From NCBI GenBank assembly GCA_947503525.1, contig CANNEA010000002.1:310001-374000 (forward strand): a stretch of 64,000 nt of DNA, in the 5' to 3' direction. Shown one piece after another: positions 1 through 64,000 of the stretch. Positions within the stretch are counted from its first letter, which is position 1. Each line of letters opens with the position of its first letter. Source of the DNA: an uncultured Carboxylicivirga sp. (GTDB lineage: Bacteria > Bacteroidota > Bacteroidia > Bacteroidales > Marinilabiliaceae). The translations under genes and the position numbers were made by a program. The notes beneath the pieces are model-generated. The model worked only from the letters and a program-made list of their open reading frames with translations, searched no databases and was not told the DNA's origin.

Positions 1-462
1 ACCATCACCAACAGACCAGGTTAATCTCTCCTCGTAAGTTGGTTGTAATTTCCGATGTACCGACTTAATCTCACCAATCGCATTAATATAAACCAATGAA
101 CAATACAGGCTGTGCCCACCGCGGTTTTTCGCTCTTTCAATAATTCCCAGATAGACTGCAATTTTATGCTTCTTAGCTAACTCGCAGATTTCATCTAAAT
201 CTCCTTTCTCAATTTGAATGGCATTTCGAATATAATGGGCATGAATTTCCTTTTGAACCTTCGAATTAAAAACAGCCCCATTAGTTAATGAAACCCAGAA
301 TGGATAACCGGGTAGCAGACTCTCACCGAATACAACAAATTCGCATTTCTCTTGTCCGGCATCCTCTATATAGGATTTAATCTTTTCAATCGTTTTTGCC
401 TTATTTAGCCAAACAGGAGATATTTGTGCAATTGCTATTTTTAAAATGTGTTCATTACTCAT
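1..462 (-). CDS. Nitrilase / carbon-nitrogen hydrolase (partial, C-terminus beyond window)
   Basis: The N-terminal 154 codons of a nitrilase-superfamily amidohydrolase are present; the gene runs off the left edge. Translation starts MSNEHILKIAIAQISPVWLN. It shows the beta-strand AIAQ start, the catalytic Glu region FGESLLPGYPFW, and the Lys region HRKLQPT near residue 139; the third catalytic residue (Cys) would lie outside the window. The FGESLLPGYPFW wording resembles true nitrilases (nitrile to carboxylate and ammonia) more than the omega-amidase or NAD-synthetase branches, but substrate cannot be decided from a fragment. It is separated from the symporter gene by a strong terminator, so it is probably its own transcript. 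The start is the first ATG and fits the family's usual N-terminus. Confidence 0.85.
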   Translation of the reverse strand, partial: MSNEHILKIAIAQISPVWLNKAKTIEKIKSYIEDAGQEKCEFVVFGESLLPGYPFWVSLTNGAVFNSKVQKEIHAHYIRNAIQIEKGDLDEICELAKKHKIAVYLGIIERAKNRGGHSLYCSLVYINAIGEIKSVHRKLQPTYEERLTWSVGDG

Positions 463-587
463 ACTAGAATTCTTTTAAGAGTCAGAAATCCATAATTTGT
501 TTATGAAAATAGCACATTGATTTAGACATACAAAACAACTTATCTTTCTATTCTTAATTCAATAGGAACAAGCCTGATTATAATTAT

Positions 588-622
588 ACAAAAAACGGGT
601 GATTGCCAAAGACAATCACCCG
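588..622 (-). terminator. Intrinsic terminator of the symporter operon
   Basis: A perfect 10-bp stem (CGGGTGATTG / CAATCACCCG) with a 7-nt loop is followed on the minus strand by a run of six T. It sits just after the stop codon of the RhaT-like gene. Confidence 0.85.
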
Positions 623-645
623 CTTAAATTATAAAAGTATTGCTC

Positions 646-1641
646 TTAAATTGCAATTACTATAAGACCAATCATTAAGCAAAACACACCTGAAAATAAG
701 ATGGCAAAGACTTTTCGACTTGCTCCTTTCCATTCACCAGCAAGTATACCAGCAATATTCCCAAATAGTATGGATAGAGTTTGCATGGTTGCCCAACCTA
801 CTGATGAGCCTAGTTCACCTAAACTAATACTTCCCATGCCGTAAAACATAATGCTTAAATACCATATAACACCAGCAAATATTGGAAAAATCATATAATT
901 CACCTTGCCCTGATAATTATTATAGGTGTTATTCTTACGAAGCAGGTATATGCAATATATGGCATTTGCAATAAACCCACCAGTCAAGGTAATACTCCAA
1001 ACCGGATTTGCCGAATTTAGTAATGACGCTCCCATTTGTACAGCTTCATTTTGAATGGGCTTACCAAAAACGAAAGCGAAATTTATCATTGGCCCGAATA
1101 CTCCAGCTAATAAACAGACTATTAATCCAATCACAAAGGTCTTTTTCGCGGCTGGCGAACCTGAATTTTCATTCGTTGCCTTTTTATTACCTGCTATCGA
1201 AACGATTGCAATTCCAATCAAAATAATTAATACACCAAGTATTATTTTTAGTCCAGTCGGACTAAGTAATTCTTCCGGATTGTTAATTGCCATTGGCATA
1301 ATTGTACCCACAGCATTAATCAAGCCCAGCATGATTGGTAAGCTTAAGGATATACCCAATAAGTCGATCCCTTTACCAAACATGATGGCACCAATTCCCC
1401 ATATTACTCCAAATAAAGCGATTAATAATAAGTTACCAGGTTGAGCCTTATATATACTTAGTAAATCGGGAACGGTTGTAAATGCAATTAACCAAGGTGC
1501 TATAAGTAAAGCCACTACACTCCAGACTAACCAATTATTTTCCCATTGCCAGCCTTTTGCAAATTTGAAAGGAATGGCAAATGTACCTGCCGCAAATCCC
1601 GCTATTACAACAAACAATAATCCTAATACAGTACTATCCAT
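646..1641 (-). CDS. RhaT-family L-rhamnose/proton symporter-like permease
   Basis: A 331-residue inner-membrane protein with about ten hydrophobic helices and no signal peptide. The N-terminus (LGLLFVVIAGFAAGTFAIPFK), the GIDLLGISLSLPIMLG region and the length match the RhaT family, which imports L-rhamnose or related 6-deoxysugars with H+. The start overlaps the end of the upstream cupin gene by 8 bp, so the two are translated from one message. Rhamnose isomerase, kinase and aldolase genes are absent nearby; its partner is a glycyl radical enzyme, so the imported substrate may not be rhamnose. Family assignment is strong; the substrate is inference. Confidence 0.85.
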   Translation of the reverse strand: MDSTVLGLLFVVIAGFAAGTFAIPFKFAKGWQWENNWLVWSVVALLIAPWLIAFTTVPDLLSIYKAQPGNLLLIALFGVIWGIGAIMFGKGIDLLGISLSLPIMLGLINAVGTIMPMAINNPEELLSPTGLKIILGVLIILIGIAIVSIAGNKKATNENSGSPAAKKTFVIGLIVCLLAGVFGPMINFAFVFGKPIQNEAVQMGASLLNSANPVWSITLTGGFIANAIYCIYLLRKNNTYNNYQGKVNYMIFPIFAGVIWYLSIMFYGMGSISLGELGSSVGWATMQTLSILFGNIAGILAGEWKGASRKVFAILFSGVFCLMIGLIVIAI

Positions 1642-2062
1642 TCCACTTCTCCTTTTGAATTGCTTTTACCCTATCATGCAAATCCCTGGTTTGTGCCTCT
1701 GAGAAATTATAAAACTCATAATCTCCAAGATGTGTATTGTCTTTCTCAACAATAAGCACAAAAGCATCTCTGGATAAGACAATACTGTGCCACATTAATG
1801 CAGGAATATTATAGGTAATGTTAGCCTGCATATCCTTAATGTCATATTCTATGGCATCATCATTAATTGTTGCTCCAATTAGTATTGCTTTTCCTTTTAA
1901 TAAAACAAAAGCCTCATCCGTTTTATAATGAATATCCAATCTTGAAATATTATCAATTTTTGAACTTTCATCGTAATTAAGTTGGGCGACTTGCCATCCA
2001 TCCCGAATTAAAAATGGATTATAACCGCCACTCGAATGTTGGTATTCTTCAATTTGTGTCAT
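1634..2062 (-). CDS. Small cupin-fold protein
   Basis: A 142-residue, single-domain protein with no signal peptide. The central strand pattern (RLDIHYKTDEAFVLLKGKA, then IPALMWHSIVL) is that of a small cupin; one His of the usual metal set (MWHSIV) is visible. Such proteins can be sugar or acid epimerases/isomerases or simple ligand binders. It lies between the glycyl radical enzyme and the RhaT-like symporter and overlaps the latter, so a role in the same catabolic route is likely. No specific reaction can be given from the sequence. Confidence 0.65.
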   Translation of the reverse strand: MTQIEEYQHSSGGYNPFLIRDGWQVAQLNYDESSKIDNISRLDIHYKTDEAFVLLKGKAILIGATINDDAIEYDIKDMQANITYNIPALMWHSIVLSRDAFVLIVEKDNTHLGDYEFYNFSEAQTRDLHDRVKAIQKEKWNG

Positions 2063-2083
2063 TTAAGTCTGTTTAGCTGATTT

Positions 2084-2125
2084 TAGAAGTTGGTTTCGTG
2101 TGATGAAAACACAAAACCAACTTCT
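2084..2125. other. Intercistronic hairpin between glycyl radical enzyme and cupin genes
   Basis: A 12-bp inverted repeat (AGAAGTTGGTTT / AAACCAACTTCT) encloses a smaller GTGT...ACAC stem. It has no clear T-run on either strand, so it looks more like an RNA-stabilising, processing or attenuating structure inside the operon than a full terminator. Confidence 0.55.
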
Positions 2126-2150
2126 TATTTATCTGGTATTTTGTAATAGT

Positions 2151-4316
2151 CTAACTTTCCAGGATACGATCAACAACTAATTGTCTGAAATCTTTTGATA
2201 ACATTGAAAAGTATGCTGTAAAACCGGTAATTCGAACTACTAAATCGGGATACTTTGTTGGATCTTCATGGGCTTCTAATACCTTATTCTTATCCATGAT
2301 ATTCACATTAATCAATGTTCCTCCCAACTCAAAATGTGACTTTATGATAGCCCCTATCATCTGAGCATGTTCCTGGGTAGCTAAAGTTGGGTCCAATTCC
2401 CATTGCATTGGTGCCGTATTACCATATCCGGGTTGTACATCGGCAATGGCTGAAGCTAATGCTAAAGAGGCTCCGTCTTTAGTAAATCCAGCAACAGGAT
2501 TTGCACCATGTGAAATTGGCTGCCCATCCTGACGACCATTTGGTGATGCTCCAACAGCTTTGCCAAATCCAACTGTGTTTGCCCAAGAGAAAAGACCTGG
2601 AATAAACAGATGCTTTTTCTCCGCATCAGACTCATTACGCACAAAATCGCTAAATAACTCTGATATTTTCTTTGCCCACTTATCACCTAAACTACGCCCC
2701 TGAGCATATTTCTCACTATTATTTAATAATAAACGCGTTCGCTCTCCATCGATATCCTCAAAATTAGATTTCAGATGGAAACTTAATTCCTGCCATGTCA
2801 ATTTATTCTCACGCTCAATGCGCTGCTCAATTGCTGCAAAGGAATCTGCCACAATCGCCAATCCTGCACCGTCGATGGCAAGGTTATAATAAGTAGCACC
2901 TCCGTTACTTACATCCAATCCTTTCTCAATCGGCCCATGACTTAATAGGTTAAGAATCAATTCCGGCTCATTATATATCTGATATTTTAAATGATGACGA
3001 ATACCTTCAGCTGCTATTTGAACAGCTTTAGACAAATGCATTTCAAAACGCTGCCACAAATGTTCACTTGTTGATGCATCCCCATGTTCCTTAACAATGT
3101 CAGAATATGCTACTTCAAATACTTTGGCCATATTCACTTTAACCAAATCGTTCATGGTATATTCTAAACCTGGCAAAGACATCCAGTTACAACCTACAGC
3201 AATGCGCTTTCGAGCCACGTCGAGTGGAAAACCGTTTTTCATAAATCCATCCACCAAAGCCTTATCACCAGAAAAACGAGGCCACGCATTTTGATTCTTT
3301 ATCAAATATCGAAGTGACTCATCGAATAATTTCTGATCAAGTTGATCATGAACACGAACGGTTATATTTAAAGAAGTATTTATTTTATCAGCTGCTTCTA
3401 ATATTAAAAATGAAATTTCCGAAGTTACATCCTTACCTTCAGAATCAGGTCCACCTAACTGCCAATATATAGGGTCGTTAATTAAGAAACAGGCCAAATA
3501 ATAAACCGTTGAATTATGATCAACAATGCCATTAGCCAAATCTCTTTCATAGAACGGACGCAACAATTCGTCAATTTGCCCACCGGCTCCATCACGGTTA
3601 TAAGTTCGCGAAGCCAGGTGATACCAAATAATCCATTGACATGCTTCTCGTAAAGTTGAAGGTGCATTATTAATGATATTTTCATTGACCTGAGCCATTT
3701 CAATTAAATTGGTTTTCAATCGCTCATCAATTTCAACTGCAGCCATAGATCTGGCTTCATCAACATGCCGTTTTATCCAACTTTGTACCGATCGTATTCC
3801 TCTTTCGTGAGCGGCATACAGTTGTCGTGATAAATCGGAAGTATTAATGGCCTTGTATTTCTCTATTTTCTCTAGTAAACCACCCCAGCCCAATTCAACA
3901 CCCATTTGATAATCAGGCGAAAAATGCGCATCATCACCAATACCGCAAATGATATCATACTTTTCAATATCAGGTAAAAGGTGATCATATGAGTACTCTG
4001 GATTCCATTTGTTAGGACGCATCTTGGACATAAAATACATCCATCTGCCGGCAAAGGCATCGTTGGCATCAATGTAGGTAGGGTGGCAATCCATTAAGCT
4101 GCAGAAATTCTCAGTCCAACCGTCAATTCCATAAAAAGACCCGTCTTTATGATTTGCCACTATATTCCAATGATCAACAGGTGGTACAACACGTCCATAA
4201 TCATCTTCATCTAATATACCCTCAACCTTGATCTTTTCCTGGGTTTGGGATGCCTTTTTTTGTTTTAAAACATCAATCCTATCTTGATATTTAAAATTAC
4301 CCTTAGCCTTATTCAT
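2151..4316 (-). CDS. Glycyl radical enzyme, pyruvate formate-lyase family, unknown substrate
   Basis: A 721-residue cytoplasmic radical enzyme. The C-terminal glycyl radical loop RITGFTAYF is intact (radical Gly698), as is the typical preceding segment with KYPDLVVR. The active-site thiyl Cys is Cys376 in RIAVGCNWMSLPG. The N-terminal HFSPDYQMGVELGWGGLL element also matches the family. The protein is shorter than most dehydratases and lyases of the group (about 780-850 residues). Characterised dehydratases and decarboxylases usually carry Cys-x-Glu at the active site; here it is Cys-Asn-Trp, and the double Cys of true pyruvate formate-lyase is also missing. The radical would be installed by the activase encoded about 1.1 kb away on the other strand. 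Enzyme class is certain; the reaction is unknown, and the RhaT-like transporter suggests a sugar-derived substrate. Confidence 0.92.
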   Translation of the reverse strand: MNKAKGNFKYQDRIDVLKQKKASQTQEKIKVEGILDEDDYGRVVPPVDHWNIVANHKDGSFYGIDGWTENFCSLMDCHPTYIDANDAFAGRWMYFMSKMRPNKWNPEYSYDHLLPDIEKYDIICGIGDDAHFSPDYQMGVELGWGGLLEKIEKYKAINTSDLSRQLYAAHERGIRSVQSWIKRHVDEARSMAAVEIDERLKTNLIEMAQVNENIINNAPSTLREACQWIIWYHLASRTYNRDGAGGQIDELLRPFYERDLANGIVDHNSTVYYLACFLINDPIYWQLGGPDSEGKDVTSEISFLILEAADKINTSLNITVRVHDQLDQKLFDESLRYLIKNQNAWPRFSGDKALVDGFMKNGFPLDVARKRIAVGCNWMSLPGLEYTMNDLVKVNMAKVFEVAYSDIVKEHGDASTSEHLWQRFEMHLSKAVQIAAEGIRHHLKYQIYNEPELILNLLSHGPIEKGLDVSNGGATYYNLAIDGAGLAIVADSFAAIEQRIERENKLTWQELSFHLKSNFEDIDGERTRLLLNNSEKYAQGRSLGDKWAKKISELFSDFVRNESDAEKKHLFIPGLFSWANTVGFGKAVGASPNGRQDGQPISHGANPVAGFTKDGASLALASAIADVQPGYGNTAPMQWELDPTLATQEHAQMIGAIIKSHFELGGTLINVNIMDKNKVLEAHEDPTKYPDLVVRITGFTAYFSMLSKDFRQLVVDRILES

Positions 4317-4400
4317 ATCCTTTACTTTAATTACACTTATCTTAATTTATCCCTTATAATAAACTTATTAAGAGAATTATATAAGTCAAATTCCACAACA

Positions 4401-4426
4401 CAAAATTAGTTCTGTCTAATAAAACA
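4401..4426 (-). promoter_or_regulatory. Candidate promoter of the glycyl radical enzyme operon
   Basis: On the minus strand a Bacteroidota -7 box TAATTTTG (TAnnTTTG) has a TTG 16 nt upstream. It leaves a leader of roughly 80 nt before the glycyl radical enzyme start and faces the divergent AraC gene. Confidence 0.45.
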
Positions 4427-4482
4427 AGAAAATCTATGTATAATACTGGGCTTGCAGTTTATGTTTCTAAAACGACATATTG

Positions 4483-4490
4483 TATATTTG
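4483..4490 (+). promoter_or_regulatory. Candidate -7 box for the AraC regulator
   Basis: TATATTTG matches the Bacteroidota TAnnTTTG box, 22 bp before the regulator start. The -33 element is weak (TTTATG about 18-20 nt upstream). Confidence 0.4.
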
Positions 4491-4512
4491 TATACATATA
4501 ATCAATTAAGCA

Positions 4513-5343
4513 ATGCAATTTCATCTGGATACTTTCTTAACTCATGCCTCGGAGCAATTCCATTTGGCCAGAACAACAATCACATCGTCAAACGATTTGC
4601 AGGTGCATGATCATGATTATGCAGAAATATTTTGGATTAAAGAAGGTTGCGGCTTGCACTTAATTAATGGTGAATCATCGGAATTAAGCAAGGGATCGCT
4701 ATCTATTATCAGGCCCGAGGACAAGCATACATTTATATTATCCAAACCAAGTGATCATTTAATAATCACTAACCTGGCATTTTCAAATCATCATTTAAAT
4801 CAATTTAAACAACGCTATCCTTCTGATTGTGAATTCCTTTTTCCACCATTAGAGAAGGCCCCTTTCTCAACTGAATTAGAAGCACCTATTCTATCTGAGT
4901 TATCAGCCCTAACGGATAAAATGATGGGAGAACCAAGAGATATTCTTCACTTAGATTATTTCATGCTGACAATATTTCATAATTTAAGAAAACACACTTC
5001 TACAAATAATTGTATACCACACTGGTTAAATCAGGCTATTGAGCAATACAATTCACCTCATTATTTTTCTCAGGGCATTCCAGGTTTCGTCGCACTTTGT
5101 AATAAAACGACGGATCATGTAAATCGTGTTTTAAAAAAATTGCTAAATCAATCCTTAACAGATACAGTCAATAAAGCGAAATTAAGATATGCATCAAGGC
5201 AATTGACTTTAACCGTTTCCCCAATTAAAAAAATAACTTCGGAATGCGGTTATGAGACCGTGAGCTATTTCCACAAAATCTTTAAAAAACACTACGGAAT
5301 AACGCCATCTGAATATAGAAACAGAAATGTAAAGATCATATAG
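4513..5343 (+). CDS. AraC-family transcriptional regulator (cupin sensor plus HTH)
   Basis: A 276-residue regulator. An N-terminal cupin ligand-binding domain (about residues 10-110; VHDHDYAEIFWIKEGCGLH, then RPEDKHTF) precedes a C-terminal double helix-turn-helix (about 180-272), with the second HTH signature CGYETVSYFHKIFKKHYGITPSEYR. This architecture is shared with RhaS/RhaR and XylR-type sugar regulators. It sits between the glycyl radical enzyme operon (divergent) and the activase (same strand), so it very probably controls both in response to the transported substrate. The activase follows after 111 bp. Confidence 0.9.
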   Translation: MQFHLDTFLTHASEQFHLARTTITSSNDLQVHDHDYAEIFWIKEGCGLHLINGESSELSKGSLSIIRPEDKHTFILSKPSDHLIITNLAFSNHHLNQFKQRYPSDCEFLFPPLEKAPFSTELEAPILSELSALTDKMMGEPRDILHLDYFMLTIFHNLRKHTSTNNCIPHWLNQAIEQYNSPHYFSQGIPGFVALCNKTTDHVNRVLKKLLNQSLTDTVNKAKLRYASRQLTLTVSPIKKITSECGYETVSYFHKIFKKHYGITPSEYRNRNVKII

Positions 5344-5435
5344 TCACCCATATTTCACAATTAATTAATCGTTTGAGAACAATTAATCACTCATCCAGTA
5401 TTAAACTTAGATTTTAGAATTTTTAAGGACCATTG

Positions 5436-5443
5436 TACTTTTG
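5436..5443 (+). promoter_or_regulatory. Candidate -7 box for the activase gene
   Basis: TACTTTTG fits TAnnTTTG and ends 11 nt before the activase ATG. Transcription from it would give an almost leaderless message. No good -33 box is visible, which would fit an activator-dependent promoter. Confidence 0.4.
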
Positions 5444-5454
5444 TCTCTTAAGTA

Positions 5455-6342
5455 ATGAAGGGTCTAGTTTCACATATTCAACGCATGTCCATCCATGATG
5501 GACCGGGTATCAGAACCACCATATTTCTGAAAGGATGTAATATGAAGTGCCAATGGTGCCATAATCCTGAAACATTTAATCCAAAACCGGAATTAGAATG
5601 GATAAGCGATAAATGCATTAACTGCCACGAATGTGTGCCGGCATGTAAAGATGACTCTTTAATTATTGACAACGGCCAATTGGTTTTTAATAAATCAAAT
5701 TGTACCAATTGTTTGGATTGCATCAAGCACTGCTATCCTGAAGCCTTAAAAAAGGTTGGTGAAGAATATTCGGTAGATGAGCTTATGGAAGTGATTTTAC
5801 AAGACCAATCGTTTTTCAGACAATCTAACGGTGGAGTTACCATTTCCGGCGGAGAACCTTTTCTTCAGGTTGAATTTGTCGATGCCATTATTAGGCGTTG
5901 TAATGCATCTGAAATTCATACTACTATACAGACAAACTTAAGCATAAAGTGGGATTCGTATAAATCAACTATTGTGTTAAGTGACCTTATCATGGTTGAT
6001 TTAAAACTATTCAATAACGAACAGCACAAAAATTGGACAGGAATTGGCAATAAAGGCGTACTTAAAAATCTGGAAATGTTAGATAAAACGGGCATTGATT
6101 ATATTGTACGAACACCAATAGTTCCTTGCCTTAATGATCAATTAAATAGTCTATTACCTATAGTTACTTTTTTAAAAACATTAAACAATTTTAAAAGCTA
6201 TCAACTACTGCCTTTTCATCCATTGGCTGAATCAAAATATAAGAACCTTGGAATTGATAATCCATTAATTGGAATGAAAGCCTTGAATACTATAAAGCTG
6301 AAACAATTACAGATTCAAATTGATAAAGCCTTACTTCAATAA
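5455..6342 (+). CDS. Glycyl radical enzyme activase (radical SAM)
   Basis: A 295-residue PFL-activase-type radical SAM protein. The SAM-cluster motif is Cys28-x3-Cys32-x2-Cys35 (GCNMKCQWCHNPE) after the family start SIHDGPGIRTTIFLKGC. A ferredoxin-like insert carries two more [4Fe-4S] sets (Cys54/57/60/64 and Cys83/86/89/93), as in activases of the dehydratase/lyase enzymes rather than PflA itself. ISGGEPFLQ is the SAM-binding GGE region. It should abstract the H atom from Gly698 of the nearby glycyl radical enzyme. It is the only activase in the window, so the pairing is strongly supported by context. Confidence 0.93.
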   Translation: MKGLVSHIQRMSIHDGPGIRTTIFLKGCNMKCQWCHNPETFNPKPELEWISDKCINCHECVPACKDDSLIIDNGQLVFNKSNCTNCLDCIKHCYPEALKKVGEEYSVDELMEVILQDQSFFRQSNGGVTISGGEPFLQVEFVDAIIRRCNASEIHTTIQTNLSIKWDSYKSTIVLSDLIMVDLKLFNNEQHKNWTGIGNKGVLKNLEMLDKTGIDYIVRTPIVPCLNDQLNSLLPIVTFLKTLNNFKSYQLLPFHPLAESKYKNLGIDNPLIGMKALNTIKLKQLQIQIDKALLQ

Positions 6343-6394
6343 TTTGAAGGAAAGCATATTGTAGATGTTCTTATTCCAAAATCCATAACTTACA

Positions 6395-6425
6395 ATTGTT
6401 AAAGTTGCCAATAGAATTAACTTTG
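6395..6425 (+). promoter_or_regulatory. Promoter of the marC-family gene
   Basis: ATTG and TAACTTTG are separated by 19 nt, close to the Bacteroidota -33/-7 consensus. The -7 box ends 16 bp before the ATG. Confidence 0.6.
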
Positions 6426-6441
6426 TGTAAAACCTATTGAC

Positions 6442-7041
6442 ATGGAAATTAATTTACTTGAAATCACCTCTGCATTCATTGTGCTTTTTGCCGTAATCGA
6501 TATACTGGGTTCTCTGCCCATTATTCTCGATCTAAAGAAAAAAAGTGGTCCCATTAAGTCATTTCAGGCGACCTCAGTGGCCTTCTCCATTATGATAGTT
6601 TTCCTTTTTGTAGGTGAAGCCTTATTAGGCTTGTTTGGTGTTGACATTGCATCATTTGCAATAGCCGGTTCTTTTGTATTAGTAATTATGGCCTTTGAAA
6701 TGATATTAGGTGTTGAAATTTTCAAGCATGACTCACCAAGTGGTGCGTCCATTGTACCCATCGCATTTCCCCTAATTGCCGGAGCTGGTTCTTTCACAAC
6801 AATACTTTCATTGCGAGCTGAGTTCGAAACCATCAATATTATTATTGCTCTTTTCTTAAATTTAGTGGTTGTCTATTTCGTACTTCGCTCCTCTGCAATG
6901 GTTGAACGTGTTATTGGGCAGGGTGGAATTTACGTGTTAAAGAAGTTTTTTGGTATTATCCTTTTGGCAATGGCCATTAAACTATTCATGACCAACTTTG
7001 GTTATGTTGTTATGGAATTCATAAAAGGAATAAAAGGATAA
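6442..7041 (+). CDS. MarC-family integral membrane protein
   Basis: A 199-residue protein with six hydrophobic segments and the MarC signature features: the FAVIDILGSLPIIL segment in helix 1, and IAFPLIAGAGSFTTILSL, where PL-AGPG is usual, between helices 3 and 4. Members are inner-membrane proteins of unknown transport function; the old link to multiple antibiotic resistance is not supported for the family. It has its own promoter and converges with the pseudouridine synthase gene 35 bp away. Confidence 0.85.
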   Translation: MEINLLEITSAFIVLFAVIDILGSLPIILDLKKKSGPIKSFQATSVAFSIMIVFLFVGEALLGLFGVDIASFAIAGSFVLVIMAFEMILGVEIFKHDSPSGASIVPIAFPLIAGAGSFTTILSLRAEFETINIIIALFLNLVVVYFVLRSSAMVERVIGQGGIYVLKKFFGIILLAMAIKLFMTNFGYVVMEFIKGIKG

Positions 7042-7076
7042 TTTATTAACAAACATTGGTTTTAATCCCATTCTCT

Positions 7077-7766
7077 TTAGTTTAACTCTAAGGTTGCAAT
7101 CATCTGTTTGAAGGTCGGGAATAGCTCTGCTTTTAAAATCAAAGGATCATTTGTAACAGGATGAGTCATATTAAATTCCTGAGCATGAAGTAACATGGTC
7201 ATCATATTCCAACGCTCTTTAAATAACTTATTTTGTTTATTGCATCCATGGGGTCGATCACCGATTATTGGATGTCGAAGGTGATTAAGGTGCTTACGAA
7301 TTTGATGCATCCTACCCGTTTTTGGATAAGCTTCAATTAAGGAATATCGGGATGTGGAAAACTTCCCAAATGGAATCTCTAACTCCGATCTATTAATACA
7401 TTTAAAATAGGTAAATGCATCCTGTACTTTACCCTTATCGTTGGTCAAAGGATGATCCAATTCCAATTCATCAGGAAAATGGCCTCTGACAATTGCAAAG
7501 TATTTCTTTTGTGTTTGTTCATCAGCTAATATACTTTGCAACACACTTGCCATTTCACTACTTAAGGCAAAAACTAATATCCCTGATGTTTTCCGATCTA
7601 AGCGATGTATTGGAAATACTTTTTTATGAATTTGATCGCGAAGCATTTGCATGGCAAATTCCTGAACATCTGAAGCAATGGGGCTACGGTGAACCAGTAA
7701 ACCATGCGGCTTATTAATCGCCACCATATTTTCATCCTGATAAACAATTTCCAACATTTGCTCCAT
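7077..7766 (-). CDS. truC: RluA-family pseudouridine synthase, TruC-like (tRNA U65)
   Basis: A compact, single-domain pseudouridine synthase of about 229 residues without an S4 domain. The catalytic Asp is in PIHRLDRKTSGILVFA; the GRMHQIRKHLNHLRHPIIGD segment is typical. The lack of S4, the HRKTSG-type context and the length match TruC, which modifies U65 of tRNA-Asp. I place the start at the ATG giving MEQMLEIVYQDENMVA; an in-frame ATG 39 bp upstream would add MAFYLCEFIKVRS, which is outside the family's usual N-terminus. A purine-rich AAAGG lies about 8 nt upstream of the chosen start. Confidence 0.8.
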   Translation of the reverse strand: MEQMLEIVYQDENMVAINKPHGLLVHRSPIASDVQEFAMQMLRDQIHKKVFPIHRLDRKTSGILVFALSSEMASVLQSILADEQTQKKYFAIVRGHFPDELELDHPLTNDKGKVQDAFTYFKCINRSELEIPFGKFSTSRYSLIEAYPKTGRMHQIRKHLNHLRHPIIGDRPHGCNKQNKLFKERWNMMTMLLHAQEFNMTHPVTNDPLILKAELFPTFKQMIATLELN

Positions 7767-7946
7767 TGATCTAACCTTTATGAATTCACAAAGGTAAAAA
7801 GCCATTTGAATACGAAAAGACTTAATGCTTACGTGATTAATTTAGAACTTAAAAAACAACAACACTAACAGCTATTTTTCAGTGAGATAAATTACAGGTA
7901 TTTATAAAAATAAATGAATAAAAAAAATGACTAGTGTATATTCTAG

Positions 7947-9194
7947 TTAGCCTGGCCAAGTAATTTGAACCTTGGTTCCAAGGCCAATTTCACTATCCAC
8001 ATTAATTTTAGCCCCATGCTGGTCAATAAACTCTTTAATCAACATTAATCCTATTCCAGCACTGCTTTCTCCTTTAGTTCCCTTGGGATGATGTTTTGAA
8101 TTATAATTAAACAGATGCTGAACAGTCGCTTTACTCATACCTATCCCAGAATCTTCGATTTTTAAAAGGAAACCTTCTATGCAAGGCTCAAATCCAACCG
8201 AAATTATACCATACTCGCTTGAGTATTTTATAGCATTGGAAAGTAAGTTTCGAAGAATGATGATTAACATATTTTCATCTGCCATCATGATAGCATCATC
8301 AGAATAATAGTTTTTAATTATCTCTATTTTCTTTTGTTCAAGTTCAAGGCTAAATTCCTGTATTAGGATATCAAAACAACTACTAATGTTGATTTCCTTT
8401 TTGTCAGGTTCGAGTTGGACAAAATCACTTTTTGCCCAAATCAATAGATTTTCCAATAGATTGAAGGATGAATCTATACTCTTACTTGCTGTATTAATAA
8501 TGTCTTTAACCTTTGATCTATCAAGGTCGATAAATCGCTTAGATGCAAACTTCAACAACTGGTCAGATGCTCCAATCTTGCCTCTTAAATCGTGAGATAT
8601 CAATGAAAGAAATCTGGTTTTTGTTGTATTAAGCAATTCAAGTTCCTTATTTTTTTCTTTTAATACCTCGTTAACATATACCAATTCAAGGTCGGTCTCA
8701 ATGTGTTGCTTAATCTGAAATATAAAACTATTTATAAGCTCGTTATAAAAATTCTCCTTATTATCGAGAATACAAACAGTACCAAACACATCTCCGTTAG
8801 GCCAGTTAATTGGATGTCCCAAATACGAAATCATATTAATATCAACATCCGGATTATTTTCTCTCCAAACGTCACTTTTTTTGGCATCGGGAACCAATAG
8901 CTTCTCCTGTTTTCCAATTACCGTTTCGCAATATAAACCATGAATAAGTTCGGCCTCTTCACCAATCTCATAAGGATTCCCTTCAGTGTTACTCTTAAGA
9001 AAAACCTCAATAGTATTCGTATTTAAACGCATGATTAATCCAGAAGGTACATTTGCAATTTGCGCGGCTGTATCAATTAAAGATTGCCATTTATTGACCA
9101 ATTCCTCAATGATTTCCGAATTCAAAGATGCACCAATTTTTACGGTTTTGGATTCTTTCCTTTCCCGTATCCCAATAGTTGAATATTCCCCCAT
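7947..9194 (-). CDS. Cytoplasmic GAF-domain sensor histidine kinase
   Basis: 415 residues with no membrane segment. A GAF domain covers about residues 30-170 (SYLGHPINWPNGDVFGTVCILD is diagnostic). A short coiled coil (170-192) leads to a HisKA domain with phospho-acceptor His201 in SLISHDLRGK, then a HATPase domain (NLLSNAIKYS; DSGIGMS; SSAGIGLMLIKEFIDQHGA). No response regulator or receiver domain is encoded beside it, so it is an orphan kinase whose partner lies elsewhere. The GAF domain suggests detection of a small intracellular ligand or redox state; which one cannot be read from sequence. Confidence 0.88.
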   Translation of the reverse strand: MGEYSTIGIRERKESKTVKIGASLNSEIIEELVNKWQSLIDTAAQIANVPSGLIMRLNTNTIEVFLKSNTEGNPYEIGEEAELIHGLYCETVIGKQEKLLVPDAKKSDVWRENNPDVDINMISYLGHPINWPNGDVFGTVCILDNKENFYNELINSFIFQIKQHIETDLELVYVNEVLKEKNKELELLNTTKTRFLSLISHDLRGKIGASDQLLKFASKRFIDLDRSKVKDIINTASKSIDSSFNLLENLLIWAKSDFVQLEPDKKEINISSCFDILIQEFSLELEQKKIEIIKNYYSDDAIMMADENMLIIILRNLLSNAIKYSSEYGIISVGFEPCIEGFLLKIEDSGIGMSKATVQHLFNYNSKHHPKGTKGESSAGIGLMLIKEFIDQHGAKINVDSEIGLGTKVQITWPG

Positions 9195-9379
9195 GCTATT
9201 CTATTTACTTCCCCTAACGGTACAAGTATATGCATATTATTTTAAATCACTGATAGGTAGAACTTAATAATTACAATTTAGCGAGACCTCTATAAGCATA
9301 ACCAGGACTTTTTGAAGAATTGGATAATCTAATGGTTAAACCACAAGCTCTTGAATCTATAAATCCTTTAGTAGTTGAT

Positions 9380-10678
9380 CTAATACGCTTTAATTAGCAC
9401 CCTCGGTTTAGGCACATTGAGTTCATTATAGAAATCAATACGATCTAAAATTTCACCCAAAGCAAAACTTACAACTAACAACCATAATGATTGATCTTGA
9501 AATAATAACCCAAAAGTTGCAAAAACACTAGCAATGCGAAATACAATTAGCAGCCATTTTTTTTTATCTGCTATAACGCCTACTTTTCGATATACAAATA
9601 GTAGCAATCTTATTCCCATTAAAATTACAAAAAACAATGCCTGCTCACTCAGAAATAAAGTGATGGATAAAGCTATTAAAGTAATCTGAGCAGAATGAAT
9701 TTTAGCTTTCCATTTCCATTGTGCAGGTTGATACAGCATATCAACTGACAAACAAAGTAAGGTGCCTAAACATACAAGTATCCAATGTTGTATGTCAAAT
9801 AAATAAAAATGAACAAGAGAAACAGCCATAAATAAGCCGAAAAACAAAATTTCACGACTCAACCAAGAATACCTTAGATTCAAGATAGAGCGCCACATTC
9901 TCTCTTTGCGCCCCAAATGCAAAGTGCTCAATACAGCTCCTATAAAACCTATTCCTATAAAAATCTCATTAGCAAAACGATGATCCATGAATGCGCTTTT
10001 AAAGAGTTGCAAAGCTGTAAGTAAAGCGACAATTAATGTAAAAACAAGCAATGGCCATTCCTTAAGCGCATTACTCCTTACTTCAGATTGAATTTCCAGC
10101 GGCTCAAATTCTTCCCCTTCAAACAAACTTAAATCCATTTTTGGCCCTTCTTGTTTTTGCAAATCTTTTATCTTAATTGAGGGCTTTGGGTACTTAGACA
10201 CTTTCAGGTCATCCTGAACAATGCCCTTGTTAATGGGATCGGAAGAATAGTTTAAAGCACCGGTTGGGCATAAGGATGTACAAGCAGGTTTTTGCCCTTC
10301 AAGCAAGCGAGATTCACAAAAGGTACATTTCTCAACAGTTCCTTTAACAGGATTAAATTTTGGCGCATCATACGGACATTGCCAGGTGCAATATTTACAA
10401 CCAATACAGTGATTTTCGATGTGCAATACTGCTCCTGTTTTGTTGCTACGTTTGAAAGCCATTGCTGGGCAATATTTCATGCACGGCGCATCCTCACAAT
10501 GATTACAAGCCATGGATAGATGGAACAAAGGCAGGCCAGCCACTTTTAATTGATTTGACGAAGTTATGCTTCTCCATTGATCTGGCGACTGAAATCCATT
10601 TTCGGTGACACAAGCCACCACACAAGCTTCACAACCTACACACTTGTTCTTGTCGAATATGAAGTGATTCGTACTCAT
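9380..10678 (-). CDS. Fused 4Fe-4S electron-transfer and DmsC-like membrane anchor subunit
   Basis: 432 residues. The first ~170 residues are a DmsB/NrfC-type polyferredoxin with four cysteine sets, starting Cys13/16/19/23 (CVGCEACVVAC) and ending CTSLCPTGAL. After a linker (about 170-205) come about seven or eight hydrophobic helices resembling the DmsC anchor of DMSO-reductase-type enzymes. In most bacteria these are two proteins; here they are one chain. The ATG overlaps the TGA of the catalytic-subunit gene (4 bp), so the two are translationally coupled. It should pass electrons between the quinone pool and the molybdenum subunit on the cytoplasmic side, since no Tat signal is present. 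Confidence 0.87.
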   Translation of the reverse strand: MSTNHFIFDKNKCVGCEACVVACVTENGFQSPDQWRSITSSNQLKVAGLPLFHLSMACNHCEDAPCMKYCPAMAFKRSNKTGAVLHIENHCIGCKYCTWQCPYDAPKFNPVKGTVEKCTFCESRLLEGQKPACTSLCPTGALNYSSDPINKGIVQDDLKVSKYPKPSIKIKDLQKQEGPKMDLSLFEGEEFEPLEIQSEVRSNALKEWPLLVFTLIVALLTALQLFKSAFMDHRFANEIFIGIGFIGAVLSTLHLGRKERMWRSILNLRYSWLSREILFFGLFMAVSLVHFYLFDIQHWILVCLGTLLCLSVDMLYQPAQWKWKAKIHSAQITLIALSITLFLSEQALFFVILMGIRLLLFVYRKVGVIADKKKWLLIVFRIASVFATFGLLFQDQSLWLLVVSFALGEILDRIDFYNELNVPKPRVLIKAY

Positions 10679-12708
10679 TTGGCTGTGGCTTTTACAATTT
10701 CAACTTTTGTATCATGAAAGGCTGTACCATGTCCAATATCGGTTTCTCTTCCTTTAGTTAAGAGGTTGGGGCTACCACCTTCCTGATTCCAATAGCCATT
10801 AAAAATTACAACGTTCCCGGGTCTCATGCTATAATCCAATTGAACCTTTATATATAATTCTCCTTGTGAATTATATACTTTAATTCGATCGCCATGCTTA
10901 ATGTTCCGACACTTAGCATCCTTCGGACTAATACTAGCGACAGGCATTGGATCTAAAGCTTTAATGGTAGCACAATTACCAAACTGAGAATGAATGCGAT
11001 TTTTCGTATTAGGACTCATCAGGAATAAGGGATACTTTTCATCCGGTTTATCTAATGGCAGGTATTTAGGTAACTCATCAATATTCCATCGCTTACGGGC
11101 TTGTTCGGAATACAATTCAATTTTGCCTGAAGGTGTTTTAAAGTGCGCATCCGAAAACGCGATTTCTTCCAATCCGGGAGCCAGAATAGGACCTTGCTTA
11201 AGCCTTTCCATACTGAGTTCTTCAAACTTTTTTACATACTCATTTAAATGAGTAGCGATGGCTTCATCAGTAGGTTCTGGTATATTGTTCTTTATATCTT
11301 CATCATCAAAACCCATTTTTTTAGCCAAGTGATAATAAATCTCAGTTTCCGGTTTGACTTGTTTCGGAGGCTCACATACTTTCTGTTTTAATTGCACGTA
11401 GGGATTCCAATATGAACCTACAATATCACTTTGCTCAAATAAGGTTTTAGCAGGCAATAATAAATCTGCTTCTTGAGCAGTATCCGTCATAAACTGCTCA
11501 ACTACTACTACATAATCAAGCTTTTTAAAAGCTTTAATTGTAGCATTACTATCCGGGTTCTGAGTTATTGGATTACCTCGCTCTACCCAGGCCATTTTAA
11601 GTTCCGGGTCAATTAATTTAAGCATTGACTCACCAAGTTTTGCGGTAGGAATTGTTCGCCTATTGGGTTTATCTAATTCACCTGGATAATAGCTTTCCGG
11701 TTCTTTAACACTATCAAAAACATAGGATTGTAAATTGGCGTAGTGCCAGCAAGCCCCTTTTTTTCCAATATTTCCGGTAATCACTGAAAGCGCCAATAAA
11801 CAACGGGTGGTTTGTCCTCCGTTGGAGAAACGTTGCATGCCATACCCAGGAACCAATGTCATAGGTTTAGTAGTGCCAATTAAAGTGGCTAATTCATCAA
11901 TAAAAACCACAGGGATTCCACATTCAGCACTTGCTCCTTCTATTGAAATTGACTCCAGAGATTGAGAAAATTCATCAAAACCTTTAACATGCTTTTGAAT
12001 AAAGTTTTTATCATGTTGATTATTGGCAATAATTAACTTGGCAACTGCAAGGGCTAATATGGCATCTGTACCTGACTTTGGCTGAAGCAATAAATCGGCC
12101 CGCTCCGAGGAAGGCGTCCGACGTGGATCTATCACTACCAATTTAGCACCTTTTCGTTGAGCTTTTTCGATGGGTACCATTTGATGAATATTACTTTCAG
12201 CCGGATTTTTACCCCAAAGCACGATCAATTTAGCGTTCTCAATATCAGTTGGAATATTGTGTTTATTTTCGCCTAAGGTTAATTTTGTTGCCTCCAATCC
12301 AGCCGGCCAGCACAGGTTGCCATAAACAGTTGTTACTCCACCATACATTCGCCAGAAGTTAGCACTGATACCATTTAGCAATCCCGACATTCCGCTAGAT
12401 GCATAATACATTACAGAGTGTGAACCATATTGATCCTTATAGTACTTCAGCTTATTTATAATCAACTCAAAAGCCTTATCCCACGAGATTCGATTAAATT
12501 GTCCGTTATGCTTTTGAAGAGGATATAAAATTCGATCAGGAGAATATTGTCGTTCAATATAACTTAAACCTTTAATACATGGCCCTTCCGGTGTGGATTT
12601 ATTTAAATCTTGTGCTTCAATGGATATAAGCTTACCTTCCTCAACCTTTACTTTAAAGGAACAGGTGCTATAACAATTTCGAGGGCACACGGTATTGTAT
12701 AAAGGCAT
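10675..12708 (-). CDS. Molybdopterin-dependent oxidoreductase, DMSO-reductase family, catalytic subunit
   Basis: 677 residues. An N-terminal [4Fe-4S] motif (Cys8-x3-Cys12-x3-Cys16-x27-Cys44) begins right after MPLYNTV, so there is no Tat leader and the enzyme is cytoplasmic. Bis-MGD-binding segments are clear (LIVLWGKNPAESNIHQM, VVIDPRRTPSSERADLLLQPKSGTDAILALA, and a C-terminal molydopterin-dinucleotide-binding domain from about 560 with IHSQFGNCATIKALDP). A Cys near residue 145 (YGNLCWPAG) is a candidate Mo ligand. It is coupled to the fused FeS/anchor gene. The family includes reductases of DMSO, thiosulfate, polysulfide and N-oxides; the substrate cannot be assigned. No TorD-type chaperone gene is adjacent. 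Confidence 0.88.
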   Translation of the reverse strand: MPLYNTVCPRNCYSTCSFKVKVEEGKLISIEAQDLNKSTPEGPCIKGLSYIERQYSPDRILYPLQKHNGQFNRISWDKAFELIINKLKYYKDQYGSHSVMYYASSGMSGLLNGISANFWRMYGGVTTVYGNLCWPAGLEATKLTLGENKHNIPTDIENAKLIVLWGKNPAESNIHQMVPIEKAQRKGAKLVVIDPRRTPSSERADLLLQPKSGTDAILALAVAKLIIANNQHDKNFIQKHVKGFDEFSQSLESISIEGASAECGIPVVFIDELATLIGTTKPMTLVPGYGMQRFSNGGQTTRCLLALSVITGNIGKKGACWHYANLQSYVFDSVKEPESYYPGELDKPNRRTIPTAKLGESMLKLIDPELKMAWVERGNPITQNPDSNATIKAFKKLDYVVVVEQFMTDTAQEADLLLPAKTLFEQSDIVGSYWNPYVQLKQKVCEPPKQVKPETEIYYHLAKKMGFDDEDIKNNIPEPTDEAIATHLNEYVKKFEELSMERLKQGPILAPGLEEIAFSDAHFKTPSGKIELYSEQARKRWNIDELPKYLPLDKPDEKYPLFLMSPNTKNRIHSQFGNCATIKALDPMPVASISPKDAKCRNIKHGDRIKVYNSQGELYIKVQLDYSMRPGNVVIFNGYWNQEGGSPNLLTKGRETDIGHGTAFHDTKVEIVKATAK

Positions 12709-12823
12709 GAGCTATTAACTTAAAAGACCAATAGTGTCTATGTCAAAAGTAAAATATCTCAATGAGAAATGAACAGAAATTCGCTTTGATCAAATCTAAA
12801 TAAGGATTTGTTCAGTAGGGACT

Positions 12824-13900
12824 TTATTTTATCACCCCAGGCTTACTCTCTAAATATGAAATAAACTTTTCTCCCAATCCTTCCTGTCGTAAATAATCTT
12901 TAGTGACCGGTAAGACATTAGAGATGAAGTTGGAATCCTCCAATACTTTTTTCGGGAAGTCGTGATGAAGAATGCCGGCTTTACCAATGCTTACAAAATC
13001 CACATCACTATTTAATATGTGATGTACATCCTGTCCATTTTTAATATTTCCTGCTACTGTTAAGCGTACTTTATTGCGTTTTAAACTTGTAAAATGCTTC
13101 AATAATGTTTGATCCTTATAGTTTTCATCATCTGGCATTTTATAACAATCCCACAATGAGATATCCAGAAAATCAATTTGATCTTCATCGATCAAAAGTT
13201 GAGCAATTTGTTTTATCTCACCGAGATCCATTCCAAATCGTTCGGGCGAGAGTCGAACACCCAGAAGAAAATTTCTCCCACATATTTTCCTTATGCCATC
13301 AACAATTTCAAATAATAATCGTGCGCGATTTAGTAGGTTTCCACCGTAGTTATCTTTTCGGTGATTTATTTCCTTGCTAATAAATTGACTAATAATGTAG
13401 CCATGCGCACCATGTACTTCAACTCCATCGTATCCACTTTCTTTAGCTCTTAAAGCTGCTTCTATAAAATCATTTCTAAGTTGATGAACTTCATTCAAAC
13501 TTAACCCTTTTGCATTATGCTCTTCATTATCAGAGGCACTTACCGCTTGTTGAGCAATAACTCCTTTAGGAGAGCGCATGCCAGCATGATGCAATTGAAT
13601 TACAGCAATACAACCTTCCGCGTTTAGAGTAGAGCTAAGTTTTTGATGTCCTTTGATATGCTTGTCAGAGAATATGCCTAATTGACCCGAAAATCCTTTT
13701 CCTACCTCTTGAACATGTGAAGCTGCCGTCATTACCAAGCCAAATTGACCCTTAGCGCGCATTGCCAACCAATTCAACTCCACATCAGAAAGACGACCAT
13801 CTTCAAAACTTTGTGTATTGGTTAATGGCGCCAGCATAAAACGGTTTTTCATTTCTATACCGCACTTAAAAGCAAGAGGGATTTCAGGAAGGATGAGCAT
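12824..13900 (-). CDS. NADH:flavin oxidoreductase, old yellow enzyme family
   Basis: A 358-residue FMN-binding TIM barrel. MKNRFMLAPLTNTQS is the first strand/FMN segment; QLHHAGMRS and YDGVEVHGAHGYIISQFIS match the substrate- and FMN-binding regions, and the ending FVSIGKAGILHHDFPKK fits the phosphate-binding loop. It lacks the C-terminal FeS and NADH domains of dienoyl-CoA reductase, so it is a single-domain ene-reductase type. It lies 115 bp upstream of the molybdopterin enzyme gene on the same strand; a shared function is possible but not shown. Confidence 0.85.
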   Translation of the reverse strand: MLILPEIPLAFKCGIEMKNRFMLAPLTNTQSFEDGRLSDVELNWLAMRAKGQFGLVMTAASHVQEVGKGFSGQLGIFSDKHIKGHQKLSSTLNAEGCIAVIQLHHAGMRSPKGVIAQQAVSASDNEEHNAKGLSLNEVHQLRNDFIEAALRAKESGYDGVEVHGAHGYIISQFISKEINHRKDNYGGNLLNRARLLFEIVDGIRKICGRNFLLGVRLSPERFGMDLGEIKQIAQLLIDEDQIDFLDISLWDCYKMPDDENYKDQTLLKHFTSLKRNKVRLTVAGNIKNGQDVHHILNSDVDFVSIGKAGILHHDFPKKVLEDSNFISNVLPVTKDYLRQEGLGEKFISYLESKPGVIK

Positions 13901-13995
13901 AATAAAAAGGATTAATCAATTACTACTTATAACTCTTACAGAAGTAGAGATATCAACATACTATCTTCATGTCTATATATATTATAAACTATTTT

Positions 13996-14934
13996 CTATT
14001 TATGAATGTTCGTTTCAATAAACCAATATACCCTATCAAAATATTTTTGACCTGCGGTTTTCCAAACATCTACATGATTCGCTCCGGGAATAGCCAGGAA
14101 TACTTTTTTATCACTTGCCAGATTGGCAAAATTTTCTCTCGCATATTCAATTTTTATCTTGCTATCTTTCTCACCGTGTACCATTAATATCGGCTGATGA
14201 ATTAATTTAGCCGCCATTGATGGAACTGTTTCATCTGCTTTAAAATCCCCAATTTGTTCTGTTAGCCAAATACAATAATCGATAAATAGCTCCAAATGAA
14301 AACCCAGTGTACGCGCTGCGTAATCATGTACAATTTGCCGATAACTTGAGAAGGTGCTTTCAATGATGCCAACTTTAATTCGTTCATCGATAGATAAGGT
14401 TTGCAAAGCAACTGCAGCGCCTAATGAGTGCCCCCAGATAATGTAATTGTGATTAAGGTTTGTTTTTGCATCCAGACTATCCAATAAAATAGAAATATCA
14501 TATTTCTCCTTATTCCCAAATGTGCAGTATTTCCCTTCACTCTCCCCATGTGCTCTTAGATCAAACAGAACAGTATTAAAACCTCTAATGGCATTACGTT
14601 TTGCATGTGGAATAAAATGATCTTTATATGAGCGAATGCCATGTACCATTATGATGGTACCTTTTTGAACCGACGAATCAGTACGAATAATCAAACCTTT
14701 TAAAAGCCAACCTTCGTCAGATACAAAAGTTAATTCATCTGCCAATAAATCGTAATCAGTGGCTAGGGGCCATTTATCAGTATTGGCCTTTTTGCTTTTA
14801 TAAAACTCATTATTAATCTGAATTATCATTCGTGGACCAATATAACTAGCCACTAGAAATCCTATACAAACAAACAGGCCAAAACCCGTCAATACCCTCT
14901 TAGGTTTGTTCATAAATCCTGAAGTCTTATTCAA
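13996..14934 (-). CDS. Membrane-anchored alpha/beta hydrolase
   Basis: 312 residues. An N-terminal hydrophobic anchor (VLTGFGLFVCIGFLVASYI) precedes an alpha/beta-hydrolase domain. The oxyanion strand is IIMVHGIRSYKDHF, the nucleophile elbow is GHSLGAA (Ser), and the late Asp and His are in VHGEKDSKIK and IPGANHVDV. The layout matches the BAAT/acyl-hydrolase or YqkD-like family of extracytoplasmic esterases. Its start overlaps the end of the glyoxalase-fold gene by 8 bp. Substrate unknown. Confidence 0.82.
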   Translation of the reverse strand: MNKTSGFMNKPKRVLTGFGLFVCIGFLVASYIGPRMIIQINNEFYKSKKANTDKWPLATDYDLLADELTFVSDEGWLLKGLIIRTDSSVQKGTIIMVHGIRSYKDHFIPHAKRNAIRGFNTVLFDLRAHGESEGKYCTFGNKEKYDISILLDSLDAKTNLNHNYIIWGHSLGAAVALQTLSIDERIKVGIIESTFSSYRQIVHDYAARTLGFHLELFIDYCIWLTEQIGDFKADETVPSMAAKLIHQPILMVHGEKDSKIKIEYARENFANLASDKKVFLAIPGANHVDVWKTAGQKYFDRVYWFIETNIHK

Positions 14935-15283
14935 TTATAATATCAGACCAAACAGCTAATTCATTTCCGGAAGGATCTAAAAAATGAAAACGACTTCCTC
15001 CCGGGAAAGCGAAAATATCTTTTGAGATACTTCCTCCGGCATCAATGACAGCTGCCTTTATAAGATCGAGGTCTTCATGATATAACACTACCAAAGGCCC
15101 AATTGTTATGGCCTCATCACTCTGTTCGAAACCGCCTTGAAGTCCACTATTTGAGAATGCGGTATAATCCGGACCAAAATCAGTAAAGACCCAGTCAAAA
15201 ACTTTGTTATAAAAGGCTTTGACCGCCTTAATATTATTAGTCTTAAACTCAATGTAATTGATGTGATTGTTTTTAGCTTCCAT
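14927..15283 (-). CDS. VOC (glyoxalase/bleomycin-resistance fold) protein
   Basis: A 118-residue single VOC domain made of two beta-alpha-beta-beta-beta modules: IEFKTNNIKAVKAFYNKVF at the start and FLDPSGNELAVWS at the end, with a Glu in the terminal strand as in metal-binding members. It is co-transcribed with the alpha/beta hydrolase (8-bp overlap). Family members range from glyoxalases to antibiotic-binding proteins; no specific role can be assigned. Confidence 0.8.
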   Translation of the reverse strand: MEAKNNHINYIEFKTNNIKAVKAFYNKVFDWVFTDFGPDYTAFSNSGLQGGFEQSDEAITIGPLVVLYHEDLDLIKAAVIDAGGSISKDIFAFPGGSRFHFLDPSGNELAVWSDIIIE

Positions 15284-15347
15284 GATAAATAATTTTTTAT
15301 TTCACGAGAATTTCATGCGGCAGGCTTACGGCACAATACTAAACGAA

Positions 15348-15581
15348 CTAGATTCTATTAATCGAATTACATCCCGAACACCACCAATATTCTCTTTCTT
15401 TATCTTTAAGTTTTGACTCTATATTTTTCCTACAGATTATACATTGTCTAACATCCGATTCGTTTTCAAAGGCTTCATATTGGCATTTGAAACAAGCCCA
15501 AATAGTTAATTCTGAGATTTCATCATCAATAAACCAGAAAAAAGAATCCTGTTTACAGTTTGGGCAAATGTGTGCACCCAT
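15348..15581 (-). CDS. Small zinc-ribbon protein
   Basis: 77 residues with three CxxC pairs (CPNCKQ, CFKC, CIICRK) and a final CSGC, i.e. two potential zinc ribbons. No catalytic or membrane features. It ends 66 bp before the window's VOC gene start and begins 6 bp after the MtfA-like gene's stop, so it is the second gene of that small operon. Function unknown. Confidence 0.6.
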   Translation of the reverse strand: MGAHICPNCKQDSFFWFIDDEISELTIWACFKCQYEAFENESDVRQCIICRKNIESKLKDKEREYWWCSGCNSINRI

Positions 15582-15587
15582 AGCCTT

Positions 15588-16475
15588 TTAACTATAATGA
15601 CTTTTCCCACAACAGCGCTTAAACTTCTTTCCACTTCCACATGGACATTTACTATTTCGGCCAATCCGAGTTCTTGCTTTACTTAATTCTTTACTCGACA
15701 TATCTTGCTGAAATATCTCTTCAAGAAGCTTATACAATTCCGGATGCTTTTTCTCCAATAACTTAGGTCGTTCAAAAAAGTATTCACTTATTACTGAGAA
15801 AAACTCTGCCCGATTAGTCCCACCATAGGGGTTAATATCCGACTTTTCTTCATATATCTCATCAATCTTTTTATTGATTAAGTCAATCCACGGAATAGCG
15901 AACTGATTATCTAACAGTAACGCCGGCACTCCATCAATCTTTCCATCTGATTTATCGATTAAATGCACAAACTCATGAATTGCCGTATTCTTTTTATCTG
16001 AAGCATTTTTAAAACCATGACGTAAAGCCTGTTGTGATAAAATCATTTTACCTTCCATATAACCACTTCCAACCATACCTAAAATGGAGCGATCTTCACC
16101 TGCAGTTTCAAATTTCTCATTAAAGGAAGATGGGTAAATCAAGACCTCATTGATATTACTATATTTCCAATCCTTAAACTGAAAAATTGGAATAATGGCA
16201 CTGGCAGCCACCAGTAGTTTATCCTGCGTATCAATCTCAGTCTCTATCCCTGTTATCCGACAATTCAACAAAAACTCCTGAACCTTATATTCAAACCTAA
16301 CTTTTTCTTCTGCGGTTAGCGCATTATAGAAGGTCACGTTTTGAACCAAAATTGTTCTCCATTCAGCAGAGAACTCTTTTTTTGGAAGTCTCCACTTTGA
16401 AGCAGGTTTCCAATATCTACGCAACAATACAAATACAACAATTACAATGATGAGTATGTAAAAAATTCCATCCAT
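15588..16475 (-). CDS. MtfA-family (M90) zinc peptidase with C-terminal SEC-C motif
   Basis: 295 residues: an N-terminal membrane helix (residues 3-19), an MtfA/M90 peptidase domain with the zinc motif HEFVH at 167-171 and nearby ILSQQALRHG, and a C-terminal SEC-C zinc-binding motif (Cys277, Cys279, Cys288, Cys289 in NSKCPCGSGKKFKRCCG). E. coli MtfA binds the repressor Mlc and has aminopeptidase activity; it has neither an anchor nor a SEC-C tail. The tail is like that of SecA and may recruit a partner protein or nucleic acid. The following zinc-ribbon gene starts 6 bp later. Confidence 0.85.
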   Translation of the reverse strand: MDGIFYILIIVIVVFVLLRRYWKPASKWRLPKKEFSAEWRTILVQNVTFYNALTAEEKVRFEYKVQEFLLNCRITGIETEIDTQDKLLVAASAIIPIFQFKDWKYSNINEVLIYPSSFNEKFETAGEDRSILGMVGSGYMEGKMILSQQALRHGFKNASDKKNTAIHEFVHLIDKSDGKIDGVPALLLDNQFAIPWIDLINKKIDEIYEEKSDINPYGGTNRAEFFSVISEYFFERPKLLEKKHPELYKLLEEIFQQDMSSKELSKARTRIGRNSKCPCGSGKKFKRCCGKSHYS

Positions 16476-16502
16476 TTAATTCTGATATTGATTTAGCTTA
16501 AT

Positions 16503-16868
16503 TTATTTGAGATCTACAATTAATAAGGAGTATTGCACTAATGAGTCTAGCGGCACTATCTGCACGTAGTAGTTTCCATTTGGTGTTAAGCAAGGTATAT
16601 TATTCTTAGTCATAACTGATACTATTCCCCTGTTTTTGTAATTATTATTCCAATACAATTGAGGTGTAAGTTCGAATGTAGGCAAATCCATAGTATCCCA
16701 CCTTCTGTAATTTAAACTAATCGAATCTTTAAGTCCTTCCGGTTTCTTAAACCCATAATCAAACGCATCAATTCTATCACTAGGCTTATTGGAAGTAATA
16801 GGAATTTGCGAATAGTTTTCTAAACTAATACCCACAAATAGCAATAGGATTAAAAATGTCTTTTTCAT
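16503..16868 (-). CDS. Secreted or periplasmic hypothetical protein
   Basis: 121 residues starting with a clear signal peptide (MKKTFLILLLFVGISLENYSQ). The mature part is short and polar with no family I recognise; it has a single Cys (IPCLTPNG). It ends 27 bp before the start of the MtfA-like gene on the same strand, so it may share its transcript. Confidence 0.55.
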   Translation of the reverse strand: MKKTFLILLLFVGISLENYSQIPITSNKPSDRIDAFDYGFKKPEGLKDSISLNYRRWDTMDLPTFELTPQLYWNNNYKNRGIVSVMTKNNIPCLTPNGNYYVQIVPLDSLVQYSLLIVDLK

Positions 16869-17025
16869 TATTTAGGATTTTGACATTAGCCTTCAGCTTA
16901 GCGTTTATCAGAATAAATATAAAATTAATCTGAGAAAAAACAGATTGTAGGTCAAAAAAATGAGCCTTAACAATTATGTTAATGCCCATTAAACATTTAT
17001 ATTTTTGTAGTATTAATTCACAAAA

Positions 17026-17052
17026 TCAAATCTTCTGTATGGAAGAAGATTT
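17026..17052 (-). terminator. Possible terminator after the DUF1254 gene
   Basis: A 9-bp stem (AAATCTTCT / AGAAGATTT) with a 7-nt loop lies 23 bp beyond the stop of the DUF1254 gene and is followed by a short interrupted T-run on the minus strand. Confidence 0.45.
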
Positions 17053-17074
17053 TAAATTAGTCTTTGGCCCAATT

Positions 17075-18607
17075 TCACTCAACTAGTATTGCATCTGACG
17101 GATACCATTCATTATCAAACCAAGGCTCAAGTGGGCCGTAAAGTCTGAAGATAGTATTCCATCCTTTGCCTGGAATAGTCTGAATCCAATTGTTCTCAAA
17201 GCCCTTTGGAGCTTTAGGCGCAAAATAGATGTCCCAACTTCCGTCATCATTTTGCACTATACCTTCCTTATTACTATCAACACCAGGGAAACGTTGATCG
17301 GTTTGAAGCATTGATCGACTTTGGTTATCGTATATGGTAAACGACCAAAAATCTTTCATAGGAGGATTAGCCGGGATATTGAACTTGTAAGTTTTGCTTC
17401 CATCAAATGTATTTCCATCTATATCGGAATAAGCAATGGCATATTGTGATCCCTTACCAATAATTTTCATCGACATTGCAGGAGTAATACCTGTTGCATA
17501 AAAGTGAAAAGCCGATCGGGCATCTAAAAGCCGTACTCCATCATGTTCAAATAAGTAACTTTTGTAAGCCAGTGGGTTCAACCATTTTGTCCCAGGGAAT
17601 TTAGTTAAATATTCACTCCGTGGTTTAGCCATCTGAGTACGAACAATAGCCGACCCGATCTTAGCCGCTTCTGTTAATATTTTTTTCATTCGTTCATCAG
17701 GATCAAATTCTTTACCCTTTTGAATACCAATAGCAGCAAGTGAACCCAATAGCTCAGGATTTTGCCCTTCGCTTGGTTCCGCTTGAACTACAGCATTTAT
17801 CTCATTATAAATTTCATAATCCATGCGATGGATAGTATTATTCAATACCCCAGAGGCATTAATAAAACTCATAGCTGGTGGATTATTCTTTTTTGATAAT
17901 GGATAAACTTTAAAGGTACTTTTAGTAGCATCTACAGCAGGTTTTGGACTTCCATTGACCTGAAAACCACGCCATATTACCCAATGACCATAAGTATTAG
18001 CGGTATAAGTGAAGTAGCCTTCAGGAATTTTACCTTTATATCCAGGAGGTAGAATTAAAAATTTGCCTCCTTGCGCCTTATCCGGGCCTAAACGTCCAAA
18101 GTCAGCGACATATCGAAACCAATGATCATCAATAATTCCTAATACATCTGGTGGCGTTTCGATAACCATAGGCTCATCATCTAACTGTAACCATGTGGCC
18201 ATATATACAGAAGTGGTATTTGGAGTTAACCAAAAGGCTTTTGAATCCATTAAATCTTCGAACAAAACAGCTGTATAATTAGGCGGTCCAAAAGAAAGAA
18301 TGCCTCGCTTTAAACCTTCCATTGAAGCAATTTGAATACCTTTTAAAAAGGCCTCTACACCATTATGCAGATCTATATAATCGTATACCTTCTTCTCGGT
18401 TTCTTTTAAAGGAACCCCATCGAAAAAGTTTAATTCTCCAATTTCGGTATTTAATTTATTTGGCGTTTCAATCCCAAGAGGGATATCAGTCGTCATTTTC
18501 ATTTTGGGGGCAGGAACAGATTCAACTTGTTGATTATCGTCGGAACTCTGATTGCAAGCCGCAGCCAATAGAATGACCATGGCCATTAGAAAGTGTGAAT
18601 ATTTCAT
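17075..18607 (-). CDS. DUF1254/DUF1214 lipoprotein
   Basis: 510 residues with a lipoprotein signal (MKYSHFLMAMVILLAAAC, lipobox Cys18) and a low-complexity linker rich in Gln, Ser and Pro. The N-terminal DUF1254 domain (about 70-200; LFEDLMDSKAFWLTPNTTSVY) is followed by a C-terminal DUF1214 domain (about 380-505; FWSFTIYDNQSRSMLQT and IYFAPKAPKG). This two-domain pair is widespread in Proteobacteria and Bacteroidota and has no established biochemical role. It should be anchored in the outer or inner membrane facing the periplasm. Stands alone between two hairpins/gaps. Confidence 0.85.
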   Translation of the reverse strand: MKYSHFLMAMVILLAAACNQSSDDNQQVESVPAPKMKMTTDIPLGIETPNKLNTEIGELNFFDGVPLKETEKKVYDYIDLHNGVEAFLKGIQIASMEGLKRGILSFGPPNYTAVLFEDLMDSKAFWLTPNTTSVYMATWLQLDDEPMVIETPPDVLGIIDDHWFRYVADFGRLGPDKAQGGKFLILPPGYKGKIPEGYFTYTANTYGHWVIWRGFQVNGSPKPAVDATKSTFKVYPLSKKNNPPAMSFINASGVLNNTIHRMDYEIYNEINAVVQAEPSEGQNPELLGSLAAIGIQKGKEFDPDERMKKILTEAAKIGSAIVRTQMAKPRSEYLTKFPGTKWLNPLAYKSYLFEHDGVRLLDARSAFHFYATGITPAMSMKIIGKGSQYAIAYSDIDGNTFDGSKTYKFNIPANPPMKDFWSFTIYDNQSRSMLQTDQRFPGVDSNKEGIVQNDDGSWDIYFAPKAPKGFENNWIQTIPGKGWNTIFRLYGPLEPWFDNEWYPSDAILVE

Positions 18608-18748
18608 ATTGAGTTAAGTTAATTTACCATTGTAAATTAGATAAATTCAATATAAGAGTCAAGAATTGCGTGAATTAAAGACAATCTTAAAAAGATGGAA
18701 ATAACCCATTTATAAATTCACAATTACTTATCTAATACCTAACCAACA

Positions 18749-19879
18749 CTATAAATCATTCACCATTCTCAGCATTGTATCTAAAAATGATGCTCCAAGT
18801 TTTATTGAACGTTCCGAAGACCAACCAAAAACCTCATCAGGCAAATTGGCATTTTGCTTAAACGGCATTTCCAGAGTTTGTGAAAGACACTTAAATTCTT
18901 CACCTAAATTTTTAGAACAGATTTGTAAGTTGGCTTTTCCCCGCTCATTTTTTGGATAACCAAATTTATCCTGCATATCAGGACTTACTATTTTCCAATT
19001 CTGAATAAAACTCTTACACAGTTGGTCCAATGTATCATTGTAGGATGGAATGCCTTCTATTCCCGAGATGAAATTATAGGGCAGCCCTTCATCACCATGA
19101 ACATCAAGGCAGAAATCCATTCCAATTTCCTTCATCTTTTCTTTTACATAGTACACTTCAGGGCTTTTTTCAATACTTGGCTCTGCCCATTCTCGATTTA
19201 AATTTATGCCTAATGCATTTACACGAAGATTACCAAGTATACTACCATCAACATTCATATTGGGCACCAAATAAAAATTGGCTTCCTTCAGTAAAGTAGT
19301 TGATACAGGATCTTCCTGGTCCAACAATCGATCGATTAAACCATACATGAACCATTCTGCCATAGTTTCACCAGGGTGTTGCCGCGCAATAACCCATAGC
19401 TTCTTTTTACTATCATCATCATCCCCTATCTTAAGAAAATCAATGGGTCTGCCTTGTGTTGTTTCTCCAATTGATTGTAAAGTACAAAGAGGGGATTGTT
19501 GCGCTTCATTTATTAAATCGAGATGACGCTCGTAAGAAAAAGGAGCAAAATAAGCAATATAAACCGAGTCAAATTCAGGCGTCATTTCCATACTCAAAAC
19601 ACCATCCAAATATGTTGTTTGAATCTGAAACCAATGTTCGCGATCATATGAAGCGCGGGCCTGATAATTGTCCCATCCCTCAGGATAAGCTGCGTCAGCT
19701 GCATTCAGCAATTTAAAATTACAAGATTGCGATTTAGCACCTTGTACTCTGAAATAAAACCATTGTAGAAAATCTGAATTAGAATCTTTACGTATTTTAA
19801 GTTGAATATCTTCAAGGTTTTCTGCGTTAACAACTTCTATATTACCAGCGTCAAATGTTGAGCTTATACTTAGTTTCAT
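18749..19879 (-). CDS. M14-family zinc carboxypeptidase (cytosolic-type)
   Basis: 376 residues, no signal peptide. An N-terminal beta-sandwich (about 1-120; FLQWFYFRVQGA, PYSY-like FAPFSYERH) precedes a zinc carboxypeptidase domain. Zinc ligands are His168 and Glu171 (ARQHPGETMAEWFMYG) plus the His in CLDVHGDEG; the catalytic Glu is in LSQTLEMPFK. NMNVDGSILGNLRVNALGINLNREW is the substrate-binding block. This is the AGBL/cytosolic-carboxypeptidase-like subgroup (M14D type), common in bacteria with undefined peptide substrates. Confidence 0.87.
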   Translation of the reverse strand: MKLSISSTFDAGNIEVVNAENLEDIQLKIRKDSNSDFLQWFYFRVQGAKSQSCNFKLLNAADAAYPEGWDNYQARASYDREHWFQIQTTYLDGVLSMEMTPEFDSVYIAYFAPFSYERHLDLINEAQQSPLCTLQSIGETTQGRPIDFLKIGDDDDSKKKLWVIARQHPGETMAEWFMYGLIDRLLDQEDPVSTTLLKEANFYLVPNMNVDGSILGNLRVNALGINLNREWAEPSIEKSPEVYYVKEKMKEIGMDFCLDVHGDEGLPYNFISGIEGIPSYNDTLDQLCKSFIQNWKIVSPDMQDKFGYPKNERGKANLQICSKNLGEEFKCLSQTLEMPFKQNANLPDEVFGWSSERSIKLGASFLDTMLRMVNDL

Positions 19880-20147
19880 AATATCATTGTTTTTAAAGTT
19901 TCAAGTCCTGCATAGACCATCAACAATTTGGTTTTAAATACTTTTATCTAACATTCTTATCTCCATATGCTAAAACTAGTCGCCCAGCATATTGAGATTG
20001 GTAAATTTAAGTAATATTTAATATTCTAATTCCATATTCTGAACTTCATTTAATTATATCCCATTGGTTCAAAAATTGCATAACTTAAATAACACTCAGA
20101 AGCAGGGTCAGATTAACCCTACAAATGTTTTTTAGCTGGGATAATAA

Positions 20148-20369
20148 CTATTTGAAGGTGCCGAAATGCAGGTGTATAGCACACCAAAATATTTGTCGTT
20201 TCTCAATAAAATAATCATCTCCCATTGGGTTAAAACGCCACTCAAGGTGAATAGTAAGGTTTACATCTTGTTTGCAAATTCTAAAACATCTTATCAAGTG
20301 ACAAAATTCATAGTGCATTAGCACGATAGAGATAATCTTGTAGCCGTCTCTGCCAGCAAGATATTTCAA
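20148..20369 (-). pseudogene. Possible decayed gene fragment (minus strand)
   Basis: A 73-codon open stretch whose central part (LEWRFNPMGDDYFIEKR) looks like the last strand of a larger Bacteroidota beta-barrel or DUF5916-type protein, while both flanks look random. No promoter or ribosome site is visible. I read it as a remnant rather than a working gene; the family hint is weak. Confidence 0.25.
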
Positions 20370-20509
20370 TTGATATTGTAGAAGGTCAATTGTTTTCGTT
20401 TGAAAACAATGGTAATAGCTATCTGGAATATAGATTATTGGTTAGTAAAACAACAAATTCAGATGTAACAAGTATAGCTTCTTTAATGTTAGGCTTTGAG
20501 AAGCCATAA
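20336..20509 (+). pseudogene. Possible 3' fragment of a lost gene (plus strand)
   Basis: An open frame of 57 codons without a credible start, ending in taa, reads ...GQLFSFENNGNSYLEYRLLV and then SKTTNSDVTSIASLMLGFEKP. The composition is protein-like, but the frame is cut by stops upstream. It is probably the C-terminal end of a gene whose front was deleted. The 270 bp to its left hold nothing I recognise. Confidence 0.3.
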
Positions 20510-20529
20510 GAGCATTAAAACATTAATTG

Positions 20530-20557
20530 AAAAAAGCCCCTTAAAACGGGGCTTTTC
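20530..20557 (-). terminator. Intrinsic terminator of the TonB-C domain gene
   Basis: AAGCCCC TTAAAA CGGGGCTT forms a GC-rich stem. On the minus strand it is followed by six T, 21 bp beyond the stop of the TonB-C protein; the plus strand side also ends in TTTT, so it may act both ways. Confidence 0.85.
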
Positions 20558-20577
20558 ATTTGAAATACTTTTAATAT

Positions 20578-21336
20578 CTATTTCTTCCTTATTGTAGCCA
20601 AATCGTAGTGTCCTACTAATTCCTCTTCTAATAACTTCATAGCAACTAATTCATTTCTTCGTTCCATCATTTCAAGCATTTCTTCTTCCATTCCGAGATT
20701 CTCGTAATTCTTGGCCTGCCAATAAAGTATTGCGACATCATTTGGGAACAAAACGGTTGCTTTATCTAATTGTGCTAAAGAAGCATTGTATTGCCTGGTT
20801 GATTTCTTTTTCTGTTTTGACGCAGTTAACAAATTATTGCTCTGGGCATTCTCCCCTTTTGTAAAGTGTTTAATTGCATTAAAATAATAGCGCTCAGCTA
20901 ATTCATTAAATGAATCATTTCCCTCTAAATCAAACTTGACATAGACTCTCTTTTCCATTGGAGAAGGCGTATTATTAACCATTCCTGGTTTCCACATGCC
21001 TTCAGTTTTTTTAATACAACTTATCACCAAATCATCCAAATAATGATCAACAGCATTACTTACTACAAAATTAGACAGTGAACCATCCGGTTCAATTGTA
21101 AATTCTATACCAACAATTCCTTCACGGTAATTCTCCCTTGCCATTTCAGGATAATCAATGTTATTCTGAATATAGCAACAAATTGGCGATTGATTAACAT
21201 TTACATCTTTAGCAGATTCTCCTTCAAACTGAGGTGGAACAACATGTTGATCCGACAACAGATAACTTCCTTCTTCTTGTGCACATAAGCCAAAAGCTAA
21301 AAAGCACATTCCAATTAGTAACAACATCTTTTTCAT
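20578..21336 (-). CDS. Secreted TonB C-terminal-domain protein
   Basis: 252 residues. A signal peptide (MKKMLLLIGMCFLAFGLCAQ) is followed by a TonB_C domain (about 55-140; CCYIQNNIDYPEMARENYREGIVGIEFTIEPDGSL) and an alpha-helical, TPR-like tail (about 145-235). It lacks the inner-membrane helix and Pro-rich spacer of true TonB, so it cannot act as a classical energy transducer; it is one of the many exported TonB_C proteins of Bacteroidota. It stands alone with its own terminator. Function unknown. Confidence 0.78.
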   Translation of the reverse strand: MKKMLLLIGMCFLAFGLCAQEEGSYLLSDQHVVPPQFEGESAKDVNVNQSPICCYIQNNIDYPEMARENYREGIVGIEFTIEPDGSLSNFVVSNAVDHYLDDLVISCIKKTEGMWKPGMVNNTPSPMEKRVYVKFDLEGNDSFNELAERYYFNAIKHFTKGENAQSNNLLTASKQKKKSTRQYNASLAQLDKATVLFPNDVAILYWQAKNYENLGMEEEMLEMMERRNELVAMKLLEEELVGHYDLATIRKK

Positions 21337-21714
21337 GGCTCGTAGATTAAATGAATAAATAATCGTTTCCGTCTTTTTCTAATCGCTTTTAACGGAAATT
21401 ATTTAGTTCAAAGTAACAAACAGAAGCCATATTGGACATAGTCCTCACGTTGCATTTCCTTGTCTATTCAAGTGTAAAAATGTTGTATTCAGATAATATA
21501 GTTGCATCTACTAATTAGAATTGAGCAAAAAAGTGCTTTTCTAAATATTCGGGGTGATTTTTTTTGATTTTAACCAGTAGCTTTCATTATAATATAATAA
21601 AAAGCATAACTACAATTTCAGCCCTTGATCGTCCGAATATTAAGTATATGAAAATATGTATAGTACTAAATTATAATTGGATGAAAATTAATATTCATGA
21701 ACGACATTAGCTCA
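21337..21714. other. Gene-free gap before polA, nothing recognised
   Basis: 378 bp of AT-rich sequence between the start of the TonB-C gene and the stop of polA. I found no ORF, stable hairpin with a T-run, repeat or RNA gene. It should hold the promoter of the TonB-C gene, but no convincing TAnnTTTG box was seen on that strand. Confidence 0.5.
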
Positions 21715-24495
21715 TTAATGGGCCTCTAACCAGTTTTGACCAATGCCCATATCCACGTCTAAAGGCACAGAAAGCTTTATTGCACTTTCCATTTCCTCTT
21801 TTACAATGGCTTTAACTTTATCCACCTCATAGTTCAAGACATCAAAGTTCAATTCATCATGTACTTGCAATATCATTTTGGACTGGATGTGTTCAAGCTC
21901 AAAACGTTTGCCGATATTAACCATAGCCTGCTTGATGACATCGGCTGCAGTTCCCTGTATTGGGGCATTAATAGCATTTCGTTCAGCTACACCACGAACC
22001 ACACCATTTCTTGAGTTGATATCACTCAAGTTACGTTTACGATGATGTATAGTCTCGACAAAACCTTTTTCTTTTGCATTAGCTATACATTTATCCATAA
22101 ATTCTTTTACCCCTGGAAAACTCTCAAAATAGCCTTCTATAATAGCCTTAGCTTCTTTCCGGGGGATTGTTAGGCGTTCGGCTAAACCAAAGGCAGAAAT
22201 GCCGTAAATAATACCAAAATTCGCAGTTTTTGCTTTGCGTCTCATATCGGCATCCACTTCTTCCAATGGAACCTTAAAAATTTTAGCAGCTGTTGCAGCA
22301 TGAATATCTTCACCCCTGTTAAAGGCAGCAATCAAATGTTCATCCTCACTAAAATGAGCCATCAAACGTAATTCAACTTGAGAATAATCGGCCGAAAGGA
22401 ACGTTTTACCCTCATCACTGGCAGTAAATGCTCTTCGAAGTTCCCTGCCTTTTTCTGTACGTATTGGAATATTCTGAAGGTTAGGATTTGTACTGCTTAA
22501 TCGCCCTGTTACTACAATAGCCTGATTGTAGCTGGTGTGAATTTTACCCGTTGAACTATTAATTAATTTAGGTAATGCTTCTACATAGGTATTCAACAAT
22601 TTAACTAAGCCACGATACTCCAATATTTGAGGAATAATTTCATGCCGATCCTTCAGTTTTTGAAGGGTTTCTTCACTGGTACTAAACTGACCTGATTTGG
22701 TCCTTTTGGCTTTTTCATCAATTTTTAAATGTTCAAACAGGACTTCACCTACTTGCTTAGGGCTGGCGATATTAAAACTCATCCCTGCCAGAGATTCTAT
22801 CTTCTTTTCCAATTCAATAATGCTTTCCTTTAACTGTCCGGCGAATTCATGCAAAGCTTTATCGTCCAACGTAACACCGTGAAACTCCATGTCAGCTAAT
22901 ACCGCAATTAAAGGCATCTCAATATCTTCAAACAAGCCTTTTACATCACTTGTGGCCATCTCAAGCTCGAATTTATCTGCCAGTTGTAAAGTAATATCAG
23001 CATCCTCAGCGGCATAATCGCAAACCAAGTGTGGCTCGATATCTCGCATATTTTTCTGATTCTTTCCTTTAGGTCCAACAACTGCTTCATACGAAATTGG
23101 AGAATAGTTTAAATAGGTTTCCGACATATAATCCATTCCGTTTTTCATACCTGGATACAACAAGTGATGAGCGACCATAGTATCGAAAAAAGGACCGGAC
23201 ATTTCTAATCCATAATTCTTTAGGATCAACATGTCGTATTTAAGATTCTGTGCTACTTTCGTAATATTAGCATCCTGGAATAAGTCCTTAAATGAAGCGA
23301 CCAACTCCAAAGCTTTTTCCTTGTCAGCCGGCACAGGCAGATAATACGCTTCATGTCCCTTCCAAGAAAACGAAATGCCCACTAATTCAGCTTCCATGGC
23401 ATTAACAGAGGTAGTTTCTGTATCGAAACAAAATCGCTTTTGAATACTTAACTCAGCCCTTAAAGAGGCTAACTTCATTACATTATCTATCAAATAGTAA
23501 TGATGAGCAACATCTTTAATCGATTTATGCGATGAAACAACCACTTCCTCAACAGAAACCACCTCGGCAGGACCACCAAATAAATCACCCTGAACTGGTG
23601 CTGTACCGTACAGTTTATTAACCCGACTAATTAGGTTCTTAAACTCTAATTCTTCAAATAATTGATTTACCGCATCCATGTTTGGCTTTTCACGCTCCAA
23701 AGCCTTTTCATCTAACTCAACCGGCACATCTAATCGAATGGTTGCCAAATGGTAGGAAAGCTTTACCTGATCTTTAAAATTAATCATGTTTTCCTTCTGC
23801 TTTCCTTTCAATTCCTCAACATGCTCGTATATTCCATCAATACTGCCATAGGCTTTAATCATATCTTTAGCACGTTTCTCACCCACACCCGGACACCCCG
23901 GAATATTATCCGCTGAATCGCCCCATAAAGCCAGTATATCAATAACCTGTAATGGATTTTCGACAGAGAATTTTTCCTTTACTTCTTCAATACCCCAAAT
24001 GTCAATTCCTCCGCCCATACTGCGCGGTTTGTACATAAAAACATTCTCCTTTACCAATTGTGCATAATCCTTATCAGGAGTCATCATATATGTGGTAAAT
24101 CCCTTTTCAGATGCTTTAGCTGAAAGAGTACCAATAACATCATCTGCCTCAAAGCCATCTTTAACAATAACAGGTATATTCAAGGCCTCAATCAATTGCT
24201 TGATGAATGGAACCGATTTTTTAATGTCTTCTGGAGTAGCATCACGATTGGCCTTATAATCTGGGTATTCTTCATGTCGAAATGTAGGGCCTGACGGATC
24301 AAATACCACGGCAATATGAGAAGGATCTTCTTTGGTTAATATCTCTAATAAAGAATTAGCAAAACCAAAAACAGCTGAAGTATTAAAACCCTTAGAGTTG
24401 ATGCGTGGATTGCGTATAAACGCGTAGTATGCTCTGAAAATTAAAGCATATGCATCTAACAAAAACAAATTTTTCTTTTCTCCCGATATCGACAT
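21715..24495 (-). CDS. polA: DNA polymerase I
   Basis: 926 residues, full length. Three domains in order: 5'-3' exonuclease (about 8-290; LFLLDAYALIFRAYYAFI, helix-hairpin DNIPGCPGVGEKRA), 3'-5' exonuclease (about 335-530) and family-A polymerase (about 560-926). The proofreading site is intact: DTETT (Exo I), NLKYDMLILK (Exo II) and YAAEDADITLQL (Exo III). Polymerase motifs A (SADYSQVELRLMAHFSED), B (RRKAKTANFGIIYG) and C (QVHDELNFDV) are present. It removes Okazaki primers and fills repair gaps. Single gene. Confidence 0.97.
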   Translation of the reverse strand: MSISGEKKNLFLLDAYALIFRAYYAFIRNPRINSKGFNTSAVFGFANSLLEILTKEDPSHIAVVFDPSGPTFRHEEYPDYKANRDATPEDIKKSVPFIKQLIEALNIPVIVKDGFEADDVIGTLSAKASEKGFTTYMMTPDKDYAQLVKENVFMYKPRSMGGGIDIWGIEEVKEKFSVENPLQVIDILALWGDSADNIPGCPGVGEKRAKDMIKAYGSIDGIYEHVEELKGKQKENMINFKDQVKLSYHLATIRLDVPVELDEKALEREKPNMDAVNQLFEELEFKNLISRVNKLYGTAPVQGDLFGGPAEVVSVEEVVVSSHKSIKDVAHHYYLIDNVMKLASLRAELSIQKRFCFDTETTSVNAMEAELVGISFSWKGHEAYYLPVPADKEKALELVASFKDLFQDANITKVAQNLKYDMLILKNYGLEMSGPFFDTMVAHHLLYPGMKNGMDYMSETYLNYSPISYEAVVGPKGKNQKNMRDIEPHLVCDYAAEDADITLQLADKFELEMATSDVKGLFEDIEMPLIAVLADMEFHGVTLDDKALHEFAGQLKESIIELEKKIESLAGMSFNIASPKQVGEVLFEHLKIDEKAKRTKSGQFSTSEETLQKLKDRHEIIPQILEYRGLVKLLNTYVEALPKLINSSTGKIHTSYNQAIVVTGRLSSTNPNLQNIPIRTEKGRELRRAFTASDEGKTFLSADYSQVELRLMAHFSEDEHLIAAFNRGEDIHAATAAKIFKVPLEEVDADMRRKAKTANFGIIYGISAFGLAERLTIPRKEAKAIIEGYFESFPGVKEFMDKCIANAKEKGFVETIHHRKRNLSDINSRNGVVRGVAERNAINAPIQGTAADVIKQAMVNIGKRFELEHIQSKMILQVHDELNFDVLNYEVDKVKAIVKEEMESAIKLSVPLDVDMGIGQNWLEAH

Positions 24496-24644
24496 GATCT
24501 ATTTTTTTTATAAAGATAGAAAACTAAAAGCAAAGCCCGTTTACTTAAGCGCCTTCCTCCTATTAACATTTCTATAACAACTGTAATATGAACCAAATTA
24601 ATCCGTCAATGTTTGAATAATTATAAACCATTAAAAAATTAGCA

Positions 24645-25205
24645 ATGAAATTATTAACACTTTTAGCAGCCTTTGCATTTATAATGGGTACAGCAAGTGC
24701 TCAAGAAAAGCAATTGAATATAGAGACCAGTTCAATTAATTGGAATGGTAAAAAGGTAACCGGTGAACACAGCGGAACCATTTCTTTTGAATCCGGAAGT
24801 TTAACTTTTAAGGGCAAAAAACTAACTGGTGGAGAATTTGCAGTGGATATGAGTTCGATAACTTGTACAGACATTGAAAATGAAGAATATAATAAGAAGT
24901 TAGTAGGACATCTAAAGTCGGATGACTTTTTTGGAGTAGAAAAATTCCCAACAAGTAAATTGGTACTAACTTCAGTGAAAAAGAAAGGCGACAGCTATAC
25001 CATCACTGGTGATCTTACCATAAAGGAAAAAACAAATCCTGTTGAGTTCGAAGCTAAAGTAGATGGATCATCGTTTAAAGGTACAATGGTTATTGACCGT
25101 TCAAAATTTGATGTTCGTTATGGCTCTGGTACCTTCTTTGATAATCTTGGCGACAAAACTATTTATGATGATTTTGAATTACAATTTAATGTAATAGTTC
25201 AATAA
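24645..25205 (+). CDS. YceI-family periplasmic protein
   Basis: 186 residues with a signal peptide (MKLLTLLAAFAFIMGTASA) and a single YceI lipocalin-like barrel: SSINWNGKKVTGEHSGTI at the start, LKSDDFFGVEKFPTSKL in the middle, and IDRSKFDVRYGSGTFFDNLGD near the end. Members bind isoprenoid chains or related lipids in the periplasm. Monocistronic, with a strong terminator directly after it. Confidence 0.9.
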   Translation: MKLLTLLAAFAFIMGTASAQEKQLNIETSSINWNGKKVTGEHSGTISFESGSLTFKGKKLTGGEFAVDMSSITCTDIENEEYNKKLVGHLKSDDFFGVEKFPTSKLVLTSVKKKGDSYTITGDLTIKEKTNPVEFEAKVDGSSFKGTMVIDRSKFDVRYGSGTFFDNLGDKTIYDDFELQFNVIVQ

Positions 25206-25230
25206 TAACTTGATTAACACATAAACGTTA

Positions 25231-25257
25231 AAAGACCGGTTTTTACCGGTCTTTTTT
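25231..25257 (+). terminator. Intrinsic terminator of the YceI gene
   Basis: AAAGACCGGT TTTTT-type loop ACCGGTCTTT forms a 9-10 bp stem followed by TTTTTT on the plus strand. Confidence 0.88.
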
Positions 25258-25449
25258 GTTTTAACTCAAAAGTATATTCGCCGAACTTTAGAAAACAAGC
25301 AGATCGAACCAGACTATTTAATAGTTAGTTACGCAATCGACTTGTTTAAAATCACATCTTCCGTATTGGTGGTCTAAAAATAAACTACTTAATTCACATA
25401 CATTTTACTCATACAACGTAGCGCTTTTTATAACTAAATTAAGATTGCT

Positions 25450-27354
25450 GTGGTAAAAAAACTAAACTTGAATCTTAAAGCAAAACTTTTGCTTTATACA
25501 CTTTTGTCATTTACTATTATTTATGGAGCAACGCTCTTTTACATTAGTTCCAGTTTAAAGAACAATGCACTAGCCGACTCAAAAGAAATAATAAATGCCA
25601 ACGTACTTGAATATCGCAACCTTATACAAAGCGATTTAAATAAAGCCATGCAGGCCACCATTTCAATTCGTGATATTTACAATCGTTACGAAAATTACTC
25701 GGAAGATAACCGTCAGGATATTCTTGATGATATTTTGTTGGGATGGCTCGAAAACAGTCCCGCTCTTCTTTCGACTTGGCAAGCCTGGGAATTAAATGCA
25801 ATCGAAGAAAATTATTCCATGCGTAATGGTCGTGACAGAGTAGTTAACTTTAGATTAAAAGGAGGCATTAAGACTTCCAAAGAACGAGTTGATGTAAATA
25901 ACGATATCCTAACAAGCCAATATTACCAATCGCGTGAAACAAATCGTAATGAGTTGTGGGATCCGTATTATGACACTGTAACGCCAGAGTTAGCCGGGAT
26001 ATTAATGACAACCATCGCAGCTCCAATCCAACAGAACGGAAATTTTATCGGTCTGGTAGGGATCGACATTAGCTTAACATCAATGGCTAATATTGTTGCG
26101 AAAATAAATCCTTATGAAGGTTCGCACGCAGTTTTCTTGTCTACGGATAGAAGGGTGGTTGGGCATACCAACTCTGACTATGTTGGTGAGATGTTTCTAG
26201 ATGTAATGAAACATGATTCCATTAATTTTGATAAAGCGATTAATCTTACACAGAACAGACAGGAAGCGCATTTTGAATATACAAATGCAGATAATGATAA
26301 GGATTATTTCGTGTCACTTGCACCGGTAACTTTAGATGATGTTGAAACTACAGCCTGGACGATCGGGATTGAGGTACCTAAAGAAATTATATTAGCCAAG
26401 GCCAATCGTATACTATATCAAAGTCTGATCATTGGTATTTTAGGTCTTGCTATTTTATATCTTATCGTTTACTTAATGGCTTCGTCAATTTCCAAGCCCA
26501 TTATTAAAAGTGCTGAATTGGCACGTGAATTGGCCAACGGAAATTTGAATGTAAACATCGACACGCGAAGAATCCAAACGGATGAAGTTGGTGATTTAAT
26601 TACAGCTCTTAACGACATGGCGATTAATATCAAGGGCATTATTCATCAGATTGTGGAGAGTTCCAATCAAATTGATCGCTCTAGCAATAAATTATCCGTC
26701 TCATCAACGGAACTATCTACAGGCGCTTCTAATCAGGCGGCCTCATCCGAAGAAATTTCGTCATCAATGGAAGAAATGGTAGCAACCATTCAGCAGAATA
26801 GTCAGAATTCGCAGCAAACCCAGCGGATTGCAGATAAGGCGGCAAAAGGAATGAAAGAAGGTTATGAATCGACTAAGATTGCAGGCGATTCCATGCATGT
26901 TATATCTGAGAAGATCACCATAATTGAAGAGATAGCTAAACAAACTAATATTTTAGCCCTTAATGCTGCAGTAGAGGCTGCACGTGCTGGCGAACAAGGA
27001 CGTGGTTTTGCGGTGGTTGCCTCGGAGGTTAAGAAACTGGCAGAAAGATCACAAAAGGCAGCGACCGAAATTATAGAATTAACCTATAATGGTGTTCAAA
27101 TAGCCGAGAAATCAGGTCAACAGCTGGAAGCGATTATTCCTGACATTGAAAATACATCACAATTGGTTCAGGAAATAACGGCATCAAGTTATGAGCAACA
27201 AAGTGGGGCGGAACAAGTAAATAAAGCTATTCAGGAATTGAATGAAGTTACACAACAGAATTCAGAATCAGCAACCTTATTCGCTAATAGTTCGGAGAAT
27301 CTAACACAACTGGCAGCCAAACTAAAAACTGCCATTTCATTCTTTAAGAGTTAA
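25450..27354 (+). CDS. Methyl-accepting chemotaxis protein (dCache sensor)
   Basis: 634 residues, GTG start; no ATG gives the expected N-terminus. A first membrane helix (12-31), a periplasmic dCache domain (about 35-310; [50 protein letters not shown]), a second helix (about 320-343), HAMP, and a cytoplasmic signalling domain with the hairpin tip [33 protein letters not shown]. It should sense a small extracellular ligand and signal to CheA/CheW. No che or flagellar/gliding genes are nearby. The ligand is unknown. Confidence 0.93.
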
Positions 27355-27374
27355 GATGAAATCACATATAAAGC

Positions 27375-27412
27375 AAAAGACAGCAGGTAATTGTAACTCT
27401 GCTGTCTTTTTT
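27375..27412 (+). terminator. Intrinsic terminator of the chemotaxis receptor gene
   Basis: A 12-bp stem AAAAGACAGCAG / CTGCTGTCTTTT with a 12-nt loop, then T-rich sequence. The A-rich 5' side means it could also stop the convergent lipoprotein gene. Confidence 0.85.
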
Positions 27413-27446
27413 GGTTAAGGGGGTTGAAAGTAATATATAAGGGCAA

Positions 27447-28175
27447 CTAATTCGTCGCAAATTCCTTCGACAGGTCTTCAAATTTTCTGGTTTGATACTT
27501 CACTTTTGAAGCCATAACATAAAACTTAATCATTGCCTGCTTATTATTCATAGCAATAATCACGCCATTATATCTTCTCTCGTTGTAAGAGAAGCTAACT
27601 CCATCTCCAATGGCGTAATTCGCCGCTTCTTTATCTGTATAATAAACCTTGCTATTAGAAAACTTCTTTAGCTTATAAATCCCCTTATTATCTTCAAATA
27701 AAAGTGAGGACTTTTGCTTTCCTTTCTTCAACACTTTTGCCTTATAAGTTTTTTTCTTATACACTATCATGGCCCATTCTTCGGGATTTTCACCATGAAA
27801 CAAACTATCATTTCGTTCAATAAGTTTATCAACAGGAACCTCATTAAAATCAATGATCTCGGCAGAAACCATTGCTTTTGTAGTAAATACCAATGGAAAA
27901 GCTGAGCGTTTAAAATCAACACTTACATTTGCCAATGCCTGGCCTTCTGTTAAAGGATTATTTTTATACAGATTACGCTTAGCTTCCAAAACCAAGGCAT
28001 CTTTTTTAAGACCTCCAATTCCAAGTACATGGGTGGTAGAAGCCTGTCCAACTGCAAGGCCAACCACTTTAAAGTTTGCATCTGTTAAAGATGCATTGCC
28101 AGTAAGCATTCCGGTATGTGTTGCACAGGAGCTCAATAACAGAGCAGTAACAACACTCAATAAAAGTGTTTTCAT
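27447..28175 (-). CDS. Lipoprotein, DUF6567-like
   Basis: 242 residues with a lipoprotein signal ending LLLSSC (lipobox Cys17). The segment KVVGLAVGQASTTHVLGIGGLKK and the EGQALANVSVDFKRSAFP motif recur in a Bacteroidota lipoprotein family (DUF6567 in my recollection). The C-terminal half (about 130-235) shows two repeated small beta modules (KKGKQKSSLLFEDNKGIYKLK; YNERRYNGVIIAMNNKQAMI), SH3-like in rhythm. Function unknown; family name is from memory. Confidence 0.6.
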   Translation of the reverse strand: MKTLLLSVVTALLLSSCATHTGMLTGNASLTDANFKVVGLAVGQASTTHVLGIGGLKKDALVLEAKRNLYKNNPLTEGQALANVSVDFKRSAFPLVFTTKAMVSAEIIDFNEVPVDKLIERNDSLFHGENPEEWAMIVYKKKTYKAKVLKKGKQKSSLLFEDNKGIYKLKKFSNSKVYYTDKEAANYAIGDGVSFSYNERRYNGVIIAMNNKQAMIKFYVMASKVKYQTRKFEDLSKEFATN

Positions 28176-28392
28176 AAATAAAGAGTTAGGTTTGATTAAT
28201 AAGTGTGTATTTAAATCCGCAATTAAACATTTACAAATTATGACTTAAACACACATTGCTTAACAAACAATTATTAGACCAAACTCGTTCTATATTCAAA
28301 AAACATTAATAAAAATAATACTATTCAGAATTGACAAACCCAAAATCCCTGACTAATATGATATTAGCAGGCACTAATAATTTATTAACTTT

Positions 28393-29601
28393 CTATCTCC
28401 TGGCAAATTCTTCAACAGACCTAAAAACACGGAGGAAATTGCCTCCCCATATTTTGTAAATCTCTTCATGACTATAACCTCGATTCAGAAGCTCTTTAGT
28501 AATTAATGGAAAATCAGATACATCGCGGCAGTCTGCCAAACCACCTCCGCCATCAAAATCTGAACCAATTCCCACATAATCAACACCAACTAAATCAACC
28601 ACGTGGTCGATATGGTCAACAGCTTGAGCTATTGTTGGCAATTCGGCCGGAAAATCTTTATTGATTTGTCTCCATTCCGCCCAGGCATTTTTTCGCTCCT
28701 GTTCATTTTTGAAGTTATAGTCATTATACTTTCTTCTAAGCTCTTCTAATTTCAAATAATTTATGCTTGTTGTATCTTCTTCTTCAATATATGCACCCAG
28801 AATACAAATTTGAATAACACCTCCATTTTTGGCTAAGGCTTTAATCATATCATCATTCATGTTTCGAGGATGATTACAAATTGCACGAACTGAAGAATGC
28901 GAAGCAAATACAGGCACTTTACTTTGCTCAATTACATCGTAAAAGGCTTTATCTGAAACATGGGATACATCAATCAACATACCCAGACGATTCATTTCCT
29001 TAATTACCTCCTGGCCAAACTCACTAACACCATTATGATCCGGTCCTTTCTTATCGGTTGATGAATCACAAATATCGTTATTACTGGAATGAGATAAGGT
29101 AATATATCGAATTCCTCTATCATAAAACTCACCTACACGTTTAATATCCTTATTTAAGGGAAATCCATTCTCCATACCCAGATAAATCGCTCTTTTGCCT
29201 TTATTTGAAATAACCTCTGCATCTTCTGCATTCACGGCTAGTTCAGCTTTAGAACTATATCTTTTTAAAGCCACCTCTGTTGAATCAATCATCTCATGTG
29301 CTAAGCTGTAGGCCTTGGCATAATTTTCATCGGTTCGTGGCCGTTGGCCCGTAAAAACAGCGAAAAATATAGCATCCAAACCACCCTTTTCCATCCGGGG
29401 TATATCCACTCTGCTTGAAGGAGCTTCATGCTCAATACCAATATCAAAGCCATTATTAACAAATTTCATTGGTGTATCACAATGTGTATCTATGGTAATG
29501 GCCTTATTATGGATGGCCATCAGCGACTTATTATTAGAATCACTATCCGATAAAAAGAAGAATGCCGTAAGTGAAAGAAGAATGTTAATTGTCAAATTCA
29601 T
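28393..29601 (-). CDS. Membrane dipeptidase, M19 family
   Basis: About 402 residues. The mature domain begins AITIDTHCDTPMKF, carrying the first zinc ligands (His-x-Asp). YLGMENGFPL holds the bridging Glu; LIDVSHVSDKAFYDV and ASHSSVRAICNHPRNM carry the later His ligands; VGIGSDFDGGGG closes the active site. It hydrolyses dipeptides. I prefer the ATG giving MNLTINILLSLTAFFFLSDS, a signal-peptide-like start, over an ATG 39 bp upstream. The insertion with KNAWAEWRQINKDFP is typical of Bacteroidota members. Exported. Confidence 0.9.
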   Translation of the reverse strand: MNLTINILLSLTAFFFLSDSDSNNKSLMAIHNKAITIDTHCDTPMKFVNNGFDIGIEHEAPSSRVDIPRMEKGGLDAIFFAVFTGQRPRTDENYAKAYSLAHEMIDSTEVALKRYSSKAELAVNAEDAEVISNKGKRAIYLGMENGFPLNKDIKRVGEFYDRGIRYITLSHSSNNDICDSSTDKKGPDHNGVSEFGQEVIKEMNRLGMLIDVSHVSDKAFYDVIEQSKVPVFASHSSVRAICNHPRNMNDDMIKALAKNGGVIQICILGAYIEEEDTTSINYLKLEELRRKYNDYNFKNEQERKNAWAEWRQINKDFPAELPTIAQAVDHIDHVVDLVGVDYVGIGSDFDGGGGLADCRDVSDFPLITKELLNRGYSHEEIYKIWGGNFLRVFRSVEEFARR

Positions 29602-29690
29602 ATAAACGCATTTTTTTCGAAAATACAATTTATTGCCCAATAGATATAACTAATCACTATATTAACCATTGATAAACAAAATCCAATACC

Positions 29691-30308
29691 ATGAAATCAA
29701 CTATCATAATATTACTCTCGGTACTACTTATTTCGTGTAACAACGAGGATTGTGGATGCGACACTCCCCCAGGTAAAATTATTGGCGAAGGACCGGTTGT
29801 ATCAAAGGATTATGATTTGGCTAGTTTTAATTCTGTTTCGATACTATCCTTTACCAATATTAGAATTGAAACCGGACTGGAACAATCCATTAAACTTAGC
29901 GGACAAAAAAACATACTTGATATCCTTATAGCGGAGTCAAAAAATAACAAACTTGATATAACTTTCCCTGCTGGCAATGAAGTGCAACCCACAGAAGATT
30001 TAACAGCAATAATTACAATGCCAAATGCTTTACAAAGCTTTTCATTTATTGGAATAGCAGAAATGGAACTACTCGGTGACGCTCAGGAAAATCTTACCGT
30101 TAACATTACGGGTTCAGGCAATATTAACTCTCTTGAACTACCTGTTAATACTGTGGTGATTAACTGGACAGGAGAAGGTATGGCTAAAATTCATTCAATT
30201 GAGAACCTTATATTAAATTGTGTAGGAGTATTTGACATTAAGTATAAAGGCGATCCTAGCATCAGCAACAACTCAGTTGGTACTATTAATCTAGGACCTA
30301 TCGACTAA
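29691..30308 (+). CDS. DUF2807 (head GIN domain) lipoprotein
   Basis: 205 residues with a lipoprotein signal (IILLSVLLISC, Cys16). The rest is a right-handed beta-helix-like DUF2807 domain (GEGPVVSKDYDLASFNSVSI, then repeated strands such as LTVNITGSGNINSLEL). Such proteins are surface or periplasmic and common in Bacteroidota, without a defined function. The gene is divergent from the dipeptidase gene, 89 bp away from the preferred start. Confidence 0.82.
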   Translation: MKSTIIILLSVLLISCNNEDCGCDTPPGKIIGEGPVVSKDYDLASFNSVSILSFTNIRIETGLEQSIKLSGQKNILDILIAESKNNKLDITFPAGNEVQPTEDLTAIITMPNALQSFSFIGIAEMELLGDAQENLTVNITGSGNINSLELPVNTVVINWTGEGMAKIHSIENLILNCVGVFDIKYKGDPSISNNSVGTINLGPID

Positions 30309-30479
30309 ATAAACATTTGCCAAAATAATCTATGCAATAAATAATTATGGTCTTGATGTAATTTAGAAAGCAACAACTCGTATTTTCTATTATCTTTCCA
30401 TTCGATTTTGAAACCAATAAACAGCATTGATACAATATGTTTTAAGAATCATTCTGTATCATAAAAATGTGCTAAAGAA

Positions 30480-32480
30480 TTGAAAAAAAGAATACTATTA
30501 GGGGTTGTTTTGAGTACATTTCTTCATTTGTCATTTTCTCAAATTATTAATTGGGATACAGGCATGGATGCGATGTCGCTGGGAAAGCAGCTTAGATTTT
30601 ATGAAGATAAGGAAGGTACATTAAATATAAATGCTATTTCATCGGGTCAATATCAGGCCCTATTTCAAAAGTCGGAACAAAATATTCTCAATTTTGGATT
30701 TAACGAATCGGTGTATTGGTTAAAGTTTGATTTCAATAATACTGATGAAGAGCCATTAATAATTGAAGTTGCTCATGCCTCATTACCAGTATGTGATCTC
30801 TACTATTCGAATGGTACGGAAGATTGGAATGTAATTAAAGCCGGTTACGAAATTAACTTGCATAATAAGCAGGTTAACAATCATCTTCAAATTTTCCCCT
30901 TACCAACTGGCCAAATGCAATGCTACATAAAGGTAGTTTCCAATTCGCATCCTCTTCCAATAAAAATTTGGAAAGAAAAAAAGTACGAGGTAGAAGCCAA
31001 TAAGCAAAAACTGGTATATGGTTTTTATATCGGTTTCATGGCATTTGTCGTCATCACCAACCTGTTTTTCTTTTTTACACATCGTAATAAGTTGTACCTG
31101 TATTATGCCATTGTAGTAATATTATATGCCGGATATGCGGCAATGGTGCTGGATGGCTTTGTGTTGTATATGTTTCCAAAGTTAGATATGATGTTTTGGT
31201 ATATTACCATACCAACCTTGGGAATGACTGTTCAAACCGCCTATTGCTTAGCCTTTCTTGAAGCCAAAAAATACGTGCCAAAAGTATTCGTGGTAGTTCG
31301 GATTATCGTTATTTATTTTGGGCTATATTTCTTCATAAAGTATTTACTTCCCTTGCCTACTATTCTGGCCATAAACACAATTCATGCTTTGTTGTCCTTT
31401 TTTATAATGGGATATGTAGGCTTAAAAGTTGGTAATAAAGGCAATAAGTTGGGATATTATTTTGCACTAGCCTATTTCATTTATTTTTTATTGGTCCTAA
31501 CAGAAGCCATTTACATTCAAACCGGTAGCCCAAAATACTTGTTTGGCTTAAGCCATGTGGCTGTGGCCACATTAATTGAAGCCTTTGTTTTATCCTATCT
31601 ACTTTCTAAACGATCGGAATGGGAAAAAAAGGAAAATGAACTGGCTAAATTACATGCTCAGGAAGAGCTGGTAAATACAATTAGAGAGAATGAAAAAATA
31701 GTGAGGCAACAGAATGTTATTTTGGAAAAGAAGGTGTTGCAGCGCACAGCTTCTATTAAAACCGTCAATGAGCGTCTCAAAGTTGCCATCGCAACCAAAG
31801 ACAAGTTTTTTTCCATTATTGCTCATGATCTTAAGTCACCTTTTAACTCTTTGCTTGGCTTATCGGATATTCTCTTGCAGGATTATGATGGTTTCTCAGA
31901 GAAACGGAAAAAAGAATTCTTAACGGAGATAAATAAAGGTTTAAATAATGCTCATGATTTATTGAGTAATCTACTAATTTGGTCACAATCACAAAGAGAT
32001 GATATTTCCCTTCACCCTGAAGAAATAGAACTTAGACCTTATGTTGTTGAGATCTATTCTCATTTAAAACAACAGGCAGACCGAAAGAACATAACGCTTA
32101 AAATTAACATCGACGAAAAGCTGAAAGTAATTGGTGATAGTAATATGCTAAGAACTGTATTCCTTAACCTGATGAACAATGCCATTAAGTTTACCAATAA
32201 GGAAGGGAATATAAATATCGATGCCTTTGAAGAAAATAAAGAAGTGATTATAAGCATTAAAGACAATGGCCTTGGTATCAGCCCGAGTCGTCAAAGTCAG
32301 CTCTTTGTAATTGGGCAAAACCAAAGTACTTTTGGTACGGAGGATGAAAAAGGTACAGGTCTTGGCTTAATTTTGTGTAAGGAGTTTGTAGAAAAACATG
32401 GTGGTCACTTGAAGGTTAAAAGTGAATACGGTGTTGGTTCAACATTTTCCTTTAATCTTCCCGGATACCATTCTAAATAA
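30480..32480 (+). CDS. 7TMR-DISM sensor histidine kinase
   Basis: 666 residues with a TTG start giving the signal peptide MKKRILLGVVLSTFLHLSFS. An extracytoplasmic 7TMR-DISMED2 domain (about 30-165; LNFGFNESVYWLKFDFNN) is followed by seven membrane helices (about 178-375), a coiled coil (378-440), HisKA with phospho-acceptor His449 (FFSIIAHDLKSPFNSLLG) and a HATPase domain (NLMNNAIKFTNKEG; IKDNGLGIS; GTGLGLILCKEFVEKHGG). The DISMED2 module is thought to bind carbohydrate-like ligands. No response regulator lies beside it. Confidence 0.92.
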   Translation: MKKRILLGVVLSTFLHLSFSQIINWDTGMDAMSLGKQLRFYEDKEGTLNINAISSGQYQALFQKSEQNILNFGFNESVYWLKFDFNNTDEEPLIIEVAHASLPVCDLYYSNGTEDWNVIKAGYEINLHNKQVNNHLQIFPLPTGQMQCYIKVVSNSHPLPIKIWKEKKYEVEANKQKLVYGFYIGFMAFVVITNLFFFFTHRNKLYLYYAIVVILYAGYAAMVLDGFVLYMFPKLDMMFWYITIPTLGMTVQTAYCLAFLEAKKYVPKVFVVVRIIVIYFGLYFFIKYLLPLPTILAINTIHALLSFFIMGYVGLKVGNKGNKLGYYFALAYFIYFLLVLTEAIYIQTGSPKYLFGLSHVAVATLIEAFVLSYLLSKRSEWEKKENELAKLHAQEELVNTIRENEKIVRQQNVILEKKVLQRTASIKTVNERLKVAIATKDKFFSIIAHDLKSPFNSLLGLSDILLQDYDGFSEKRKKEFLTEINKGLNNAHDLLSNLLIWSQSQRDDISLHPEEIELRPYVVEIYSHLKQQADRKNITLKINIDEKLKVIGDSNMLRTVFLNLMNNAIKFTNKEGNINIDAFEENKEVIISIKDNGLGISPSRQSQLFVIGQNQSTFGTEDEKGTGLGLILCKEFVEKHGGHLKVKSEYGVGSTFSFNLPGYHSK

Positions 32481-32513
32481 GGATGGAAAGCGGATTTAGC
32501 TTAGATAGTAAAG

Positions 32514-32546
32514 GATAAAAAAGGTGCCAATTAAGTATCAGCACCT
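32514..32546 (-). terminator. Intrinsic terminator of the URO-D/galactokinase operon
   Basis: AGGTGC / GCACCT stem with a 13-nt loop, followed on the minus strand by six T, 11 bp after the URO-D-family stop codon. Confidence 0.75.
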
Positions 32547-32556
32547 CTTCTCGTAT

Positions 32557-33582
32557 TTAATATCCCGCAGCCTTTTTTTGAGCTTTAATAATATCGATGA
32601 AAGCAACAATATTTTCAATTGGCGTATCACCTTCTGTAGCATGTGATGGACAGAAAATGTAACTACCGTCCTTTCCTAATTCCAATAAATGATTGGTTTC
32701 ATTCACTACCTCTTCAACACTTCCGTAAGGCAATGTTTTTTGAGTGGATAATCCTCCATGAAAGGCAACTTTTCCACCGTAAGTAGTCAATAAGTCGTCA
32801 ACATCAAGCACTTCAGGTTGAAATGGGTTAATACAGTTTACACCCGCATCAATCAATTCCGGAATGATTTCAGAAATATCCCCACATGAATGAATTAACT
32901 GGTACTTGCCATATTGTTTTGAATTGGCATACATGCGTTTTAACTCCGGATAAAGAAACTCCATCCACACATCCTTACCCATCATTAATAACTTCTGAGC
33001 ACCCCAATCATCTCCAAAATAAATACCATCAACCTCAGGGTATCTCTCACAAACATTTTTGATCACCGCAATATTAAAATCTGCAATTTTGCCCAATAAC
33101 TCTTTTACAAAATCAGGATACATCATAAAGTCCATAAAGGCATTTTCCATCCCTCTAAGGCACCAATAACGCTCAAATAAACTGAAGCCTATACTGTATA
33201 GCACAAACTTGTCCTTATTGGCAGCTATCTTCTCCTCAATCCCGGCGTAAAGAATCGGATCGTTCGGATCGGGAAATTCATAACCTTGCAAAGTAGGCTC
33301 TGGAAGAACAAGTCCTTCAACATTACCAATATCTTTTTCATGGGTCATGTCCCAAACCGTCCCGAAAATGTCCTTTTTCCGATTATTTCCGATATCAATT
33401 TTAAATCCGCTCGATTGCCCAAGTTTGATAAAATGATTATCAACCAACTCCTCTACATCAACATCCTCACCATAGTGAGCCTTCATTTTTTCCAGCGCCT
33501 CAATGGTAAATTTACAATCCCATGGCACATACGGTGGCTTTTTACCATCCAGCACCAACTTTATGACTTCCTTCTTATTCAT
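32557..33582 (-). CDS. URO-D/methyltransferase-family protein (not HemE)
   Basis: 341 residues with the URO-D TIM-barrel fold. It carries a possible zinc site His231-x-Cys233 ([19 protein letters not shown]) with Cys311 (YIFCPSHA), the H-x-C...C arrangement of the methylcobamide:CoM methyltransferase branch (MtaA/MtbA/CmuA) rather than Hem[14 protein letters not shown] is the other conserved block. It is separated by 1 bp from the galactokinase-like gene and faces a divergent AraC regulator, a setting seen for URO-D-like proteins of sugar loci in Bacteroidota and related phyla. Which methyl or carboxyl chemistry it performs is unknown. Confidence 0.82.
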
Positions 33583-33583
33583 C

Positions 33584-34756
33584 TTAATGTGTTTTGCTTT
33601 CTAAAACTGCCTCTACATTTGTTCCATCCGCAGTACGAACACCATAAATTTCGCACTCGATTCCAGTTAATTCTTTATACTTATCAAATACACTTGACTT
33701 GAATTCTTCCAATTGATTCTTATAAATTAAAGAAACCATACATCCTCCAAAACCGGCACCGGCCTGACGAGAAGCAACCACACCAGTAGCAGTTGACATA
33801 GCAGTGTACATGTGCTCCATGGCATCATTTGATATTTCGAATAAATCTCTGGCTCCTGCATAAGAGCGGGCAAAAACATCTTTTAGTTTAGCTTTATCAT
33901 TGGTAGATAAGGCTTCTTCTAATTCATGTGTTCTATTGTTTTCTTCAATGATAAACTGAGCACGTTTTGAAGCTTCAGGTGAAAGTTTATCCTTATGCTC
34001 ATGAAAAAATTCAATACTTACATCACGTAACTTTTCAATTTTGGAATCAATCTTTGCAAACACCTCAACAGCTTGTTCGCATTGTGCACGACGATCATCA
34101 TATTCTGATCCATGCAGTTGACGCGGTTTGTTGGTATTACATATGGCCACCATAATGTCTTTTGGCCAACTCACCTGTTCATGAGATAATTCACGACAAT
34201 CCAATTTAATGGCTTTATGACGTTCTCCGAAAATTACTGAGTATTGATCCAATATTCCACAATTAACACCAACGTAAACGTTTTCAGCTTTCTGACTCAA
34301 TAAAGACATGTTAAGTTTATCGATCTTAAGTTGTGAAGTTTCAGCTAAAATTGCCATAACCGTTGCTTCCAGTGCTGCTGAACTTGAAAGCCCAGAACCA
34401 ATAGGAATACTGCTACAGAAAGCTCCCGAAAAAGCGGTTAATTCATGTCCTTCATCGATTAAAACTTTAGCAACAGCACTTGGATACTTTCCCCAATCGT
34501 CACCTTCAATCATTTCACCTGTTTTGGCATCAATCTTAACTGTCGTATCAATGTTGCACGAATACAGACTGATTACTCCCGAATCATTGGTGGTGAAAGC
34601 ACATTCAATCTCCAGATTAATTGGCATGGTAACCACAAAGCCATGATTATAATCCGTATGGCTTCCCATCAAGTCAACACGACCAGGAGATTTTGCATAA
34701 TGACTAGGATCGATTTGATATAACTCTCTGAATTTGCTTAGAACATCACAATTCAT
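33584..34756 (-). CDS. Galactokinase-like GHMP sugar kinase
   Basis: 390 residues with GHMP-kinase fold. The N-terminal galactokinase signature reads [15 protein letters not shown] (residues 25-39), the ATP loop is [14 protein letters not shown], and the C-terminal motif is [12 protein letters not shown]. In galactokinases the signature is normally GR(V/I)NLIGEHTDY, whose Glu contacts the sugar; here it is Ser32 and the Asn is Asp28. It may therefore phosphorylate another hexose or derivative. It is the first gene of a two-gene operon with the URO-D-family protein; galT, galM and galE are absent in the window. I leave the symbol out because of the motif change. Confidence 0.8.
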
Positions 34757-34844
34757 AATTTGAAAATTTAGTTAGTATTATTTTAATTGCTCTTAGATTT
34801 TTTTTAATCGTGCAAGAGTTCAAATTGGAACATCTGCATTTTTA

Positions 34845-34852
34845 CAAATCTA
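34845..34852 (-). promoter_or_regulatory. Candidate -7 box for the galactokinase-like operon
   Basis: On the minus strand TAGATTTG fits TAnnTTTG about 90 bp before the kinase start; no clear -33 box, which would fit dependence on the AraC activator. Confidence 0.35.
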
Positions 34853-34899
34853 TAGGACAGCTTTGCTATTTTCTTGTACCTTATTGCTTTTTGTTTAGC

Positions 34900-34907
34900 T
34901 ATATTTG
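34900..34907 (+). promoter_or_regulatory. Candidate -7 box for the second AraC regulator
   Basis: TATATTTG, 95 bp before the regulator start, with TTCTTG some 23 nt upstream. The leader between box and start is long for a regulator gene. Confidence 0.35.
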
Positions 34908-35002
34908 CATTAGGCAGTATATACATGTCACTTATCTAAAAATACGCTTTTAGAATACTATATATTGTACAAATTGAAATTAACAGATAACACTAATTAG
35001 AA

Positions 35003-35884
35003 TTGATACCTAAGGTAGAAACCATAATAAAAAGAGACAATGAGTCATTTGTAGTTGGCGAATACAGCGCCAAATGGTTCGAACGATCGTGGCACTACCA
35101 TTCAGAGTTTGAATTATTGTTGATTACAAATGGGCACGGTTCACGCGTAATTGGAGATAACAGCACTACGTTTAAAAAAGGGGATTTGGTATTGGTAAGT
35201 GGTAATGTGCCCCACGCCTGGTTTTCAGCACCATCATTTTTCGAAGAAGATAGTGATGGTAAATGCGAGTCAATTTACATTCAGTTCAAACGAAATATTT
35301 TTGGAACAGCCTTCTCAGGCTTACCAGAGATGAATCCCATCAAAAGTTTATTAAATGAGGCCAAATATGGCCTAGCTCTTAAAAACGACCAGAACTATCC
35401 GATATATGAAAAACTTAAGGAAATAACACATTTAACAGGCCTAAAACGATTAATCCGCTTAATGGAATTGCTCGATTTATTTTGGAAAGGCGATTACGAA
35501 CGTCTGGTTTCAGATGAATATTTAAAAAGCACTTCCATAAACCGATCAACACGTATTAAAACAGTTCATGAATATGTACTCAACAATTACATGAATGATG
35601 TTAGCCTGGAGGTTGTTGCCGGCCTGGTGGAAATGAATGTGAGTTCGTTTTGTCGTTTTTTTAAAAGGATGACAGGTAAAACACTTTCGAATTATGTGAA
35701 AGAAATGCGAATTGACTTTGCGCAGCAGCTACTGATCAATACCGACTTGGCTTCCAATCAAATTGGTTTTGAGTGCGGATTTAGCTCTGTTGCCTACTTT
35801 AATCAATGCTTTAAAAGCATCAGTAAGCAGTCGCCGCTGGAGTATCGTAATTCTTTTAAACGCGGAATAATTCCCTTGCAATAA
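35003..35884 (+). CDS. AraC-family transcriptional regulator
   Basis: 293 residues, TTG start. An N-terminal cupin (about 18-100; WHYHSEFELLLITNGHGSRVIGD, VSGNVPHAWFS) and a C-terminal double HTH (about 195-288; VAGLVEMNVSSFCRFFKRMTG; CGFSSVAYFNQCFKSISKQSPLEYR). It diverges from the galactokinase-like/URO-D operon and is the obvious regulator of it. Different from the regulator at the glycyl radical locus in length and sensor sequence, so the two probably answer to different sugars. Confidence 0.88.
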   Translation: MIPKVETIIKRDNESFVVGEYSAKWFERSWHYHSEFELLLITNGHGSRVIGDNSTTFKKGDLVLVSGNVPHAWFSAPSFFEEDSDGKCESIYIQFKRNIFGTAFSGLPEMNPIKSLLNEAKYGLALKNDQNYPIYEKLKEITHLTGLKRLIRLMELLDLFWKGDYERLVSDEYLKSTSINRSTRIKTVHEYVLNNYMNDVSLEVVAGLVEMNVSSFCRFFKRMTGKTLSNYVKEMRIDFAQQLLINTDLASNQIGFECGFSSVAYFNQCFKSISKQSPLEYRNSFKRGIIPLQ

Positions 35885-35951
35885 GCTTGAAATAAAAGAA
35901 TATGTATTTGCTTATCATCTTGTCATTTGATAAAGATCTATTGTATTAAAT

Positions 35952-36000
35952 AAAAAAAGCAACGGCCGCTGGGAATAGCGTGGGGTACCGTTGCATTTTT
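35952..36000 (+). terminator. Terminator-like structured element after the AraC gene
   Basis: A 7-bp outer stem (GCAACGG / CCGTTGC) holds an inner CGCT-AGCG stem-loop and is followed by ATTTTT; the 5' side is A-rich (AAAAAAA). It fits a bidirectional terminator with an unusually structured loop. The remaining sequence to ispH holds nothing else I recognise. Confidence 0.6.
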
Positions 36001-36181
36001 GGGGATAGGTAATAAATTGCTTGATGAAATTTATCATCAATGTTGTTTATATCTGGGTACACTTATTAATAACAGAAAGTGAAAAACGTAACACGCTTTT
36101 TTAAGGGAATTTCAATATTTAGTGATAAACAGATCGTTTTTTTAGACTAACGGTTGAATTTCTTACATTAAAGTCTTTAGG

Positions 36182-37048
36182 CTATTTAACAATAAAATGA
36201 AGTATTTTTTCTTTTACCTGCTCCATTTGCCAATCCGGAGTAGATGTAGCTCCACAAATACCAATGGATTTGGTTCCATTTTTTATCCAATTGGCATCAA
36301 ACTCATCAAGCTTAGAAATAAAATAGCTATGTGAGTTTGCATCCTGACAAGCCGAAAACAAAACTTTCGCATTACTGCTCTTATTTCCCCCAACAAAAAC
36401 AACGAGATCATAATTCTTTGCAAAATCTTTAATTCGTGGAACACGTCCGGTCACTTGTTTACACGTTGTATTGTGCCACGTTATAGAATCTCCTTTTTGC
36501 CTCTCAATTTCTTCTACCAGAGCTTTTAGATACTCTGGATCCTTTGTGGTTTGCGCAAACAACTCAATTGGTCGATTCAAGTCTAATAGGTGAATTTCAT
36601 CCAGGCTTTCGATGACAATGGCCTTATTTTCACATTGCCCCTCCAAACCAATTACTTCAGCATGTCCTCTTTTGCCGAAGATAACCAATTGGCCATTGTT
36701 CTTGAGAGACTGTTCAAATGCCTTTCGTACCCTTTGTTGAAGTTTAAGAACCACAGGGCAAGTAGCATCCTTTAATTCTAATCCGGATTCCTTAATTAAA
36801 CGATAAGATTCAGGTGGTTCACCATGTGCGCGAAAAAGGATTATTCCATTTTTAATTTGATTTACCTCATCGTAATTCACAATGTGCATACCCAGATGGT
36901 TGAGACGTTTTGATTCAGCTTCGTTATGGACTATATCACCAACACAGTGCACATTATCACCTGATTTCAACAGCTGATTTGCCGCATCGATAGCTTTTTT
37001 TACACCAAAACAAAAACCGGAGTGTTTATCAATCTCAACCTTTATCAT
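36182..37048 (-). CDS. ispH: 4-hydroxy-3-methylbut-2-enyl diphosphate reductase
   Basis: 288 residues. Three [4Fe-4S] cysteines are present in HSGFCFGVKKAI, LKDATCPVV and IGICGATSTPDW. HNEAESKRLNHLGM and LFRAHGEPPE are the conserved substrate-site segments. It is the last step of the MEP isoprenoid pathway, making IPP and DMAPP. It follows cmk by 3 bp in the common cmk-ispH order, so the two are co-transcribed. Confidence 0.96.
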   Translation of the reverse strand: MIKVEIDKHSGFCFGVKKAIDAANQLLKSGDNVHCVGDIVHNEAESKRLNHLGMHIVNYDEVNQIKNGIILFRAHGEPPESYRLIKESGLELKDATCPVVLKLQQRVRKAFEQSLKNNGQLVIFGKRGHAEVIGLEGQCENKAIVIESLDEIHLLDLNRPIELFAQTTKDPEYLKALVEEIERQKGDSITWHNTTCKQVTGRVPRIKDFAKNYDLVVFVGGNKSSNAKVLFSACQDANSHSYFISKLDEFDANWIKNGTKSIGICGATSTPDWQMEQVKEKILHFIVK

Positions 37049-37051
37049 GGA

Positions 37052-37756
37052 TTAAGCCAGATTACGTTCCTTTAGCACATTCATAATCCAGTCCATTTGT
37101 TCCGTTTTATTCATATGACTGTTATCCAATAAAACAGCATCTTCTGCCTGTTTCAACGGGCTTTCTTTACGTGTACTGTCCACATGATCGCGATGCTTTA
37201 CATTTTCTAATATGGAATCCAAAGCAATGCTAGTATCCGAAGGATCTTTGTCTTTTAACTCATCATAACGACGTTGTGCTCTTATTTCAGGAGAAGCGGT
37301 CATAAACAGCTTTAAATCGGCATCAGGAAATACTACTGTACCAATATCCCGACCATCCATAACAATACCGCCTTCTTTGCCCATTGCCTGCTGCAACTCA
37401 ACCATACGATGACGAACAAAAGCAATAGTACTAACAGCGCTAACATTATTACTGACTCTTAAACCCCGAATTTCATTTTCAACACTAAGGCCGTTTAAAA
37501 AAGTCTCGTTAAGTTTTTCTTCAGCCTGATATTTGAAGGTGATATTTAAGTCATTCAAAACAGCTTTGAGAGCAGATTCATTAATTCCATTTTCAGAAAT
37601 AAAACCATTTTGCATTGCAAACAAAGTCACGGCTCTATACATAGCACCTGTATCAATATAAACATAACCCAGCTCCTTCGCCAAATCCTTTGCAACTGTA
37701 CTCTTCCCACATGACGAATGCCCATCAATGGCTATAACACCTTTTCTATTATTCAT
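37052..37756 (-). CDS. cmk: Cytidylate kinase
   Basis: 234 residues. The P-loop GHSSCGKST, the IDTGAMYRA block, RLRVSNNVSAVST and the MDGRDIGTVVFPDA segment are diagnostic for CMP/dCMP kinase. I take the ATG that gives MNNRKGVIAIDG; a GAAGG ribosome site is directly upstream, whereas extending by 3 codons would need a TTG. It is the first gene of a cmk-ispH operon and is separated from the M16 proteases by a strong terminator. Confidence 0.95.
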   Translation of the reverse strand: MNNRKGVIAIDGHSSCGKSTVAKDLAKELGYVYIDTGAMYRAVTLFAMQNGFISENGINESALKAVLNDLNITFKYQAEEKLNETFLNGLSVENEIRGLRVSNNVSAVSTIAFVRHRMVELQQAMGKEGGIVMDGRDIGTVVFPDADLKLFMTASPEIRAQRRYDELKDKDPSDTSIALDSILENVKHRDHVDSTRKESPLKQAEDAVLLDNSHMNKTEQMDWIMNVLKERNLA

Positions 37757-37783
37757 TACCTTCAAATTTTCGATGACAAAGGT

Positions 37784-37817
37784 AGAAAAAAAATGGGCAG
37801 CCTAAAGGGCTGCCCAT
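37784..37817 (-). terminator. Intrinsic terminator of the M16 protease operon
   Basis: A perfect 10-bp stem ATGGGCAGCC / GGCTGCCCAT with a 5-nt loop is followed on the minus strand by eight T. It isolates the M16 pair from cmk-ispH. Confidence 0.92.
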
Positions 37818-37841
37818 ACCTAGTCTCCATGCCAATTTCAA

Positions 37842-39896
37842 CTAGATTTCAAATTTATTAGCATCTATTTCACCATTAACTTTTATGGTTTCAAATACGA
37901 TATCGAAAGACTGTGGTCCTACAGACTGGGTAATTGCCTTCGGAAATTTCACACCTTCTACTTCCGTATATTCATTGTATATACTAGTTACAGCACCCTG
38001 AGGGGTTTGACTGATTTCTTTTACTTTAAGTCCAGAAGCACGGCTAAAGAATATCGTAGTTTCCTTACCTATTGGATTAAGCATTTTAACCTTGTAAGTA
38101 TCCTCTCCATCCACATCTTCAGTTCCCAATAACTCATAGCTAAATCCTAGTTCAGCAAAATTTGTTTCGGGAAATAAAATAGCTTCAGCCTTCATGTTTT
38201 CCAGCATTTCACCTTCGATATTTTGCTCACCCATGGGACTAATCACCTTAGCGGCTTCCCCGTTACAAACTTGTTTTGAAACCACATTACCTTGCATAAT
38301 CGTTTCAACACAAGTTTTGTTAGGACGACAATTATAAATGTTCAAATTTAAGGCCATGCCTTGAACATTCATGTTACCCAACATCTCGTAGTGTTTTACG
38401 GCGTTAACAGCATCGGCCCCACCAATGGCATTGACATAATCAGCTACAACTTTTTCTACCGTTAAACCTTCAGGTAATGGCATTGATTTAACCACTTCAC
38501 CGTAAAAGTTGTACATTACAACTTCACCTGAAGAACTGAATGGCTTAAGTGTTTTCTTCATTTCAGGAACATTCCCAACTGCTAATAACAAAGCATTATC
38601 TGGAGTAATGTATTTACCCGCCATAGCTTTTACATCATCAAGAGTTACCGCATTCAATTTCTCCAAATACGTCTCATAATAATCTTCTGCCAAACCATAT
38701 TTCTGAATGTTTAATGCGAAACGCGCTACCGTTGACGGATCTTCCAATGAACGAGAAAAACTTCCTGTCATTGAATTCTTCACTAAATCAAGATCAGCTT
38801 GTGTAACTGCTTCCGTTGTCATTTGCTTCATTTCGAATAGCATTTCAGTAAACGAACTATCCGTTACACTGGTACGCACCTGGGCTGAAGCAGAAAATGA
38901 TCCCACTAATTCATCAGTATCTATTGACGAATACGAACCATATGTCCATGCTTTATCTTCACGTAAGTTTTGAGTCAAACGACCGTTCATTCCTCCACCT
39001 AAAATACTGTTCATCACGCGCGCTTTAATCACATCCGGATGATTAGGTTTCATATCAAGTGTATAAGAAACTGAAACCGTGGATTGCGTAGCACCATCTT
39101 TATTAGATACGGCAACGAATGGCTTCTCTAAACTTTTTGGTGTATCATATTTATGTGTAGGAACCTCTTTTTCTTCCCATTTAGCAAAATACGTTTTAGC
39201 TTGTTTTTTAGCTTCTTTAAGTGTGATGTCACCCACAATTACTAAATAAGCTACATTTGGACGATAGTAGGTTTGATAATAACTTTTCAGATCATCAACA
39301 GTTATATTTTCAACTGTTTCTTCTGACATTACTTCACCATAAGGATGTTGATCGCCATAAAGAATTTTACTACTTACATTATCTGCAATTGCTCCTGGTT
39401 CTACCTTACTAGCTTTAATATTTGTCAAGGTTTGTTTTATCGTTTTATCTAATTCCTCTTGCGGAAAGCTAGGATTGTAAAGTACATCTGTCATTAAGTC
39501 CAACAAATTACCAGAATGCTTTTTCAAGGAACTTGCGTACATTCCTGAAGCACGTGTAGATAATGAAGCTCCAATAAAATCAACAGCTTCATCAATCTCA
39601 GCTTTACTTTTACTTACTGTTCCTGAACGCATCAAATCACCCGCCATCGATACATAGCCAACTTTATCAAGTTCTAAAATTGGATCAACATCCAATGATA
39701 AGGTGTATGAAACAACAGGTACATTATGGTTTTCCACCACAATTACCTTAAGACCATTCTTCAATTCAAAGCTTTTAGCTTTGCCAATATTAATTTTGGG
39801 AGCCGGTCCGGCAGCCGGCATCTGACTACGATCGACCTGTGCATTGCTGCTGACAGCAATAATTAGGGATAAGAATAAAAATAATGTTTTCTTCAT
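37842..39896 (-). CDS. M16-family protein without the zinc motif, with C-terminal extra domain
   Basis: About 684 residues, exported (MKKTLFLFLSLIIAVSSNAQ). Two M16 repeats span about 30-460, but the HxxEH zinc motif is missing: the position reads AGDLMRSGTVSKSKAE. A separate C-terminal domain (about 475-684; ADYVNAIGGADAVNAVKHYEM) resembles the LolA-like lipid-carrier folds attached to such proteases in Bacteroidota. It is the non-catalytic partner of the preceding M16 protease (10 bp away). I chose the start at the signal peptide; an upstream ATG would add 17 residues that spoil it. Confidence 0.87.
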   Translation of the reverse strand: MKKTLFLFLSLIIAVSSNAQVDRSQMPAAGPAPKINIGKAKSFELKNGLKVIVVENHNVPVVSYTLSLDVDPILELDKVGYVSMAGDLMRSGTVSKSKAEIDEAVDFIGASLSTRASGMYASSLKKHSGNLLDLMTDVLYNPSFPQEELDKTIKQTLTNIKASKVEPGAIADNVSSKILYGDQHPYGEVMSEETVENITVDDLKSYYQTYYRPNVAYLVIVGDITLKEAKKQAKTYFAKWEEKEVPTHKYDTPKSLEKPFVAVSNKDGATQSTVSVSYTLDMKPNHPDVIKARVMNSILGGGMNGRLTQNLREDKAWTYGSYSSIDTDELVGSFSASAQVRTSVTDSSFTEMLFEMKQMTTEAVTQADLDLVKNSMTGSFSRSLEDPSTVARFALNIQKYGLAEDYYETYLEKLNAVTLDDVKAMAGKYITPDNALLLAVGNVPEMKKTLKPFSSSGEVVMYNFYGEVVKSMPLPEGLTVEKVVADYVNAIGGADAVNAVKHYEMLGNMNVQGMALNLNIYNCRPNKTCVETIMQGNVVSKQVCNGEAAKVISPMGEQNIEGEMLENMKAEAILFPETNFAELGFSYELLGTEDVDGEDTYKVKMLNPIGKETTIFFSRASGLKVKEISQTPQGAVTSIYNEYTEVEGVKFPKAITQSVGPQSFDIVFETIKVNGEIDANKFEI

Positions 39897-39957
39897 CGAA
39901 ATATATTTTGAGCTCCGGCAAGAGACTGCCTGAGAGCGTTTAATCAAAGTGATTTAC

Positions 39958-41289
39958 TTATTGCTGCTGTGACTTAGGTAAATAGTACAATACCACACGA
40001 TTATCTTCTACCAGATACTTATTGGCTACGCGCTTAATATCTTCACGTGTTACTGCCAAATATTTATCCAATTCGGTATTGATCATATCCGTGTTTTTGA
40101 AGTAGGTATAGTAACGTGCCAAACTATTAGCTCGTGTAGCTACCTTCATATTACCTTTCACAATATCATTTTCAAATTGATTTTTAAGCTTCTGGAATTC
40201 TCTTTCTGAGATAAGTTCATCCTTTACTTTACTAATTTCAGTGTCAATTGCATCTTCAAGATCTTTACATTCAACACCCATATTAGGCAAGGCATAAGTT
40301 AAAGTTACCGAAGGCTCGTTAAATGGCATTGGAAAACTTCCGGCCTGAATTGCTTTTTGCTGCTCATCAACAAGTGATTTGTATAAACGTGAACTTTGTC
40401 CTTTCGACAATAAAGTTCCTAACATGTCCAAGGCATAGTAATCATCTGTACCCATAGCAGGTGTACGATAAGCTTGCAATATAAGTGGTAACTGAACATT
40501 GTCGTAAATGGTATCTCTGATTTCACCATTCAAAGCAGGTTCAACAATTTTTTCACGCGTTAAATCATGCGTTCCACGTGGAATGTCAGAGAAGTAGCTT
40601 TTTACTAATTCTTTAGTGCTTTCAATTTCGATATCTCCTGCCAATACAAGTACAGCATTGTTAGGTACATAGTACTTATCGTAGAACATTTGAAACTCTT
40701 CATCTTTAGCAGCGCGTATATGATCAGGATCGCCAATGACTACCCAACGATAAGGGTGAACTTTGAACGCACGTTTCATAGTTTCTTGCAAAATTGTTCC
40801 ATATGGTCGGTTATCCATAGTTTGTTTCTTCTCTTCAATAACCACACCTTTTTGCGTTGCAATACCAGTAGAATCAACCTTAGCATGTAACATACGTTCC
40901 GACTCCAACCACAAACCAAGTTCTAATTGGTTAGAAGGCAAAATTTCGTAATAGTAAGTTCTGTCATTTGAAGTATTAGCATTTAAGGTTCCCCCTGCAT
41001 TCTGGACTATTTTAAAAAATTGTCCACGATCGATGTTCTCTGTTCCCTCAAACATTAAATGTTCAAAAAAGTGAGCAAAACCTGTTCGAGTCGGATCTTC
41101 GTGTTTCGAACCCACATCGTACATTACCGATACGGTAACATTTGGTGTAGTTTTGTCTTGATGTAAGATAACGTGTAAGCCATTATCTAAATCAAATTCT
41201 TCGTAACTAATCTTATTGAGTTGGGCACTTATAGAACCCAGGCCGGCTATTAAAAGAGAAAAAGCCAACAATGAAAAACGGTATTTCAT
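39958..41289 (-). CDS. M16-family zinc protease (catalytic subunit)
   Basis: 443 residues with a signal peptide (MKYRFSLLAFSLLIAGLGSISA). The inverted zinc motif His73-Phe-Phe-Glu76-His77 (GFAHFFEHLMFEGTEN) is intact, with the downstream Glu in VIEEKKQT. Two M16 domains: catalytic (about 30-230) and C-terminal (235-440). It should form a periplasmic heterodimer with the zinc-free protein encoded 10 bp downstream and degrade peptides. Pairs of this type are common in Bacteroidota and Proteobacteria. Confidence 0.92.
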   Translation of the reverse strand: MKYRFSLLAFSLLIAGLGSISAQLNKISYEEFDLDNGLHVILHQDKTTPNVTVSVMYDVGSKHEDPTRTGFAHFFEHLMFEGTENIDRGQFFKIVQNAGGTLNANTSNDRTYYYEILPSNQLELGLWLESERMLHAKVDSTGIATQKGVVIEEKKQTMDNRPYGTILQETMKRAFKVHPYRWVVIGDPDHIRAAKDEEFQMFYDKYYVPNNAVLVLAGDIEIESTKELVKSYFSDIPRGTHDLTREKIVEPALNGEIRDTIYDNVQLPLILQAYRTPAMGTDDYYALDMLGTLLSKGQSSRLYKSLVDEQQKAIQAGSFPMPFNEPSVTLTYALPNMGVECKDLEDAIDTEISKVKDELISEREFQKLKNQFENDIVKGNMKVATRANSLARYYTYFKNTDMINTELDKYLAVTREDIKRVANKYLVEDNRVVLYYLPKSQQQ

Positions 41290-41511
41290 AATCGAAGTAC
41301 TTTGGTTTAAGTGATAATTCTAATTCTCGTGATTTAATCAATTTATAGACCATTAATTATTAACTACTGATTTACTATATTTTAAGTATCATTAGTTTAC
41401 ATAAACTGTGTTCACATCCGAACAAGCCTGTGCACGATACCGAACATTTCGAACAAATAAATTTATATTATATTTTTATCCTTGTCAATGCCAATATTGA
41501 TTACTTACTAC

Positions 41512-41519
41512 TATTTTTG
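41512..41519 (+). promoter_or_regulatory. Candidate -7 box of the DUF6452-to-LOG gene run
   Basis: TATTTTTG (TAnnTTTG), 40 bp before the chosen start of the DUF6452-like gene. No good -33 element at the expected spacing. Confidence 0.35.
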
Positions 41520-41558
41520 CATCTTACCATCTTAATGGAAACAAGTAAAGTATATTTC

Positions 41559-42053
41559 ATGTTAAAGAAACCATATATAAAATGGATAGCGATAGTAATG
41601 CTAATCGCAGTTTTTGCCTGCAATGATAGCAGTTTTTGCTTATCAAACCAGCATGCAATCCAAGCCTCATTTTATGCTGCTACGGGTGATACTGATAAAG
41701 ACACTACACTTACAGGAATATATATATGGGGACTTGAAAATGATTCGCTATTTCATGACAGTGCAAGTGTGCATGAAATGTATTTAACTGCTAATCTAAA
41801 CTATGATAGTACACAATTTATTATTCGTGAAGAAAAACTTGTAGGTGATAATGTAATTGGTGAAAATGACACACTACAGTTTCTCTATAAACGTGATTTA
41901 CAATATGTATCGGGCGATTGCGGAATGGCTTTTAACTTAATTCTAGATACTGTTATTTATACTACCAATATTATTGATTCAGTCCGTATCAGTTATGCTA
42001 ACGTTAATTATGGAGAAAACATTGAGAATGTTAAAATATATATTGAGCCTTAG
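41559..42053 (+). CDS. DUF6452-like lipoprotein
   Basis: 164 residues from the chosen start MLKKPYIKWIAIVMLIAVFAC, a lipoprotein signal with Cys21. Two further Cys (SSFC, SGDC) fit the family. An ATG 129 bp upstream would bury this signal, so I reject it. In Bacteroidota DUF6452 is typically next to DUF6048, as here, often behind rlmD; rlmD is not present. Role unknown, probably an outer-membrane-associated pair. Its end overlaps the next gene's start. Confidence 0.65.
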   Translation: MLKKPYIKWIAIVMLIAVFACNDSSFCLSNQHAIQASFYAATGDTDKDTTLTGIYIWGLENDSLFHDSASVHEMYLTANLNYDSTQFIIREEKLVGDNVIGENDTLQFLYKRDLQYVSGDCGMAFNLILDTVIYTTNIIDSVRISYANVNYGENIENVKIYIEP

Positions 42054-42702
42054 TTTAGTCTTCACCTTTCTTGCAGCTAATAGTCAGGAGCTTGAAGAAG
42101 AAAAACCAAAGGAACCCAAAAATCCTGGATTATCCATTGGTTTAAATATAGGTACTTTTATAGTTAAGGCCTTCGAATCAGATCGCACTGGCGTAGAAGC
42201 TACAGCTCGTTACAAGTTTAATCGAAAATTTTTCGCCGTTGGTGAAGTCGGATTTGAAAATGTTGAATTCGATCGTGAACCATTACAATACAAATCCAAT
42301 GGAAGTTTCCTAAGATTAGGAATTGATTACAACATATTCAAGGTTGAAGAAATTGGCAATAATGATAATATAATTATTGGCGCCAGATATGGCATTGCCA
42401 TTACTGATTATAGCAGTAATCGTTTTACAATTAAAGATGATTATTGGGGCGATTACACAAATACATTAGGAAACGCTACTTCCAATACACATTGGGTTGA
42501 GGCTGTATTTGGTTTAAGGTCTGAAATCTTAAAAAACTTCTATATGGGTTGGACGGTTAGATTAAGACAAATAGTTGCTTTAAATCAAACCTCTGAACTT
42601 GATCCCTATGCTATTCCGGGATACGGTAGACGAGATAATACTACCAACTTATCTTTTACCTACAATCTGGAATACCATTTCCCATTCACAAAAAACAGAT
42701 AA
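42028..42702 (+). CDS. DUF6048-like outer-membrane beta-barrel protein
   Basis: 224 residues with signal peptide MLKYILSLSLVFTFLAANSQ. The body is a series of amphipathic strands with aromatic ends (ATARYKFNRKFFAVGEVGFENVEF, LRLGIDYNIF, IIGARYGIA, FYMGWTVRLRQ, LSFTYNLEYHF), giving an eight-strand-type barrel ending in the usual C-terminal aromatic. It overlaps the DUF6452-like gene by 26 bp; an in-frame ATG 18 bp upstream (MEKTLRM) is possible. Function unknown. Confidence 0.68.
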   Translation: MLKYILSLSLVFTFLAANSQELEEEKPKEPKNPGLSIGLNIGTFIVKAFESDRTGVEATARYKFNRKFFAVGEVGFENVEFDREPLQYKSNGSFLRLGIDYNIFKVEEIGNNDNIIIGARYGIAITDYSSNRFTIKDDYWGDYTNTLGNATSNTHWVEAVFGLRSEILKNFYMGWTVRLRQIVALNQTSELDPYAIPGYGRRDNTTNLSFTYNLEYHFPFTKNR

Positions 42703-42712
42703 AAAGTATGTA

Positions 42713-43660
42713 ATGGCTTATCTCAATTCCTTAGAAGAAGCTAATCAAATTATTCCATCGGTTCTTGATGAAATAAAAACTGAGATTGCCCCTTTACTCA
42801 ACAAAGGAAAGGTAGCTAATTATATTCCTGAATTGGGTAAAGTGGATCCAATGAAATTTGGTATGGCTGTACGTCTGCTGGATGGCACAACTTACCAAAT
42901 TGGTGACAGTCAAACTAACTTCTCCGTACAGAGTATATCAAAGGTATTTAGCCTTACCAAAGCATTTGGAGTATTAAAAGATGATCTTTGGAAACGCGTT
43001 GGAAAAGAACCATCCGGAAATCCATTTAACTCACTTATTCAACTTGAGAACGAAAATGGAAAACCGCGGAACCCTTTTATTAATGCGGGTGCCATAGTTG
43101 TAGCTGATGTTATTTGTAGTCATTATGATGAGCCTTTAAATACCATTCTGGATTTCATTCGGGAGCTAGCCAATAACAAACAATTAAAAATGAACATTGG
43201 CGTGCTTCAATCTGAAAAGAAATTTGGAAATAGAAATGCAGCTCTGGCTCATTTCATGAAGAGCTATGACAATATTGAATCGGACGTAAACGAAGTTTTG
43301 GATTGCTATTTCGGTCATTGTTCAATGGAAATGAATTGCGTTGATTTAGCCACAGCATTTCTTTTTCTCTCTAACCATGGGGTTCATCCTATTTCTGGTA
43401 AAAAATACCTTAGTGCAAGTCAAGCCAAACGCCTAAATGCACTTTTATTGACATGTGGCACATACGACTCTGCAGGAGAATTTGCATTTAAAGTTGGTAT
43501 GCCAGGCAAAAGTGGAGTTGGTGGTGGAATTGTGGCCATAATACCTGGTTTGCTTTCAGTTAGTGTTTGGAGCCCGGGACTCGATAAACATGGAAATTCA
43601 CTGGCGGGAACAAAAGCTCTTGAACTATTCACCACTAAAACAGCAGTCTCTATCTTTTAA
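42713..43660 (+). CDS. glsA: Glutaminase
   Basis: 315 residues, serine-type glutaminase with the beta-lactamase-like fold. The SxxK motif is in FSVQSISKVFSLTKAFG; PFNSLIQLENENGKPRNPFINAGAIV and GVGGGIVAIIPG are the other conserved blocks. It converts glutamine to glutamate and ammonia. The chosen ATG gives MAYLNSLEEANQIIP and lies 10 bp after the barrel gene; a longer frame overlapping that gene is not credible. Confidence 0.93.
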   Translation: MAYLNSLEEANQIIPSVLDEIKTEIAPLLNKGKVANYIPELGKVDPMKFGMAVRLLDGTTYQIGDSQTNFSVQSISKVFSLTKAFGVLKDDLWKRVGKEPSGNPFNSLIQLENENGKPRNPFINAGAIVVADVICSHYDEPLNTILDFIRELANNKQLKMNIGVLQSEKKFGNRNAALAHFMKSYDNIESDVNEVLDCYFGHCSMEMNCVDLATAFLFLSNHGVHPISGKKYLSASQAKRLNALLLTCGTYDSAGEFAFKVGMPGKSGVGGGIVAIIPGLLSVSVWSPGLDKHGNSLAGTKALELFTTKTAVSIF

Positions 43661-43671
43661 AACGGATAACT

Positions 43672-44109
43672 ATGATTATAGAAAAATCTTTTAAAACAAT
43701 TGGGCAATTTATTCTAAGATATGGTTTAGCCATCGTATTTATTTGGTTGGGATGGCTAAAATTTAAAAACTCAGAAGCTGACTATTTAAAAGATATCCTT
43801 AAAAACTCAGCCTTGTTTGCATGGATGTTGAAATATGTAACCGCCTATACCTTCTCATTAATTGTAGCCTATCTACAATTAGCAGTTGGAATTTTACTTT
43901 TACTTAAACCTGTTTCTAAAAAATTATCGTTAATTGGAGGTCTTATAGCCGTCGTAATTTTAACTTTAAGTGTAACAACATTATTCACTTCTGATTACGT
44001 TTGGCAAGCAGGCTATGGGTTTCCGGAATTATCAAAGGTAGGCCAAAGCATGTTAAAAGATTTAATATTGTTGGGTGCAGCAGCCTGGTGTGTTGGTGAC
44101 TCTGTGTAA
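43672..44109 (+). CDS. DUF417 (YkgB/RclC-like) membrane protein
   Basis: 145 residues, four hydrophobic helices. YGLAIVFIWLGWLKF, the SPL-like region, and the terminal GFPELSKVGQSMLKDLILLGAA are characteristic of DUF417. In E. coli the relative RclC belongs to a reactive-chlorine response; no such partners are here. It is 11 bp after glsA and 10 bp before the LOG gene, inside the operon. Confidence 0.8.
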   Translation: MIIEKSFKTIGQFILRYGLAIVFIWLGWLKFKNSEADYLKDILKNSALFAWMLKYVTAYTFSLIVAYLQLAVGILLLLKPVSKKLSLIGGLIAVVILTLSVTTLFTSDYVWQAGYGFPELSKVGQSMLKDLILLGAAAWCVGDSV

Positions 44110-44119
44110 ATAAAATGTT

Positions 44120-44698
44120 ATGGGTGATGTATGTGTATTTTGTGCTTCAAGTGCAAAAATTGACCAAACTTATATTGATGACGCCGTAGTTCTGGCAGAA
44201 GATTTAGTAAAAAATGGATATGGACTCAAATACGGTGGCGGAGCCGTTGGTTTAATGGGTGCCGTGGCCAATAAATTTCTTGAACTAGGTGGCAAGGTAA
44301 CTGGAGTTATCCCATATTTTATGGTAGAAGTGGAATGGGAACATAAAGGAGTTACCAACATGATTCATGTAGAAACCATGGCCCAGCGGAAAGAAATAAT
44401 GATTAAGGACGTTGAAGCCATAGTTGTAATGCCAGGAAGCACCGGAACTCTAGAGGAATTATTTGAAGTACTATCACTTAAAAAACTAGGTCAATTCACA
44501 CAACCAGTTATTCTAGTTAATACAAATGGTTTTTTTAATCCACTACTCGAAATGCTGCACAAAATGATTGATGAAAAATTTATGAGAAAAGAGCACGCAG
44601 AGCTTTGGCATGTAGTAGATTCGGCCCAAGATGTTTCCACAACAATCTCAAATCTTCCGAAATGGGATGACGATGCTATAAGGTTTGCTGCCGTTTAA
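44120..44698 (+). CDS. LOG-family (TIGR00730) nucleotide hydrolase
   Basis: 192 residues, Rossmann-type. KYGGGAVGLMGAVAN is the nucleotide-binding loop and VVMPGSTGTLEELFEVLS the catalytic PGGxGTxxE motif, here with Ser-Thr instead of Gly-x after PG. MAQRKEIMIKDVEA fits the conserved MxxRK. Bacterial LOG proteins release free bases from nucleoside 5'-monophosphates (cytokinin type in plants). Co-transcribed with the DUF417 gene. Confidence 0.88.
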   Translation: MGDVCVFCASSAKIDQTYIDDAVVLAEDLVKNGYGLKYGGGAVGLMGAVANKFLELGGKVTGVIPYFMVEVEWEHKGVTNMIHVETMAQRKEIMIKDVEAIVVMPGSTGTLEELFEVLSLKKLGQFTQPVILVNTNGFFNPLLEMLHKMIDEKFMRKEHAELWHVVDSAQDVSTTISNLPKWDDDAIRFAAV

Positions 44699-44722
44699 AT
44701 TAGGAGGACATGCCATTTTCAT

Positions 44723-44730
44723 TATTTTTG
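44723..44730 (+). promoter_or_regulatory. Candidate -7 box for the DUF4271 gene
   Basis: TATTTTTG (TAnnTTTG), 17 bp before the ATG; no clear -33 partner. Confidence 0.4.
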
Positions 44731-44747
44731 TGTAAACAAAAAAATGA

Positions 44748-45824
44748 ATGAGCCTGCAGGATACCACACAGCTTAATACCACACCACAAAATGTTTCCAT
44801 TGATACGGGTATATCAACGAATACCTCGTTACGCACCCAGGTAATGCAAATGGATAGCACAGTTCCTGCACATTTACAAGAGCCTAAAATTATTTACAAG
44901 CCAAAAATCAGCTATCAATCACTGTCGCATAACGATTCCATTTACCTTAATCTGATTCCTTCAGATAAGGATGGATTGTTTGATGCCGAATTAAAATTTG
45001 AAGCCTCTAATTCGCCTAGAGAAACGCCTCAAACTAACACATCGGAAACGTTAGTAAAACAGGACACTGCAGGCGTTAAAAAAACAGAAATAAAGACAAA
45101 TAATCTTCAAAAAGACAGCGCAGTATTAATTACATCTACTCCACATTCATCTCCAATTAAATTACGAAAATCTAATCCCTTCGACGGTTCTAAGGACTGG
45201 CTCTCAGGTTTCATTCTACTTATTTTAATTATTGCAGGAGCCGTTAAACTTAGTGCAGGAAAATACATTAACGATTTATTCTCTTCAATTCGTTATCAGC
45301 AATCGGCTAGTAAACTTTTTTCAACTTTTAATGTCCAGAATCAAAAACCTGGTTGGGCTTTAACAGCACTTTTTATACTGGTTACTTCATTGCTTGTTTT
45401 TGAATATACGCTGGTTATGGGCAAGCATCCCGAGTCCGGTTCAAATTTTATTTTTCTTTTAACAATACTTGGCGGTATCATATTGTTTTTCACCATAAAA
45501 ACCATATTATATCGCTTTGTTGCATTTGTTTTTGACACAATTACCGAAACAAAAGAGTATTTATTCAATGCCGATCTGCTTAGTAAGGCATTTGGATTAA
45601 CATTACTTCCAATAGTTTCAGTCGTCCCTTTTGTTGATCAACTCACTGGTACCTTTTTACTTAAAGCAGGTTTAGTACTCTTCATTCTCATGTATGTTAT
45701 TCAATTGTTAAGAGGTGTAAAGATTATTTTACGTTCTCCGCTTTCAATATTTTATATGTTTTTGTACTTTTGTGCCCTAGAAATTTTGCCCTTGTCAATA
45801 CTTATCAAGGTAATGATATTGTAG
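44748..45824 (+). CDS. DUF4271 membrane protein with long disordered N-terminus
   Basis: 358 residues. The first ~145 residues are Thr/Ser/Lys-rich and low in hydrophobic content (probably disordered). Then five to seven hydrophobic helices (about 150-358) make up the DUF4271 domain, a Bacteroidota family usually encoded next to hemD, as here (50 bp). Function unknown; an inner-membrane location is likely. Confidence 0.78.
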   Translation: MSLQDTTQLNTTPQNVSIDTGISTNTSLRTQVMQMDSTVPAHLQEPKIIYKPKISYQSLSHNDSIYLNLIPSDKDGLFDAELKFEASNSPRETPQTNTSETLVKQDTAGVKKTEIKTNNLQKDSAVLITSTPHSSPIKLRKSNPFDGSKDWLSGFILLILIIAGAVKLSAGKYINDLFSSIRYQQSASKLFSTFNVQNQKPGWALTALFILVTSLLVFEYTLVMGKHPESGSNFIFLLTILGGIILFFTIKTILYRFVAFVFDTITETKEYLFNADLLSKAFGLTLLPIVSVVPFVDQLTGTFLLKAGLVLFILMYVIQLLRGVKIILRSPLSIFYMFLYFCALEILPLSILIKVMIL

Positions 45825-45874
45825 GGACTATTAAAATGAGGACAAAGGTGTAGTTGAATTTAAAATGAAGAACA

Positions 45875-46627
45875 TTGAAGATTAAAAGAATCCTGGTTTC
45901 ACAACCCAAACCCTCAACACCCAAATCTCCCTACTTCGATTTGGCTGATAAAAGCAACGTAAAAGTTGATTTCAGACCATTTATTCAGGTGGAGGCTCTG
46001 CCAGCTAAGGAATTCAGAACTCAGAAAGTCAATCTGTTAGATCACACAGCTGTTATTTTTACCAGCCGAACTGCAATTGACCATTACTTCAGAATCGCTG
46101 AAGAAATGCGAGTTACTGTACCAGACACAATGAAGTATTTCTGTATTTCGGAAGCAACTGCTTTCTATCTGCAAAAATACATTGTTTACCGTAAAAGAAA
46201 GATTTTTCATTCTACCGGTAGGTTTGTTGACTTGGTTGACGTGGTGAAAAAACACAAGGATGAGACATATCTCGTTCCGCTTTCCGACATTCATAAGCAG
46301 GAAATTCCTACCTTATTGAATAAAGCAAAAGCGAAGTACTCAAAGGCTATTTTGTATAAGACCGTAAGCAGCGACTTAAGTGACCTTAAAGATGTTAATT
46401 ATGACATTTTAGTTTTCTTTAGTCCTTCAGGAATTACATCATTATTACAGAATTTTCCTGACTTTGTACAGAACGATACTAAAATTGCATCATTCGGTCC
46501 GGCTACTGCTAAAGCAGTTAAAGATGCTGGTTTACGTTTGGATATTCAGGCTCCAATGCCTCAGGCTCCATCCATGACCATGGCGTTAGAACAGTTTATC
46601 AAGCAGTTCAATAAAGGACAGAGATAA
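45875..46627 (+). CDS. hemD: Uroporphyrinogen-III synthase
   Basis: 250 residues with a TTG start giving MKIKRILVSQPKPSTPKSPY, the expected Bacteroidota N-terminus. AVIFTSRTAIDHYF, FHSTGRFVDLVDVV and ILVFFSPSGITSLL match the two-domain HemD fold; FGPATAKAVKDAGL is the C-terminal nucleotide-like block. It closes hydroxymethylbilane to uroporphyrinogen III in haem synthesis. A 7-codon ATG frame overlaps the start (see findings). A strong terminator follows. Confidence 0.9.
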   Translation: MKIKRILVSQPKPSTPKSPYFDLADKSNVKVDFRPFIQVEALPAKEFRTQKVNLLDHTAVIFTSRTAIDHYFRIAEEMRVTVPDTMKYFCISEATAFYLQKYIVYRKRKIFHSTGRFVDLVDVVKKHKDETYLVPLSDIHKQEIPTLLNKAKAKYSKAILYKTVSSDLSDLKDVNYDILVFFSPSGITSLLQNFPDFVQNDTKIASFGPATAKAVKDAGLRLDIQAPMPQAPSMTMALEQFIKQFNKGQR

Positions 46628-46650
46628 GAATTAACCCAGTGTTGGGTAAC

Positions 46651-46686
46651 ATCCTTCTTACCTATGGTAAGAAGGATTGTTTTTTT
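46651..46686 (+). terminator. Intrinsic terminator between hemD and rnpA
   Basis: A perfect 12-bp stem ATCCTTCTTACC / GGTAAGAAGGAT with a 3-nt loop and then TGTTTTTTT. It ends only 11 bp before the rnpA ATG. Confidence 0.93.
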
Positions 46687-46697
46687 AATACCACAGG

Positions 46698-47102
46698 ATG
46701 AGTACAAAACGATTTTCTTTTGGAAAAAGTGAAAAGCTGTGCAGCACTAAGTTCATTGATCAGCTCTTCAATGAAGGAAAATCATTTGTCAAATATCCCT
46801 TTCGAATTAGCATCCTAGAAGTAGATGATGACAGGCTGAAAACATCTCAGGTTTTAATATCAGTCTCAAAGCGGAAATTCAAACGTGCTTACAAACGAAA
46901 TTTACTCAAACGGCGAGTTCGTGAAGCTTACCGTTTAAACAAGCATCCTCTGCTTGAAACATTGGCCGAAAATAAAACGAAATTAGCCATTGCTTTCGTG
47001 TATTTACCAAAAGAAATATTGGATTTTACCGACATCGAGAAAGGGCTTAAAAAGGGCTTAAATCAAATTATTCAAAAATACAGGAATAATGAAACAGTTT
47101 AA
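46698..47102 (+). CDS. rnpA: Ribonuclease P protein component
   Basis: 134 residues, basic. The N-terminal [19 protein letters not shown] and the RNR signature [14 protein letters not shown] are diagnostic. It supports the RNase P RNA in 5' processing of tRNA precursors. rpmH, the usual upstream neighbour, is absent; hemD is in its place. Its end overlaps the yidD start by 14 bp. Confidence 0.94.
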
Positions 47103-47352
47103 TCAAGCTTTAATAGTCGTATTAAACCTGTTTCGCGAAGGTTTTGTAGCATTGCTGATCATACCTGTTAAGCTATATCAATGGTTTCTGTCGCCTATAC
47201 TTGGAGCGTCTTGCCGATATACTCCTACTTGTTCCACATATACCATTGAGGCCTTGAAAAAACACGGCCCAATCAAAGGTTTATATCTATCTATCAAACG
47301 TATTTTAAGCTGTAATCCCTGGGGTGGTCATGGTCATGATCCTGTTCCATAA
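47089..47352 (+). CDS. yidD: Membrane protein insertion efficiency factor
   Basis: 87 residues. [33 protein letters not shown] and the C-terminal [14 protein letters not shown] are the family hallmarks (three conserved Cys). It associates with the inner membrane and aids YidC-dependent insertion; yidC itself is not in the window. Overlaps rnpA by 14 bp, so translation is coupled. Confidence 0.95.
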
Positions 47353-47463
47353 ACTTTAAGCATTCCAATATAAGTCAAAGTTTTATATGTTTGTTGGCAA
47401 CAAATTTCATAGCTTATACGTAACTATGTCGGATTGTATGCAATACTAAAAAACTGATATACG

Positions 47464-47907
47464 ATGAAAAAAGTGATTTTCTTAATGGCCGTATTGGCAT
47501 TTACAGTAACCAACTATGCTCAGGATAGTGAAAAAATATTAGGCACCTGGTTAACTCAAGATGGTGACTCTAAAGTAGTAGTTACTAAAAACGCAGAGGG
47601 TACCTTCAATGGTGAAATTATTTGGCTTAAAGAGCCTAAAAGTGAAAGCGGCGAAAATAAACTGGATGATAATAACCCGGATGACGAATTGAAAAACAGA
47701 CCTATAATGGGACTAAAATTACTTCAAGGTTTTAGTTACGACGAAGATGATGAAGAATGGGTAGATGGAACCATTTATGATCCTAAAAGTGGAAGTACCT
47801 ACAAATGCTTAATGTGGTTTGACAAAGATCCGGATATTTTATTGGTTAAAGGCTATATTGGCCTTTCCATCATTGGAAAAAAGGTGACCTGGAAAAGAGC
47901 TGGTTAG
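47464..47907 (+). CDS. DUF2147 exported protein
   Basis: 147 residues with signal peptide MKKVIFLMAVLAFTVTNYAQ and a DUF2147 domain: KILGTWLTQDGDSKVVVTK at the start, GLKLLQGFSYD in the middle, and WVDGTIYDPKSGSTYKCLMWF then VKGYIGLSIIGKKVTW at the end, a lipocalin-like barrel. Its stop overlaps the stop of the convergent deacylase gene. Function unknown. Confidence 0.85.
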   Translation: MKKVIFLMAVLAFTVTNYAQDSEKILGTWLTQDGDSKVVVTKNAEGTFNGEIIWLKEPKSESGENKLDDNNPDDELKNRPIMGLKLLQGFSYDEDDEEWVDGTIYDPKSGSTYKCLMWFDKDPDILLVKGYIGLSIIGKKVTWKRAG

Positions 47908-48983
47908 AAAGAATATCCCAGTTGAAAAGATAAATAATCAGCCACATGACCGTGGGCTTTAAAATTAACTCCTGCCAATACGCGGGAGTTTGTTTTATAC
48001 CTCAAATAGTAATTTTGAAACAGTAAGCTACTTGCCGCATATCCTTCCAGCAAATAAATCCCCATTTGCTGTCCAAATAGAAATTTTCCCATCAAAAATT
48101 CATTACCTCCAACCAATCCAACACTCCACGGCTTATGATAAGTTTGATGAATTTGCTGATACTCAATCAAACCACCCAATGATAAAGTGTTAATACGGGA
48201 TACTTGCCATGCTTTTTGAGTAAACATGGAAACTACACTTGTATTGTTAACATGTGTTGTATCCTCTTTAAGTGAATAGCCCATTAAAAAATCAATACGG
48301 TTTTCTTTAGTGTATTCGGGATTCTTATTTTTTGAAGGAAGGGAATAATCATCTAAGGCATGCTCAATACCCAAAGCAACAGTCGGAAAGTTAATGCCTA
48401 AATTAGGTTGCTTCACGCCTCCATTTGACAAATGTTGAAAAGCCACAGTGGCTTTTAAGGCCCATTTAGGTGAAAAAAAATAATTTGAGCTAATCCCAAG
48501 AAATAACGGAAAAGCCATATGAGTGCTATAGCTTAGGTTGTCAACATTTGAGATGCTGTTATAAGGTTGGCTTAAATAAGAAAGTCCTATACCACCTTTG
48601 CCCGATAACCACCACTTCTTTGAACATTTGAAGTATGGTTCAATGTAAAACAAGGCACCAATTCCGTATCCCAAATCAATATGATCAAAATTTGTATAGT
48701 TAATTGCCAAACCTAACTTAACTTTTGTTCCCGACATTTCACGAACCTTATCTGTTAGAAATAAGCGGCTAATTTCGATTTCCACACCAGCTGGATTAAT
48801 GCCACGGTATTTTTCCAGTTTTGAAGTATGAACCTGAAAACTCCCATAAACTGCTGATGCACTAATAAAAAGAGGACGATCACTACTCCTGTCTTCCTGA
48901 GCACAAAGACTAAATGTGTCCAATACCAACAAAAGTGTTATGGCACATTTACAAACTTTTAATATTGAAGAATCGCAAGCCAT
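47904..48983 (-). CDS. PagL-like lipid A 3-O-deacylase / acyloxyacyl hydrolase family
   Basis: 359 residues with an N-terminal hydrophobic export segment (ITLLLVLDTFSLCA). The motif ATVAFQHLSNGGVKQPNLGINF carries the His184-x-Ser186 pair of PagL enzymes, with an Asn-rich context seen in Bacteroidota members. Strands with aromatic ends predict an outer-membrane barrel. It is longer than Pseudomonas PagL (about 170), with a C-terminal extension from about 225. It probably trims an acyl chain from lipid A; activity is inferred. Confidence 0.75.
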   Translation of the reverse strand: MACDSSILKVCKCAITLLLVLDTFSLCAQEDRSSDRPLFISASAVYGSFQVHTSKLEKYRGINPAGVEIEISRLFLTDKVREMSGTKVKLGLAINYTNFDHIDLGYGIGALFYIEPYFKCSKKWWLSGKGGIGLSYLSQPYNSISNVDNLSYSTHMAFPLFLGISSNYFFSPKWALKATVAFQHLSNGGVKQPNLGINFPTVALGIEHALDDYSLPSKNKNPEYTKENRIDFLMGYSLKEDTTHVNNTSVVSMFTQKAWQVSRINTLSLGGLIEYQQIHQTYHKPWSVGLVGGNEFLMGKFLFGQQMGIYLLEGYAASSLLFQNYYLRYKTNSRVLAGVNFKAHGHVADYLSFQLGYSF

Positions 48984-49085
48984 TCAATAAAGTTAAGCTT
49001 TCAAAAGATCAAATTCATCAGTAATTCTTTCAGGCTTCAAATTTTTCGATGTAATTTTATCCTTTTCGACCTCAATCAATATTTT

Positions 49086-50453
49086 ATGTATTTAAAAAGT
49101 ATTAATCCGGCTAATGGTGAAATCATAAGGCAATACGAGGAAAACCATTGGGATGATGTTGACAATACAATTGAAGCCAGCTTCCAGGCTTTTTCAAAAT
49201 GGAAAAAAGTTCCAACATCCGATCGTTCAAATCGATTACTAAGCGCAGCCAAAATATTAAGAGAGAAACAGGAAGGTTTAGCTTTTAATATAGCTGTGGA
49301 GATGGGCAAAAACATCAAAGAAGCAAGGGCGGAAGTTGAAAAATGCGCCTTGGTTTGTGAATTTTATGCCAATAACGGTGCTGATTTTTTGGCCAATGAA
49401 AATATTCCTACTCAGGCACAGGAATCATATGCATCACTTCAGCCACTTGGTCCGGTTTTAGCCATAATGCCATGGAACTTTCCTCTATGGCAGGTATTCC
49501 GTTTTGCGGCACCAGCGTTAATGGCTGGTAATGTTGGTTTATTAAAACATGCCTCCAATGTTCCAGGTTGTGCTTTGGCCATAGAAGAGGTATTTGCAGA
49601 AGCAGGTTTTCCGAAGGATGTATTTCGTACTTTACTAATTAGAAGCAATAAAGTTGAACGCATTATTGCCGATAAACGAATTAAAGCTATCACTCTAACT
49701 GGTAGCACTCCAGCTGGGAAAGAAGTGGCTTCACATGCAGGTCGACAATTAAAAAAGTGTGTACTTGAACTCGGAGGAAGCGATCCATATATCATTTTAG
49801 AAGACGCTGATTTAGAAAAAGCTGTTGAAGCGTGTGTTGCCGGAAGAATACTTAATGCGGGACAAAGCTGTATAGGCGCCAAACGATTTGTTGTAGTTGA
49901 TGCATTATATGAAGATTTTACGGAAGCATTTACCGACAAAATGCGAAATATAAGTTTTGGTGATCCCTTTGATGAAAACAAACAGATGGGACCTCTGGCC
50001 CGATTCAATTTACGTGAGGATTTGCATATGCAGGTTGAAAAAAGCATCAGTAAAGGTGCCAAATTATTAACTGGTGGGTATATACCAAACATAGATGGAG
50101 CCTATTATCCGGCCACCGTTTTGGGAGATGTACAATCTGGAATGGCTGCCTATCACGAAGAATTATTTGGGCCTGTTGCTTCAATTATGAGAGCTAAAAA
50201 TGAAAGTGATGCAATCCGTATAGCCAACGACAGTGTATTTGGATTAGGTGCAGCTGTATTTACACAGGATATTGAGCGCGGAAAACGAATTGCTGAATTT
50301 GAAATGGAGGCCGGGTGCTGTTTTGTAAATGATTTCGTTCGTTCCGATCCACGTTTGCCGTTCGGAGGAGTTAAGGAAAGTGGATTTGGTAGAGAGTTAT
50401 CTCATTACGGTATGAAAGAATTCATGAATGTTAAAGGTATCTGGGTGAAGTAA
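49086..50453 (+). CDS. NAD(P)-dependent aldehyde dehydrogenase, succinate-semialdehyde type
   Basis: 455 residues. The general base Glu228 is in LELGGSDPYIILEDADLEKA and the nucleophile Cys262 in NAGQSCIGAKRF; PWNFPLWQVFR and LTGSTPAGKEV belong to the cofactor site. It matches the short GabD/Sad-like succinate-semialdehyde dehydrogenases (about 455 residues) that begin MYxSINPANGE. It ends 1 bp before recX. Substrate is by family resemblance. Confidence 0.88.
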   Translation: MYLKSINPANGEIIRQYEENHWDDVDNTIEASFQAFSKWKKVPTSDRSNRLLSAAKILREKQEGLAFNIAVEMGKNIKEARAEVEKCALVCEFYANNGADFLANENIPTQAQESYASLQPLGPVLAIMPWNFPLWQVFRFAAPALMAGNVGLLKHASNVPGCALAIEEVFAEAGFPKDVFRTLLIRSNKVERIIADKRIKAITLTGSTPAGKEVASHAGRQLKKCVLELGGSDPYIILEDADLEKAVEACVAGRILNAGQSCIGAKRFVVVDALYEDFTEAFTDKMRNISFGDPFDENKQMGPLARFNLREDLHMQVEKSISKGAKLLTGGYIPNIDGAYYPATVLGDVQSGMAAYHEELFGPVASIMRAKNESDAIRIANDSVFGLGAAVFTQDIERGKRIAEFEMEAGCCFVNDFVRSDPRLPFGGVKESGFGRELSHYGMKEFMNVKGIWVK

Positions 50454-50454
50454 A

Positions 50455-50937
50455 ATGGAATACAACAAAGCCTTATACAAAGCGGCAGCATTATGTTCTC
50501 AGCAGGAACGTTGTACATCTGATATTCGAAAAAAACTTGTAAATTGGGAACTCACCGAAGAAGAATGTAATCAAGCAGTTGATTATTTAACTACGGAGAA
50601 ATACCTGGATGATGAACGCTTTGCATTTTATTTTGTTCGTGACAAATTCAGGTTTAACGGATGGGGTAAAATAAAGATTAAATACCAACTAAAACAGAAA
50701 GGTATTTCGTCAGTATTTATTGATAATGCCTTAGATGAAATTGATAATTCCGAATATCAGACAAAACTGGCAGAATTGTTGCATGCTAAAAAGAAGCAAA
50801 TTAAAAATAAAGATTATTGGAAAACTAAATCTTCTATGGCTCGCTTCGCACAGTCTAGGGGATTTGAACCAAACTTAATCTTTAATTGTATTGATGATAT
50901 TCTTAGTGACGAAAGTAAGGAGCACATCGATAATTAG
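50455..50937 (+). CDS. recX: RecX regulatory protein
   Basis: 160 residues with the RecX three-helix repeats (CSQQERCTSDIRKKLVNWELTEEECNQAVDYL; YLDDERFAFYFVRDKFRFNGWGKIKI; RFAQSRGFEPNLIFNCID). It modulates RecA filaments. recA is not adjacent; the gene is joined to the aldehyde dehydrogenase gene with 1 bp between. Confidence 0.9.
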   Translation: MEYNKALYKAAALCSQQERCTSDIRKKLVNWELTEEECNQAVDYLTTEKYLDDERFAFYFVRDKFRFNGWGKIKIKYQLKQKGISSVFIDNALDEIDNSEYQTKLAELLHAKKKQIKNKDYWKTKSSMARFAQSRGFEPNLIFNCIDDILSDESKEHIDN

Positions 50938-50985
50938 TTTGCAATAAAACAATATAATACTAACCATCAACCTAATACTACACAA

Positions 50986-52377
50986 ATGAAAAAAACAGTT
51001 TATCTTCTATTGGCTCTATCAATATTACTGTTGTTACCGTTCAATAGTGAAGCCAAGCGTAAGCCTGATTGGGTAAAGCAACGCCCTAATGATCCCAACT
51101 ATTACATTGGTATTGGCATAATGCCGAAAGAAGGAAGTGAAGTAGAATACAGACGTAGTGCACGAAATATTGCTCTTAAACAAATGAGTAGTGAAATTAA
51201 AGTGACCGTTTCTTCAAATTCTGTATTACGAAAAATAGAAACTGATTTCGAATTCAAAGAAGCTTATGAAAGTAAGGTTGAAACTTCGGTAATGGAGACT
51301 CTCGAAGGATATGAAGTATTAACCTGGGAAAATCGTAAAGAGTACTGGGTAATGGCTCGGTTATCGAAAGAAAGATACGCTCGTATAAATGAAATGAAAT
51401 TAGATAAGGCAAAGATGATGGCCAGTTCATTTCTAATGGACGCAAAAAAATCAATTGGCGTTAATGATGCATTTTCTGCACTTAACTATCTGGCTAAAGC
51501 TGTTGGTAGTTTACAAGATCATTTGGAAGATGACTTAACCTACAAAACAGTGGATGGCACATATAATGTTGGAACTGAAGTATTCAGTACTATTCAGGAT
51601 ATATTCCGACGCACCGAATTACAGCCGGTTAAACCAGGCTATCAAATACAATTTTCAAAAAACCTGGCAGTACCTATTGGAGTAAACGCATTTTTTGTTT
51701 CTGATAATGGTGAAAAAGTAGCTTTGAGCGGTTTCCCGCTAGCCTTTCATTTTTCTAAAGGAGAAGGTCTTTTATCATCACATGCTAAAACTAATATGGA
51801 CGGTTATGCAGGTGTATCCATCACCCGATTGATATCAAAACGTAAAACTCAGGAAATTACTGCCACATTTGATTTTAGCCATGCCATTGATAATGAACGT
51901 GACGAAGAGCTAAAAAAACTACTTCAGATTTTTTTCCCCTCAAAGCAAATGCCTACCACGGCAATTAAGTTGGAGATTCAAAAATCAAAAGCCTATTTAA
52001 TCACAGAAGAAAAAGTATTTGGAGAATTAAAGGATGGTGGTGCATTTTCGAGCATGATAAAAACAGAGCTTAATAATAATTTCTTCACGTTTACAAATAA
52101 TCAGGAAGAGTCGGATTTTATTGTAAAGATCACTTCCGATTTTGTTTCTGGAGATAAACGAGAAGGTCAGGGTTATGCCGTCTATCTGGTATTTGCTGAC
52201 TTTAGTATTTCTATTAGCGATACTAAATCACAAACGGAGCTATTCACAGATGAACTTACTGGTATTCGAGGTATGCGTCCCGGCAATTTTGAATATGCAC
52301 TTAAAGATTCGCGTGTCAAATTAATTGAGCATTTTAAGAAAGATATTGAACCTCGTTTAGAGCAAGTGGACATGTAA
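50986..52377 (+). CDS. LPP20-like exported protein
   Basis: 463 residues with signal peptide MKKTVYLLLALSILLLLPFNSEA. The region KPDWVKQRPNDPNYYIGIG to about residue 135 resembles the LPP20/LPP20-lipoprotein domain (repeating the Helicobacter LPP20 pattern: aromatic start, YxGxG, then helix with AxxxAL). The rest (about 140-463) includes immunoglobulin-like beta segments (DNGEKVALSGFPLAFHFSKGEGLL) and a final amphipathic block. Probably periplasmic or surface. Followed by the rhodanese gene after 2 bp. Confidence 0.65.
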   Translation: MKKTVYLLLALSILLLLPFNSEAKRKPDWVKQRPNDPNYYIGIGIMPKEGSEVEYRRSARNIALKQMSSEIKVTVSSNSVLRKIETDFEFKEAYESKVETSVMETLEGYEVLTWENRKEYWVMARLSKERYARINEMKLDKAKMMASSFLMDAKKSIGVNDAFSALNYLAKAVGSLQDHLEDDLTYKTVDGTYNVGTEVFSTIQDIFRRTELQPVKPGYQIQFSKNLAVPIGVNAFFVSDNGEKVALSGFPLAFHFSKGEGLLSSHAKTNMDGYAGVSITRLISKRKTQEITATFDFSHAIDNERDEELKKLLQIFFPSKQMPTTAIKLEIQKSKAYLITEEKVFGELKDGGAFSSMIKTELNNNFFTFTNNQEESDFIVKITSDFVSGDKREGQGYAVYLVFADFSISISDTKSQTELFTDELTGIRGMRPGNFEYALKDSRVKLIEHFKKDIEPRLEQVDM

Positions 52378-52379
52378 TT

Positions 52380-52796
52380 ATGAAATGGGATTTAATGCGA
52401 AAAACGGGCTTAAAAATACTCTTTGCGCTACTTTCATTTAATTTAATGATATATGCAAGTGCTCAAACGAGCAAAACACGGATATCAGCTGAGGAGTTTT
52501 ATAAAAAAATTAAATCTTCGAAAGAAGCATTAATAATTGACACCAGACCTGCATTTAAGTATGATGAAAATAGAATTCATAATGCAGTATTAGCTGAAGG
52601 ACAGAACGATCTAATAAGGATAACTAAAGGAATTCCAAAATCAAAAACCATATTTTTGTATTGTCAGATCGGAGACCGATCTAAAAAGGCTATTAAAGTT
52701 TTAAAAGCAGAAGGTTTCTCTTCAGTTTTCGAATTAAAGGATGGCTTAGTTACCTGGATAGATGAAGGTTTACCTTTAGATACTGATCCTTTATAA
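52380..52796 (+). CDS. Periplasmic rhodanese-like protein
   Basis: 138 residues with an N-terminal export segment (LKILFALLSFNLMIYASA) and one rhodanese domain (about 35-130). The catalytic-loop Cys95 is in IFLYCQIGDRSKKA, the loop length fitting sulfur-transferase members. IIDTRPAFKYDENRI is the domain entry. It starts 2 bp after the LPP20-like gene. Sulfur donor and acceptor are unknown. Confidence 0.85.
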   Translation: MKWDLMRKTGLKILFALLSFNLMIYASAQTSKTRISAEEFYKKIKSSKEALIIDTRPAFKYDENRIHNAVLAEGQNDLIRITKGIPKSKTIFLYCQIGDRSKKAIKVLKAEGFSSVFELKDGLVTWIDEGLPLDTDPL

Positions 52797-52875
52797 TAAA
52801 ACCGTTGCATTGCTTGATTAAAAAGAATTGTGGAACTTAGGGGTAACAATTAAGACTCACCCCAATTCTTCCATT

Positions 52876-53331
52876 ATGAAAGTCACTAAAGCTCAGATTG
52901 ATTCATTTTTTAACTCCAATGCTATTGCCATTGCAGGTGTAAGTCGCAATAACAAAAAGTTTGGCCGAATCGTATTCAATGATTTAAAAAAGAATGGATA
53001 TAAGGTAATTCCTATCAATCCATCTACCAATGAAATTGATGGTCAAATCTGTTATTCCGGAATTGAAAAATTACCTGATGATATTGAAAGTTTACTCATT
53101 GCAACACCTAAAGATCAAACAGATCATGTATTACGTGAAGCGATAAATAAGGGTATTAAAAACATTTGGGTTCAACAACATTCAAATACAGACAGCACAA
53201 TAGGTATAGCTGAAGAATACGACAAACAAATAATTTATAAAAAGTGCATATTCATGTTTGCTGAACCGGTGGGCGGTTTTCATAAATTTCACCGTACTCT
53301 TGTTAAAGTGTTTGGATCACTTCCTAACTAG
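52876..53331 (+). CDS. CoA-binding protein (YccU-like)
   Basis: 151 residues with a CoA-binding Rossmann fold: AIAIAGVSRNNKKFGRIVFNDLKKNGY, then VIPINPSTNEIDGQICYSGIEKLP, and IWVQQHSNTDS near the end. I choose the ATG giving MKVTKAQIDSFFNS; the longer frame adds 16 residues foreign to the family. Function beyond CoA binding is undefined. It converges with queD with an 8-bp gap. Confidence 0.82.
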   Translation: MKVTKAQIDSFFNSNAIAIAGVSRNNKKFGRIVFNDLKKNGYKVIPINPSTNEIDGQICYSGIEKLPDDIESLLIATPKDQTDHVLREAINKGIKNIWVQQHSNTDSTIGIAEEYDKQIIYKKCIFMFAEPVGGFHKFHRTLVKVFGSLPN

Positions 53332-53339
53332 AATAGCAA

Positions 53340-53789
53340 CTATTCATTATCCGAAGCATGCCATTCTGCATAACTATTGGCAGTTTCGTTTAACTTAATG
53401 CTAAATAGTTTAATATTTTGCGGTAAACGTTTTTTGATTCTATCTGCAAAATCAATCAGCATATTTTCACAGGTAGGCTGGTAGTCAACAATTGCATGTC
53501 GCTCACTCATTTGTGGAATAGATAATAATTGTTCCGAAGGCGCATTTTTGCTAAGTACTATGCAATGATCAAGGCGATCAACAATTTCTTCGTTAACGAT
53601 CTTTTTTAAATCACCAAAGTCCATTACCATACCCAGCTTAACATTATCCACATCTTTAATAGGTTCACCAATAATTGTAACCGCCATTATATACGAGTGT
53701 CCATGAATATTACGACACAAACCATCATAATTCCATAAAGCGTGTGCGGTTTCAAACCTAAATTCCTTTGTTAATCTAATCTTTGCCAT
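53340..53789 (-). CDS. queD: 6-carboxytetrahydropterin synthase
   Basis: 149 residues, PTPS/QueD family. Zinc ligands His16, His29 and His31 and the catalytic Cys25 are in FETAHALWNYDGLCRNIHGH. Also VMDFGDLKKIVNEEIVDRLDHCIVL and the late Glu in SIKLNETANSYAEW. It makes 6-carboxy-tetrahydropterin on the queuosine route. queC and queE are not nearby. Confidence 0.9.
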   Translation of the reverse strand: MAKIRLTKEFRFETAHALWNYDGLCRNIHGHSYIMAVTIIGEPIKDVDNVKLGMVMDFGDLKKIVNEEIVDRLDHCIVLSKNAPSEQLLSIPQMSERHAIVDYQPTCENMLIDFADRIKKRLPQNIKLFSIKLNETANSYAEWHASDNE

Positions 53790-53797
53790 ATCACCAC

Positions 53798-53826
53798 AAA
53801 AAAAAGACTGATAAAAACCAGCCTTA
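53798..53826 (-). terminator. Terminator of the ArsR-family gene
   Basis: On the minus strand AAGGCTG...CAGTCTT (one G·U pair) with an 8-nt loop is followed by T7-8. It lies 24 bp beyond the regulator stop and just before queD's start. Confidence 0.65.
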
Positions 53827-53849
53827 TTTATTTCATATTAAGGTTTTAC

Positions 53850-54152
53850 TTAACCAGCTATTGTACATTTACTGACACAATCAACAATACTTCTTAAGCT
53901 ATTATGCTTTAAAAAATAAAAGGTATTCTTACCATCACGTTTACTCGATAATACCCCTTTATCCTTAAGAATTCCTAAGTGATGCGAAGTAGTCGATTGC
54001 TCTATTTTCAAAAGTTTATGTATCTCGGTAACAGTAAGCATATTTCCATCTTCAAGATGGCTAAGGATTGCAATACGCATAGGGTGAGCAATTGCTTTTA
54101 ACATACCAGCTGCCCTATCCAATACATCTGCATCTAAGTCTTTAATCTTCAT
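53850..54152 (-). CDS. ArsR-family winged-helix repressor
   Basis: 100 residues. ADVLDRAAGMLKAIAHPMRIAILSHL is the entry helix set; the recognition region is KIEQSTTSHHLGILKDKGVL and the wing RDGKNTFYFL. The alpha3 metal motif (ELCVCDL) of arsenic/cadmium sensors is missing. Two cysteines sit in the C-terminal helix (Cys92, Cys96; DCVSKC), which could bind a metal or form a thiol switch. Monocistronic; a long inverted repeat lies 25 bp upstream of its start. Confidence 0.87.
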   Translation of the reverse strand: MKIKDLDADVLDRAAGMLKAIAHPMRIAILSHLEDGNMLTVTEIHKLLKIEQSTTSHHLGILKDKGVLSSKRDGKNTFYFLKHNSLRSIVDCVSKCTIAG

Positions 54153-54177
54153 TACACTATTCCTTTCGATAAATTTA

Positions 54178-54217
54178 TTAATGCAAATATATAACTATCT
54201 TATTATATATTCATTAA
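54178..54217. promoter_or_regulatory. Candidate ArsR operator (40-bp inverted repeat)
   Basis: TTAATG-caa-ATATATAA and TTATATAT-t-CATTAA form a nearly symmetrical inverted repeat around a short centre. Size, AT-rich arms and location between the ArsR gene and the divergent polyprenyl synthetase gene match ArsR-family operators. Confidence 0.6.
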
Positions 54218-54285
54218 GCACCTGCAAAAATATTTAAATATTTAGATTATATCAATATGTATAACTATTAATCACGATTAATTTC

Positions 54286-54293
54286 TAAATTTG
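54286..54293 (+). promoter_or_regulatory. Candidate -7 box for the polyprenyl synthetase gene
   Basis: TAAATTTG fits TAnnTTTG, 55 bp before the ATG; no clear -33 box. Confidence 0.35.
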
Positions 54294-54348
54294 TCAATCA
54301 CTGAATTTATGAAAAGCTCTGATACCAGAGGATTATAAGTAACAATGC

Positions 54349-55323
54349 ATGTCAGATACATCAATAATAAAAGCTCCAATTAAGGAGGAAATGAAAAAGT
54401 TTGAACCTTATTTCAGGGAACAACTTAAAACGAATATTCCTCTCTTAAGCATCATAACCAATTATATTCTTAGACGAAAAGGTAAACAAATGAGACCAAT
54501 GCTGGTATTTTTATCGGCAAAATTGAACGGTTCTGTATCTGACTCAACCTTTGTAGCAGCTACCTTAATTGAATTATTACACACGGCTACATTAATTCAT
54601 GATGATGTGGTTGATGAAACCTACCAACGACGAGGATTTTTTTCCATTAATGCACTGTGGAAATCAAAAGTCGCCGTGCTAGTTGGAGATTATTTTTTAT
54701 CAAGAGGACTAAGTACTGCTTTAGATACTGATCAGATTGATGTTCTTAAAGTTGTATCCGATGCTGTAAAGAGCATGAGTGAGGGAGAACTTATACAGAT
54801 TGAGAAGTCGCGTAAACTGGATATAACAGAGGAAGTTTACTACGATATTATTACTAAAAAAACCGCCACACTTATTGCGGCATGTACCAGAGCGGGTGCC
54901 TTATCCGTAGATTCATCTGAAGATAAACTTAAAGCAATGAAAGACTTTGGTGTAAACCTGGGAATTGCTTTTCAGATAAAGGATGATTTATTCGACTATG
55001 AACCAAATGGCCTTATAGGTAAACCTACAGGTAACGACATTAAGGAGAAAAAATTAACACTACCCTTAATCCATGCTTTGCATTCAACCGATGTTAAACA
55101 ACGCAGACACATACTTCGCCTGATCAGACGACATCATAAGAAGGAGAAAAAGGTACAAGAAATAATTGCTTTTGTAAAAAATAATGGCGGATTAGAATAT
55201 GCCAATGAGCAGATGGAAGCTTACGCTCAGAAAGCCAAGGATGCCATATCGATATATGAAGATGGAGAGGTAAAAGAAGCCCTGCTTCTAATGGTCGACT
55301 ATACTTTAAAACGAAAAAAATAG
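54349..55323 (+). CDS. Trans-polyprenyl diphosphate synthase
   Basis: 324 residues. The first Asp-rich motif is in LIHDDVVDETYQRRG and the second in QIKDDLFDY; GKQMRPMLVFLSA and SEGELIQIE are further family blocks. It makes a long all-trans chain (octaprenyl/heptaprenyl type, IspB-like) for menaquinone. The small residues before DDVVD suggest a long product; the exact chain length cannot be fixed. Confidence 0.92.
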   Translation: MSDTSIIKAPIKEEMKKFEPYFREQLKTNIPLLSIITNYILRRKGKQMRPMLVFLSAKLNGSVSDSTFVAATLIELLHTATLIHDDVVDETYQRRGFFSINALWKSKVAVLVGDYFLSRGLSTALDTDQIDVLKVVSDAVKSMSEGELIQIEKSRKLDITEEVYYDIITKKTATLIAACTRAGALSVDSSEDKLKAMKDFGVNLGIAFQIKDDLFDYEPNGLIGKPTGNDIKEKKLTLPLIHALHSTDVKQRRHILRLIRRHHKKEKKVQEIIAFVKNNGGLEYANEQMEAYAQKAKDAISIYEDGEVKEALLLMVDYTLKRKK

Positions 55324-55327
55324 GAAG

Positions 55328-55374
55328 ATATATTTGGAAGGAAACGACTAATCGAATCCTTCCTTAATATATTT
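55328..55374. terminator. Bidirectional terminator between convergent genes
   Basis: GGAAGGA / TCCTTCC with a 14-nt loop, extended by ATATAT arms, fills the gap between the polyprenyl synthetase stop and the deoC stop. T-rich stretches are weak. Confidence 0.55.
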
Positions 55375-55377
55375 CGT

Positions 55378-56268
55378 TTAGAAGTAATTAATTTCGTTAG
55401 TTTTTCCTGTTTCCAGATTCTGAATTTTGGTCAATAAATTATTCGCTAGACGACTTGCTCCTATTCGGAAATACTTATTATTTAACCACTCCTCACCAAG
55501 TATATCTTTAACCAATTGATAATAAACCAAAGCATCTTCCGCAGTTGAAATACCACCTGCTGGTTTAAATCCAATCATTTTACCACTTTCCTTATGATGC
55601 TTTTTAATGGCATTTAGCATGACGTAAGCAGCTTCGAAAGTTGCCGCTGGTTGTTGCTTACCCGTTGATGTTTTTATAAAATCAGCACCTGTTTCCATGG
55701 ATAGAACACTAGCTAACCAAATCTCATCCATCTCCTTTAAGGCACCTGTTTCAAGAATAACTTTAAGATGAGCATCTTTCATAACAGCCTTAATCATGCT
55801 AATTTCTTCACCAACAAATTCATAATTCCCTTCTTGAAATTCTCCTACACTAATAACGATGTCCACCTCATTAGCCCCAAAATCGATAGCCCTTTGCGTT
55901 TCGAGCTTTTTAACATCTGAGAAAGTTTGAGAAGAAGGAAAACCAGCTGAAACTACAGCAATGTTAACACCTTTAGCCTTTAGCGCTCCATTTAAAACTG
56001 GTGCAAAAACAGGATAAACACACATCGCAGCAACCTGTGGAACGCTTTTAAAGTGCGTGGACAGATCGTTAACTTTATCTACAAATTCTCGAATACTATC
56101 AGCTGAATCCTCTGTATTCAAAGAAGTCAAATCAATACAATTAAATAATAACTTTAAAGTTTCAATATTATTTACCTGACTTTTAGAGTTACTGATTGCA
56201 TTTTCAATACTCAATTTCATCTCATCCTCTTTCAATGGACAAGGATTCTTATCAGCAAAATTATCCAT
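55378..56268 (-). CDS. deoC: Deoxyribose-phosphate aldolase
   Basis: 296 residues, DeoC type. The Schiff-base Lys region is ADFIKTSTGK and the second Lys is in MIGFKPAGGISTAEDAL; VDIVISVGEFQEGNYEFV and VILETGALKE are the other strands. It cleaves 2-deoxyribose 5-phosphate into acetaldehyde and glyceraldehyde 3-phosphate. Longer at the N-terminus (about 40 residues) than E. coli-type enzymes, as in other Bacteroidota. Last gene of dtd-mazG-deoC. Confidence 0.94.
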   Translation of the reverse strand: MDNFADKNPCPLKEDEMKLSIENAISNSKSQVNNIETLKLLFNCIDLTSLNTEDSADSIREFVDKVNDLSTHFKSVPQVAAMCVYPVFAPVLNGALKAKGVNIAVVSAGFPSSQTFSDVKKLETQRAIDFGANEVDIVISVGEFQEGNYEFVGEEISMIKAVMKDAHLKVILETGALKEMDEIWLASVLSMETGADFIKTSTGKQQPAATFEAAYVMLNAIKKHHKESGKMIGFKPAGGISTAEDALVYYQLVKDILGEEWLNNKYFRIGASRLANNLLTKIQNLETGKTNEINYF

Positions 56269-56281
56269 GATGTAAGTATAT

Positions 56282-56608
56282 TTATATTAGTTTTTTATTG
56301 TTTTTATGTCGTTCTTTATCTCGTAGGGTCTTTTTTTCCATATTCTTAAGAAAGGCATCATTCAAATCCACCCCAGTTTGATTAGCCAAACAAATTAAAA
56401 CCCACATTACATCCGCCATTTCGTCAGCCAGTTTTAAACCTTCTTCTTCCTTTTTGAACGACTGATCCCCATATGTTCGGGCCATAACGCGTGCTAGTTC
56501 TCCTACTTCTTCAGTTAAAATGGCCATATTTGTTAATTCACTGAAATAACGAACACCATACTTTTTTATCCAAATATCTACTTGTTCTTGCGCTTCAGAT
56601 ATATCCAT
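56282..56608 (-). CDS. MazG-like nucleotide pyrophosphohydrolase
   Basis: 108 residues, single MazG domain. ILTEEVGELARVM and LADEMADVMWVLICLANQ hold the ExxE...ExxD metal ligands. Family members hydrolyse (d)NTPs to monophosphates. The start abuts the dtd stop (adjacent bases), and it precedes deoC by 13 bp, so a single mRNA is likely. Confidence 0.88.
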   Translation of the reverse strand: MDISEAQEQVDIWIKKYGVRYFSELTNMAILTEEVGELARVMARTYGDQSFKKEEEGLKLADEMADVMWVLICLANQTGVDLNDAFLKNMEKKTLRDKERHKNNKKLI

Positions 56609-57061
56609 CTATTCTTTTCTTTTAGAATCAATTGTAATTGTAACCGGCCCATCATTAACCAATGATATCTGCATATTAGCACCAAATTCTCCAGTGCCAG
56701 GTTCAGTGCCACTTAACTCCTTCAATTTACAAACAAATTTATTATAAAGCGGGATGGCAATTTCAGGAATAGCAGCACTAATATAAGAAGGCCTGTTTCC
56801 TTTTTTCGTTCTGGCATGTAAGGTAAACTGACTAATAATCAATAACTGACCATTAACATCAATAAGCGACTTATTCATAACGCCTTGATCATCTGCAAAT
56901 ATTCTTAATTGACATATCTTATATGCTAACCAATTAATATCCTCATCGTTATCAGACGATTCAATTCCAACAAATATTAGTAAACCATTATTAATATCCG
57001 ATTTAACCACATTTTCTATACTAACACTTGCTTCTTTTACTCTTTGAATTACAACTCGCAT
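56609..57061 (-). CDS. dtd: D-aminoacyl-tRNA deacylase
   Basis: 150 residues. The family signatures are SQFTLHARTKKGNRPSYISAA (Ser-Gln-Phe and the Arg-Pro-Ser block) and NDGPVTITIDS near the C-terminus (the Gly-Pro pair that excludes L-amino acids). It recycles D-Tyr and other D-aminoacyl-tRNAs. First gene of the deoC operon, abutting mazG. Confidence 0.95.
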   Translation of the reverse strand: MRVVIQRVKEASVSIENVVKSDINNGLLIFVGIESSDNDEDINWLAYKICQLRIFADDQGVMNKSLIDVNGQLLIISQFTLHARTKKGNRPSYISAAIPEIAIPLYNKFVCKLKELSGTEPGTGEFGANMQISLVNDGPVTITIDSKRKE

Positions 57062-57410
57062 ATTTGCTTCTTAATATTGGAACGAAAATTAATACATATA
57101 TTTGAATCATAATAATAAAAGCAACATCCTTATCACATTTTAATTATAAGCAGTTGTATATTCAGCTATTATACTCTATATATCACTTAAATTTAATACT
57201 GTTTTTTCACCAATACCGACCAATTATTGCAGTACATTAAAAGACAAATTCGGATAAGAATTAAAAATACACTTATCAGATCGTTGTTAGAATCTAGAGA
57301 CACAATATCTTATCTCCAATAAAAAGACATTCTTAAAAATCTCTTGATAACAATCCTGATAGACCGTTGTAAATCCAATTATATATTAGTCCAAAACAAA
57401 AATTATCAAA
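57062..57410. other. AT-rich gap between dtd and lplA, nothing recognised
   Basis: About 350 bp of strongly AT-rich sequence between divergent genes. I see no ORF, RNA gene, repeat or stable hairpin. It must contain the dtd promoter, but no convincing -33/-7 pair was found on the minus strand. Confidence 0.5.
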
Positions 57411-57440
57411 TTTGATCATTCCTAATAAGCTTTATATTTG
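57411..57440 (+). promoter_or_regulatory. Consensus Bacteroidota promoter of lplA
   Basis: TTTG and TATATTTG are spaced by 18 nt, the best match to the -33/-7 consensus in this window. It predicts a leader of roughly 150 nt before lplA. Confidence 0.7.
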
Positions 57441-57504
57441 TTCAAATACACTTCCTATATTTACATTGATAAACCTTTAAATTTTAACGATAATAAACTT
57501 TCAT

Positions 57505-57567
57505 ATGGAGAACTACCAAATGAACAATACTATCTCCATATTTACTCTAAAATCAAACAAATCGTAA
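57505..57567 (+). CDS. Possible 20-residue leader peptide upstream of lplA
   Basis: ATG to TAA frame reading MENYQMNNTISIFTLKSNKS, inside the predicted lplA leader, with GAG-type purines absent upstream. It could be a chance frame. Listed because it lies exactly between a strong promoter and lplA. Confidence 0.2.
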   Translation: MENYQMNNTISIFTLKSNKS

Positions 57568-57599
57568 CATAAAAGGTTATTCTTTATTAAACACATTTG

Positions 57600-58583
57600 A
57601 TGATAGGCATATTAAGCAATACAACAGATCCGGCATTTAATTTGGCAACAGAGGAATATCTTTTACGCCATACCACCGACAACGTGTTCTTTCTATACGT
57701 GAACAAACCATCCATCATAGTGGGTAAACATCAAAATACATTTGCGGAAATTAATTTCGAGTTCGTCAACCGTAAAAACATTGCTGTACATCGTCGTCTA
57801 TCAGGTGGAGGAACTGTTTATCACGATTTACAAAACCTTAATTTTTGCTTTATTAAAAGCGGTGAGAAATCAAATCTTGTCAACTTTGCACTCTATTCAA
57901 AACCAATTATAGAAGCATTAAATGGTTTGGGTATACAAGCTGATTTTGGCAAACGTCATGATATTCAGATAAATAAGAAAAAGATTTCGGGAAATGCTTC
58001 ACATGTATTCAAGAATAGAGTAATGCATCATGGAACATTACTCTTTAAATCAGATCTACGCGTATTAAACCAAGCTTTAAAGACTAACCCATTGTCTTTC
58101 AAGGACAAAGCAGTTAAATCCGTAAGAAGCGAAGTTTGTAATATAAGTGATCACATTGATAGTATTGATTTTGAATCGTTTAAAGATTACATTTTCAAGT
58201 ATCTCTTAAACTATTTTGATGGTGCCACTTCCGACAAATTAAGTGGTAATGCAATAGATTGGATAAACAAAGCAGTTACTGAAAAATATACAACTGATAA
58301 TTGGAATTATGGTTATAGTCCAAATTATTCATTTAAGAAACGTATTACCTTAAAAGATGGTCAACGGCTAAGCTCTATAATCAATGTGAAAAAAGGTGTT
58401 ATTAATGAATGTAAAATATCAGTGAATAGCAAAGAATGGGAAAATCTTTTTTTAAAAGTTTCCAAATCGATATTAGGACTAAATCATTCAAAAATAGCAT
58501 TGCAATCTGCTTTTAATGGTAATTCTGAACTTAGAGCGATCGAATTAACAGAAAAGAACTGGATTAGCCTATTTTTTTCCTAG
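57600..58583 (+). CDS. lplA: Lipoate-protein ligase A
   Basis: 327 residues. The lipoyl-binding RRLSGGGTVYHDLQNLNFCF, the catalytic Lys in KKISGNASHVFKNRVMHHGTLLF, and the accessory C-terminal domain (about 245-327) are as in LplA. It attaches free lipoate to E2 subunits and GcvH via lipoyl-AMP. I take the ATG (MIGILSNTTDPAFNLATEEYLL); the codon before it is a TTG that would add one Met. Confidence 0.93.
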   Translation: MIGILSNTTDPAFNLATEEYLLRHTTDNVFFLYVNKPSIIVGKHQNTFAEINFEFVNRKNIAVHRRLSGGGTVYHDLQNLNFCFIKSGEKSNLVNFALYSKPIIEALNGLGIQADFGKRHDIQINKKKISGNASHVFKNRVMHHGTLLFKSDLRVLNQALKTNPLSFKDKAVKSVRSEVCNISDHIDSIDFESFKDYIFKYLLNYFDGATSDKLSGNAIDWINKAVTEKYTTDNWNYGYSPNYSFKKRITLKDGQRLSSIINVKKGVINECKISVNSKEWENLFLKVSKSILGLNHSKIALQSAFNGNSELRAIELTEKNWISLFFS

Positions 58584-58644
58584 AGTAGAAAAATTTACGA
58601 AAATATAATAAAAGCTTATCACTCTAATTTAATGTAACTTACAG

Positions 58645-60459
58645 CTATTTATTTACATTAAACCAAGAATATACTTTCTTACCCTTATCCTTACCAATAA
58701 TGGCGCTCAAATTTTCCAACGTAGCGGCTTTTATTTTGTTCAATGACTTAAAATTAGTAAATAATTCCTCAACCGACTTCTGACCAATTCCTGGAATCTC
58801 ATCCAATTCAGATTTTATAAAATCGATAGATCTCTTTTGACGATGGAAAGTAATTCCAAATCGGTGTGCCTCGTTTCTTAGATATTGAATGATCTTTAAA
58901 GATTCTGAATTCTTATCCAGATATAAAGGGACAGGATCTCCAGGATAAAAAATTTCCTCAAGACGTTTAGCAATACCTATGACTACAATTTTTTCACTCA
59001 ATTCAAGATCACGTAATGCATTTACTGCTGCACCAAGTTGCCCTTTACCTCCATCAATTACTATTAACTGAGGCAAACTTTCACCCTCTTCCTTTAAACG
59101 TTTATACCTACGATAAACAACTTCCTCCATGGATGCAAAGTCATTTGCTCCAATAACTGTTTTAATATTAAAATGTCGATAATCCTTTTTAAAAGGCTTA
59201 GTATTACGAAAAACAACACAAGCAGCAACCGGATGAGTACCTTGAATATTAGAATTATCAAAGCATTCAATATGCCTTGGTAACTCCTTTAATCTTAAAT
59301 CGGCTTGCATAACCTTCAATAATCTATCTTCTCGTGGTTCCTTTTTTATAATAGATTGCTGTTTTAATTTATCCAGTCGGTAATACTTCACATTACGTTC
59401 AGATAGATCTAATAGCTTTTTTCTATCCCCTATTTTTGGCACTACAAACTTTGTATTCCCTAACTCAATATTAAGCTTAAAAGGAACCAATACTTCTCTG
59501 GCTAATAGTTTTAAACGTACATGCATTTCAGTAATTGCTAGAATCAAAATATCAGAAATAGATTCATCCAATCTACGTTTAATTTCCATTGTATGCGATT
59601 GAATAATGGCTCCATTAACTACACGAATAAAATTCACATAGGCCGATTTTTCATCATCAATAATGGTAAATACGTCCATGTTTGACAGTTTAGGATTTAC
59701 CACAGTTGACTTAGATTGATAATTATTTAAAATCTGGATCCGTGTTTTAATATCTTCAGCCTTCTCAAACTCTAATTTTTCTGCATAATTAAGCATTAAA
59801 TCCTTCATATATTTTAGCACAGATGCAATGTTACCCTGAAGAATATTCTTTATGGAATCTATATGTTCAGCATAAAATAGCTCATCATATTCACCTACAC
59901 ATGGAGCTTTACAATTCCCAATATGATACTCCAGGCAAACCTTATATTTCCCTTCCTTAATCTTGTTTTGAGATAGATTTAACTTACATGTTCGGAGAGG
60001 AAATAACTGTTTAAATAGATCAAGCAAAGTACGAACCATTCCAATTGATGTATATGGTCCATAATAATTACTTCCATCCCTTATGTAGGTACGAGATTGA
60101 AATACCCTGGGAAAAGCTTCGTTCTTAACAACTATCCACGGAAATGACTTATCATCCTTAAGTAGGATATTATATCGAGGCTGATACATCTTGATTAAAT
60201 TATTCTCCAAAAGCAAAGCATCCTCTTCCGTATCTACCACCAAATGCTTTATATCCGCAATTCTTCGAACTAAAATTCGAGTTTTACCATTATCATGACT
60301 TTTGGTAAAATAGGAAGCCACCCGTTTTTTAAGATCCTTTGCTTTACCAATATATATAACAACACCATCTTCATTAAAATATTGATAAACCCCAGGTGAA
60401 GATGGCAAAGCTTGCACCTTACTCTTTAGAAAATCCTCTCTTAATTTTTCCTTACTCAT
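58645..60459 (-). CDS. uvrC: Excinuclease ABC subunit C
   Basis: 604 residues. The GIY-YIG nuclease domain is at the front (SSPGVYQYFNEDGVVIYIGKAKDLKKRV), the UvrB-binding helix pair near 205-240 (LEFEKAEDIKTRIQIL), the RNase H-like second nuclease at about 385-545 (IECFDNSNIQGTHPVAACVVF; IVIDGGKGQL), and tandem HhH motifs at the end (IPGIGQKSVEELF). It makes both incisions of nucleotide excision repair. Its start overlaps the ade stop by 8 bp. Confidence 0.97.
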   Translation of the reverse strand: MSKEKLREDFLKSKVQALPSSPGVYQYFNEDGVVIYIGKAKDLKKRVASYFTKSHDNGKTRILVRRIADIKHLVVDTEEDALLLENNLIKMYQPRYNILLKDDKSFPWIVVKNEAFPRVFQSRTYIRDGSNYYGPYTSIGMVRTLLDLFKQLFPLRTCKLNLSQNKIKEGKYKVCLEYHIGNCKAPCVGEYDELFYAEHIDSIKNILQGNIASVLKYMKDLMLNYAEKLEFEKAEDIKTRIQILNNYQSKSTVVNPKLSNMDVFTIIDDEKSAYVNFIRVVNGAIIQSHTMEIKRRLDESISDILILAITEMHVRLKLLAREVLVPFKLNIELGNTKFVVPKIGDRKKLLDLSERNVKYYRLDKLKQQSIIKKEPREDRLLKVMQADLRLKELPRHIECFDNSNIQGTHPVAACVVFRNTKPFKKDYRHFNIKTVIGANDFASMEEVVYRRYKRLKEEGESLPQLIVIDGGKGQLGAAVNALRDLELSEKIVVIGIAKRLEEIFYPGDPVPLYLDKNSESLKIIQYLRNEAHRFGITFHRQKRSIDFIKSELDEIPGIGQKSVEELFTNFKSLNKIKAATLENLSAIIGKDKGKKVYSWFNVNK

Positions 60460-62089
60460 CTACTATAAAAAGGTCGGTAAAGGTAAATGTTGATACATCA
60501 AATAATCCCCTATTTCCTATCTTTAATTGTGGTATAACCAATAAAGACATAAACGCTAAAGTCATGAATGGCGCTTTCAAATCTACCCCTAATTTAGCAA
60601 CGAATTCATTTAATTGAGTATATCGAGTTGCAATATCATCCCCCGATTGATCAGACATAATACCAGCGATTGGTAAAGGTAAAATTAATAATTCATCAGA
60701 ATCACAAGTAGCGATACCACCTTTTTCTGTTATAATGGAATTAATCACTTTAACCAAGGATTCATCATCACAACCAATCGCAACAATATTGTGACTATCA
60801 TGAGCCACCGAACTTGCAATTGCCCCACTATTTAATTTGAAATTCCGTATAAATCCGATGCTAGGTTTAGATTTTACATATCTATTTACGACAACAATTT
60901 TTAAAATATCTTTATCTAAATCGGATACTATTTCTTCATCCTTTTTGTAACTACTCTCCCAAATATATTGACCAGTTAATAATTCACCGTCATCAGCCTC
61001 TATCACTCTTACTTTACAATCATCAACCGGCGCGACTATTTTAAGATCATTAGCCTGCAATAAAGAACAATTAAAATTATTGACTTGAGAAATTTCCTCT
61101 AATTTAAACAAGGTTTTATTCTCTCGTACTACTTCCTTACCATCAATAAAAGTTTGAATCACATTAAAATTATCGAGAGAATCCACTACTATAAAATCAG
61201 CTGGATCACCTTTTCTAAGTAATCCAATAGGAAGATCATAGTGCATCACAGGATTTAAAACCGCAGCTTTATACATTTGAAAAATTGAATATCCCTTCTC
61301 TAGACCTAGTCTTATAATCCGATCAATATGACCCTTATTTCTGATTAAATCAGGATGACTATCATCCGTACATACCATAACATTATCAGGATGGCTTGCA
61401 ATTAAAGAATGAAGTGACTCAAAATTTCGCGCTGCACTTCCTTCCCTGATTTGAATCATCATGCCAAGTTTAATTTTTTGCAAGGCTTCATCTAAAGTAG
61501 AACACTCATGATCCGTTGAAATACCTCCTTGAACATACTTTATTAAATCATCTCCAAGCAAACCGGGTGCATGACCATCTATTGGCTTTTTATATTTTTT
61601 AGCAATGTCAAGTTTAGATTTCACGACTGAATCACCATAAATAACACCCGGATAATTCATCATTTCAGCCAAAAATTTAGCCCCATTCTTAAATAAACTC
61701 TCAACATCTTCCACATTAATAACCCCGCCTGAAGTTTCAAAATCAGTTGCAGGTACACATGAAGGAACGCCAAAGAAACATTTCAAAGGTACCTTTTCCG
61801 CATCCTTCATCATATATTCCACACCTTCCTTACCAAGAATATTTGCAATTTCATGCGGATCAGAAACCACTGCAACTGTTCCACGTGGAACAACCATGGC
61901 TGCAAATCGAGAAGGCACCATCATTGAACTCTCTATATGAACATGAGCATCAACTAAACCAGGTAGAATGAAATTATTATAGCCTAAATCGGTTCTTTCA
62001 ATTTCTTGGATACAACCATTCTCAATTATAATATTAGCACCATAAATTTCTTGACTATGCACATCTACGAGATTACCAGAAACAATCAT
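60452..62089 (-). CDS. ade: Adenine deaminase
   Basis: 545 residues, amidohydrolase superfamily. Metal ligands are in ILPGLVDAHVHIESSMM; VAVVSDPHEIANILGKEGVEYMM, DGHAPGL and VCTDDSHPDLI are the following blocks, and the C-terminal Ade domain (from about 380) contains VAHDSHNIVAIGCDD. It converts adenine to hypoxanthine. Part of mnmG-ade-uvrC; related Bacteroidota often have apt at this position. The coding sequence contains a perfect parS-like palindrome at its Pro-Arg-Gly-Thr codons. Confidence 0.95.
   Translation of the reverse strand: MIVSGNLVDVHSQEIYGANIIIENGCIQEIERTDLGYNNFILPGLVDAHVHIESSMMVPSRFAAMVVPRGTVAVVSDPHEIANILGKEGVEYMMKDAEKVPLKCFFGVPSCVPATDFETSGGVINVEDVESLFKNGAKFLAEMMNYPGVIYGDSVVKSKLDIAKKYKKPIDGHAPGLLGDDLIKYVQGGISTDHECSTLDEALQKIKLGMMIQIREGSAARNFESLHSLIASHPDNVMVCTDDSHPDLIRNKGHIDRIIRLGLEKGYSIFQMYKAAVLNPVMHYDLPIGLLRKGDPADFIVVDSLDNFNVIQTFIDGKEVVRENKTLFKLEEISQVNNFNCSLLQANDLKIVAPVDDCKVRVIEADDGELLTGQYIWESSYKKDEEIVSDLDKDILKIVVVNRYVKSKPSIGFIRNFKLNSGAIASSVAHDSHNIVAIGCDDESLVKVINSIITEKGGIATCDSDELLILPLPIAGIMSDQSGDDIATRYTQLNEFVAKLGVDLKAPFMTLAFMSLLVIPQLKIGNRGLFDVSTFTFTDLFIVDE
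61877..61892. promoter_or_regulatory. parS-like ParB-binding site (inside ade)
   Basis: TGTTCCACGTGGAACA is a perfect 16-bp palindrome and fits the chromosomal parS consensus (TGTTnCACGTGnAACA). It lies within the ade coding region over codons for Val-Pro-Arg-Gly-Thr, so part of it is constrained by protein sequence. Confidence 0.75.
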
Positions 62090-62104
62090 AGAAATAAAAA
62101 TTAG

Positions 62105-62120
62105 TGTTCCACGTGGAACG
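62105..62120. promoter_or_regulatory. parS-like ParB-binding site (between mnmG and ade)
   Basis: TGTTCCACGTGGAACG keeps the 14-bp palindromic core GTTCCACGTGGAAC with one mismatch at the outermost base. It fills the non-coding gap right after the mnmG stop, so coding constraint cannot explain it. 228 bp from the other site. Confidence 0.82.
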
Positions 62121-63998
62121 TTAGCGACCCATTAAAACCAAAAGTACATTAATATCACTTGGAGAAACACCAGAAATTCGACTAGCTTGACCAATAGTTT
62201 CCGGATCAATTTTAGCCAACTTCTGACGACCTTCGGTTGAAATTGACTTTAAAGTTGAATAATCGAAACGGTTTTTAATCTTTACACTTTCAAGTCTCTT
62301 AAACTTTTCAGCGAGCAATTTTTCTCGATTGATATATCCTTCGTATTTAATGGCCACCTCAACTGATTCAATAATTTCATCATATCGTTCAGAAGGTAAC
62401 TTATCCACTTCAGTTTTTAGATCCTTAAAATTATCTATTAAATCACGTAGATTCAATTGCGGACGTGTTAAAAGATCCATAAGTTTCACGCCCTGTTTTA
62501 AAGGTGTGGTTCCTTTTGAAAGTAACCAATCATTAGCAAACTTCATTTTAACACTATATGTCTTGATGAAATTTATCAATTGCTCCTTAAGAACATTCTT
62601 TTGTTCCAAATATTCTACTCTCTCCTTTGACGCCAAACCAAGCTTATAACTTTTCAAAGTTAAACGATTATCTGCATCGTCCTGTCGCAATAAAATACGA
62701 TACTCAGCTCTAGAGGTAAACATCCTATAAGGTTCGTCAACACCTTTAGTAACTAAATCATCAATCAATACTCCAATATAAGCTTCATCTCTACTAAGCA
62801 CGACATCCTTTAAATTATTTATTTTTTGATGAGCATTTATACCAGCCATCAAACCTTGAGCAGCCGCTTCTTCGTAACCGGTAGTACCATTTATTTGACC
62901 AGCAAAAAACAGGTTTGTTATATATTTTGTTTCCAAAGTATGGAATAACTGAGTAGGTTCAAAAAAATCGTACTCTATTGCATAACCCGGCCTGAACACT
63001 TTGACTTGTTCTAAACCAGGAACTTTTTCAAGTGCAGAAATTTGAACATTTAGTGGAAGTGAAGAACTAAAACCATTTAAATAATATTCAATAGTATCTT
63101 CACCTTCAGGCTCCAAAAATAATTGATGACGGTCCTTATCCGCGAAAGTGACAATCTTTGTTTCAATACTTGGACAATATCTAGGACCTAAACTTTGAAT
63201 TGTACCATTATACATTGGGGATTCCTGAAGACCTTCTTCTAACTTAGTATGCACAGTTGGATTAGTATACGTAACATAACAACTTCTCTGCTTTAACTTT
63301 TTATTCGATCCAGGAAGATAACTAAATCGATAATTTGTGTCCTCTCCTTTTTGCTCCTCCAATTTGCTAAAATCTATACTTCTTTCGTCAATTCTGACAG
63401 GAGTACCCGTTTTCATTCGTCCAACCTTAAAACCAGCAGAAAATAGCTTTTCGGACAGTCCTTTCGAGCTAGGTTCAGAAACTCTACCTCCTTCTAACTG
63501 TACTGATCCTATGTGCATTAGACCGTTTAAAAACGTTCCTGTCGTTAATATCACAGCCTTAGCCTTAAACTCTACATTATTCTTTGTTCTAACGCCCTTA
63601 ATTATGTTATCTACAATAATAAAATCAATAACCGTGTCTTGCCAGAAAAAAACGTTAGAATTTTGTTCTAGTTGTTTTCTCCATTCCGTTGAAAAAACCA
63701 TTCGGTCACATTGAGCCCTTGGACTCCACATCGCAGGTCCTTTAGACCTATTTAACATACGAAATTGTATAGAACTCTTATCAGTAATTATACCCATATA
63801 ACCACCCATCGCATCTATCTCCCGAACAATTTGACCTTTGGCAATTCCACCGACAGCAGGATTACATGACATTTGTGCAAAACGCGACATATCCATAGTA
63901 ATAAGTAACACCCTACTACCCAAATTTGCAGCTGCTGCTGCAGCCTCGCATCCAGCATGACCGCCCCCAACGACAATTACATCGTAATCAAAATCCAT
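62121..63998 (-). CDS. mnmG: tRNA uridine-5-carboxymethylaminomethyl modification enzyme
   Basis: 625 residues, complete, starting 3 bp from the right window edge. The FAD-binding N-terminus is YDVIVVGGGHAGCEAAAAAANLG; SCNPAVGGIAKGQIVREIDAMGG, GRMKTGTPVRID and FAGQINGTTGYEEAAAQGL are GidA/MnmG blocks, followed by the C-terminal helical domain (about 555-625; RISGVSPSDINVLLV). With MnmE it adds the cmnm5 group at wobble U34. mnmG (gidA) is often close to the chromosome origin, in line with the neighbouring parS sites. Confidence 0.97.
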   Translation of the reverse strand: MDFDYDVIVVGGGHAGCEAAAAAANLGSRVLLITMDMSRFAQMSCNPAVGGIAKGQIVREIDAMGGYMGIITDKSSIQFRMLNRSKGPAMWSPRAQCDRMVFSTEWRKQLEQNSNVFFWQDTVIDFIIVDNIIKGVRTKNNVEFKAKAVILTTGTFLNGLMHIGSVQLEGGRVSEPSSKGLSEKLFSAGFKVGRMKTGTPVRIDERSIDFSKLEEQKGEDTNYRFSYLPGSNKKLKQRSCYVTYTNPTVHTKLEEGLQESPMYNGTIQSLGPRYCPSIETKIVTFADKDRHQLFLEPEGEDTIEYYLNGFSSSLPLNVQISALEKVPGLEQVKVFRPGYAIEYDFFEPTQLFHTLETKYITNLFFAGQINGTTGYEEAAAQGLMAGINAHQKINNLKDVVLSRDEAYIGVLIDDLVTKGVDEPYRMFTSRAEYRILLRQDDADNRLTLKSYKLGLASKERVEYLEQKNVLKEQLINFIKTYSVKMKFANDWLLSKGTTPLKQGVKLMDLLTRPQLNLRDLIDNFKDLKTEVDKLPSERYDEIIESVEVAIKYEGYINREKLLAEKFKRLESVKIKNRFDYSTLKSISTEGRQKLAKIDPETIGQASRISGVSPSDINVLLVLMGR

Positions 63999-64000
63999 TA

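Follow-up and report, generated by a model that had tools for sequence, protein, structure and literature searches.

Putative parS palindromes beside mnmG, near a probable replication origin, in an uncultured Carboxylicivirga sp.

ParB proteins load as clamps on DNA, and in the usual ParABS layout the parAB genes are closer to parS than in the genomes described below. ParB binding, its spreading and the movement driven by ParA are known for the family (PMC7333895, in the accessible part of its text) and are extended here to the bacterium under study. In ParB, conservation of R173 and G201 marks parS binding; Noc has Q and R at these positions and K at 179 and 184 (PMC7383237, accessible part). 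In 12 gut bacteria, including two Bacteroidetes, the ori was placed by parS clusters and GC skew, with support from read coverage; the parS consensus was TGTTTCACGTGAAACA with 2 mismatches allowed, the ori need not coincide with dnaA, and in the two Bacteroidetes no known condensin was found (PMC10197239, for the portion of the article available). In Bacteroidetes oriC is commonly far from dnaA (PMC4755523, in its available portion).

Here we analyse a window, i.e. the whole stretch of 64,000 nucleotides, that corresponds to G000:C2:310001-374000 of a 6,556,515-bp genome in 39 contigs; coordinates preceded by C2 refer to the contig and bare ones to the window. The locus resembles the chromosomal ParABS parS treated in the accessible text of PMC7333895 in its 16-bp palindromes with a CACGTG core, in their few copies clustered near the probable origin, in a single ParB with R and G and in a ParA-like partner. 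As in the gut-bacterial clusters (PMC10197239, available part), the sites group at the probable ori, and the ori is not always at dnaA; the differences are that other species are concerned and that sites, neighbours and box array are mapped here across relatives, without Hi-C. With Noc and its NBS sites the locus shares a ParB-like protein and a similar palindrome, but its ParB carries R and G at the positions of the Q and R of Noc, and the exact sites are clustered. It departs from the usual ParABS in that parAB lies 220-294 kb from the nearest putative parS (four of four genomes with both listed on one contig) and that one parS abuts the mnmG stop.

Palindromes in the window and in the genome

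The features of the window are the following:

61877..61892: TGTTCCACGTGGAACA, a palindrome of parS type spanning codons Val66 to Thr71 of ade
62105..62120: TGTTCCACGTGGAACG, a palindrome of parS type in the mnmG-ade gap, directly against the stop codon of mnmG
62121..63998, minus strand: mnmG (gidA), NCBIfam TIGR00136, 815.7 bits against a cut-off of 524.85; conserved neighbour of parS
60452..62089, minus strand: ade (adenine deaminase), NCBIfam TIGR01178, 598 bits against a cut-off of 472.5; one site lies within its CDS
40571..40584: one-mismatch copy GTTCCACGTGGAAT, inside a gene resembling an M16 peptidase; probably chance

The preliminary description of this DNA had proposed a parS cluster at ade-mnmG, made of two palindromes that share a 14-mer, one of them intergenic. 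Both palindromes are confirmed, with starts 228 bp apart, and the 62105 copy does follow the mnmG stop and precede the ade start. The exact 14-mer, GTTCCACGTGGAAC, is not scattered over the 6.56 Mb genome: it has two copies, both in the window (61877 and 62105), and a third parS-type palindrome, GTTTCACGTGAAAC, is found at C2:385019, about 13 kb from the pair and 11 kb past the window end. The pair is real, and the cluster reaches as far as this third site, which stands beside the likelier origin and, lying past the window end, was out of sight of the preliminary description.

All three are 16-bp palindromes with a CACGTG core that fit the parS consensus, GTTCCACGTGGAAC twice and GTTTCACGTGAAAC once; measured against TGTTTCACGTGAAACA, the 61877 copy has two mismatches, the C2:385019 site one and the 62105 copy three, including its last base. 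The pattern GTTYCACGTGRAAC was observed 3 times within 13.2 kb, a count that covers the first 800 kb of C2, versus 0.04-0.06 expected per genome, and the wider GTTNCACGTGNAAC also gives 3 in the whole genome. As is typical of chromosomal parS, the copies are few and clustered (3 sites in 6.56 Mb).

When mismatches are allowed, the window holds 5 matches to the 14-mer at up to 3 mismatches, versus a mean of 0.89 in 100 shuffles. Genome-wide, the reversed control of the 14-mer gave 1 match at up to one mismatch; eight places have 2 mismatches, one of which is the perfect palindrome GTTTCACGTGAAAC, the other seven lying elsewhere. With up to 3 mismatches allowed, 146 places in the genome match, versus 162 for the reversed control, so the weak sites are background and form no halo around the strong ones.

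The single genome copy of the 14-mer with one mismatch, at 40571 of the window, was absent from the preliminary description. It falls in a gene that resembles an M16 peptidase. Among the stretches of 10 relatives that were searched, four contained this gene and 6 did not, and all four orthologues lack the site at up to 2 mismatches; a fourth parS at 40571 was rejected, and this copy is probably due to chance.

ParB, its partner and the proposed centromere

One ParB_N protein is encoded in the genome (C2:666544-667419, 121.6 bits), which also scores 174 bits with TIGR00180 against a cut-off of 58.45; the ParB homologue expected from the preliminary description thus exists, in one copy and adjoining a ParA-like ORF. 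In a gapless alignment with Noc, the positions equivalent to Caulobacter 173/179/184/201 are occupied by R, Y, K and G in this ParB and by Q, K, K and R in Noc. The ParA-like ORF, of 259 aa, is just upstream of parB; among the 25 matches listed for it, all NCBIfam ParA-family models are below cut-off, and its name therefore rests on context. In relatives, ParB was found in 59 of 60 genomes, one each; G044 has a fragment only, and the genome in which none was found is 61% complete. The distance from parB to the nearest parS-type site is 281 kb in the own genome, 294 kb in G002, 220 kb in G019 and 264 kb in G021, and in these four genomes, which have both on one contig, parB is always on the side of the third site.

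As regards condensin, no SMC of the own genome is over cut-off (best 32.8 versus 567.35 bits), and neither ScpA nor ScpB has a match there. ParB and parS-type sites are thus present in a genome without recognised Smc-ScpAB, in agreement with the finding on two other Bacteroidetes (PMC10197239, accessible part).

From sequence evidence we consider it highly probable that the two palindromes are parS sites of the single chromosomal ParABS system, to which ParB should bind, within about 13 kb of the likely origin. Together with C2:385019 they would very probably constitute the chromosomal ParABS centromere, an element of known kind, mapped here in a little-studied group. ParB dimers would load on the parS sites as CTP-dependent clamps and, once loaded, would slide onto neighbouring DNA (mnmG, ade and beyond); ParA would then move the ParB complex, so that newly copied origin regions separate first.

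Conservation in relatives and linkage to mnmG

Within the genus, GTTNCACGTGNAAC matches 3 or 4 times in every one of the 13 relatives, and the reversed control gives 0 or 1 in each. In 10 genomes and G002 the spacing of the close pair is 219 to 228 bp, and the third site is 12.9 to 14.3 kb from the pair on the same contig, the exception being G008, where it is on another contig; G004 enters the match count but is without listed positions, and those of G013 are listed in part. In G009 and G011 the fourth GTTNCACGTGNAAC match is located on a different contig and agrees with the N-pattern only. At larger scale, GTTNCACGTGNAAC is present in 53 of 60 relatives, the exact site being absent in 7, and in the class GTTYCACGTGRAAC occurs in 264 of 296 genomes, 32 being without an exact site and nine rows having a match in the reversed control.

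Loci were also collected by a search with the ade protein, whose best named matches are Carboxylicivirga and other Marinilabiliaceae (Bacteroidales); they belong in part to the same genomes as the G-numbered relatives (L090 and G003, for instance, have contigs of equal length) and are not an independent set. Conservation of the intergenic site proved favourable in these 80 loci: a parS-type site occurs in 35 of the 37 that show mnmG versus one of the 43 without visible mnmG, several of which come from other phyla or are on short contigs, so that the comparison indicates linkage and is no clean experiment. The only site-bearing locus of the 43 is L100, whose contig starts at ade. The start of parS has identical spacing after mnmG in 27 of the 35 loci, and the 14-mer of the intergenic site is kept while the downstream flanks vary. 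Two loci with mnmG, L142 and L158, have no exact parS. L158 carries one-mismatch copies at 2305 and 4213, on both sides of mnmG, perhaps drifted parS.

The same neighbourhood is found farther away. Thirty class loci with sequence, from six families and not a random draw, were inspected over roughly 1.5 kb on each side: mnmG is beside the parS-type site in 28, with the site past its 3' end in 24 (21 within 50 bp), on its 5' side in 3 and inside the gene in 1. Of 14 loci representing as many further families in the order, inspected over the same span, 12 have mnmG, with parS on the 3' side in 10 (nine within 50 bp) and on the 5' side in 2. From the positions at class and order level, parS beside mnmG is the rule, and placement at the stop codon is its commonest form. 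Among the matches listed in the open-licence literature, as far as titles and the beginnings of abstracts tell, there is no report of mnmG-linked parS; the parS survey of Livny et al. 2007 may already list such sites.

These data bear on the possibility that the palindromes are an operator for a transcription factor controlling ade. Some regulators do use CACGTG cores, and the intergenic copy is indeed upstream of ade with the other copy early in the gene; however, the motif tracks mnmG and not ade, as the single occurrence among ade loci without visible mnmG indicates, and ade appears in none of the 30 class stretches. We judge an operator of ade very improbable.

An RNA stem after mnmG, such as an intrinsic terminator, with the ade copy as a codon coincidence, is very improbable as well. 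The intergenic palindrome can be read as GTTCC-ACGT-GGAAC followed by ACTAATTTTT, which obtains a weak terminator score on the mnmG strand, and a T-tail is present in 12 of 36 rows, but the other 24 have none. Moreover, in 9 of the 36 the sequence is GTTCCACGTGAAAC, with which one pair of the stem is lost but the fit to parS kept. The letters of the putative loop are invariant in these rows, although partly by construction, because rows were selected by the motif. A terminator would also leave unexplained the recurrence of the palindrome in ade, at conserved synonymous positions, and before hemW.

Codon use in ade argues likewise for a DNA site. In 11 genus sequences, 118 columns hold an unvarying residue whose codons are 4- or 6-fold degenerate. 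One codon is used throughout in 5 of these columns; within VPRGT of the site this holds for the proline only, since the ade site is lost in L099 (its intergenic site is kept). Without L099, an exclusion chosen after seeing its row, 9 of 127 columns in the remaining 10 sequences have one codon. The site contributes five of these, in the unbroken row VVPRG, and nowhere else in ade do 3 or more identical degenerate codons follow one another; the VVPRG codons are thus identical in 10 of the 11 sequences. To judge from these codons, the ade site is conserved as DNA, beyond the protein.

The probable origin and a candidate composite site

GC skew and coding bias were sampled coarsely in two relatives, with twenty 20-kb samples each of G021 (4.11 Mb contig) and G002 (6.27 Mb, one contig). 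In G021 the GC skew is negative in the sample at 2.05 Mb and positive in that at 2.255 Mb; in G002 the corresponding change falls between the samples at 1.26 and 1.365 Mb. The coding bias of G021 switches sign there too, and that of G002 is mixed, already positive at 1.26 Mb, with no sharp flip. Fine skew was computed in 5-kb steps over 200 kb (G021) and 260 kb (G002), so that the minima are local to those spans. In G021 the cumulative curve is lowest at 2,110 kb and dips almost as low at 2,140 kb, the sites being at 2,096, 2,097 and 2,112 kb; in G002 its lowest point is at 1,365 kb, the sites being at 1,363 and 1,376 kb. Both local minima are about 2 kb from the third site. The proximity to the origin that is typical of chromosomal parS is thus indicated by proxy, through the sign change of the skew and the local minima of these two genomes.

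The own contig is less clear. Its cumulative skew has a minimum at 385 kb within 300-480 kb and a slightly lower one near 610 kb over 800 kb; the position by GC skew suggested in the preliminary description is hence favourable in G021 and G002, and the own contig alone gives two near-equal lows, 385 kb and about 610 kb. In the stretches C2:200001-240000 and 480001-600000 both GC skew and coding bias run the other way, as local inversions or insertions would leave them. The gene dnaA is on another contig than parS in the own genome, and in G002, taking the chromosome as circular, it is 2.5 Mb from parS.

It might be supposed that the sites are true ParB sites marking some domain other than the origin. 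The skew mosaic of the own contig and the location of parAB and dnaA elsewhere would suit such a view, which nevertheless we judge very unlikely, about as much so as the terminator: in the complete or near-complete chromosomes of G021 and G002 the cluster is where the sampled skew switches sign, and the local minimum is about 2 kb from the third site. It is further disfavoured because parS clusters with GC skew are the means by which the ori was located in PMC10197239 (available portion). An origin-proximal parS cluster, as originally proposed, is instead supported by the clustering of the sites, the single ParB, the conservation and the skew of two relatives, all of which are properties read from genomes.

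Two elements near the third site may indicate the origin more precisely:

C2:383053-383510 (L058 11054-11511): nadA-rpiB gap, 22% GC, five relaxed DnaA boxes
C2:384948-385032 (L058 12949-13033): same-strand DnaA-box-like array, beside the third parS, before hemW

The nadA-rpiB gap measures 457 to 464 bp in 9 of the 10 genus members read and gave no Rfam family at the gathering threshold. Its five TTWTNMACA, a relaxed box motif picked after viewing the alignment of this gap, are the most among 83 ORF-free gaps of at least 300 bp in 800 kb; shuffles of the gap have a mean of 0.58, and 0 of 1000 reach five. The boxes of the array start 71, 50 and 28 bp before the third parS, and nowhere else in 800 kb do three relaxed boxes on one strand fall within 60 bp. 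In further family members (G019, G025 and G027) the relaxed motif picked out the array beside the third parS. Of 16 genomes with the third site read, the own included and G016 left out, 14 have the array at threshold, and G002 and G012 have two boxes in the span; 1.6 Mb of relatives' stretches (L213-L292, partly overlapping) hold no other such box cluster. The boxes are TTATNAACA-like, unlike the E. coli type, and, with a motif chosen after alignment, they are putative DnaA boxes. Canonical DnaA boxes (TTATCCACA, one mismatch) form no informative cluster near parS, and the 1.5 kb before the dnaA match has one relaxed box (L057 1014). We propose the array beside the third parS as a marker of the likely origin, i.e. 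as a candidate oriC.

A broader model, which we advance tentatively and think slightly more apt to fail than to hold, is that of a composite origin-centromere in the family. It would consist of the TTATNAACA same-strand array ending about 20 bp from parS, the AT-rich, box-rich nadA-rpiB gap 1.5 kb away, and, roughly 13 kb off, more parS in ade and at the mnmG stop; direct competition or cooperation between DnaA and ParB might take place on it, and segregation would proceed without Smc-ScpAB, with parAB and dnaA unlinked.

Beyond the known kind, the informative points are the mnmG address of parS, the remoteness of parAB, a ParB-parS system in a genome with no recognised Smc-ScpAB, and the composite of parS and box array. 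The mapping provides a putative centromere and a probable origin for a group in which the position of dnaA is no guide to the origin. In loci of many Bacteroidia families the parS-type site adjoins mnmG, mostly at its 3' end, with parAB elsewhere where visible. Two matters become testable: how ParB organises a Bacteroidota chromosome when no condensin is recognised, and whether a single composite site serves both DnaA and ParB.

Two minor observations concern other sequences. GCTTCACGTGAAAC, one mismatch from parS, is found at G002:C1:1209350, 154 kb from the cluster, and at G019:C1:694989, 66 kb from it, and these may be outlying sites. GTGCCACCTGGAAT has five copies at G000:C1:436848-438260, the first four 406 bp apart, which probably belong to a long tandem repeat.
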